From Anaerolineae bacterium CG2_30_57_67 (GTDB lineage Bacteria; Chloroflexota; Anaerolineae; Anaerolineales; Villigracilaceae), in NCBI GenBank assembly GCA_001872455.1, contig MNXJ01000078.1, forward strand, positions 1 to 34,997: 34,997 bases of DNA. The letters run 5' to 3'. The notes under the pieces were generated by a model. It worked only from the letters and a program-made list of their open reading frames with translations, searched no databases and was not told the origin of the DNA. Each line of letters begins with the position of its first letter. Position 1 is the stretch's first letter. Shown here one piece after another: positions 1-34,997 of this stretch. The position numbers and the translations under genes are program-made.

Positions 1-177
1 AGCCGCTTTCGCATCTGCCCAATCTTCGCACGCCTGATTGATCGGCTCCGTTGATTGTCGCTCCAACGCATGTGCCACTTTTTGACAACGCTGATTTAAT
101 CGCTTGTCTTCTAGGCGTATCTTCGAAAATTCTTCTTTTGCCCAAGAAATATCCTTGCTTTTCTGTTTCGTTGCCAA
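1..177 (-). CDS. IS4/Tn5-like transposase, N-terminal part (cut by window edge)
   Basis: Only the first 59 codons are inside the window and the frame stays open to base 1. The translation contains ISWAKEEFSKIRLEDKRL followed by NQRCQKVAHALE and ends in ACEDWADAKAA. That pattern (W-x-EEF, LxDKRLxxR, AC-DWA--KAA) is the hallmark of the Tn5-type transposase DNA-binding domain found at the N-terminus of IS4-family transposases. It recognises the element's ends. The start is taken as TTG at 177-175, with AGGAG about 11 nt upstream; a GTG at 189-187 is the alternative but has no spaced ribosome site. The DDE catalytic core would lie left of the window. Family assignment rests on this N-terminal motif alone. 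Confidence 0.72.
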   Translation of the reverse strand, partial: MATKQKSKDISWAKEEFSKIRLEDKRLNQRCQKVAHALERQSTEPINQACEDWADAKAA

Positions 178-246
178 TGTTCGGATCACTCCTGTTTTTG
201 ATTTCTTGGCGTAGTTTACTCCACTTCTACCCTAGATGTGGGTAAT
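1..246 (-). mobile_element. Insertion sequence (IS4-like), terminal part
   Basis: The transposase fragment reads leftward. About 60 bp upstream of its start is ATTACCCACA (minus strand, 246-237). The same 10-mer forms the tip of an inverted-repeat element at 15675-15684, so it is read here as the element's terminal inverted repeat. The exact outer boundary, the other end and any target-site duplication are not visible. The stop codon of the neighbouring SPFH gene (234-232) lies inside this IS end. Confidence 0.55.
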
Positions 247-1179
247 AGACAGCTGAGATGTCAGCTCCAGCCACATTTGGTCTCGCTTTCGTTGTTCATC
301 AATCAAATTAACCTCGCGCAATACGTCCAGCATGGCCGCTTTGTTTTTCGCTCCGATGGTTTCAATTTCCGCATGATGATTTGCTATTATGGTATCTATT
401 TGGCTCCTATGTCTTGTGTTGAGCGTATCCAACTCTGCACGTTTATCGGCCGCCCATTTGTCTGTTACTGCTTTGTACTCAGCCTTTATGCGTTCAATCT
501 CTTGTGCGTATGATAAATCCAATTTGTCATTCTGAGTTTTTCGTTCATTAATAAGCGCATCTTGTCGTAAAGAAATAAAAGTTGGGTCGCCTTGAAAAAC
601 TTTTATTTCAGCGCCTGTCAACATAAACGCTTTTGAAATTTGATGCCGGTTGTTGTGACGGCCACGAAGAAATTGAAGAAGCCTGCCGCCATCCAAACTA
701 TCTTTCGCATCAGCAATTTCATTGTGGTTGCGTGTGCGGATATACTGCATGGTATCCGCTTCCAAAGTAGCAAAAAGTGTCTCGACCGGGTTTTCAATCT
801 CTAGCGCGGTTACGGGGTCTATAATTTGGTAACGGATAAGAATGACAAGCGCTATTTTTTCGCCATCTGCTGTCATTTCTGAAACGAGTGAAGTCTCACC
901 AATCCGGCCGTTTTTTTGCACATACTGCAGCTTATATTTTCCCGATGGGAAATCACTTAATCCACCAGTAATTCGGTGGTTCGTGCCATCTGGATGCACA
1001 ATGATGCCATATACATTCGGCGGTAGATTGATATAAGTGCAACCAAGTATACTGACAGTAAACTTTTTGCCATGTGCAAAAATCTTTCCTTCCAGAAAAT
1101 TGATTATTGGAATGCTTTGTCTGCGTCCCCAAAAACCAACCCACTGATGAATAAGATAACGCCAAAACGATTCATTCAT
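232..1179 (-). CDS. SPFH/Band-7 domain protein with coiled coil, 3' end altered by IS
   Basis: The 315-residue protein has a β-rich first half with the stretch EKIALVILIRYQIIDPVTAL, followed by an EADTMQYIRTRNHNEI segment. Both are typical of SPFH (stomatin/prohibitin/flotillin) domains. Residues about 215-300 are highly charged (ERIKAEYKAVTDKWAADKR and similar) and should form a coiled coil, as in oligomerising SPFH proteins. I see no clear N-terminal membrane segment. The start ATG overlaps the TGA of the radical SAM gene (ATGA), indicating translational coupling, and this is the last gene of the four-gene operon. The last codons (I-T-H-I-stop) come from the terminal inverted repeat of the adjacent IS, so the original C-terminus was probably lost or replaced. 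SPFH assignment is by pattern and moderately sure. Confidence 0.62.
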   Translation of the reverse strand: MNESFWRYLIHQWVGFWGRRQSIPIINFLEGKIFAHGKKFTVSILGCTYINLPPNVYGIIVHPDGTNHRITGGLSDFPSGKYKLQYVQKNGRIGETSLVSEMTADGEKIALVILIRYQIIDPVTALEIENPVETLFATLEADTMQYIRTRNHNEIADAKDSLDGGRLLQFLRGRHNNRHQISKAFMLTGAEIKVFQGDPTFISLRQDALINERKTQNDKLDLSYAQEIERIKAEYKAVTDKWAADKRAELDTLNTRHRSQIDTIIANHHAEIETIGAKNKAAMLDVLREVNLIDEQRKRDQMWLELTSQLSITHI

Positions 1180-2648
1180 TGCTGCTCCGCATATTTTGCA
1201 AGTAGACGAAAGCCTTCCAGCCGAAAAGATTCAGGATACAACGATTTGTACACAGCGCAATAAGGAGATTGAACGTCACTCCGTCCGTTGAGACGATAAG
1301 TCAGTAACGGACACCCACCAGTGCACCAATACATCCACTCACAGGTTTTGCAGTTTCCTTTTTTGTTTACTGGCAGGTTGATAGGGTTGGAATGGCGTCT
1401 GAAAGAATTTAGGATATTTTTATTTTCAGTTGTCACAGGATTTCCGCTCATTTCCATTTGACAACGAAAAAGTTGCCCTCGCGCATTAAAAACCAAATAG
1501 TCTTGCTCAACTGCGCAGGTACGCAAGTGTGGTACGGCCAGGTTTGCGCGATCAACTAAGCCGGCTAAGATACTCTCATTGGGTGGGTTTACTCTGATCA
1601 CTTCAAAGGCGGATAACATGCCATCAATCAGTATTTGCTGGTCACCATTTTCTGCATAATATAAGTTTTCCCGCGCAAAATTTAAGTTAAAGTGTAATTT
1701 ATTGGCACACAACCAGGCGACCAACTCAGGCAAGGAATGTGCATTTTGAGTACTGACTGTGACAGAGATGTGCGGGGAGAGCCCGGCTTGTTGTGCAATT
1801 ACAATTGCCAGTGAAACTTGTTCAAAAGAGCCGCGGCCATTCGCAAAATGGCGATGAACGTCATGAGCGGCTCCCAGCCCGTCCAACGAAATCATTAAGC
1901 GCAAGCCATGTTTTTTAATAGACGCTGCTATTTCGGGCGTCAATAGAGTTCCGTTACTAAGAATAACTTCTTCCAGTTCAAGGTGTAATTCGGCAGAGAG
2001 TTGTGCTGCCAGTTCGTGCCAGCCCAAAATTGTTTCGAAGCGCAACAAGGGTTCTCCACCCGCATACTTGATTTTCACCTTGGAATATCCGTTTCGAGAT
2101 GCTTCAGAAAAAAGAGTGTGAATGGTTTCATCTCCGGTGATTTTAGACATATCTTCGGGACGATGAGGAAGGTAGCAATAAATACAGCGTAAGTTGCAAC
2201 GATCGGTAGTGTGCAGCCAGGCAGTAAGGGTATGTGGTGACGCTTCAAGTGTTTGGTGCGGCAAAGTCAATAAGCCAGATTGAACTAGATTTTGAATAGT
2301 TTCTGCGGCACAGATCTCGCCACCGATTTTTGACAAATGTGCATAGAGTGAAAAGTGTTGGTGATTTTTTAGGCCAATCAAAAGGTCTAATGCGGGGTGA
2401 TTGACCACCGTTGGCTGGCAAGTTGGGCCAAAACACAAGGTGTATTCATCGTTTAATTTTATTGTGGAAAATGAGGCCGCCTCAAGTTCGGGAATTCGCG
2501 GCAAAACGGATTTATCAAACACAAAGGATGTGGCAGTTGAAAGGCCACACGCACAATCACAGTCGCAGTCGCATTGTCCACCTGGTACAAATTTATTGGA
2601 ATGCTCAAAAATAACCACAGGCAGAGTAGGTGGATAGGAATTTGACAT
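1176..2648 (-). CDS. Radical SAM/SPASM peptide-modifying enzyme with Cys-Asp-rich N-terminus
   Basis: The protein has 490 residues. The radical SAM motif CNLRCIYC (C151, C155, C158) binds the 4Fe-4S cluster that cleaves S-adenosylmethionine, and AGGEP (196-200) is the SAM-contacting GGEP motif. The C-terminal SPASM region has cysteines at about 378, 396, 433, 436, 442, 446 and 464, enough for auxiliary clusters. SPASM enzymes typically modify ribosomally made peptides or proteins (thioether or C-C crosslinks, epimerisation). The unusual feature is CDCDCDCAC at residues 26-34, ahead of the catalytic domain. The ATG at 2648 is chosen because AGGAG lies 7 nt upstream; a TTG 24 nt earlier has none. 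It lies 13 nt after the ATPase gene and overlaps the SPFH gene. No separate precursor peptide gene is visible in the operon, so the substrate is unknown. Confidence 0.85.
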   Translation of the reverse strand: MSNSYPPTLPVVIFEHSNKFVPGGQCDCDCDCACGLSTATSFVFDKSVLPRIPELEAASFSTIKLNDEYTLCFGPTCQPTVVNHPALDLLIGLKNHQHFSLYAHLSKIGGEICAAETIQNLVQSGLLTLPHQTLEASPHTLTAWLHTTDRCNLRCIYCYLPHRPEDMSKITGDETIHTLFSEASRNGYSKVKIKYAGGEPLLRFETILGWHELAAQLSAELHLELEEVILSNGTLLTPEIAASIKKHGLRLMISLDGLGAAHDVHRHFANGRGSFEQVSLAIVIAQQAGLSPHISVTVSTQNAHSLPELVAWLCANKLHFNLNFARENLYYAENGDQQILIDGMLSAFEVIRVNPPNESILAGLVDRANLAVPHLRTCAVEQDYLVFNARGQLFRCQMEMSGNPVTTENKNILNSFRRHSNPINLPVNKKGNCKTCEWMYWCTGGCPLLTYRLNGRSDVQSPYCAVYKSLYPESFRLEGFRLLAKYAEQQ

Positions 2649-2661
2649 GTTTATGCTCCTG

Positions 2662-5600
2662 TTATACGACAAAATTAAGCCTAATTTTGGTCTCTAATAA
2701 AGTGCATTTGCCAATCAAACTGCCCGACTGGCGTGTAGCCGGTTTTGAGTTCCAATATTCCTTAAGATATTTGCACCATTGCAAGGCTACTTCAGGATGG
2801 TTTTCCTGTTGAGCCAGATACAGGATATTTTTTTCAACACGGTCAAATTCTTCTTGAAAAGTGCTTTGCCCATAGCCGGCAAAACGCTTTTCCAAGAGAA
2901 AATAAGATTCAGCGTACAAGGGCAACGCATCTGGATAGCGCTTTTGCGCAAAGGCAGTATCGGCAAGCACGCGCAACATCCTTCCCTGATGATGAGGAAA
3001 ATTGTAACCTTGCTGGAGTATTTTTTTCAAATCTTTAGATTTTGTGTCAATCTGTATTGGCAGGGTGTCCAATTGCTGATTGGATACAATCCACTTTTGA
3101 TAGAAAATTTCTGCACATCCAATCAGGTTGTTCACCCGAGTATGCATATCTCCAATCGCGTGTGCGCGCTCATCACTTTGCTCGAATAATTTTAGGGCTG
3201 TATCCAAGTTTCCCTCATCCCAATCCACACAACCCAAGACATGGTAAGCCCAAGGAAGTTCTTTTGTCACTTTCAGGGCAATGCTGGCACTAATATCCTG
3301 ACGGGCATCATCAAATCGTCTCATTAATCGCAATGTAGCGCCGCGGTGGCTGTACAAATATGCCAACCAGGGTTTGATATGCTCGGGCTCGAAAATTTCA
3401 AAGGCTTTGTTGTATGCTTCAAGTGATTTTGGATAATCGCCCATGTTGCGATAGACATCCCCTATCGTTGTGTAGCTTTTTCCCTGCCCCTGAATATCCT
3501 GCAATCTCTGGCGCATTGATAACGCCTCTGCGCAATACTGGATGGCTTTATCATAAAGCCCATCAAACGAGTAAACATAACCGGCATTATTTAATACCGT
3601 GGCCACTTTTAACGGCTCTGATGTGGCGATAAGGGCTTTATCATAGTAGTCAGCGGCGGTTGTGTGTTTTCCCATCTGACGATACACCCAGCCGAGTGTA
3701 TTCAAAACTGTTCCTCGGTGACTTTCCAGTTCTTCAAGATGGTTTTCACATAAAGCGTAGGCCTTTCGCAAAGATTCGATGGCCGTTGTTAGTTGTTGAA
3801 TATGAATATAATAATTTGCTTCATTGGTAAAAAGCCCAAGAAGCTGTTCCCATGTTAGACTGGGATATTGTAGCAATTCACCCAATATTTTTCTAGCCTG
3901 ATCATACTGTCCTTGGTCAAGCCAGTATCGCACCCAGCGAGTATTAACATCGTATTTTTCATCAAAAGAGAATTCTGCCAGGTAGGGGGTCAACGCATCA
4001 AGTAGCATTTTGCGCGATGATAGGCGAGCAAAACGGGTGGCTTGCTCGAACATTTCTTTAAACTTTTCAACACCCTGTGAAGTTGTAATATAACAAAGAT
4101 GATAAAGGTAGTTTTCGCGTAAAGAAAAGAGTTTTTGGTAAAGTTTTTCGCGCTCAATGAATTTTTCGGCGTTATCTGTTTGAATTTTGCTAAGGAGAGA
4201 TTCAATCATCTGAATTTGTTGTTTGTAAAAGTCAATGGCTAATTGACTGTCGCGGCGGCGGCGCTCTTTGTCGGGGTCAATTTCATTCCATAAGTTGTCA
4301 CAAATCATTTCCTGCATGACATCGTGCAGCTTAATTCGTCCGTCTGGCAAACGTTTGATAAATGTGTAAGATTGGGCATCGGCAAAAAGTTTTTCGGCCT
4401 CAGAGTGGTTAATCGCGCGTAATTTTTCAATCAGAGTAACATCCAGTGGAAAAATATGTGCCATCACCAGAAATAACCAATCCAGTTGGCGCTGTCCCTG
4501 CCCAATATACTGGACCAGATGACGCTGAAATTCTTTTATTTTCAGTTGTTTCTCTGGGCCGGATAGATCTTTTTCAAGTTGAGTGGTATCTTTTTCTCTA
4601 ATCCACTCCAACGGGATTTCGCGCGCCAGCCAATCAACAGCCAAATCAATCAGAATGGGGCGTCCTTCTGCCAGTAAAAGCAGGTTATGTGCCAGTGTTG
4701 GGTCAATGGTGAAACCAAGTTTGGCCTGCTTTTTTTGTAGATATTCTTTCCCAAATTTTTCTTTAAATGACGAGATTGGTATTTCTTGCACGTCTGCCTG
4801 CCAATTTTGTTCCGCATAAAGTTTGGCATAAATTTTTTTTGCCTCGCGTCCCGTCACAATGCAGACGAAATTATTAAGTGCAGAAAATACTTTAAATACC
4901 CTCTCTAATATATTAATCCGATTATCATTATCTACGGTGTCGAAGAAGAGCAGAACGCGTTGGGTCTGGGTAATCTCGTTGAAACAATCCGCAAATTTTC
5001 TATAGCTGGCTTGCAGGTCATCGTCTGCAAGTAGATTGAAATAAGGCGTGAAAACCTGCTCCCCCATGGTTACCGCAATTTGGTAAAGAATATTTTCCGA
5101 ATCGCAAATGGCATCATCGTCAAAGTCGAGAATCGACATTTGCGGAAAAAGGCGTCTTTCTTTGGAAAAAGCATTTTGTCTGGCATGTAATCGGGGCGTC
5201 CAGGGAATTTCAATTTTCAGCCAATCGGGAGGCAGTTTGCCTTCAGTGTCAAGCAAAGTTTTTAATTTTTCTTTGTCGATTTTTTCTGCTTTGAAGGAAT
5301 AACTGCGTTCCAGGGGTTCATTCATCGCCACCAAAGTCGCCAAGTTAATAATATACCTTCCCACCTCGATCGGGCTGGCATCTACTGTTGCGCGCCACGG
5401 GCTGTCTGGTTCCAACATGATTTTGGCATGTTCAGGATTTAACCCGTAACTATAAACGGCACAATCACTCTTCCCCGTCTCTTGAAGAGCTTGAATCGCC
5501 GGTTCGACGTATTCATCCCAAGCCACCCAAATAGATTTTATGGATGGATGACTTTGTAACAGTATGTGCGTTTCTTGATAAATCGTTTGCGAAAAAGGTT

Positions 5601-6297
5601 GAGAATTCGGTTTGACCTCGTATCCGATGTGAACATCAGGGTAAGGGCGTAATGAATCTTCCATAATGTGGTGACGATTCATCTGAAGAGCATCTTGCGG
5701 ATCGTAAATTGCCAGGATATCGCCCTTATATCCAATATCATGGGCCATTTGATGGACTAATTGAACGCCGCAATCCAAAAAATCTTGATTGATACGGGTT
5801 GTGATACAGTCTTCGGCTAAATAGTTATCAAACCCAATTACTTTTATACCCGCATCAAAAGCGCGTCGTAGAGCAGGCAGTAACTCATCATGCGTACCCA
5901 GTCGCAAAAGAATAGCCTGTGGTTTCAAGGCAATCGCATCATCCAACTGTTTTGACATTTTTGTAATGTCAAAATCTGCGTCAAATTCAGTCAAGGTAAT
6001 TCCAAGTTCGTCCGCCATTCGGCGTGCGCCAAATAAAAGATAGCGTGACCAATCAGTATTGGCAAACTCTTGTACCAGAGCAACGGTGATGTGCTCTTGA
6101 GTGGTTGTTTCAGAAAATTGGGGTGGAGCAGCACTATAGCGAACGCAAATTTCATTCAGTAATCGAGTTTTTCCAATTCCCCCTTCACCGTTGATACAAA
6201 TGATTTTTTTATTTCCCCACTGGCAAACGGCGGAGTTAATTTCGGCTAACTCATCTTCACGGTCAATGAAATCAATCTGACGAGATTGCTCTTCCAT
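2662..6297 (-). CDS. STAND ATPase/TPR protein with inserted periplasmic-binding-protein-like sensor domain
   Basis: The protein has 1211 residues. An FIDREDE motif is followed by Walker A GEGGIGKT (about 37-44). The chain then departs into a full type-I periplasmic-binding-protein fold (about 69-355; RbsB/LacI-like). This begins HITVALVQEF, has AILLRLGTHDELLPALRRA and SHPSIKSIWVAWDE, and ends with ATVDASPIEVGRYIINL. ATPase sequence then resumes: PQMSILDFDDD, Walker B VLLFFDTVDN (about 448-457), IVTGRE sensor region, a GLPL-like EGRPILIDLA and a winged-helix region (about 600-690). TPR-like helical repeats fill about 790-1140. There is no signal peptide, so ligand sensing would be cytoplasmic. 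The start is the ATG at 6297, with AGGAG 7 nt upstream; an in-frame ATG at 6303 abuts that site. A ligand-gated oligomerising switch is inferred from family knowledge. The ligand is unknown; a small molecule such as a sugar is the usual cargo of this fold. Confidence 0.83.
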   Translation of the reverse strand: MEEQSRQIDFIDREDELAEINSAVCQWGNKKIICINGEGGIGKTRLLNEICVRYSAAPPQFSETTTQEHITVALVQEFANTDWSRYLLFGARRMADELGITLTEFDADFDITKMSKQLDDAIALKPQAILLRLGTHDELLPALRRAFDAGIKVIGFDNYLAEDCITTRINQDFLDCGVQLVHQMAHDIGYKGDILAIYDPQDALQMNRHHIMEDSLRPYPDVHIGYEVKPNSQPFSQTIYQETHILLQSHPSIKSIWVAWDEYVEPAIQALQETGKSDCAVYSYGLNPEHAKIMLEPDSPWRATVDASPIEVGRYIINLATLVAMNEPLERSYSFKAEKIDKEKLKTLLDTEGKLPPDWLKIEIPWTPRLHARQNAFSKERRLFPQMSILDFDDDAICDSENILYQIAVTMGEQVFTPYFNLLADDDLQASYRKFADCFNEITQTQRVLLFFDTVDNDNRINILERVFKVFSALNNFVCIVTGREAKKIYAKLYAEQNWQADVQEIPISSFKEKFGKEYLQKKQAKLGFTIDPTLAHNLLLLAEGRPILIDLAVDWLAREIPLEWIREKDTTQLEKDLSGPEKQLKIKEFQRHLVQYIGQGQRQLDWLFLVMAHIFPLDVTLIEKLRAINHSEAEKLFADAQSYTFIKRLPDGRIKLHDVMQEMICDNLWNEIDPDKERRRRDSQLAIDFYKQQIQMIESLLSKIQTDNAEKFIEREKLYQKLFSLRENYLYHLCYITTSQGVEKFKEMFEQATRFARLSSRKMLLDALTPYLAEFSFDEKYDVNTRWVRYWLDQGQYDQARKILGELLQYPSLTWEQLLGLFTNEANYYIHIQQLTTAIESLRKAYALCENHLEELESHRGTVLNTLGWVYRQMGKHTTAADYYDKALIATSEPLKVATVLNNAGYVYSFDGLYDKAIQYCAEALSMRQRLQDIQGQGKSYTTIGDVYRNMGDYPKSLEAYNKAFEIFEPEHIKPWLAYLYSHRGATLRLMRRFDDARQDISASIALKVTKELPWAYHVLGCVDWDEGNLDTALKLFEQSDERAHAIGDMHTRVNNLIGCAEIFYQKWIVSNQQLDTLPIQIDTKSKDLKKILQQGYNFPHHQGRMLRVLADTAFAQKRYPDALPLYAESYFLLEKRFAGYGQSTFQEEFDRVEKNILYLAQQENHPEVALQWCKYLKEYWNSKPATRQSGSLIGKCTLLETKIRLNFVV

Positions 6298-6315
6298 AAC
6301 CATTCTCCTGAAAAT

Positions 6316-8610
6316 TTATTGCATAGAAAGGTAATCTTGTTTCCAAATTTGAACGGTATTCACAAATTCTTCAAATGGGCCATTGCTGTAGTCACCATCG
6401 CTCAAACAAAAATTAAGCAGGAAGCGGAATTCACCGTCTTGTTTTTCTTCTTTTTGCTTTTCTGAAACAAGTATCATGTGCAGGTCAGCAACAATTTCTT
6501 TGCGTTGCTCGTTATTTTTTTCATCCAATAAGTTTTTATATTTTTCGAGAATTCCGCCGGGCGCAAAAAAGGATTTCCGACCCTCTTTTACGCCCGATAA
6601 GAGCATCAACGCTAACTCTAATTCTAATGCGGCCAATAACATTAAGTCGAGATGGCTATCAAATTTTTGAATATACTGGCGGTATAAATCAAGCGCTACC
6701 CGGCAGCGTTGTTTGTATCTGGCAGGGTTCGAAGCGCGAAAATCGGCAACCAATACTCGTCGAGAAATATGGTCAGATAAGCAATTATCTTTGAGATTAT
6801 AGTAACGGGTACTGGGGAGCAACTCTTCCAGTTTGAACTTATCTAGTGCTAAGGCCGGCTTGATATAGCCTGAATTCATTAACATTCCAAGCATGTTCCG
6901 ATTTAGAAGTGGAAAAATACTTAATTTTTCTACCAATGGAGCAATATCCTTAAAATCCTGTTGCATGGACTTTCTAACTTCATCTGCGATGCTATGAATA
7001 AGACCTTTTAGTTCATCTTGGCGCAGAGCAAAATGAGATGATATATCGCCGGGTGCATCCCCAATTTTTTTAATTCCTTCTGCCATGCAATAAGGATGAC
7101 CTGCACTGGCATACATCAGGTTTGCCGCGTAAAGAGCGGGAAATTTTTGTTTGGGCAAGGACGATTTAACCGCTTCTTCAACGTATTTAATTTCAAACGG
7201 GCTCATCATTCTGATAACGATGGGGTCCAGTCGTTTGGCCCAGTCCACTCCAGAATATCTGCCCGCTACGCGGAGGCGTAGTTGTTTTCCTCCTCGGCGC
7301 AGTTCTGTTGCCAGACGATGCAAAAAATCCTGAAAAAATGGTTTGACAATTTCAAGCGAAATTTTTTCGGCATTATCTAATGTAAATAATACCCCAATGC
7401 CTTTGATTTCTTTCAGTAAGTCTTCTATACGATTAGCGACCCGGATGACATCAGACTGAATATCATCCGAACTATCGAGGGTAAAATCAATGTCCATTTT
7501 GTTATAAATTTGAGTGAGTAAATCAATCGTTGATTGCGGTTTATCGGAAGACTCCAAAGAAATGCAAAGCCACTTGGCTCGAAAATGCTCTTTACGGATT
7601 TCGTCCAGCAATTTTGTTTTACCGTACCCCATTGGACCTTCAAAAAAGATATAGGGCGCTGCCAGACTTTCGCAGGCTGCTTTTTTTTCATCTTCACGAT
7701 TCAGAAAACACACACTATTTGAGACATGAATATATTGATCGATTGGTATAAGCGGATGGTTTACGCTTATGTAATCAATAAATTCCTGGGTAGTCCCAGT
7801 TTCTCGTAATTTCTCCAGTAAATCGCTTTCGCACTTTGGCTTCAGATGACTCGATAAAGTAGATCTAAAAAAATCTTGGTAGAGATTCTGAAAAGCGCCT
7901 GATGTGAACCAGTCACCTCCAATTTTGAGAATTCCCGCTTTTTTCAATTGTTGCCACAAATCTTGTTCCTTGAGAACTTTTTCCAAAGGTTGCCAATAGA
8001 CGGCAATACTTTCCAAAGAAATAGCCAGCGGAATATTCTCTTGTTCATCTTCACGGGAATACTCAAAAAACATTCCATTAATTTCGTTCAATTCCACATC
8101 GTATATAGGCGCGCCGCTCATTCCTGAACGCATTTGCTGGTTTTGATCTGATTCTGAATTTAGCTGCCATTGTTTGACGCCAAACTGTTGCTGTGGGCCT
8201 AGGATTTCTCCTTTTGCGTAGGCTCCATTTGCATCCAGATACTTTGCGCGAAACCCGTAAGAGAGAAAAGGGTGGGGAAATTGAGCGTTTGCGCCAAGTC
8301 CCAAAGGAATTAGTCTTACCCCTTCTGGCAAGGTGTCATCTGTTAAGCGCAAAATTGCAAAATCAAGAATTTTGGGTTGTGGTGAAGCGAAAATCATTGA
8401 GCATTCATATTCCCTGGCTTGGAATTTGACGGTTATATGTTGCTCTACCGGATTTTCTGTAAACGTCGGGTTGATCACGTGAAAACACGTCAAAATATCC
8501 CCACTTTTACTGACAAAAAAGCCGGTCCCAGCAATCTGCCCGTTTCGCCAAATGCTAACAACGCAGTCGGGAAGATTGGAACATGCTTTTTCTTCTTTCT
8601 TATCAGACAT
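6316..8610 (-). CDS. Trypsin-like serine protease fused to STAND-type ATPase
   Basis: The protein has 764 residues. Residues 17-205 form a trypsin-like (S1) fold with the complete triad: His44 in LTCFHVINP, Asp83 in LDFAILRL and Ser165 in SGMSGAPIYD. A linker (about 206-300) leads to FLNREDEKK, Walker A GPMGYGKT (325-332) and Walker B VLFTLDN (407-413), then a helical C-terminal region with no clear TPRs. There is no signal peptide, so it is expected in the cytoplasm. It is the first gene of the leftward operon, starting at an ATG preceded by GGGAGGAAT and ending 18 nt before the next ATPase gene. Both ATPases carry the same REDE box just before Walker A. Trypsin-STAND fusions are known from bacterial conflict and regulated-proteolysis loci; the target here is unknown. 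Confidence 0.85.
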   Translation of the reverse strand: MSDKKEEKACSNLPDCVVSIWRNGQIAGTGFFVSKSGDILTCFHVINPTFTENPVEQHITVKFQAREYECSMIFASPQPKILDFAILRLTDDTLPEGVRLIPLGLGANAQFPHPFLSYGFRAKYLDANGAYAKGEILGPQQQFGVKQWQLNSESDQNQQMRSGMSGAPIYDVELNEINGMFFEYSREDEQENIPLAISLESIAVYWQPLEKVLKEQDLWQQLKKAGILKIGGDWFTSGAFQNLYQDFFRSTLSSHLKPKCESDLLEKLRETGTTQEFIDYISVNHPLIPIDQYIHVSNSVCFLNREDEKKAACESLAAPYIFFEGPMGYGKTKLLDEIRKEHFRAKWLCISLESSDKPQSTIDLLTQIYNKMDIDFTLDSSDDIQSDVIRVANRIEDLLKEIKGIGVLFTLDNAEKISLEIVKPFFQDFLHRLATELRRGGKQLRLRVAGRYSGVDWAKRLDPIVIRMMSPFEIKYVEEAVKSSLPKQKFPALYAANLMYASAGHPYCMAEGIKKIGDAPGDISSHFALRQDELKGLIHSIADEVRKSMQQDFKDIAPLVEKLSIFPLLNRNMLGMLMNSGYIKPALALDKFKLEELLPSTRYYNLKDNCLSDHISRRVLVADFRASNPARYKQRCRVALDLYRQYIQKFDSHLDLMLLAALELELALMLLSGVKEGRKSFFAPGGILEKYKNLLDEKNNEQRKEIVADLHMILVSEKQKEEKQDGEFRFLLNFCLSDGDYSNGPFEEFVNTVQIWKQDYLSMQ

Positions 8611-8717
8611 TATTCCTCCCAGAGGTTACTGGCAAGAAGAAACATCAAAACATGATAGTATTTTATCCTCTTTATCAATTTTCGATATGATTAATATTTG
8701 GGTCTTCTGTAAAAGAC

Positions 8718-8746
8718 TTGCATCAGAGCGGTTTTTTCGTTATGGT
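8718..8746 (+). promoter_or_regulatory. Candidate sigma-70 promoter of lipoprotein gene
   Basis: TTGCAT (8718-8723), a 17-bp spacer, then TATGGT (8741-8746), about 60 nt ahead of the lipoprotein ATG. It lies in the divergent gap 8611-8804. The leftward operon must also start in this gap. On the minus strand near 8655-8690 only a poor A+T-rich -10/-35 pair (TTGATA, TATCAT, 15-bp spacer) is visible. Confidence 0.4.
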
Positions 8747-8804
8747 TAATGTGTGGGCGCAACATATTGTTTTGATGAGATCTACGCAAAAGAAATGGAG
8801 CAAA

Positions 8805-9641
8805 ATGACATCGCATTTCAAGTACATTTTTACCATGCTGATTGTTTTTTCGCTGGCGCTGACAGCCTGCAATCTGCCGGTTGCGGCCAGCCCCACAGCC
8901 AGCCCCCCAACTGTCAGTCCACCTGTCCTTGCTACCTTGACCATCTCGCCCCTGCCAGCGACGGCTACGTTTACCCCCGTAGTAACCATCGGCCCTACTT
9001 TCACCGTTGAACCCAGCCTGACGCCCACCCAAGCTATCCCCATGGCCGAAGTACAAAAAGAGAGTAATTGTCGCAAGGGCCCCGCCGAAAATTACGAACG
9101 CGTGGCAACCTATGCAGTCGGGCAAAAGCTGGAAGTGGTCGCCAATGACCTGGGCGCTGGTTTTCTCTACGTCCGCAACCCCGACAAACCCGAAGAAACT
9201 TGCTGGATTTTAGCTGCCAACCTTGCGGTGAGCGGGGAAGTTGCTTCGCTGCCTCAATTTACACCGCCGCCATCGCCACTCCCCGCGCCTGCTTTCAGCG
9301 CGGTTTACAAGAAAATCTATCAGTGTAAGACGGATATGTTTTTTATGTTTATCATCGAAAACACCGGCGGCGCCAATTTCCGCTCGGCCTACATCAAGGC
9401 CACTGACGTGAAAAGCGGAAAATCCACCGAGCAGGCACTAAATGCCTTCGACTTGCGGAGCGAATGTGTTATCGCCAAAAACATCACACCGCTGACGCCC
9501 GGCAGTACCGGCTATCTCTACACCCTGCCGTTCAAATCAGATATGCGCGGACGCACGCTCAAAATTATCATCATGGTATGCACCGAGCAAAACTTAAAAG
9601 GTGTGTGCGCCACACAAGTGTTGGAGATTAAGCCAAAATGA
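8805..9641 (+). CDS. Secreted lipoprotein with SH3-like domain
   Basis: The 278-residue protein starts with a lipoprotein signal peptide (hydrophobic stretch, then LTAC with Cys22 as lipidation site). A Pro/Thr/Ser-rich tether follows (about 25-75), typical of Chloroflexota envelope proteins. An SH3b-like module comes next (about 83-140: NCRKGPAENYERVATYAVGQ ... CWILAANL), then a second Pro-rich linker. The C-terminal β-rich domain (about 165-278) has spaced cysteines and resembles the Ig-like domains of this lipoprotein type. The ATG at 8805 is chosen because it begins the signal peptide and has GGAG 4 nt upstream; the frame is open upstream to 8718 but that part reads as non-signal sequence. 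It is transcribed alone, divergently from the protease/ATPase operon, and ends at a strong hairpin. The ligand is unknown. Confidence 0.8.
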   Translation: MTSHFKYIFTMLIVFSLALTACNLPVAASPTASPPTVSPPVLATLTISPLPATATFTPVVTIGPTFTVEPSLTPTQAIPMAEVQKESNCRKGPAENYERVATYAVGQKLEVVANDLGAGFLYVRNPDKPEETCWILAANLAVSGEVASLPQFTPPPSPLPAPAFSAVYKKIYQCKTDMFFMFIIENTGGANFRSAYIKATDVKSGKSTEQALNAFDLRSECVIAKNITPLTPGSTGYLYTLPFKSDMRGRTLKIIIMVCTEQNLKGVCATQVLEIKPK

Positions 9642-9665
9642 ACGCCAAACAACGCGATTTATGAT

Positions 9666-9703
9666 AAAAAGAGAGCCGGTTGTTCGCAACCGGCTCTCTT
9701 TTT
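9666..9703. terminator. Bidirectional intrinsic terminator
   Basis: A 17-bp perfect stem with a TTCG tetraloop, with an A-run on the left and a T-run on the right. It lies between the convergent lipoprotein gene (plus) and BMP gene (minus) and can terminate both. Confidence 0.93.
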
Positions 9704-9716
9704 ATTTCAAAATGGA

Positions 9717-10739
9717 TTAGGGCTTGACGGGCGGGACGCCGGTCTGCAGGGAGCCGTCCAAAATGGCTTTGTTGATTTCTTCCATCTTGGCTTTAACTTC
9801 CGCCGGGACGGAGGCATCCAGGTCGTGGAACGGAGCGTAGCCGACCGCGCCGTTGAAGTTGCCACCCGCGAAGGTGCCATCTTTGACGGTCTTAATCAGG
9901 TCGAAGACGCCGGGGGTGATCAGTTTCATGGCGCTGGAGAGCAGGCCTTTCTGGGCCTCGGGCAGGGTGAAGTACTGGTCAGTATCCACGCCGATGCCCA
10001 TCGCACTGGCTTCAACCGCGCCGATGACAGCGCCGTTACCGGTTTTGCCGCCGCCGCCGAAGACAACGTCGGCGCCCTTATCAATTTGCGACTTGGCAGT
10101 TGATGCGCCCCATTCCGGGTCGCTGAAGGTTTTGTCGAAGCCAACATCGTTGTGATAAACGATGAAGAGTTCAACGCTGGGGTTGATGTACATGGCGCCA
10201 GCGCGGTAGCCTTCACCAAAGCGCCAGACGGGCGGAACGGCATCGGTGGCGAAGACGCCGCCAATTTTGCCGGTCTTGGTCATCTGGGCGGCAAGAGCAC
10301 CAACCAAAAAGCCAGCCTGGTCTTCGGGGAAGATAAGGCCAACTACATTTGGCACAACTTCGGCCTGAAACTGGTCTACGCCGATGAATTTGATGTCGGG
10401 ATAGGTCTTGGCGGCGGCAACGGTGGCTTCACCCAAGGCGAAACCGACGGTCACAATCGCATCGTACTTTGCATCTGCGAAGGTGGCGATGTTCTTGGCG
10501 TAGTCCTTCGAGTCGGTGGTTTCGATGTATTGAACGTAGGCTTTCAAGTCAGTTTCGGCCTGTTTCACGCCTTCCCAGGCAGATTGGTTGAAGGATTTGT
10601 CGTCAATTTTACCGACATCTGTCACAACGCCAACGCAGAAGACTTCTGGCTTGGAACAATCCGGGGCGGAGGGGCCGCACGCCGCGAGAATCATGGCCGC
10701 AACAAGTAGCACGACCAGCAGAGCGTAAAACTTCTTCAT
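9717..10739 (-). CDS. BMP-family (PnrA-like) substrate-binding lipoprotein
   Basis: The 340-residue protein has signal peptide MKKFYALLVVLLVAAMILAAC with lipobox Cys21. The mature part matches the basic membrane protein family: VCVGVVTDVGKIDDKSFNQS at the N-terminus, DAIVTVGFALGEAT, FIGVDQF, EDQAGFLVGALAA and ADVVFGGGGKTGNGA. Family members are the extracytoplasmic binding subunits of ABC importers, usually for purine nucleosides. No permease or ATPase genes of such a transporter are next to it, so the importer is elsewhere or the protein works alone. The ATG at 10739 has GAGGAG 8 nt upstream. The gene has its own promoter and a palindromic operator in the leader, so it is likely controlled separately from the MFS gene behind it. 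Confidence 0.93.
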   Translation of the reverse strand: MKKFYALLVVLLVAAMILAACGPSAPDCSKPEVFCVGVVTDVGKIDDKSFNQSAWEGVKQAETDLKAYVQYIETTDSKDYAKNIATFADAKYDAIVTVGFALGEATVAAAKTYPDIKFIGVDQFQAEVVPNVVGLIFPEDQAGFLVGALAAQMTKTGKIGGVFATDAVPPVWRFGEGYRAGAMYINPSVELFIVYHNDVGFDKTFSDPEWGASTAKSQIDKGADVVFGGGGKTGNGAVIGAVEASAMGIGVDTDQYFTLPEAQKGLLSSAMKLITPGVFDLIKTVKDGTFAGGNFNGAVGYAPFHDLDASVPAEVKAKMEEINKAILDGSLQTGVPPVKP

Positions 10740-10772
10740 GGTTTTTCTCCTCTTGAGAGTAAAACAGGTTTG

Positions 10773-10790
10773 TTGTGGCAATTGCCACAA
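10773..10790. promoter_or_regulatory. Palindromic operator in BMP gene leader
   Basis: TTGTGGCAATTGCCACAA is a perfect 18-bp inverted repeat located just after the predicted transcription start and before the ribosome site. This placement suits a repressor roadblock. The regulator is not identifiable from the window. Confidence 0.65.
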
Positions 10791-10802
10791 AGGCTGACGA
10801 GT

Positions 10803-10831
10803 ATTTTACAGCCACTATGCCCATTATGCAA
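10803..10831 (-). promoter_or_regulatory. Sigma-70 promoter of BMP gene
   Basis: On the minus strand: TTGCAT (10831-10826), a 17-bp spacer, TAAAAT (10808-10803). The start of transcription would be near 10796, immediately ahead of the 18-bp palindrome. Confidence 0.7.
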
Positions 10832-10837
10832 GCACAT

Positions 10838-10852
10838 AAGTTGTCACAACTT
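10838..10852. promoter_or_regulatory. 15-bp palindrome upstream of BMP promoter
   Basis: AAGTTGTCACAACTT is a perfect odd-centred palindrome that spans the stop codon of the MFS gene, just upstream of the BMP -35 box. It shares TTGTGnCAA with the 18-bp operator downstream, so it may be a second site for the same protein. Confidence 0.4.
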
Positions 10853-12094
10853 TTGCGCCTCGCCGCCTTTCACCCCCAGTATCAATCCAACGGCAACCCA
10901 CAGGAAAAACGGGGAAAGCAACATAATCACATTGTAGTCGTTGCCAGAGAGTTGAATCAGCAAGCCGTTGAGATTCGGGCCCAAAATGGCGGCCAGCGTC
11001 GAAAAGAGATAATACAAACCGGTAAATGTTCCCAGCCGCGCGGAGATGGTCATATCCACCACCATCGGCAGGGTATTGACGTTGACCATCGCCCAGGCAA
11101 TCCCGGCAGGCATCAACAAGAGGCTGACGCCGCGAATGGCACCCAGAACGGGCAATTTGGTGAAAGTAGTGGCAAGAAATTCGACCGGCAAGAAAAAGAG
11201 CGCCGCAATCAACGCCGATAAAACCAGCGCACCCGTGGCGATGGTTACTTTGCGCCCCAAGCGTCCGCCAACCCAACCGCCTGCCAGGGCAAACAGCACA
11301 AAAAACAGCCCCATATGTCCAGCCAGGCGGCCAGCATCACCTTCCGTCATGAGCAGGCGGCGCGTGGCGTAAAGCGAGAGAAAAGTATCAATACCGTTAT
11401 AGGCCAGAAATAAAAAGAAAATGGAAATCAACAGGCGCAGGCCGCTTTTATCTTCCGCCTGAGCAAGTTCGCGTAAACTGGCAATTAATCCCGGCTGTTC
11501 GACGACCGGGGTCTTCTCGTATTCGCGCGGCTCCTTGATGAAGATAAAAACCATCAGCGCGGCCACGACAACCAATCCGGAACCCATCCAGAACGGAAAA
11601 TTGACGTTGATTTCGTAGAGTGAACTGCCCACGAGCGAGGCGACGATCGTGCCAACACCACCCATCAGATTGATAACGCCGTTGGCCTGCGAGCGAAACT
11701 GCGAAGGGGTGATGTCAGGCATCAGGGCGATGACGGGCGTGCGCCAGAAGGCCATACTCAGTAGCAAGGTGCTGGTGCAGGCTACGAACAGCGGCAAAAC
11801 TGCGGCCAACGGAATCAGCCCGAAAGCCAGCGCCCCAACCGGCGCGCCGATGAGAAGAAAGGGCATACGCCGCCCGATGGGTGTGCGCAGCCGGTCAGAC
11901 CAGGCGCCAACCGGCGGTTGAATAAACAACGCGGCAATGTTGTCAAGCGTCATGAAGAAGCCAATCCAGGCCGGGGAAAGCGAAAACCTGGTCGCCAGAA
12001 AGAGTGGCACATAGGTGTTGTAGACTACCCAGATGACGCTGACACCGAAAAAGCCAAAGCCGAGCAGAAAAATTTTGCTGTAATTGAATTTCAT
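10844..12094 (-). CDS. MFS transporter, SLC45-like
   Basis: The 416-residue protein is mostly hydrophobic with about 12 membrane spans. After span 2 it carries GAWSDRLRTPIGRRMPFLL, the D-x5-GRR loop signature of the major facilitator superfamily in the form typical of SLC45/sugar-proton symporter-like members. A charged cytoplasmic loop (KEPREYEKTPVVEQ...) separates the two six-helix halves. Substrate cannot be told from sequence; relatives carry sugars. It starts 3 nt after the trmD stop, with the GAGGAG ribosome site inside the end of trmD, so the two genes are cotranscribed. Its stop lies inside a palindrome upstream of the BMP promoter. Confidence 0.85.
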   Translation of the reverse strand: MKFNYSKIFLLGFGFFGVSVIWVVYNTYVPLFLATRFSLSPAWIGFFMTLDNIAALFIQPPVGAWSDRLRTPIGRRMPFLLIGAPVGALAFGLIPLAAVLPLFVACTSTLLLSMAFWRTPVIALMPDITPSQFRSQANGVINLMGGVGTIVASLVGSSLYEINVNFPFWMGSGLVVVAALMVFIFIKEPREYEKTPVVEQPGLIASLRELAQAEDKSGLRLLISIFFLFLAYNGIDTFLSLYATRRLLMTEGDAGRLAGHMGLFFVLFALAGGWVGGRLGRKVTIATGALVLSALIAALFFLPVEFLATTFTKLPVLGAIRGVSLLLMPAGIAWAMVNVNTLPMVVDMTISARLGTFTGLYYLFSTLAAILGPNLNGLLIQLSGNDYNVIMLLSPFFLWVAVGLILGVKGGEAQKL

Positions 12095-12097
12095 TTT

Positions 12098-12853
12098 TCA
12101 CTCCTCTTCATCATTGTCTTGATTGTCTTGGTCTTGAATGGATTGAAGAAACTCCCGCTCATGAGCGGTAAGTGACCGGGAAGCGAGCATTTCAGGACGC
12201 TTTTTTAGCGTGCGCCACAGCGCTTGTTCACGCCGCCAGCGTTCAATTTTAGCATGGTCGCCAGAGAGCAAGACATCCGGCACACGCCAGCCACGAAATT
12301 CGGGCGGACGGGTGTAGTGCGGATATTCGAGCAAACCTGAAGCGTGAGAATCATCTTCAGCGCCGGTCGGGTCGCCCAGGACGCCGGGAATCAGGCGCGC
12401 AAGCGCGTCAATCACAATCAGCGCGGGCAGTTCGCCACCCGTCAGAACGTAGTCGCCGATGGAAAGTTCATCTGTTGCCAGATGCTGGCGAATTCTTTCA
12501 TCAAAACCTTCGTAGCGGCCAGAAACAAGCGCGATTTGTTCATAAGCGACCAGTTCAGCGGCTACTTTTTGGGTGAAGACACGCCCCTGTGGGGTGAGCA
12601 AAATCACCGGGCAAGGCGGCAGTGCGCCGAGGGTCGTTTCCAACGCTTCAAAAAGTGGTTCAGGTTTCATCACCATGCCACCGCCGCCGCCATAGGGAGC
12701 GTCGTCCGTGGTGTGATGACGGTCATGAGCATAGTCGCGGATGTTATGCAGGTGCACGTCAATCAGCCCGCGCGCAGCGGCTTTTTGTAAAATGCTGGCG
12801 TTCAGGTAGGGAGAAAGAGTTTCCGGGAGCAGGGTAAAAACGTCAAAACGCAT
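12098..12853 (-). CDS. trmD: tRNA (guanine37-N1)-methyltransferase TrmD
   Basis: The 251-residue protein starts [13 protein letters not shown] and has the [16 protein letters not shown] loop. It also has the SAM-binding trefoil-knot segment [21 protein letters not shown] followed by RLIPGVLGD, and [16 protein letters not shown]. These are diagnostic of bacterial TrmD, which uses S-adenosylmethionine to make m1G37 in tRNAs and prevents +1 frameshifting. Length is normal. TrmD usually sits with rpsP, rimM and rplS; here it is instead the first gene of a pair with an MFS transporter. No Shine-Dalgarno sequence is evident at the ATG. It is divergent from the TPR gene at 12963. Confidence 0.97.
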
Positions 12854-12898
12854 GGTTTCATTCTATCTGCAAGCGGCTTGCGGCGCAATAGCCAGGGC

Positions 12899-12928
12899 TT
12901 GACTCTCTCAAAATGACAATGGTATGAT
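12899..12928 (+). promoter_or_regulatory. Sigma-70 promoter of the TPR gene pair
   Basis: TTGACT (12899-12904), an 18-bp spacer, TATGAT (12923-12928). Transcription from about 12935 argues that translation begins at the ATG at 12963 rather than at the ATG at 12924. Confidence 0.6.
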
Positions 12929-12962
12929 GATTTCCATGTATCTACACGGAAGTAAATGGAGT

Positions 12963-14216
12963 ATGCGCCGCAAGCGCAAACCGATTAACTGGTTTTGGGT
13001 CAGCGTCATGGCGGTTTTAATCGCCATTGTGTTGTATTTCCAGCAATTTATCGTCCCCACCATGCCCACGCCGGGCATGGCAACGCTCACGCCCACCCGC
13101 AATCCAGAATCGTATCTGGCCGAAGCGCAACAACTTTTCAGCGAGGGAAAATTACCCAAAGCGATTGAAGCCTACCAGCTGGCAGTTTCTGCCGATCCGA
13201 AAAACGCCTCCGTTTACATTGTTTTGGCGCAAACGCAGGTTTTTGCCGGCAAAGCCGCCGATGCGCAGGTTAGCGCAGAAAACGCTCTGTTACTCAACCC
13301 GAATAACGCAGCCGCCCACGCTGTGCGCGGCTGGGCGCTGGCTTCGCAAGCCGAACCCGACCGGCTGGGGGCCGAGGCTGCGCTGAAACGTGCGCTGGAA
13401 CTCGACCCCAACAATGCTCTGGCGCATGCCTATTACGCCGAGTTGCTCTCCGACCAATATCTGACCGGAACTGGCGCGCTGGATGTTACCGAGCGCATGA
13501 GCGAAGAATCGAGACTGGCGCTCAGTTTGGGCTCAGGCACGATGGAAGCGCATCGCGCGCGCGGCTATGTTCTGGAAGCCACCGGTAACCCCGAACAAGC
13601 CTTGCAGGAATATCAGGCTGCGCTGGCAATCAGCCCCAACCTGGCTGATTTATATCTTTCGCTTGGACGCAACTACCGTACCCTGGGAGTTTACGACAAA
13701 GCGGTGGAAGTCTATACGCGCGCCAACACCCTCAACCCATCCGACCCCATTCCAGATGTTTCCATCTCGCGCATTTACGCGGGCGTGGGCGATTTTCGTC
13801 AGGCCGTGCAATATGCCCAGCAAGCCACCGTTGACAGCCCCGATAACACCAGTTACCACGGCAACCTGGGCGTGATGTATTACAAATTGCTCAAATTTCC
13901 CGAGGCGCTGGAGCAATTCAGTTACGTTGTCAACGGCGGCGTCACCGCTGAGGGCGTCACGCTAAAGCCCATGGAGTTGGACTCTTCCGTGCGCGCGCCC
14001 GAATATTACGAAATTTACGGGCTGGTACTGGCGCGCAGCGCCCGCTGTGGCGAGGCGTTGCCCATCGCGCAACTGTTGCTGACCCGATTGCCCGATGACG
14101 AAATCGCCGTTGGTAACGCTGGCGAAATTCTGCGTCTGTGTGGCGAGGCGGCAGGAACCAACGCGCCGCCGGATGTTACGCCAGAAGTCACCCCCGAAAC
14201 CAGCCCAACCCCGTAA
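12963..14216 (+). CDS. Membrane-anchored TPR protein (first of tandem pair)
   Basis: The 417-residue protein begins with a basic segment (MRRKRKPINW) and one membrane helix (about 8-30, FWVSVMAVLIAIVLYF), then a Thr/Pro linker. Several TPR units follow: AEAQQLFSEGKLPKAIEAYQ, AALKRALELDPNNALAHAYY, PEQALQEYQAALAISPN, VYDKAVEVYTRANTLNPSDP, FRQAVQYAQQATVDSPDN. It ends in a Pro/Thr tail. Such proteins are usually scaffolds facing the periplasm or cell wall; no enzymatic domain is seen. The start is uncertain: in-frame ATGs exist at 12924 and 12936, but the promoter position and the basic N-terminus favour 12963. It is followed 7 nt later by a paralogue. Confidence 0.8.
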   Translation: MRRKRKPINWFWVSVMAVLIAIVLYFQQFIVPTMPTPGMATLTPTRNPESYLAEAQQLFSEGKLPKAIEAYQLAVSADPKNASVYIVLAQTQVFAGKAADAQVSAENALLLNPNNAAAHAVRGWALASQAEPDRLGAEAALKRALELDPNNALAHAYYAELLSDQYLTGTGALDVTERMSEESRLALSLGSGTMEAHRARGYVLEATGNPEQALQEYQAALAISPNLADLYLSLGRNYRTLGVYDKAVEVYTRANTLNPSDPIPDVSISRIYAGVGDFRQAVQYAQQATVDSPDNTSYHGNLGVMYYKLLKFPEALEQFSYVVNGGVTAEGVTLKPMELDSSVRAPEYYEIYGLVLARSARCGEALPIAQLLLTRLPDDEIAVGNAGEILRLCGEAAGTNAPPDVTPEVTPETSPTP

Positions 14217-14223
14217 GGAAGTT

Positions 14224-15636
14224 ATGCATGTCTCCTCACGCCGCCCCCTCTTTCGACGGCAATCACGCTCCAACTTATATCGCATGTTTTTATGGACGGC
14301 GCTTATCATGCTTGGCATTGGAATTATTCTCGGCATAGACCGGGGCGATATCGGCCTGGCGGGGGCGCCCATCGCAACACCCACCCGCGCCCTCGGCTCA
14401 CTGATAGCCGAAGCCGATACCTACTTCACCGCCGGGAAGTTGGACGATGCCATTAGCGCCTACCGCGAGGCCACCAAAATGGACGGGCAAGTCGCTTCCG
14501 CGTGGGCCAGCATGGCGCGGGTGCAGGTCTATTCATCCGCCTTGCTGGCAACAGACAGTGAAAAATTTCAGCGGTTACAGGAAGCGCTGCAATCTGCCGA
14601 ACAGGCCACCAAAATTGACCCCGAAGACAGCCTGGCCGCCGCTGTCCACGCGCTGGCGCTGGACTGGAACGCCGGTCAATATGCCTTTACCGACCCGGAA
14701 AAATCGTCCACTTTACTGACTCAGGCCGAGCAGGAAGCCGTGCGCGCCCTGCAGCTGGACAACACCAACTCACTCGCCATCATCTATTACGCCGAAATTC
14801 TGATTGATCAGCAAAAATGGGAGCGCGGCCAACAATACCTTTCGCAGGCAAGCGAGCCCGGCGCGGCACTGATGGACTGGCACCGCGTCTACGCCTATTA
14901 CCTGGAAACCCAGGGACTGTATCTGCAAGCCATTCAGGAATACGACCGCGCAATTCAACTGACGCCCAATCTCACCTTTTTGCACCTGCGCGCCGGCGCC
15001 AACTACCGCCAGCTGGCCTTTGCCAGCACCATCAAAAACCAGCGCAACGATCTATATGTAAAATCGCTGGAATATTTCGACCGCGCCGCTAAAATCAACG
15101 AGCAAATTCAGGTCAAAAACCCTATTCCCTATCTCTCCATCGCCAAAACCTACTCGCAAATGGGCGAATATTACGCCGCCAGCCGCAACGTCCAAAAAGC
15201 GCTGGAATTTGAACCCACCAACCCGGATGTTTACGGGCAACTGGGCATTGTCTATTTCAAATCACGTAACTACGAAGGCTCCATCCCTGCCTTTAAATGC
15301 GCCATCCGTGGGTGCAGCGCCGCTGAATCGTGCGACGCGCGCGGTGGCTGTGACAAGGGCGACCCCGGCCACGAAATCATCGGAATGGCGCTTTCGCCTA
15401 ACACGTTGGTCTACTATTACACCTACGGATCAGTCCTGGCCTCGCTCAGCCGCCCAAAACAAAATTACTGCAGCGATGCTTTCGCCGTTTTTCAGGAAAT
15501 TCGGAATTCTCCCTTTGGAAGCGAACTCGGCACGCTGGGAATTATTCAGGAAGGCGAAGCGATCTGCCGCAACATTGGGGCGACACGCACGCCGCAGGCC
15601 TCGTCTACCAGCGTAGAAGAGACACCAGTACCGTAA
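14224..15636 (+). CDS. Membrane-anchored TPR protein (second of tandem pair)
   Basis: The 470-residue protein has a basic N-terminus (HVSSRRPLFRRQSRS), one membrane helix (about 21-41, MFLWTALIMLGIGIILGI), a Thr/Pro linker and TPR units. These include ADTYFTAGKLDDAISAYREA, ALQSAEQATKIDPEDS, LYLQAIQEYDRAIQLTPN, YAASRNVQKALEFEPTNPD and GSIPAFKCAIRG. The layout copies the preceding gene (IAEAD/LAEAQ entry into the first repeat, ATPTR linker), so the pair arose by duplication. A Cys-containing segment (CAIRGCSAAESCDARGGCDKG, about 359-379) is specific to this copy. AAGGAA lies just before the ATG, overlapping the end of the previous gene's region. Function beyond protein-protein interaction is not readable. 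Confidence 0.82.
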   Translation: MHVSSRRPLFRRQSRSNLYRMFLWTALIMLGIGIILGIDRGDIGLAGAPIATPTRALGSLIAEADTYFTAGKLDDAISAYREATKMDGQVASAWASMARVQVYSSALLATDSEKFQRLQEALQSAEQATKIDPEDSLAAAVHALALDWNAGQYAFTDPEKSSTLLTQAEQEAVRALQLDNTNSLAIIYYAEILIDQQKWERGQQYLSQASEPGAALMDWHRVYAYYLETQGLYLQAIQEYDRAIQLTPNLTFLHLRAGANYRQLAFASTIKNQRNDLYVKSLEYFDRAAKINEQIQVKNPIPYLSIAKTYSQMGEYYAASRNVQKALEFEPTNPDVYGQLGIVYFKSRNYEGSIPAFKCAIRGCSAAESCDARGGCDKGDPGHEIIGMALSPNTLVYYYTYGSVLASLSRPKQNYCSDAFAVFQEIRNSPFGSELGTLGIIQEGEAICRNIGATRTPQASSTSVEETPVP

Positions 15637-15673
15637 TCTATGTAAAAAATGCAATCCATAAATGGCTCTTGGT

Positions 15674-15734
15674 GATTACCCACAAGTCGCCAATTCTTGT
15701 CGCTTTGCAGGGTGGAGCAAAGAGGTGGGTAATC
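15674..15734. repeat. 61-bp inverted-repeat element (mini IS remnant or MITE-like)
   Basis: GATTACCCAC (15674-15683) and GTGGGTAATC (15725-15734) are perfect 10-bp inverted termini around 41 bp. Inside is a second inverted pair, CTTTGC/GCAAAG, around AGGGTGGA. The tip ATTACCCACA is identical to the IS terminus at 246-237. The element fills most of the 111-bp gap between the convergent TPR and acpS genes. The nested hairpins may also act as a transcription end. Confidence 0.6.
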
Positions 15735-15747
15735 GGTTATCCGTCTC

Positions 15748-16122
15748 TCAATCATCCCCGCACAAGGCCATCACCACCGCGATGGCCTGACTTTGGTTGT
15801 GGCTGAGACTGACCGACTGGCTGAACCAGCCCTGCGCCTGCGCCTGCTCCGCCGCCGCGCCATGTAACGCCAGCAACGGCCTGCCCTGCTCGCCGCGCAA
15901 AATCTCAATTTCCAGAAAACCAAATCCGCGCAGGCCAGTTCCCAGGGCTTTGGCAGCGGCTTCTTTGGCGGCATAACGCGCGGCCAAAGATTCGGCGCGC
16001 CCGGCGCAAATTTCTCGCTCGACAAAAGTAAAAATTCGCGTCAGAAAGTGTTCACCGTGCCGCGCAATCGCCTGTTCCACGCGGGCAATTTCCACCAAAT
16101 CTACGCCGCTGACAATTTGCAT
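15748..16122 (-). CDS. acpS: Holo-[acyl-carrier-protein] synthase AcpS
   Basis: The 124-residue protein has the AcpS signature GVDLVEIARVE (Mg-binding Asp8) and ARYAAKEAAAKALGTG (Glu54 and Lys53 region). It also has the late SLSHNQSQAIAVVMA segment. It transfers 4'-phosphopantetheine from CoA to acyl carrier protein and so activates fatty acid synthesis. Length matches the family. The ATG at 16122 is chosen because it aligns with the family start; it lies 5 nt after the preceding gene's stop and has no good ribosome site, suggesting translation coupled to that gene. Confidence 0.95.
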   Translation of the reverse strand: MQIVSGVDLVEIARVEQAIARHGEHFLTRIFTFVEREICAGRAESLAARYAAKEAAAKALGTGLRGFGFLEIEILRGEQGRPLLALHGAAAEQAQAQGWFSQSVSLSHNQSQAIAVVMALCGDD

Positions 16123-16127
16123 GGCAT

Positions 16128-16874
16128 TTATTTGAAGAACCAGCCGCACAGCCCCAGGCTGTATTTACAGGCCGGAATATCCGCTTCTGATTTGGTTTGT
16201 GGTTGAAGCAACCAATAATACGGGCTGACAACACCTTGCAAACCAACAAACGGCGCATGCAACTCGGTCTGGTCAAGCGGAATATCCACCGGCACATTCA
16301 GCGTGACCGGAACCTGGGTATCCACTGGCACGGTAATATCCAGCGCAATCGGCAAAACGGTGCCAGCGGGCAGAATGATATTGGCCGGGGCATTGGTGAT
16401 ATTCAGCCCACCGGTATTGAGCGTCACCAGCGCGCCGTCAATGCGGGTGTTTTCTGTCAGCGTTACGCTGGTGTTGGTTTTGACCGGCAGGGTAAAACGC
16501 ACCGGGATGGTGGTCTCAACAACCACGTTGGTTTTGATGCTGGCCTGGTCCATCAAAATAAAATTTTGATACAGACCACCCAGCAGACCATCGCCGACCA
16601 TGCTTTTAAGGCTGAATAATTGCCGCGCAACGACCAGTAAAATGATGATCAGGATAACATTCACAATCATCGAAAGGATGCTGGCAACCGTCCAAAAAGC
16701 CGGGGCGACTTTCTCGCGCTCCATTTTCGGCCATTGAAACGGCGCAGGCTTCTTTGGCTGTGTGGCGAGCGGCGCATCGGACGGCAACATCGCCGGTTGC
16801 GGTGGCGGGGATGATTTTTTCGGGAAAAGCAAGGCGCGAATCCATCCCAGGTTATCCGTTTTTTGTGGGGTCAT
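16128..16874 (-). CDS. Membrane protein of unknown function with repetitive β-rich exterior domain
   Basis: The 248-residue protein has a Pro-rich cytoplasmic N-terminus (KKSSPPPQPAMLPS...), a single membrane helix (about 63-86, FWTVASILSMIVNVILIIILLV) and an exterior domain made of short hydrophobic/polar alternations. These carry recurring V-P-V/T-V units (TTIPVRFTLPVKTNTSVTL, DITVPVDTQVPVTLNVPVDI), likely β-repeats. Two cysteines near the end (CKYSLGLC) could pair. I do not recognise the family. The ATG at 16874 has AGGAGG about 10 nt upstream. It is the first gene of a pair with acpS and is divergent from the reductase operon. Confidence 0.7.
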   Translation of the reverse strand: MTPQKTDNLGWIRALLFPKKSSPPPQPAMLPSDAPLATQPKKPAPFQWPKMEREKVAPAFWTVASILSMIVNVILIIILLVVARQLFSLKSMVGDGLLGGLYQNFILMDQASIKTNVVVETTIPVRFTLPVKTNTSVTLTENTRIDGALVTLNTGGLNITNAPANIILPAGTVLPIALDITVPVDTQVPVTLNVPVDIPLDQTELHAPFVGLQGVVSPYYWLLQPQTKSEADIPACKYSLGLCGWFFK

Positions 16875-16936
16875 GGCAAAAAGCCTCCTGATTAATCTAT
16901 AAGAATAGTTTAGCATAAATCCGCTTCAGGTTCACC

Positions 16937-16965
16937 TTGAATCTCCCCTGGTTTTCTCATATAAT
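16937..16965 (+). promoter_or_regulatory. Sigma-70 promoter of the seven-gene operon
   Basis: TTGAAT (16937-16942), a 17-bp spacer, and a consensus TATAAT (16960-16965). Transcription would start near 16972, about 28 nt ahead of the GTG start of the reductase gene. Confidence 0.8.
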
Positions 16966-16999
16966 CACCGCCAGTATTCATCCAACAAGGAGTGTGCGC

Positions 17000-18328
17000 G
17001 TGAACGAAAGTCATTCGGTAGCAGTCATCGGCGCCGGCCCGGCGGGAATGTTTGCCGCCCGCGAACTGGCGCGAGCCGGAGCGCAAGTATTTGTTTTTAA
17101 TCGTGATATTAAACCCGGCGGTCTGGCCGAATACGGCATTTATCCCGATAAGCACGCCATGAAACAAGGCTTGCGCAACCAATTTCAACAGGTACTGGAT
17201 ACGCCCGGCCTGACCTACTACGGCAACATCAGCCTGGGAAAATCTGCCGACCTGACGCTGGACGATCTGCGCGAGTGCGGCTTTCAGGCGATACTCGTCA
17301 CCGTGGGGGCGCAAGGCACCAAGTGGCTGGGCTTGCCCGGCGAAGCGCTTCAGGGCGTCTATCACGCCAAAGACCTGGTCTACCACTACAACCAGTTACC
17401 GCCTTTCAGCCAGAAAAAATTTCACTTTGGCAAGCGCGTTGTCATCGTCGGCGCGGGCAACGTCATGCTTGATATCGCCCGTTTTCTGATGCAAAAAATC
17501 AAGGTGGATGAAGTCATCGCCGTTGTGCGGCGCGGCCCGGCAGAAGTGAAATTTGACAAAAAAGAGATGGAGTATGTCGCCGGACACCTCAGCCTGCGCG
17601 CGCTGGACGATGAACTCGCGCGCGTTTCAGCCGTGATGACCGCCATCGGGCAAGAACCCGCCGCCGCGCGCGCCAACATCCTCGAAGCCTTGCCCAAGGC
17701 CCAGCCCGCGCTCTCCGCCGCGCGCCTGCTCTTTTCGTTTCTCGCTTCTCCCGCCGCCATTTTAGGAAACGCCGAAAACTTCGTCACCGGCCTGGAAGTA
17801 GAAGAAACCACCCTGACGCTTAAAGATGGCGAAGTCAAAGCGCGCGCCACCGGCCAAAAACGTATCATCCCCGCCGACTCAATCGTTTTTGCCATCGGCG
17901 ACCGGGTGGACGAGAACTTTGGTCTGCCAACGCAGGGCGCAGAATTCGCCAAAAACCCCACGCCGCGCTTTCCGGTAGATGAAATTTCCTACGAGGCCTT
18001 TGACCCGCAAACTGGGCAAGTTCTCCCCGATACCTTCGTTGCCGGGTGGAGCAGACAGGCCAGCACTGGCCTGGTGGGTTATGCCCGCAAAGACGGCACC
18101 AACGGCGCGAAAGCCGTTTTGCAATATCTGGCAACCTTACCCGTAGAACGGCTGAACAGCAAAAATCTCTCCACCCTGCTCAAAGCCAGCGGAAAATACA
18201 TTGTCTCGCGCGCTGATGTGCGTAACCTGGCCGAACTCGAAACCGAGGAAGCCCAAAAACGCGGCCTGGAAAGTTTCAAATTCTCCACAAACGAACAAAT
18301 GTTGGAAAAAATCACCACACTGGGCTAG
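17000..18328 (+). CDS. FAD/NAD(P)-dependent oxidoreductase, adrenodoxin-reductase/glutamate-synthase-small-subunit type
   Basis: The 442-residue protein has an FAD-binding GAGPAG (residues 11-16) in the first Rossmann fold, PGGLAEYGIYPDKHAMK typical of GltD/adrenodoxin reductase relatives, and LVTVGAQGTKWLGLPGE. A second nucleotide-binding GAGNVM (151-156) precedes the NADPH-site VVRRGPAEVKF. The C-terminal part has SIVFAIGDRVDE and VAGWSRQASTGLVGYARKDG. Such enzymes pass electrons between NAD(P)H and an iron-sulfur partner such as ferredoxin; the partner is not encoded nearby. The GTG start at 17000 has AAGGAG 7 nt upstream; the open frame before it overlaps the promoter. It is the first gene of the operon. 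Confidence 0.88.
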   Translation: MNESHSVAVIGAGPAGMFAARELARAGAQVFVFNRDIKPGGLAEYGIYPDKHAMKQGLRNQFQQVLDTPGLTYYGNISLGKSADLTLDDLRECGFQAILVTVGAQGTKWLGLPGEALQGVYHAKDLVYHYNQLPPFSQKKFHFGKRVVIVGAGNVMLDIARFLMQKIKVDEVIAVVRRGPAEVKFDKKEMEYVAGHLSLRALDDELARVSAVMTAIGQEPAAARANILEALPKAQPALSAARLLFSFLASPAAILGNAENFVTGLEVEETTLTLKDGEVKARATGQKRIIPADSIVFAIGDRVDENFGLPTQGAEFAKNPTPRFPVDEISYEAFDPQTGQVLPDTFVAGWSRQASTGLVGYARKDGTNGAKAVLQYLATLPVERLNSKNLSTLLKASGKYIVSRADVRNLAELETEEAQKRGLESFKFSTNEQMLEKITTLG

Positions 18329-18343
18329 TGGAATCGAAACCCG

Positions 18344-18982
18344 ATGAAACTCATCAGCGTCAATATTGGTAACGCCCAACCCGACCCGCGCAACCCGCTC
18401 AAAACCAGCGGCATCTACAAAACCCCGGTCAGCGGCGCAGTCGCCATCACCCCACTGGGGCTGGAAAACGACGTGATTGTCGCCGTCAAACATCACGGCG
18501 GCCCCGACCAGGCCGTCTACGTCTACACCCGCGAAGACTACGCCTGGTGGAGCGACCAACTTGGCCGTGACCTGCCCCCCGGAACCTTTGGCGAAAACCT
18601 GACCATCACAGGCTTCTCCAGCGCCGACCTGAACATCGGCGACACGCTGATTGTCGGCGCGGTCACCCTGCAAGTCAGCGCCCCGCGCATTCCCTGCGAG
18701 ACGTTTGCCGCGCGCATGGGCGACCCGGCCTTTGTCAAAAAATTCCGCCACGGTGAACGCCCAGGCGCTTATTGCCGCGTCTTACAGCCGGGACACGTTC
18801 AATCTGGTGACCCGGCGCGGCTGGAAAGTTTTACCGACGCCACCATCAGCCTGTTGGATGTCTACCGCGATTACTACGCGCCGCAAAAAAACGCCGCCGC
18901 CATTCAACGCATTTTAGCCGCGCCCATCGCCCTTCGCATTCGCCAGAAAAAAGAAGAACAACTGCGTAGTGTGTTAGAATAA
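18344..18982 (+). CDS. MOSC domain protein (YiiM-like)
   Basis: The 212-residue protein has a MOSC core: KHHGGPDQAVYVYTREDYAWW, PPGTFGENLTITG, LNIGDTLIVGAVTLQVSAPR, and the conserved cysteine in RIPCETFAARM. It also has GAYCRVLQPGHVQSGD. MOSC domains carry or transfer sulfur or molybdenum cofactor; YiiM-type members detoxify N-hydroxylated bases using the molybdenum cofactor. It follows the reductase by 15 nt, and reductase plus MOSC could form an electron-transfer pair (inference). No strong ribosome site is present. Confidence 0.88.
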   Translation: MKLISVNIGNAQPDPRNPLKTSGIYKTPVSGAVAITPLGLENDVIVAVKHHGGPDQAVYVYTREDYAWWSDQLGRDLPPGTFGENLTITGFSSADLNIGDTLIVGAVTLQVSAPRIPCETFAARMGDPAFVKKFRHGERPGAYCRVLQPGHVQSGDPARLESFTDATISLLDVYRDYYAPQKNAAAIQRILAAPIALRIRQKKEEQLRSVLE

Positions 18983-18991
18983 ATGTGCTAA

Positions 18992-19237
18992 ATGAGACCC
19001 ATTCGCGCCTCTGAACTTGGTTCCTACCTGTACTGCCGCCGCGCCTGGGGCTATCGCCAGCGAGGTTTTACCCCCAAGAATCAGGCTGAACTGGCCGCCG
19101 GGACGGAACTGCACCGCCGCCACGGACGGGGCCTGCTCATAGCTGGATTCTTGCGCACCCTGGCCTGGTTGCTGTTACTGGCGGCGTTGGTGGCACTGGC
19201 AGCCTATTTTACATCCACACTGATACAGCAGTTCTGA
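18992..19237 (+). CDS. N-terminal half of a split Cas4-like nuclease, ends in a membrane helix
   Basis: The 81-residue product begins RASELGSYLYCRRAWGYRQ, the Cas4-type entry motif (Y-C-x-R-x-W/Y) with Cys15, the first of four cluster-binding cysteines. AELAAGTELHRRHG supplies the conserved active-site His41. It ends in a strong membrane helix (about 49-76, LIAGFLRTLAWLLLLAALVALAAYF). The catalytic D, E-x-K and other cysteines are absent here but are present in the next gene, which starts 2 nt downstream in another frame. Either a natural two-part membrane nuclease or a frameshifted single gene. No cas genes or repeats are nearby. Confidence 0.7.
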   Translation: MRPIRASELGSYLYCRRAWGYRQRGFTPKNQAELAAGTELHRRHGRGLLIAGFLRTLAWLLLLAALVALAAYFTSTLIQQF

Positions 19238-19239
19238 CA

Positions 19240-19755
19240 ATGCTACTTGCCCTGGCCCTCCTGCTTTTCGTCCTGTTCATCATTCTGCTCTGGCAGTCGG
19301 GCCGCGCTCAAAAATCAGCTGGCCTGCCGGGCGGACGCATCATTTACACGGACACCCGCGCCTGGGGCGAAGTGCCAAAACCGCTCTATGACTCCTCGCT
19401 GGGACTCACCGGAAAACCCGATTACATCGTCGAGCAACATGGGCAGCTCATCCCCGTCGAAGTAAAAACCGGCAAAACCCCGCCCAGCCCATACGACTCG
19501 CACATTTATCAAGTGGCCGCCTACTGCCTGTTGGTTGAAAAGGCACTTGGCAAACGCCCGCCCTACGGCATCATTCACTACCCTGACCGCGATTTTGCAG
19601 TAGACTATACCCACGATTTGGAAAATTCCCTGCTTGATACCCTGGCTGAAATGCGCCGCGACGAGCGCAAAAAAGAAATTCCCCGCTCACACGAAAACCC
19701 CGCTCGCTGCGCCCGCTGTGGCTTCGCCGAACTCTGTGAAAAAAAACTCTCATAG
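19240..19755 (+). CDS. C-terminal half of a split Cas4-like PD-(D/E)XK nuclease, begins with a membrane helix
   Basis: The 171-residue product starts with a membrane helix (LLALALLLFVLFIILLW, 2-18). It then carries the nuclease core: GKPDYIV (Asp61), PVEVKTGK (Glu74, Lys76) and HIYQVAAYCLLVE (Gln91, RecB motif). The closing cluster RCARCGFAELC has Cys157, Cys160 and Cys166. With Cys15 and His41 of the upstream ORF these make the full Cas4/RecB-type residue set. Known relatives are 4Fe-4S exonucleases. Because two helices meet at the ORF junction, the intact enzyme would be held at the membrane by a helical hairpin. It lies between the MOSC and nadK genes in the operon. Confidence 0.78.
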   Translation: MLLALALLLFVLFIILLWQSGRAQKSAGLPGGRIIYTDTRAWGEVPKPLYDSSLGLTGKPDYIVEQHGQLIPVEVKTGKTPPSPYDSHIYQVAAYCLLVEKALGKRPPYGIIHYPDRDFAVDYTHDLENSLLDTLAEMRRDERKKEIPRSHENPARCARCGFAELCEKKLS

Positions 19756-19771
19756 ATAAATGATGCAAACG

Positions 19772-19785
19772 CTGACAACTGACAA
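19772..19785 (+). repeat. Tandem heptamer (CTGACAA x2) before nadK
   Basis: Two exact copies of CTGACAA end 2 nt before the nadK ATG, where a ribosome binding site would be expected. No Shine-Dalgarno sequence is present. Confidence 0.6.
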
Positions 19786-19787
19786 CC

Positions 19788-20642
19788 ATGCCCCCAAATC
19801 ACATCGTCATCACCGGCCACCCCAAACTGGCTGAATCACTGCAAGAAGCCGCCCACATTGCTGATTTTTTGCGTGAGCGCGGCTTGGATGCGCCTTTTGG
19901 CTCGCTCTATGATGAAAAGTTGCGTAAGCGTGTCCATGCTGAAGAATTCGATCTGCTGATCGCCGTCGGCGGCGACGGCACGATGTTACGCGCCGCGCAT
20001 CTGTGCGCCCCACACAACCTGCCGGTACTGGGCGTCAACAAAGGCCGCCTCGGCTTCCTCTTCCAGGTGGAAATCACCGGCTGGGAATCTCTGCTGGAGC
20101 GCTTGCTGGCGGGCGATTTTTGGGTGGAGAAACGCATGATGTTACAGGCCGAACATCTGCGCTCTGGCGAAAGCCTGGGAATCTGGCAGGCGCTCAACGA
20201 TGTTGTCGTTGCCCGCGGCCAGCACCTGCGCCCCATTCACATCTCCGCCAGCGCCGACGGCCAATACTTAACCAGCTACGTCGCCGATGGGCTGATTGCC
20301 GCCAGCGCCACCGGCTCCACCGCCTACGCTCTGGCGGCTGGCGGGCCGATACTTCCGCCAGAACTGCGGAATATCCTGCTAGTTCCCATCGCCCCGCACC
20401 TTTCAGTAGACCGCGCCATTGTCCTTTCTGAAGGCGTAACCGTCAGCATGACCATTCTCAGCGAAAACGCCATCATGAGCCTCGACGGGCAGCTACCCAT
20501 CAGCCTGGCCGAAGAAGACCGCGTTGACGTGCGCGCCGGAGAAAACAGCGCCCAATTTGTGCGTTTTGGCGACCCCGGTTACTTTTACCGCAATTTAACC
20601 GCTCATCTCAACCAAAACAGCGCCGCAGGACTGTCCAAATGA
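19788..20642 (+). CDS. nadK: NAD kinase
   Basis: The 284-residue protein has the NAD kinase GGDGT motif (61-65) in LIAVGGDGTMLRAAH. It also has LPVLGVNKGRLGFL, the ALNDVVV segment, and VADGLIAASATGSTAYALAAGGPI, which forms the NAD-binding and active site. It phosphorylates NAD to NADP. The length is usual for bacterial enzymes. It overlaps the following B-box gene by 4 nt (ATGA). The ATG has no ribosome site, only tandem heptamers upstream. The nadK-recN neighbourhood is common in bacteria, here with one gene between. Confidence 0.96.
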   Translation: MPPNHIVITGHPKLAESLQEAAHIADFLRERGLDAPFGSLYDEKLRKRVHAEEFDLLIAVGGDGTMLRAAHLCAPHNLPVLGVNKGRLGFLFQVEITGWESLLERLLAGDFWVEKRMMLQAEHLRSGESLGIWQALNDVVVARGQHLRPIHISASADGQYLTSYVADGLIAASATGSTAYALAAGGPILPPELRNILLVPIAPHLSVDRAIVLSEGVTVSMTILSENAIMSLDGQLPISLAEEDRVDVRAGENSAQFVRFGDPGYFYRNLTAHLNQNSAAGLSK

Positions 20643-21151
20643 CCGAATCCGTTTTTTGCGCCAATCACCCCGATGTTGAAGCCAGCCTGCGCTGTAACCG
20701 CTGTGACAAGCCCATCTGCGTCAAATGCGCCGTACACACCCCCACCGGCTACCGCTGCAAGGAATGTGTCCGCGCCCAGCAAAAGACTTTTGACACCACC
20801 CTGCCCGCCGACTACGTTTTTGGGGCTCTCGTCGCCGCCATCGGTTCAGGCATCGGCGCTTTTCTCGTCAGTTTGGTAGGCTTCATCGGTTTCTTCGGCT
20901 TGCTGATTGTCCCCGCCGCCGCCACTGCCCTGGGCGCGGCCATCGCCGAAGTCGTGCGGCGCGCTACCGGGCGGCGGCGCTCACCACTTCTTTTTCGGGT
21001 AATTTTTATTGCCGTCATCGTGGGCGCGCTGCCCGCCGCACTGTGGCAATTGTTTAACTTCAACTGGTTCGGCATCGCTTTTCAGGGCATTTACATTTTT
21101 ATCGCTGCATCCACGGTTTACTATCGCATCTCCGGCATTCAAATTCGGTAA
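20639..21151 (+). CDS. B-box-type zinc-binding membrane protein
   Basis: The 170-residue protein has an N-terminal zinc-binding segment with ligands Cys7, His10, Cys19, Cys22, Cys27, Cys30, His33, Cys40 and Cys43 (RCNRCDKPICVKCAVHTPTG). This is the B-box-like module found before membrane spans in many Chloroflexota and actinobacterial proteins. Hydrophobic segments at about 61-80, 83-105, 119-137 and 145-160 suggest four membrane helices, with an Arg-rich loop (RRATGRRRSP) between spans 2 and 3. Function unknown. The start overlaps the nadK stop (ATGA), so its translation is coupled to nadK. Confidence 0.82.
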   Translation: MTESVFCANHPDVEASLRCNRCDKPICVKCAVHTPTGYRCKECVRAQQKTFDTTLPADYVFGALVAAIGSGIGAFLVSLVGFIGFFGLLIVPAAATALGAAIAEVVRRATGRRRSPLLFRVIFIAVIVGALPAALWQLFNFNWFGIAFQGIYIFIAASTVYYRISGIQIR

Positions 21152-21171
21152 TCAGTTATTAGTTGCCAGCT

Positions 21172-21231
21172 ATTCGGTTATTCGGTTATCCGGTTGCCTA
21201 ATTCTACTCCCTACTCCCTAATTCCTACTCC
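21172..21231 (+). repeat. Short tandem repeats before recN
   Basis: Three 8-bp units ATTCGGTT, ATTCGGTT, ATCCGGTT (21172-21195) are followed by four 7-bp units CTACTCC, CTACTCC, CTAATTC, CTACTCC (21204-21231), ending 3 nt before the recN ATG. The 83-bp gap holds no Shine-Dalgarno sequence. Confidence 0.75.
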
Positions 21232-21234
21232 CCC

Positions 21235-22962
21235 ATGCTTACCGAACTTCGCATCGAAAACTTTGCCATCATAGATAAACTCCAGCTGGAGTTTGCCTCC
21301 GGCCTGCTCATTTTCACTGGCGAAACCGGCGCGGGCAAATCCATCATCATGGACGCGCTGGAAATGTTGCTGGGCGGGCGCGCTGAAACAGGCGTCTTGC
21401 GCGCCGGGGCCGAACGCGCCAGTGTGGAGGGTGTCTTCAATCTTCTTGGCGCAACGCAAAGCGCCGTCAATGAAATTTTGCGCCGCGAAGACCTGCTTGA
21501 CGATGAAACCTACCTCACCCTGGCGCGTGAAGTGCGCCGTGAAGGCCGCTCCGTCGCCCGCATCAACGGCAGTGTTGTCAACGTCACGCTGATGAAAGAA
21601 ATTGGCGCTTTGCTGGTTGATATTCATGGACAAACAGAACATCTCTCGTTGTTGGATGCGCGCACTCACCTCAACCTGCTTGACCGTTTCGCAGCAGTTG
21701 ACGCGCCCCGAAGCGCCTACCGTCAAACCTACACCACGCTCCAGGCCTTGCGCCGCGAACTGACCGCCCTGCGCGCCGTTCAGGCCGATGCAGAACGCCG
21801 TCTGGAAATGCTCACCTTTCAGGTGGAAGAAATTGACTCGGCGCGCATCAAACCTGGCGAAGACGAAGACCTGCGCAAAGAACGCGACCGCCTCGCCAAC
21901 GCTGAAACCCTGGCCGCCAGCGCCCAGGAAGCCCTGACCCTCTTTGACGAAGGTACACCCGAAACCCCCGCCATCACCGACCAGTTTGGTCAGGCTGTGG
22001 CGGCGCTCGCATCGCTGATGCGCATTGACGCCTCCCAGGCCGAGATATCTGCCCGCGCCGAGTCGCTGCTGGAAAATTTATCTGACCTGGCGCGCGACCT
22101 GCGCGACTACCTCGAAACCATCGAATACAATCCCAAGCGGCTGGAAGAAGTCGAGGAACGCCTCGACCTGCTGCACCGCCTGCAACGCAAATACGGCGGC
22201 AACCTGCCCGCCGTGCTGGAGTTCGGCGAAAAAGCCCGTCAGCAGTTGGAAACTATCACCAGCGCCAGCGAAAAGATGAACGAGATGGAAAGCCGCGAAA
22301 CCATCTTACTGAATGAACTATCCACTTGCGCCCAAAAACTTTCCGACCTGCGTAAAAAAGCCGCCGAAAAGCTGGCAAAGGGCATTGAAATTGGCCTCGA
22401 TGAACTCAAAATGGCCTCGGCGCGCTTCGCGGTAGATTTTCAGACCAAACCCGACCCCAAGGGCTTGCCCCTTTCAGATGGTGAACGCATCGCTTTCGAC
22501 GCCAGCGGCTTCGACCGGGTGGAATTTCTCGTCGCCCCCAACCTGGGTGAAGGCCTCAAGCCACTCGCAAAAATCGCCTCGGGCGGTGAAACCTCACGCC
22601 TGATGCTGGCGCTCAAAAACAGCCTGGCCCAGGCCGACCCGATTCCAACGTTGGTCTTCGATGAAATTGATCAGGGCATTGGCGGACGTGTTGGCGGCGT
22701 GGTGGGCCAAAAGCTATGGCAGTTGGGACGCATTCATCAGGTCTTGTGCATCACACACCTGCCGCAGTTGGCGGCCTTTGGCGATCAACACTTTCAGGTG
22801 GAAAAATTGGTGCAAGATGGCCGCACAACCACGCAAGTCCACCCGCTGACCGGCGACGAGCGCTTGCTGGAACTGGCGCAAATGCTCGGCGAAGTCAGCG
22901 AAGGCACGCTGCACTCGGCGCACGACATCGCGCAATCTGCTGAACAAAGTAAACGCACCTGA
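21235..22962 (+). CDS. recN: DNA repair protein RecN
   Basis: The 575-residue protein has RecN's N-terminus (LTELRIENFAIIDKLQLEF) and Walker A GETGAGKS (29-36). A long coiled-coil middle follows (about 150-370), then the ABC signature in IASGGETSRLMLALK and Walker B LVFDEIDQGIGG. RecN is an SMC-like ATPase that acts early in double-strand break repair. The length is typical. It is the last gene of the operon and ends 26 nt before a strong terminator. The ATG is preceded by pyrimidine-rich tandem repeats instead of a ribosome site. Confidence 0.97.
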   Translation: MLTELRIENFAIIDKLQLEFASGLLIFTGETGAGKSIIMDALEMLLGGRAETGVLRAGAERASVEGVFNLLGATQSAVNEILRREDLLDDETYLTLAREVRREGRSVARINGSVVNVTLMKEIGALLVDIHGQTEHLSLLDARTHLNLLDRFAAVDAPRSAYRQTYTTLQALRRELTALRAVQADAERRLEMLTFQVEEIDSARIKPGEDEDLRKERDRLANAETLAASAQEALTLFDEGTPETPAITDQFGQAVAALASLMRIDASQAEISARAESLLENLSDLARDLRDYLETIEYNPKRLEEVEERLDLLHRLQRKYGGNLPAVLEFGEKARQQLETITSASEKMNEMESRETILLNELSTCAQKLSDLRKKAAEKLAKGIEIGLDELKMASARFAVDFQTKPDPKGLPLSDGERIAFDASGFDRVEFLVAPNLGEGLKPLAKIASGGETSRLMLALKNSLAQADPIPTLVFDEIDQGIGGRVGGVVGQKLWQLGRIHQVLCITHLPQLAAFGDQHFQVEKLVQDGRTTTQVHPLTGDERLLELAQMLGEVSEGTLHSAHDIAQSAEQSKRT

Positions 22963-22988
22963 TATTTACGAAAAGTCATCTGTTTTGC

Positions 22989-23021
22989 GGGTCGTTTTTC
23001 ACTGGAAAAACGACCCTTTTT
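22989..23021 (+). terminator. Intrinsic terminator after recN
   Basis: A perfect 12-bp stem (GGGTCGTTTTTC / GAAAAACGACCC) with loop ACTG, followed by five T. It closes the operon that begins at 16937. Confidence 0.93.
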
Positions 23022-23038
23022 GTGTAAGAATACAGACC

Positions 23039-26000
23039 ATGCTTCAAATCCATCTTTTTGGCACGCCCACGGCGTTTTGCAAAGACGAACCGCTCCAAAT
23101 TCAACATCGCGCCTCGCGCGCCTTGCTGTTCTACCTGGCGGCGCAAAATCACCCGGTCAGCCGCTCTGCGCTGGCAGGGCTTTTTTGGCCCGACTTTGAC
23201 GAGCAAAAAGCCCGCGCCACGCTGCGTGACTACCTGCACAAACTGCGTCATAACCTCTGCGATAATCAATTTATTCTCACCCAACAAGAAACGATCGGGC
23301 TTGACCCTGCGCGGATACAGGTAGATTACCGTGACTTTCAGGCACAGACAGCAGAAATTTTCCCTCAAATTAGCCGTCTTTCAGCAGAAGCCTCGCTCCC
23401 CGCGCCACTCTATCAGCAGCTAACTCGCGTCGTTAATTTGCGCCAGGAATACGGTTTTCTACAAGGCAACGACATGGATTTTTCCAACGAGTTGGCCGCG
23501 TGGCGCGAAAATAGGGCGCAAGAGGTTGAAACACAACTTTTGCTTGCGTTGGAACGGCTGTCCAACCACGAGCGCTTGATGCAACGCTACGACCTTGCCA
23601 TTCACTGGCTAACGCTCGGCTTGCGCATTGACCGATACAACACTTCTTTCAATGAGGAAATATTAAAAACTTTTCTGCAAAGTGATTTACCCACACGCGC
23701 GCGCGAACACTTCACTAGTTTGCGCGCAGCTTTCCGAAAAGATTTCGATGATGAACTACCCCCCGAAATTTTAGCGCTGGAAGCGCCCATCTTTCATCCC
23801 GAAATCGCATCCACGGCAGATAACTCAACCTGGCCGGTGCGCCCGACGATGCAGGTGCCGTTTACTGGTCAGACCGACCTGCTCAGCGTTTTTCAGCGCG
23901 TCACCCGCCGGGGCGGAGCGTTGATGTTATTTGGCGAGGCTGGTGCTGGGAAAACTCGCCTGGCGCGTGAAGCCTATCAGCGCCAGGCTTCTGCCTCGCG
24001 CCTGTTACTGGCGCCCTGCCAGCCCATGGAAACCAGCCTGCCTTTTGCGCCCTGGGTTGCCATGTTGCGCGCCTGCGTACGCCCCGAAGAGTGGAAACGA
24101 CTCGACTCAGTTTGGGCGCGCCCGCTGACTTTGCTCTTGCCAGAAATTGCCAACTTTCGTCCGGGTTTGTCTCCGCTTCCACCGCAAAACCCCGAAATCC
24201 CGCTGCTGACATTGCTGGAAGCGATTCGGCAGGTCTTGATTTTACTTTCAGCTGCGCGACCGCTCTTTCTGTTTCTGGATGATGCGCAGTGGGCCGACGA
24301 ATCCACGTTGGAAGAAATTGCCTACCTGCTCAAAAACAAATTCTTTGACCTGCGGCGCGGGGTGTTGGTGTTGGCCTCCCGTCTGGAAGCGCGCAATCAT
24401 CTGCTTGACCAACTGTTATTAACCACCTTTCCGCAAACTGTCACCCGCCTGGAAATGCGCCCGCTCAATACGCAAGAAGTCGCTGAACTTTGTCAGTTGG
24501 TGCTGGGAGTTCCTGCTCCGGCAAAAATGGCACAGCGCCTGGAGCAAGACTTGAGCGGCAATCCGCTTTTCTTACTGGAAACCTTGCAAATCTTCCGCGA
24601 AACTTATGTCAACGCCGGGGCGGTTTCGCCCTACGACTTTCCTCTCCCGCATTCGGTCTTGGAAGTGCTGAATCAGCGGGTGGATGCGCTTTCAATCAGC
24701 GCCCGCGAATTGCTCCAGTGCGCGGCGGTGATGGGCAGCCGGGTAGAAATTCACCTGGCGCAGCAGGTTACCGGTGTGGATGGCGTCGAAGGTGTGCGCG
24801 CTGTGGAAGAACTGCAACACGCCCGCCTGCTCGAACCCGTCAGCGGCGAAATGCTTTTGTACGCCTTTCCGCACGAAAAAATCCGCGAGGCGTTGCTGAC
24901 CAATATCAGCCCGGCGCGTGAACGTTTACTACACCAGAAGATTGCCGAAACCCTGCAATTCACTTTGCCGCAAGCGCAATCAGCGCGGCTGGCCTATCAT
25001 TTTGAGAAAGCCGGGAACTTTTTACGCGCCTTCGATAGTTGGATTTCAGCAGGACATTACGCTTATCGCTTGAACGCCATTGGCGAAACGATTAGCGCCT
25101 ACCGCCACGCCGAACATCTCCTCTCGCTGTCCACCCACTTTTCAGATGAGCAACTTTATCGCCTGTACACAGATTGGAACAAAGTGGTTTTTGAGATGGA
25201 TGATGCCGTTGAAATTGAGCGCATTAACCACAGTTTTCTCAACCTGGGGCGAGAACACAACAGTTCCTTGCTGATTGGCGCGGCGCTTTCCAGCCTGAGC
25301 AATGCCGGCATGGCGCGCAATGAATTCGCCGATGGGCTGAAGAATGTTCGTCTGGCGCACGCGTACGTGGAATATAGCGAAAATCTTTACGAGATCACTA
25401 CACTCTACAATCGAACCGGCGTTTTGCTTTACATGCTGGGCGATCTGCGCGGTTCGCAAGAATGGTTTGCCCGCACGCTGGCGTTGACTGAAACCGCCAT
25501 GGACCGCGACCTATTGCTGGCGCGCGCTTCGGCGCACTATCAGATGGCGATTACCGAAACCTTGTGCGGCTACCCAATATCGGGCGAACAACATGCCCAA
25601 GAATCGTTGCGTCTGCATCATGAGCAAGCGGATACTTACGGTGAAATTGGCGCTTACAGCGTCATCAGCCTGGCCTGCTATCTGATGGGACAATATCAGC
25701 AGGGACGGCAGGCGGCGCTGGAAGGAATCGCGCAGGCGAAACGCATCAGCGGCTGGCGCATGGATGGTTACATCAACTGCTATGCCGGCTTGAATGAGGT
25801 GGAGATGGGCTTGCTTGGCGCGGCCTGGCAACACGGCCAAAGAGCCATCGAAATTGGGCGCAAACAAGGGCATGGCGAAATTACCGGCCTGGGTTGCAAG
25901 GTCATTGGCGATATTTACGCGCATTTGAAAAACTACAAAAAGGCTGCCGAAATGTACCAGCAAGGCATGGTCACTGCTGGCGAACATTTTGTGGCGCTTG

Positions 26001-26527
26001 AAAATATGCACTGCTACGGCTTTGCGCTTTACCAGCAAGGTCAACACGCGGTTGGTAAAGATTTTTTACGCACCGCGCTCGAAAAATCAGAACAGGCGCA
26101 GTTGTGGAGCATTAATTTTTTGGCTGTACTGCATGAGTTGACTATTTTGGCGGAGGAAGGCCCACAGGAGACGTTTTATCAGCGCGCAAAATGGTTCTCC
26201 CATGAAATTTCAATCCGGCTGAAGCAGGATATTGGACAATTTACCCTTGCCCGGCTGGAAGCGGGTATCGCGCTTCGCAACGGGGAATGTCACCGCGCCG
26301 TGCAATTGCTCGACCGCCCGTTGACCTGGTACCGACAAATCGGGCAATCCTGGAACGAACTAAATGGTCTGAAACTTCAGGCGCGCGCCCTAGATGACAT
26401 GAAGGAAGACCCCTCCGCACAATGCCTGCGGATGCATGAATTGCTAATGTTTCTGCAAGAAAACCTCTCGCCCGCGCCGCTGGAAGATGAAATGGATTCT
26501 TTTTGGATTAAATTTCTTTCAGAATAA
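23039..26527 (+). CDS. BTAD-type transcriptional regulator with STAND ATPase and TPR domains
   Basis: The 1162-residue protein opens with a winged-helix DNA-binding domain (about 1-75, LQIHLFGTPTAFCKDEPL ... RATLRDYLHKLRHNL). A bacterial transcriptional activation domain follows (about 85-245). Then comes an ATPase with Walker A GEAGAGKT (299-306) and Walker B LFLFLDDAQWADE (about 407-419), and a long helical TPR-like C-terminus (about 640-1150). This is the AfsR/SARP-MalT-like architecture: signal-gated activators that oligomerise on ATP. The ATG at 23039 matches the family start. It lies only 18 nt after the recN terminator T-run and has no ribosome site; TAAGAA(T) 8 nt upstream could be a -10 box giving a leaderless mRNA. 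The target genes and signal are unknown. Confidence 0.87.
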   Translation: MLQIHLFGTPTAFCKDEPLQIQHRASRALLFYLAAQNHPVSRSALAGLFWPDFDEQKARATLRDYLHKLRHNLCDNQFILTQQETIGLDPARIQVDYRDFQAQTAEIFPQISRLSAEASLPAPLYQQLTRVVNLRQEYGFLQGNDMDFSNELAAWRENRAQEVETQLLLALERLSNHERLMQRYDLAIHWLTLGLRIDRYNTSFNEEILKTFLQSDLPTRAREHFTSLRAAFRKDFDDELPPEILALEAPIFHPEIASTADNSTWPVRPTMQVPFTGQTDLLSVFQRVTRRGGALMLFGEAGAGKTRLAREAYQRQASASRLLLAPCQPMETSLPFAPWVAMLRACVRPEEWKRLDSVWARPLTLLLPEIANFRPGLSPLPPQNPEIPLLTLLEAIRQVLILLSAARPLFLFLDDAQWADESTLEEIAYLLKNKFFDLRRGVLVLASRLEARNHLLDQLLLTTFPQTVTRLEMRPLNTQEVAELCQLVLGVPAPAKMAQRLEQDLSGNPLFLLETLQIFRETYVNAGAVSPYDFPLPHSVLEVLNQRVDALSISARELLQCAAVMGSRVEIHLAQQVTGVDGVEGVRAVEELQHARLLEPVSGEMLLYAFPHEKIREALLTNISPARERLLHQKIAETLQFTLPQAQSARLAYHFEKAGNFLRAFDSWISAGHYAYRLNAIGETISAYRHAEHLLSLSTHFSDEQLYRLYTDWNKVVFEMDDAVEIERINHSFLNLGREHNSSLLIGAALSSLSNAGMARNEFADGLKNVRLAHAYVEYSENLYEITTLYNRTGVLLYMLGDLRGSQEWFARTLALTETAMDRDLLLARASAHYQMAITETLCGYPISGEQHAQESLRLHHEQADTYGEIGAYSVISLACYLMGQYQQGRQAALEGIAQAKRISGWRMDGYINCYAGLNEVEMGLLGAAWQHGQRAIEIGRKQGHGEITGLGCKVIGDIYAHLKNYKKAAEMYQQGMVTAGEHFVALENMHCYGFALYQQGQHAVGKDFLRTALEKSEQAQLWSINFLAVLHELTILAEEGPQETFYQRAKWFSHEISIRLKQDIGQFTLARLEAGIALRNGECHRAVQLLDRPLTWYRQIGQSWNELNGLKLQARALDDMKEDPSAQCLRMHELLMFLQENLSPAPLEDEMDSFWIKFLSE

Positions 26528-26889
26528 AACTCATTGCAAAAACGCCATTTTGGGGGCTTCGTATCTACGTTTTGTCTACGCGACCTGCCTAGAATATACT
26601 CATCTGCGCAGACATTTGATAACGTGGCACGGGGAACCACGTGGAGCAAAAGCCGCGAGTGGGGGGAATCCACTTCCGGCTTTTGCTTGTTTAACGCTCA
26701 AACGCTCAAAAGTGAAAGCCCTTCATCTAAACTAAACCTAAACCGCACACCTGCCCTTCTCGCAGAGGTACAAGCGCAGGCATGTCTTTCCGGGGCAATT
26801 AGTTTGGCAATTCGGCCACCAAAAACAAATTAACAGTACAATTCACATGATGACGCGCCACATTTCAGTCATTAAAGGCCAACGCAGCC
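26528..26889. other. 362-bp intergenic region
   Basis: It holds two adjacent hairpins (26622-26687, described separately) and a tandem AACGCTCA-like pair (26692-26708). No convincing promoter or coding region was found. Short frames here lack ribosome sites and recognisable protein sequence. Confidence 0.5.
26622..26690 (+). terminator. Two stacked hairpins, second terminator-like
   Basis: Hairpin 1 is ACGTGG/CCACGT (26622-26627, 26637-26642). Hairpin 2 follows at once: AGCAAAAGCCG/CGGCTTTTGCT (26645-26655, 26677-26687) encloses a 2x2 internal loop and a second stem AGTGG/CCACT. It is followed by TGTTT. It probably ends the BTAD gene transcript about 100 nt after its stop. The elaborate shape could also be a structured RNA. 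Confidence 0.6.
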
Positions 26890-27516
26890 ATGGACAAAAT
26901 TCAAACTGAATGGTTATCGCTCTCTGACGTTGCCAACCTGCTGGGCGTACATCCGTCCACCGCACGGCTCTGGTCTGATAAAAATATTCTCCCCACGCAT
27001 CGCACCTCTGGCGGGCATCGCCGCTATCGCCGCGCGGAGGTGGAATTGTGGATGCAAACCACGCATTCTGATCAAGAACCAGATCCGTTGGGAGCCATGC
27101 AGAGCGCTATTGGGCACATTCGGATGCTGGTGGCTGATGGGCGGCTGGAGGCTGAACCCTGGTACGCCCGGTTGGATGAGCAGGCGCGTGGGCAATACCG
27201 CCTAAGCGGGATGGCCTTGGTGCGCGGCCTGATGGCGTACATGGCATCGGCAGACGCGCAAGATGTCAACGAAGCCTATGCCATGGGCTACGAGTACGCT
27301 TCGCGGGCGCGGCATTACGAACTGAGCATGGTGGATGCCACCCAGGCATTTTTATTTTTTCGCAACATTTTATTGGATGCCATGTTTTTGGCTTACGACC
27401 ATGCCAACGTTCCGCCCGGCCTGGCGTATGGGCGATTGCTTGGAAAAATGAATCAATTTACTGACCAGGTTCTGCTTCATTTGCTCAAAACATACACGCT
27501 TTTAGAAGGCAAGTAA
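26890..27516 (+). CDS. MerR/excisionase-type helix-turn-helix protein
   Basis: The 208-residue protein starts with WLSLSDVANLLGVHPSTARLWSDKNILPTHRTSGGHRRY, a winged helix of the MerR/excisionase (BldC-like) kind with the HR-T-x-GGHRRY wing (residues 7-45). A linker leads to a mostly helical C-terminal domain (about 85-205: LSGMALVRGLMAYMAS ... VDATQAFLFFRNILLDAMF ... LLHLLKTYTLLEG). This resembles the non-haem globin-like/RsbR N-terminal sensor bundles, an uncertain assignment. It is probably a DNA-binding regulator with a helical sensor or dimerisation domain. The ATG is preceded by a weak AAAGG. It lies 51 nt before the aminotransferase gene. Confidence 0.78.
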   Translation: MDKIQTEWLSLSDVANLLGVHPSTARLWSDKNILPTHRTSGGHRRYRRAEVELWMQTTHSDQEPDPLGAMQSAIGHIRMLVADGRLEAEPWYARLDEQARGQYRLSGMALVRGLMAYMASADAQDVNEAYAMGYEYASRARHYELSMVDATQAFLFFRNILLDAMFLAYDHANVPPGLAYGRLLGKMNQFTDQVLLHLLKTYTLLEGK

Positions 27517-27567
27517 AAAGCTCACCTTCTGGCGCGTGCTGAATACCCATTCAAGACGGAGGAACCC

Positions 27568-28485
27568 ATGGATTTACCGATTCACGCCTATTTTCAAGGA
27601 AAAATTGTCCCCTACGCCGATGCGCACGTCGGCGTTGCCACGCACGGGCTGAATTATGGCACCGCCGCTTTTGGTGGCCTGCGCGGCTACTGGAACGAGG
27701 CACGCCAAAGCCTGTTCGTTTTTCGCCCGCACGACCACTTCCGGCGTCTGCTCAATTCGGCCAAAATTTTGTGCATGGATATTGGCGAAACCCCCGAAAG
27801 TTTGACTCAAATTACGCTTGACCTGCTGCGCGCCGACGGCTACCGCCGCGATGTCTACATTCGCCCGCTGGTTTACAAAGCCAGCGAGGGGATTGGCGTG
27901 CGCCTGCATGATTTGGAAGACGCCATCACCATTTTTGCGCTGCCCTTCAACGGCTACATGAAAAATGACAGCGGCGCGCACGTCACGGTTTCCTCGTGGC
28001 GGCGGGTGGACGATAACACCATCCCGGCGCGTGGAAAAATAAGCGGGGCGTATGCCAGTTCGGCGCTGGTCAAGACCGACGCGGCGCGCGCCGGTTTCGA
28101 CGAGGCGCTGCTACTCGACCAGGCCGGTCACGTTGTGGAAGGTTCGGCCATGAACGTTTTTATGGTGCGTGACGGCGTTTTGATTACCCCACCGATTACC
28201 GATAACATTCTGGAAGGCATCACGCGCCGCTCCATTATCGAACTGGCACGCGCCGAATTGGGGCTGACGGTGCTGGAGCGTTCGATTGACCGCTCGGAAG
28301 TTTTCATCTGCGACGAGTTTTTCATGACCGGAACCGCCGCGCAGGTAGCCGCCGTCACCAAAGTGGATTATCGCCCGGTTGGGGCGGGGGTGATGGGGCC
28401 GATTACGGCGCAACTGCGGACACTCTTCGATGACATTGTGCGCGGTAAAAATCCGCGCTACGCGCAGTGGATTACGGCAGTGTAA
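27568..28485 (+). CDS. ilvE: Branched-chain amino acid aminotransferase (class IV)
   Basis: The 305-residue protein is a PLP fold-type IV aminotransferase. It has HGLNYGTAAFGGLRGYW near the start and VYIRPLVYKASEGIGVRLHD. The PLP lysine is Lys157 in ARGKISGAYASSALVKTDA. The EGSAMNVFMVRDG loop, TPPITDNILEGITRRSIIELA and FMTGTAAQVAAV bind PLP phosphate and substrate. Length and order match IlvE, the last step of Val/Leu/Ile synthesis; other class IV enzymes (D-amino acid transaminase, aminodeoxychorismate lyase) fit less well. The start has GGAGGA 6 nt upstream. No other isoleucine/valine genes are adjacent. Confidence 0.92.
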   Translation: MDLPIHAYFQGKIVPYADAHVGVATHGLNYGTAAFGGLRGYWNEARQSLFVFRPHDHFRRLLNSAKILCMDIGETPESLTQITLDLLRADGYRRDVYIRPLVYKASEGIGVRLHDLEDAITIFALPFNGYMKNDSGAHVTVSSWRRVDDNTIPARGKISGAYASSALVKTDAARAGFDEALLLDQAGHVVEGSAMNVFMVRDGVLITPPITDNILEGITRRSIIELARAELGLTVLERSIDRSEVFICDEFFMTGTAAQVAAVTKVDYRPVGAGVMGPITAQLRTLFDDIVRGKNPRYAQWITAV

Positions 28486-28497
28486 AAAACATGAGTA

Positions 28498-28673
28498 GCT
28501 GATGTTACGCGATACACCGTAGCACGACATTTATGTCGTGCTGAAATTTGGCTGATGCCAATTTTTAGACACCTAAAGATTATCAAACGGCTCTAAAAAT
28601 GCACTTCTCCGGTTTCTGTGGCGCAACCGCGACATAAATGTCGCGCCACAGGGTTCCTGCTACGTAACATCAG
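28498..28673. mobile_element. 176-bp MITE-like element with terminal inverted repeats and target duplication
   Basis: CTGATGTTACG (28499-28509) and CGTAACATCAG (28663-28673) are perfect 11-bp inverted ends, flanked by the direct repeat TGAGTA at 28492-28497 and 28674-28679. Two inner palindromes share the core CGACAT-2nt-ATGTCG: AGCACGACAT/ATGTCGTGCT (28521-28542) and CGCGACAT/ATGTCGCG (28628-28645). The second sits within a longer CTGTGGCGC/GCGCCACAG stem. It has no coding capacity. Confidence 0.68.
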
Positions 28674-28735
28674 TGAGTAAAGAAGAATTTTCGGATAGGC
28701 TATCAGGTTGTTCCTATGAAGAGCTAAACATGCGC

Positions 28736-28764
28736 TTGACAATTATATTATTTTGACATATTAT
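28736..28764 (+). promoter_or_regulatory. Sigma-70 promoter of diguanylate cyclase gene
   Basis: Consensus TTGACA (28736-28741), a 17-bp spacer, TATTAT (28759-28764). Transcription would begin near 28771, giving a leader of about 32 nt with AAAGGAG before the ATG. Confidence 0.85.
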
Positions 28765-28789
28765 ATTTTTATAATATGTCAAAATAATA
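28746..28789. promoter_or_regulatory. Large palindromic operator over the diguanylate cyclase promoter
   Basis: Perfect 20-bp arms (28746-28765 and 28770-28789) are separated by TTTT. The core of each arm is TTTTGACATATTATA or its complement. The palindrome covers the end of the spacer, the -10 box and the transcription start, so a bound protein would block RNA polymerase. In RNA the right part cannot form the full hairpin, because transcription begins inside the palindrome; this favours a DNA operator. Confidence 0.75.
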
Positions 28790-28802
28790 AAAAGGAGAGC
28801 GC

Positions 28803-29474
28803 ATGTACACCCAGAAATCCCTACCCACCGATGAACTAACCGGCCTGTTCACTCGCAAAGCCTTTCATCAGGCGTTGGATGATTTGTTGTCTGCATCCAA
28901 AGGCTCCGAAGCGCCAATTGCAGTGGCCTTTGTGGATATAGACAATTTTCTGCACATCAACACCGAATACGGCCATACTGCCGGCGACGAGGTGTTGAAA
29001 ATGATTGCCACCCTGTTGCGCGGGATAGGCAACGAAAATGCCCTGCCGGTGCGTTACGGCGGCGACGAGTTTGCTCTACTTCTGCCAGAAGTGGAACGGG
29101 AACAGGCTTTTCTGCTGCTGGAGACGTTTCGTGCTCAGGTGGCGAATACGCCGCTGAAGGTGGCAGGAGACACCGTGCTTACCGTCAGCGTGGGGTTGGC
29201 TTGCTACCCGGTGGACGGTCATCTCAAATCAGAATTAATGCGCAAAGCCGACCAGGCGCTATACCGCGCCAAAATTAGCGGGCGCAACCAGGTACGTCTG
29301 GCGCAGGATGAGAAAATGGTTCCCAAAACCTCGCATTACACCCAAACCCAGTTGGAGCGCTTGAGCAAACTGGCGGCAGAACGCCAGGTAGGCGAGGCCG
29401 AACTCCTGCGTGAGGCGATGGATGATTTGCTGGCAAAGTATGGGGTGAATGAGATTGAACGCTTCACCGTCTGA
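28803..29474 (+). CDS. Diguanylate cyclase (GGDEF) with C-terminal ribbon-helix-helix-like segment
   Basis: The 223-residue protein starts directly with a GGDEF domain: DELTGLFTRKAF, VAFVDIDNFLHINTEYGH (metal-binding Asp45), RYGGDEFALLLPE (GGDEF at 86-90) and ADQALYRAKISGRNQV. This makes c-di-GMP from two GTP. The inhibitory RxxD site is absent (NENA in its place), so product feedback through that site is not expected. After the domain, residues about 178-215 (SHYTQTQLERLSKLAAERQV followed by GEAELLREAMDDLLAKYG) match the ribbon-helix-helix pattern of CopG/Arc-like repressors. It is soluble with no sensor domain. AAAGGAG is 5 nt before the ATG. The strong palindrome on its promoter could be its own binding site (inference). 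Confidence 0.88.
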   Translation: MYTQKSLPTDELTGLFTRKAFHQALDDLLSASKGSEAPIAVAFVDIDNFLHINTEYGHTAGDEVLKMIATLLRGIGNENALPVRYGGDEFALLLPEVEREQAFLLLETFRAQVANTPLKVAGDTVLTVSVGLACYPVDGHLKSELMRKADQALYRAKISGRNQVRLAQDEKMVPKTSHYTQTQLERLSKLAAERQVGEAELLREAMDDLLAKYGVNEIERFTV

Positions 29475-29524
29475 AACTGGCGCAGCGCACCCCGCAACGC
29501 TGGATTATGGAGATGTAAAAAATG

Positions 29525-29548
29525 GACAGGCTCAGGCCTGTCTATTTT
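29525..29548. terminator. Bidirectional hairpin terminator overlapping the dus stop codon
   Basis: GACAGGC (29525-29531), loop about 4 nt, GCCTGTC (29536-29542), with TATTTT on the right and an A-run (29515-29522) on the left. It serves the convergent cyclase (plus) and dihydrouridine synthase (minus) genes; the last dus codons and its stop lie in the stem. Confidence 0.8.
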
Positions 29549-30497
29549 GCATTTGTTCGTAGGCCTGGTCGAGCAGCGCCAGCCATTCTTGCGGCGCCTG
29601 CGGTTTTAAAATGCGCTTGCGCTCTTCGCGCGTTAAGCTTCTGAGCATGAGGTATTGCACCGCGTATTTGCGGAAGAGGCGCTGACCGTCTTCCTCGCCG
29701 TAGAATTCGATGTTTTTCTGCAAATGCTGGCGCAGCGTGGCGCGGATTTGTTCGGGCGACACGTCCTCGCGGTTCAGGCGGGCGAAAATCCAGGGGTTTT
29801 GCATGGCGGCGCGGCCAATCATCACCGCGTCACAGCCGGTATGCGCTTTCAGCCGGGCGATGTCTTCCACGCGCTTCACGTCGCCGTTGCCGATGACCGG
29901 AATTTTGACGGCGGCTTTGACCTCGGCAATCGCGTCCCAATTGGCCTGACCGCCATAGCCCTGCTGTTTGGTACGGCCATGAATCGCAATCAGCGCGCCG
30001 CCATTTTCTTCGACGGCGCGGGCAATTTCCAGGTAGTTGCGGTTTTCTTCCCAGCCGAGACGCATTTTGCCGGTCACAGGCACGCTCAAATTGCGGCTGA
30101 GCAGGCTGAAAATCTCGGCTACTTTTTGCGGGGTACGCATCAGCCCGACGCCGCAGCCGCGATGGGTGACGCTTTTGGCCGGGCAGCCCATGTTGATGTC
30201 AATGATGTCGGGACCAAGTTCCTGCACGCGCAGGGCGGCTTCCAGCAGGCGGGCGGCGCTTTCACCGTAGAGTTGGAAAACCATTGGGCGTTCTGCCGCT
30301 TCAAATTTGAATTTGTGGGCGGCGAAGCGCGGGCGGTTGAGAATGTCGTCGGCGTTGACGAATTCGGAGTAACTTATGGCCGAGCCAAGCTGACGGCAGA
30401 TGGAGCGAAACGGCCAGTCGGAGTAGCCGTCCATCGGCGCGAGCAGCGCGTCGCCGTAGACGGGGATTTCACGCACGGAAAAGGTGGGAGCGGTCAC
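29532..30497 (-). CDS. tRNA-dihydrouridine synthase (Dus family)
   Basis: The 321-residue protein has the Dus TIM-barrel marks: ALLAPMDGYSDWPFRSICRQ, MVFQLYGES, DIIDINMGCPAKSV (catalytic cysteine at about 105), GRTKQQGYGGQANWDAI, VIGNGDV and VMIGRAAMQNPWIF (FMN phosphate site). It reduces uridine to dihydrouridine in tRNA using FMN and NADPH. It is close to DusB, but the subfamily is not certain. The GTG at 30497 is chosen because it lies 5 nt after the msrA stop; upstream open frame is msrA in another frame. The ribosome site is weak, fitting coupling to msrA. Confidence 0.93.
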   Translation of the reverse strand: MTAPTFSVREIPVYGDALLAPMDGYSDWPFRSICRQLGSAISYSEFVNADDILNRPRFAAHKFKFEAAERPMVFQLYGESAARLLEAALRVQELGPDIIDINMGCPAKSVTHRGCGVGLMRTPQKVAEIFSLLSRNLSVPVTGKMRLGWEENRNYLEIARAVEENGGALIAIHGRTKQQGYGGQANWDAIAEVKAAVKIPVIGNGDVKRVEDIARLKAHTGCDAVMIGRAAMQNPWIFARLNREDVSPEQIRATLRQHLQKNIEFYGEEDGQRLFRKYAVQYLMLRSLTREERKRILKPQAPQEWLALLDQAYEQMQNRQA

Positions 30498-30502
30498 GGC
30501 GT

Positions 30503-31042
30503 TTATTTGGTCTTCAACCAGTCTAAAAATTGTTTGCGGAATTTGACCACTTTGGGAGCCACAATGGCCTGACAGTAGGGTTGGTTGGGGTTGTTGGCAA
30601 AATATTCCTGGTGATAGTCTTCGGCGGGGTAAAATAAATCCATTTTTTCGAGGGTGGTGACGATGGGGTCGGGCCACAGACGGGCAACTTCCAGTTCGCG
30701 GATGACATCTTCAGCGGTTTTCTTTTGGGTTTCGTCGTGGTAAAAAATGGCGGAACGGTACTGCGTGCCAACATCCGCGCCCTGACGGTTGAGGCTGGTC
30801 GGGTCGTGAACGGAAAAGAAGACGCGCAGCAAATCGGCGTAGGAAATTTGTTGGGGGTCGAAGGTGATGCGCGCGGCTTCGGCGTGGCCGGTTGCGCCGG
30901 TGCAGACCTGGCGGTAGGTGGGGTTGGCGACGTGCCCGCCGGTGTAGCCCGATTCGACGGAAAACACGCCGCGCAGGTCGTCAAAGACGGCTTCGACGCA
31001 CCAGAAACAGCCTCCGGCCAGTGTCGCGATTTGATTTTGCAT
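30503..31042 (-). CDS. msrA: Peptide methionine sulfoxide reductase MsrA
   Basis: The 179-residue protein has the MsrA active site GCFWC (catalytic Cys12), followed by SVESGYTGGHVANPTYRQVCTG, GHAEAARITFDP and DPTSLNRQGADVGTQYRS. PAEDYHQEYF comes near the end. It repairs methionine S-sulfoxide in proteins. Length is normal. The ATG at 31042 has AGGAG 6 nt upstream; the ATG two codons earlier abuts that site and is less likely. It is cotranscribed with the dus gene. Confidence 0.96.
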   Translation of the reverse strand: MQNQIATLAGGCFWCVEAVFDDLRGVFSVESGYTGGHVANPTYRQVCTGATGHAEAARITFDPQQISYADLLRVFFSVHDPTSLNRQGADVGTQYRSAIFYHDETQKKTAEDVIRELEVARLWPDPIVTTLEKMDLFYPAEDYHQEYFANNPNQPYCQAIVAPKVVKFRKQFLDWLKTK

Positions 31043-31095
31043 ATTCATCTCCTGGTTGCTAGATTGCGGCTATAACGGTAACGATAAATAAAAAA

Positions 31096-31123
31096 GCGGG
31101 GTGGGCTGTCTGGCCCGCCCCGC
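31096..31123 (-). terminator. Intrinsic terminator after clpC
   Basis: GCGGGGTGGGC / GCCCGCCCCGC stem (11 bp, one G-T pair, 6-nt loop). It is flanked by six T on the minus-strand 3' side, and by T on the other side as well. Confidence 0.88.
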
Positions 31124-31141
31124 CTTTTTTGATGTTTTGGC

Positions 31142-33637
31142 TTATGCCGCCGGAGTGGGTTCAGTCTGCTCCTGGCGCGTCAGGGTGATTTCGCCATCGG
31201 CGCCGACTTCGACGCGGATGGAGTCGCCATCGGCGAAGGTTCCCGCCAGCAGATTGTCGGAAAGGGAATCTTCCACTTTCATCTGGATGACACGGCGCAG
31301 AGGGCGCGCGCCCATGTCGGCGTCGAAACCTTCCTCGCCCAGCAGCGCCAGCGCTTCGGGGCTGGCCGTCAGCGCGATGGTGTGGTCTTTCAGGCGTTGC
31401 GTGACTTTGTCCAGTTCCAGTGCGACAATTTTCTGGATGTCTTCCTTGTTGAGCGAGCGGAAAACGATGACGCTGTCGAGGCGGTTGATGAATTCCGGGC
31501 GGAAGGCGCGTTTGAGCGTTTCGGTCAGTTTCTTACGCATTTCCTCGTAGCCCAGGCGTTCTTCGTTAACTTCATCACGCTTGAGGGCAAAGCCGAGCGC
31601 GGTTTGCTTTTTGATCATATCCGCGCCGACGTTGGAGGTCATCACGATGATGGCGTTGCGGAAATCCACCTTGCGGCCCTTGGCGTCGGCCAGGTGGCCT
31701 TCTTCCATGATTTGCAGCAGCATGTTGTGAACTTCGGGATGCGCTTTTTCAATTTCGTCAAAGACGACAATTGAATACGGGCGGCGGCGCAGGGCTTCGG
31801 TCAGTTGACCGGCGTCCTCGTAGCCAACGTAGCCGGGAGGCGCGCCCACCAGCCGGCTGGCGGTATGACGCTCCATAAATTCGGACATATCCAATTGAAT
31901 GGCGGTGTCTTCCGAGCCAAACATGAACTTCGCCAGGGCTTTGGTCAATTCGGTTTTGCCGACGCCGGTCGGGCCGAGGAACATGAACGAACCAATCGGG
32001 CGGCGCGGGTCTTTGAGGCCAGCGCGGGCGCGGCGCACGGCGCGCGCAATGGCGTGGATGGCGTCATCCTGGCCGATAATCTGGCCTTTCAGTTCGTCTT
32101 CCATGTGCAGCAGGCGCTCGGATTCTTCCTGAGCAATCTGCATGACCGGCACGCCCGTCCACATCGCCACCACTTCGGCAATATCTTCGGCGGTGACCAC
32201 CGGGCTGGTAGCGCGGTCCCAGGCGGTGCGCATGCGTTCCAGCTGGTTTTCAATCGTCACTTCCTGCGCCTGCCAGGAAGTGACTTCTTCGACGTTGCCA
32301 TCTTCCTGCGCCAATGTGCGATTTTGGCGCACTTCGCGCAGTTTGGTGTACAGGTCTTTGGCCTGCTTGGCCGCTGGAGATTTGTACATGCGCACGCGCG
32401 AGGAAGATTCGTCAATCAGGTCAATCGCCTTGTCGGGCAAAAAACGCTCGGTGACGTAGCGCGCCGAAAGGTGCGTGGCGGCTTCGAGGGCTTCGTCTGA
32501 AATGACCAGCTTGTGATGCTCCTCGTAGGCCGGGCGGACACCCTTCAGAATGGCGATGGTTTCCTCCTCGGAGGGTTCATCCACCTGCACGGGCTGGAAG
32601 CGCCGTTCAAGGGCGGCATCCGACTCGATGTGTTTGCGATATTCTTCGAGCGTTGTCGCGCCGATGACTTGCAATTCGCCGCGCGAGAGGGCGGGTTTCA
32701 GAATGTTGGCCGCGTCCACGCTGGAGCCGGCTGCGCCCGCGCCAACGAGCATGTGCACTTCGTCAATGAAGAGAATCGCGCCGGATTGTTTCAACTCGTC
32801 AATGACGCGCTTGAGGCGTTCTTCAAACTGACCGCGATACATCGTCCCGGCCACCAGCGAGCCGACATCCAATTGCAAAACGCGCTTGTTCATCAGCGGA
32901 GCAGGTACATCGCCTTCGACGATGCGCTGGGCCAGGCCCTCGACGATGGCTGTTTTGCCAACGCCAGGCTCGCCAATCAGCGCCGGGTTATTTTTGGTGC
33001 GGCGCGCCAGAATTTGAATGACACGCTCAATTTCCATCTGACGGCCAATGACCGGGTCGAGTTTGCCCTGTTCGGCCTTGGTGGTCAGGTCGCTGGCGAG
33101 TTGGTCCACCAGCGGAGTTTTGGGGTTTTGCGCCGACTGCTGCGGCGCGCCGGGGCGGGCAGGTTCACGTCCCGCCGGGGCGGGCGGCGTAGGCGAGGAG
33201 GATTCCTGCAAAATGCGGCGCGTCTGGCGGCGGATTTCATCGGGGGTGGCGCCCAGGCGGCGCAGGGCTTCCAGCGCGGTGCCTTCGATGTGCAAGAGCG
33301 CTAAAAGCAGGTGTTCCGTGCCAATGTAGGCATGGCCCAAGCGGCGGGCCTCTTCTACGGCCTGTTCGAGGGTCTGCTCGGTGGCGCTGGAAAGTTCAAT
33401 CTTCTCGCTGGGCGGGGTGGCGCCGACTCCTTTCAGCCGGTTGATGATTTCGCGCACGCGCTCAACTTCCAGCCCCATTTCACGCAGTACGCGGCCAGCA
33501 ACGCCGCCTTCTTCTTCGATTAAACCAATCAGCAAATGTTCGGTGTCAATGAAAGGCTGCCGTGTGCGTTCAGCCTCGGCATGTGCCAGGCTGAGCACTC
33601 GTCTCGCCCGTTGGGTAAAGCGTTCCATTCCGGCCAT
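31142..33637 (-). CDS. clpC: ATP-dependent Clp protease ATP-binding subunit ClpC
   Basis: The 831-residue protein has two N-terminal Clp repeats (about 4-145, [19 protein letters not shown] ... [13 protein letters not shown]) and a Pro-rich linker. First AAA+ module: Walker A GEPGVGKT (222-229), [11 protein letters not shown] short middle domain follows (about 415-480), then the second AAA+ module with Walker A GPTGVGKT (555-562). KQTALGFAL (LGF at about 671-673) is the loop that docks on ClpP, so this is a protease partner rather than a ClpB disaggregase. The ATG at 33637 has AGGAG 8 nt upstream. It is preceded by a HIT gene and its own promoter. No clpP or mcsB is in view. Confidence 0.96.
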
Positions 33638-33679
33638 AAAATCAACTCCTGAAAAAGCGGACACAACTAGTCGAATTGG

Positions 33680-33709
33680 ATTGTACCAAAGAAGCGGAAA
33701 GGGTGTCCG
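33680..33709 (-). promoter_or_regulatory. Candidate promoter of clpC
   Basis: On the minus strand: CGGACA (33709-33704), 18 bp, then an extended -10 TGGTACAAT (TACAAT 33685-33680). CGGACAC/GTGTCCG copies flank the region as an inverted pair (about 33654-33660 and 33703-33709). No CIRCE-type heat-shock operator is seen. Confidence 0.45.
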
Positions 33710-33720
33710 TATGAAAATGA

Positions 33721-34194
33721 TTAGAGTTTATCGGCGGCATCTGATGCTGGCGGAGCAAGCCGCCGTAAAACAGCGGCGCGGATTTTCTCCATCAGCGCGG
33801 CGTAGTGTGCCGGGTCAAAACGCGGCATTTTCTCCAGCGGGTAGAACCAGGCCGGGCCGGCGCGATGTTCTTCCGGCTCGGCGTCAAAGCGCGGCAGAAT
33901 ATGGGCGTGCAAAGCCGGGTCGCTGTTGCCCAAAATTTCGTAGTTGATGCGCACGGCGCCAGTCACTTCGAGCAGGGCGTCGCCAATCAGCGTCATGTCG
34001 CGCAGAAATTGGGCGCGCGCGTCGCCGGATAAATCGTTCAGGCTGGGGACAACCGGGTCGGCGAGCAGAATGCAATAGCCGCTGAGAATCTGAATATCGG
34101 CCATGACCGCCCAGCCGGAGGGCATCTGGCACAAGACAGCCGGGTTTTTTCCCTGGCGGGCGAGTTCAACGCGCTGGTGAATGAGGTTGTTCAT
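33721..34194 (-). CDS. HIT-family nucleotide-binding protein
   Basis: The 157-residue protein has the histidine-triad-like motif HAHILPR (96-102), preceded by a HIT-like β-sheet (WAVMADIQILSGYCILLADP). The form H-x-H-x-x-P-R differs from the full H-x-H-x-H of classical hydrolases, so catalysis is uncertain; nucleotide binding or a diverged hydrolase are both possible. It overlaps the upstream regulator gene by 29 nt and has only a weak CCGGAA before the ATG, so translation is probably coupled. Confidence 0.82.
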   Translation of the reverse strand: MNNLIHQRVELARQGKNPAVLCQMPSGWAVMADIQILSGYCILLADPVVPSLNDLSGDARAQFLRDMTLIGDALLEVTGAVRINYEILGNSDPALHAHILPRFDAEPEEHRAGPAWFYPLEKMPRFDPAHYAALMEKIRAAVLRRLAPPASDAADKL

Positions 34195-34997
34195 AGGGTT
34201 CCGGGGAGTCTTCTGTATCGGATGTCAGGTCTTCTTCTTCAAACTCAATCTCTTCGTCGTGGCCTTCAACGGGGAAGGATTGCAGCAGGGTGATTTGGCC
34301 GTATCCCTGTTGGGCAAGTTCCATAAAAACCTGCGCCGTATGCTTGTCGGCGGGCAGGTAGGCGACCAGGTAGAGACTGCCTGCCGGGCTGGCAACGGGC
34401 GTCAGCGGCGGGCTGAAAAATCTCAACTCGCCAAAGCGGGCGTGCCGCAGGGCGACGAAGACATCCTCAAAGAGGGTTTCTTGTTTGTTGTCGGCGCTAC
34501 GCGCAAGGTAGTCGCGCAAGGCCTGCATATCGGGCGACTCGGTCAGGTCGGTCATCAATTGAGTGTAGTAACGGGTTGCCATCCAGGGTAGTGTCATAGA
34601 CTGGAAAAAGGAAATGCTTTGCAGGAGATAGGCGTCTTGATTCTCCAGCGCATTTTGGAGAAAAGGGGAGTTTTGCGAGAAGACGAAGCGCAAAACGTTG
34701 TATCCGGCGAAGCGGGATTCGGCTTGCTGGCGCATGGTCTCCGAATAGTCAAACAGAGTTAGCAGGCTGTAGTTGGCGGCCAGCAGGTTGTCGTAAGTGT
34801 CCACCACAAACGCGGGCAGGGCCAGGCCGCGCAACATGGTCAGCGCCTTTTCCAAAGATTGCTGTGCGCTGATTTCGAGAAAGTCGGGTTCATTGGCGCG
34901 GACGGCGCACAGCAGAAATTCGCGCCGCTGACGCAGGGGAATGCGCAAGGCGTTTGCCAGGCGTAGCAGGGTGTCGGGCTCCAGGGTGACTTTTTCG
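34166..34997 (-). CDS. HTH regulator with MmyB-like ligand-binding domain (5' part outside window)
   Basis: The frame is open to the right edge, beyond the first visible start codon. The edge sequence reads VTLEPDTLLRLANALRIPLR followed by QRREFLLCA, which matches the last helices of an XRE-type HTH as it joins an MmyB-like domain. The rest (FVVDTYDNLLAANYSLLTLF ... NVLRFVFSQNSPFLQN ... ARFGELRFFSPPLTPVASPAG ... LYLVAYLPAD) follows the PAS-like MmyB sensor pattern. The C-terminus is very acidic (EIEFEEEDLTSDTEDSPEPY). It is probably a transcription regulator sensing a hydrophobic ligand. The DNA-binding helices lie mostly beyond base 34997. Confidence 0.75.
   Translation of the reverse strand, partial: EKVTLEPDTLLRLANALRIPLRQRREFLLCAVRANEPDFLEISAQQSLEKALTMLRGLALPAFVVDTYDNLLAANYSLLTLFDYSETMRQQAESRFAGYNVLRFVFSQNSPFLQNALENQDAYLLQSISFFQSMTLPWMATRYYTQLMTDLTESPDMQALRDYLARSADNKQETLFEDVFVALRHARFGELRFFSPPLTPVASPAGSLYLVAYLPADKHTAQVFMELAQQGYGQITLLQSFPVEGHDEEIEFEEEDLTSDTEDSPEPYEQPHSPAR

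What the first reader, a model, noticed from the sequence alone, without database searches (positions are those of the whole stretch)
5225..6190. Periplasmic-binding-protein sensor inserted inside a STAND ATPase
The RbsB/LacI-like domain (about residues 69-355) lies after the Walker A helix and before ATPase sequence resumes at PQMSILDFDDD, with Walker B near 448. Sensors in STAND proteins normally sit C-terminal as repeats (TPR, WD40, LRR). Here a small-molecule receptor is nested in the nucleotide-binding core while TPRs remain at the C-terminus, which suggests dual sensing. No signal peptide is present, so the ligand would be cytoplasmic.
Basis: partly seen in the sequence, partly recalled or inferred. 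Interest (0 to 1): 0.87.

Follow-up and report, generated by a model that had tools for sequence, protein, structure and literature searches.

The report
Sugar-receptor domain nested in STAND ATPase
A bacterial protein that looks like an immune-type molecular switch carries a complete sugar-receptor domain spliced into the middle of its ATP-binding engine, in at least four genomes, which suggests a switch triggered directly by a small molecule inside the cell.

Summary
ORF 2662-6303 (minus, 1213 aa) has Walker A, then a complete Peripla_BP_4 domain (residues 70-345), then the rest of a STAND-type ATPase, then TPRs. AlphaFold2 on 43 rows gives mean pLDDT 91.7; the insert matches a 5-methylthioribose-binding protein (Z 35.0, 309 residues). 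It is not an assembly fusion: four genomes carry it at one site with 410-450 residues between Walker A and Walker B, against 83-129 in 60 relatives without it. The gene belongs to a recurrent cassette in this phylum: a partner ATPase (trypsin here; CHAT, TIR or EAD7 in 11 of 60 others, most with no recognised effector), the STAND-TPR gene, and a radical SAM enzyme with an N-terminal Cys/Asp motif. The inserts fall in a supported clade of transport proteins; four of nine had readable operons examined, all with methylthioribose kinase. Best reading: a cytoplasmic sensor for a 5-substituted ribose or related molecule gating STAND assembly and a protease partner. Ligand and function are inferred. 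Against it: the window copy has Gly, and the G097 copy Ala, at sugar-binding Asp positions. Host backbones of the four are not one clade, so the insert was lost, moved or gained repeatedly.

The parts
2662..6303 (-). STAND-TPR gene with nested PBP (1213 aa)
6166..6189 (-). Walker A GEGGIGKT, residues 39-46
5269..6096 (-). nested periplasmic-binding-protein domain, residues 70-345
5155..5268 (-). return linker, residues 346-383 (lower confidence in the model)
5125..5154 (-). next core strand of the ATPase, residues 384-393 (RLFPQMSILD), where ATPase sequence resumes
4936..4962 (-). Walker B strand QRVLLFFDT, residues 448-456
4234..5154 (-). rest of ATPase and the following mostly helical part, residues 384-690
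3124..3942 (-). TPR region, about residues 788-1060
6316..8610 (-). partner gene: N-terminal trypsin-like protease plus ATPase (764 aa), 12 bases upstream
8083..8529 (-). Trypsin_2 domain of the partner, residues 28-176; motifs TCFHV, LDFAIL and GMSGAP (His, Asp, Ser) present
1176..2672 (-). radical SAM enzyme of the cassette; overlaps the STAND gene by 11 bases with the TTG start at 2672, or lies 13 bases after it with the ATG at 2648
2547..2573 (-). N-terminal Cys/Asp motif CDCDCDCAC of the radical SAM enzyme

Best explanation
The protein is a STAND-type switch whose nucleotide-binding domain contains a soluble, cytoplasmic type-I periplasmic-binding-protein domain, inserted between the P-loop helix and the next core strand. 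Shown by sequence comparison and model: the architecture, its recurrence, and the three-gene cassette. Inferred: a small molecule closes the two PBP lobes; because both ends of the insert are anchored beside the ATP site, closure changes nucleotide binding or assembly; the activated STAND-TPR protein then engages the ATPase of the upstream partner gene and brings its protease (trypsin-like here, CHAT in G811) into action. The ligand is most likely a 5-substituted ribose such as 5-methylthioribose or 5-deoxyribose, or a molecule that fits a pocket derived from that. The radical SAM enzyme is the cassette's marker gene; its substrate is unknown. The system is most likely a conflict (defence or cell-death) system. 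My odds: that the insert binds a small molecule 0.75; that the system is conflict-type 0.65 (lowered from 0.7 on rechecking, where most partner genes show no recognised effector); that the ligand is a 5-substituted ribose 0.35.
For: Architecture and fold. Recurrence at one site. Relatives without insert aligned across the junction. STAND identity: of 18 non-nested relatives, 17 match AAA_16, 11 NB-ARC and 9 NACHT at E up to 0.01; the best solved match of their profile is the TPR STAND sensor PH0952, 6mfv, E 5e-8, followed by LRRK2 at 9e-5. Cassette: 78 radical SAM ORFs in 84 loci, 67 with a same-strand gene of 600 aa or more within 1500 bases upstream; with G811 added, 61 of 68 such genes have a further gene of 250 aa or more within 400 bases upstream. 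Effector domains among the 61: TIR_2 in 5, CHAT in 5, trypsin in 1, EAD7 in 1 at E up to 1e-4. Ligand class: the inserts fall in a clade with nine transport proteins (99/96; 98/97); the four of the nine whose neighbourhoods could be read all lie with mtnK over NCBIfam cutoff, and the three in which I tested it have mtnA beside it; the best solved match is a 5-methylthioribose-binding protein.
Against: No ligand, activity or phage phenotype is shown by any search. At the position of RbsB Asp215 (recalled numbering) the window has Gly287 while the other 3 nested copies and all 19 transport-protein rows have Asp; at RbsB Asp89 the G097 copy has Ala while the other 3 and all 19 rows have Asp (two of the 19 rows come from one ORF). 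So the window and G097 pockets may bind something else or nothing. Between window and G097 the insert is less conserved (25%) than the rest of the ATPase (32%) or the TPRs (34%). At least 49 of the 61 partner genes have no TIR, CHAT, trypsin or EAD7 match, including those of G097 and G670. pTM 0.69 leaves the orientation of PBP to ATPase uncertain. PADLOC gave only single-family hits.
Confidence: 0.55

Rival explanations
1. The insert no longer binds a small molecule; it is a captured PBP fold used as a protein-binding or structural module (for example a surface recognised by a phage or partner protein) inside the STAND switch.
For: The window has Gly287, and G097 has Ala, where all 19 transport-protein rows keep Asp; these two inserts have long branches; window/G097 identity is lower in the insert (25%) than in the ATPase (32%).
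Against: G670 and G811 keep both Asp residues; Trp85, Tyr265 and Ser-Pro-Trp 301-303 are kept in all 4; in the other five pairs the insert is at least as conserved as the rest of the ATPase (30/29, 33/27, 30/26, 27/23 and 58/52%).
Confidence: 0.22
2. The cassette is a metabolic or developmental regulator rather than a conflict system: the PBP reports a nutrient or a by-product of SAM chemistry, and the STAND-TPR protein controls the radical SAM enzyme or a peptide pathway, in the manner of MalT (recalled).
For: The radical SAM gene is always next to it by design of the marker search, and close in the window; the ligand class points to SAM by-products; at least 49 of 61 partner genes show no recognised effector and 1 of 61 has a DNA-binding Trans_reg_C domain.
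Against: 12 matches to TIR, CHAT, trypsin or EAD7 among 61 partner genes, typical of conflict systems; no DNA-binding domain was reported in P0001; patchy occurrence: 1 of 11 genomes of G097's genus and 1 of 5 of the window's genus carry the nested gene.
Confidence: 0.21
3. The ORF is a chimera of assembled fragments.
For: The window comes from a draft genome in 87 contigs.
Against: Same insertion site in four genomes, cassette genes on both sides, single open frame.
Confidence: 0.01

Closest known systems
STAND NTPases with TPR sensors (PH0952, PDB 6mfv; MalT recalled)
   Same: P-loop NTPase related to NB-ARC/NACHT followed by TPRs
   Different: Here a globular receptor lies between Walker A and Walker B, and the recognised effector is in a separate gene. 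I could make no general domain-architecture search, so other cases may exist
Peripla_BP_4 transport proteins, 5-methylthioribose type (4ry8; L187, L206, L207, L208)
   Same: Fold, sequence clade, several cleft positions
   Different: No signal peptide or lipoprotein part by reading, and nested in an ATPase; the four nested genomes have no mtnK over cutoff
Actinobacterial FxSxx peptide-processing systems (Kaur et al. 2020, PMC7159879, section 24 read)
   Same: Radical SAM-SPASM gene with an AP-ATPase carrying C-terminal TPRs, and TIR
   Different: The paper's core is a metallopeptidase and a small precursor; I noticed neither here but did not search for them. Here there are two ATPase genes and, in four cases, a PBP insert. 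NCBIfam FxSxx_TPR scores 46.7 bits against cutoff 300, in the TPR part
KAP NTPases (Aravind et al. 2004; title only, seen in a reference list)
   Same: Segments inserted within a P-loop NTPase domain
   Different: By the title those are transmembrane segments, not a soluble ligand-binding domain

Membership tests
STAND NTPase | Walker A and Walker B of a P-loop NTPase | tested here: met
   GEGGIGKT 39-46, VLLFFDT 450-456; Walker B Asp in 66 of 66 rows, P-loop Lys in 64 of 66
STAND NTPase | NTPase domain related to NB-ARC/NACHT | tested here: met
   NB-ARC 11 of 18, NACHT 9 of 18 relatives at E up to 0.01; P0001 itself NB-ARC E 3.3e-4, below Pfam cutoff; PH0952 by profile
STAND NTPase | C-terminal repeat superstructure | tested here: met
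   TPR_12 E 2e-29, three stretches
STAND NTPase | Winged helix after the NTPase domain | tested here: inconclusive
   Helices and two short strands at 606-690 in the model; the fold search was filled by PBP matches
STAND NTPase | Effector domain in the same protein | tested here: not met
   No effector domain in P0001; trypsin is in the neighbouring gene. Not all STAND proteins have one (recalled), so this is not decisive
Type-I periplasmic binding protein (Peripla_BP_4) | Sequence and fold | tested here: met
   E 1.4e-33; Z 35.0 to 4ry8
Type-I periplasmic binding protein (Peripla_BP_4) | Export signal | tested here: not met
   N-terminus is the ATPase; judged by reading, no signal-peptide program was run
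5-methylthioribose-binding protein | Clade of such proteins | tested here: met
   99/96, 98/97; 4 of the 9 transport proteins in the clade examined with neighbours, 4 of 4 beside mtnK
5-methylthioribose-binding protein | Sugar-binding residues | tested here: inconclusive
   Asp159 kept, Gly287 in place of Asp; ligand contacts of 4ry8 itself not available here
5-methylthioribose-binding protein | mtnK in the genome | tested here: not met
   0 of 4 nested genomes has mtnK over cutoff; 2 of 4 have weak partial matches
FxSxx-COOH / VMAP peptide-processing system | FxsT-type TPR protein over cutoff | tested here: not met
   46.7 against 300 bits
FxSxx-COOH / VMAP peptide-processing system | Small precursor peptide, metallopeptidase, vWA-MoxR pair | not tested
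   No dedicated search was made

The most novel reading that the evidence does not exclude
A bacterial NLR-like switch that guards SAM metabolism: a cytoplasmic receptor built into the ATPase detects free 5-methylthioribose or 5-deoxyribose and unleashes a protease. All four host genomes carry MTA phosphorylase over cutoff and none has mtnK over cutoff, so free methylthioribose may not be a normal intermediate in them (MTA nucleosidase was not searched for). Phage SAM-cleaving enzymes, reported to make MTA, or runaway radical SAM turnover could raise such sugars.
Probability: 0.12. Interest if true: 0.92.

Novelty: new variant of a known kind. Interest (0 to 1): 0.74.

Why it matters
STAND switches (plant NLRs, Apaf-1, bacterial Avs) are usually described as sensing through C-terminal parts (recalled). 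A receptor with a well-understood ligand-induced closure, placed between Walker A and the next strand, would couple small-molecule binding to nucleotide state within one domain. It gives a definite ligand class to test, a natural comparison (relatives with and without the insert) and a possible design rule for ligand-gated STAND switches. It also marks a recurrent cassette of partner ATPase, STAND-TPR and radical SAM enzyme in this phylum; the listings of eight text searches of an open-access library showed no paper on it.

Tried and rejected
Single-sequence AlphaFold2 of 768 residues was useless (mean pLDDT 39.0); the second job, with alignment A5, replaced it. The viral-contig scan found no relative, plasmids gave 343 records of which 0 cover 80% of the query, the listed ones matching in the PBP part, phages none for P0001, plasmids none for the radical SAM enzyme at E 1e-30. 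Genomes outside the window's phylum were not searched otherwise. Assembly chimera rejected (see rivals). PADLOC at E up to 0.01 gave TPR, C3a198 and Csx21 models on P0001, LmuA, RT-Protease_XI and PDC-M35A on the trypsin gene and pVip on the radical SAM gene; no system-level call was made. The ORF 232-1179 (SPFH-like by recall, no Pfam hit at 0.1) had no match in the other fetched loci, so I left it out of the cassette. 'One insertion, then vertical descent without loss' is rejected by the backbone tree (p-AU 9e-69; the group was tested after I had seen the tree, which warns of long branches). Whether losses, domain swapping or repeated capture explains it is open: the PBP tree groups the four inserts without full support (93/71, 85/87), warns of long branches, and does not reject the window and G097 inserts as sisters (p-AU 0.066). 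The VIA list was filled by PBP matches, so the ATPase part was hardly tested by fold. Papers: PMC7159879 passages and section 24; PMC8195603 passages; all others by search listing and start of abstract only; PMC416466 not held.
Full report
What is there. On the minus strand, 2662-6303 encodes 1213 aa. Pfam finds Peripla_BP_4 at 75-327 (E 1.4e-33), a P-loop start at 12-80 that matches AAA_16, ATPase_2 and NB-ARC below their cutoffs, and TPRs from about 790 to 1050. The neighbours on the same strand are a 764-aa gene with an N-terminal trypsin-like domain and an ATPase (6316-8610, 12 bases away) and a radical SAM gene (1176-2672, overlapping by 11 bases if the TTG start is used).

Structure. With 43 aligned rows (4 nested proteins, 20 relatives without insert, 19 PBP domains of transport proteins) AlphaFold2 gives mean pLDDT 91.7 and pTM 0.69. 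Strands lie at 33-38, 384-393, 448-455, 479-485 and 504-509; the PBP sits between the P-loop helix (45-58) and the strand at 384-393. Foldseek and VIA-align match the insert to sugar-binding proteins, best to 4ry8, titled a 5-methylthioribose transporter solute binding protein (VIA Z 35.0, rmsd 2.9, 309 aligned). Orientation of insert to ATPase is uncertain.

It is a true insertion. A search of 150 genomes of the window's family found a second nested protein in G097 (30% identity over query 7-767; the stop codon flagged there lies just before its ATG, by the coordinates) and relatives whose matches skip the PBP. In an alignment of two nested and five non-nested proteins the PBP is one gap after the P-loop helix; four of the five resume at the DFDD-type strand, L043 lacks that motif. 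Using the radical SAM gene as a marker, 43 of 400 genomes sampled from the phylum and 49 of 400 sampled from the order have it at E up to 1e-70 (the samples overlap). From 84 loci I obtained 78 radical SAM ORFs and 67 adjacent large genes. A third nested gene turned up in G670 and a fourth, in G811, by a targeted search of 41 genomes of that family; G811 was then added by hand. In 66 proteins the Walker A Lys to Walker B Asp distance is 83-129 in 60, 410-450 in the 4 nested ones, and 2 have no aligned P-loop. The window was the starting point and G097 was found because it is nested; among the 59 large genes brought in by the marker alone (loci L115-L185) only G670's is nested, so the insert is rare. 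It was not found in 10 of 11 genomes of G097's genus (E up to 1e-20) or 4 of 5 of the window's genus (E up to 1e-10). The record that matches the G097 contig is titled an uncultured Anaerolineae bacterium, which places the family in Chloroflexota (recalled taxonomy).

The cassette. With G811, 61 of 68 STAND-TPR genes have a gene of 250 aa or more within 400 bases upstream. By Pfam at E up to 1e-4, 5 of 61 have TIR_2, 5 CHAT, 1 trypsin and 1 EAD7, so at least 49 show none of these; 27 match AAA_16; 1 has Trans_reg_C. For the nested four: trypsin (window), CHAT (G811), no recognised effector in G097 and G670. A separate CHAT gene lies near the cassette in G097 and in G811. The trypsin of the window keeps His, Asp and Ser motifs. 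All 78 radical SAM ORFs hold a CxxxCxxC; 63 of 78 have CxC and 56 of 78 DCAC in the first 110 residues.

History. The four inserts form one group in a 32-row tree (93/71; 92% of 200 bootstrap trees) and in a 16-row tree (85/87), not full support. The host backbones with the insert removed do not: window and G097 group with L038 and L132 (88/88), while G670 and G811 group with L043 (100/99) and L039 (100/100), and holding the four together is rejected (p-AU 9e-69, 13 rows). The insert has therefore been lost several times, moved between backbones, or captured more than once from one PBP family at one site. Identities agree in part: window/G670 30% in the insert, 22% in the TPRs; window/G097 25% in the insert, 34% in the TPRs. 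Long branches make the PBP tree uncertain, and window plus G097 as sister inserts is not rejected (p-AU 0.066).

Ligand class. The inserts lie in a supported clade (99/96) with nine transport proteins. I examined the neighbourhoods of four of the nine: all four have a methylthioribose kinase over the NCBIfam cutoff, and the three in which I tested the next gene have methylthioribose-1-phosphate isomerase. A fifth (L186) lies on a 4.3-kb contig with no other ORF of 200 aa; the other four were not examined. The four nested genomes lack mtnK over cutoff (0 of 4; weak partial matches in 2), have mtnA over cutoff in 3 of 4 with only partial matches in the window's genome, and have MTA phosphorylase over cutoff in 4 of 4. 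Free methylthioribose may then not be a regular intermediate (pathway knowledge; MTA nucleosidase was not searched for). 5-Deoxyribose is formed from the by-product of radical SAM enzymes (PMC6079011, start of abstract only), and the phage T3 SAM-cleaving enzyme was annotated as forming MTA (PMC7877911, start of abstract only). Against a simple sugar receptor: Gly287 in the window and Ala in G097 replace Asp residues kept in all 19 transport-protein rows; G670 and G811 keep both (the RbsB equivalence is recalled). Trp85, Tyr265 and Ser-Pro-Trp 301-303 are kept in all four.

How it may work. Shown: architecture, cassette, relatives. Inferred: ligand closes the PBP, which is tied at both ends to the ATPase next to the ATP site; this releases autoinhibition and allows assembly; the partner ATPase is recruited and its protease acts. 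The TPRs may form a second sensing or inhibitory surface; nothing here tests that.

Compared with the known. STAND membership holds for the NTPase and TPRs. The nearest described logic is the actinobacterial FxSxx peptide-processing system with radical SAM-SPASM, AP-ATPase-TPR and TIR (PMC7159879 section 24), but NCBIfam's FxSxx TPR model scores 46.7 of 300. The PBP passage shown from that paper is about an extracellular domain after transmembrane helices in another system. The listings of eight text searches of an open-access library showed no paper on a PBP nested in a STAND ATPase; most subscription papers and all bioRxiv preprints were outside it.

Noticed in passing
window 2547-2573 and the N-termini of 78 radical SAM ORFs: Cys/Asp motif (CDCDCDCAC here; DCAC in 56 of 78, CxC in 63 of 78, in some twice about 20 residues apart) in the first 110 residues; could be an extra cluster site or a substrate fused to its own enzyme. 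Best NCBIfam hit is the PapB ranthipeptide maturase, below cutoff.
   Followed up: partly
L186:1265-3565 and L206:8635-10803: Methylthioribose-type binding proteins with two PBP copies in tandem in one ORF that score the same to the last digit, one of them in a single-contig genome.
   Followed up: no
L037:4723-8511: 1262-aa fusion of glycosyl hydrolase family 25 and KAP NTPase just upstream of the G097 cassette.
   Followed up: no
L037:18354-19499 and L204:12482-13999: Genes with N-termini alike by eye followed by a CHAT protease domain near two of the four nested cassettes, in different families.
   Followed up: partly
window 232-1179: 315-aa ORF that looks SPFH/Band-7-like (recalled, no Pfam hit), overlaps the radical SAM gene by 4 bases but has no match in the other fetched loci.
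   Followed up: partly
L155:2390-3556: FGE-sulfatase domain protein upstream of the G670 cassette, a domain also named in the conflict systems of PMC7159879 (passages).
   Followed up: no
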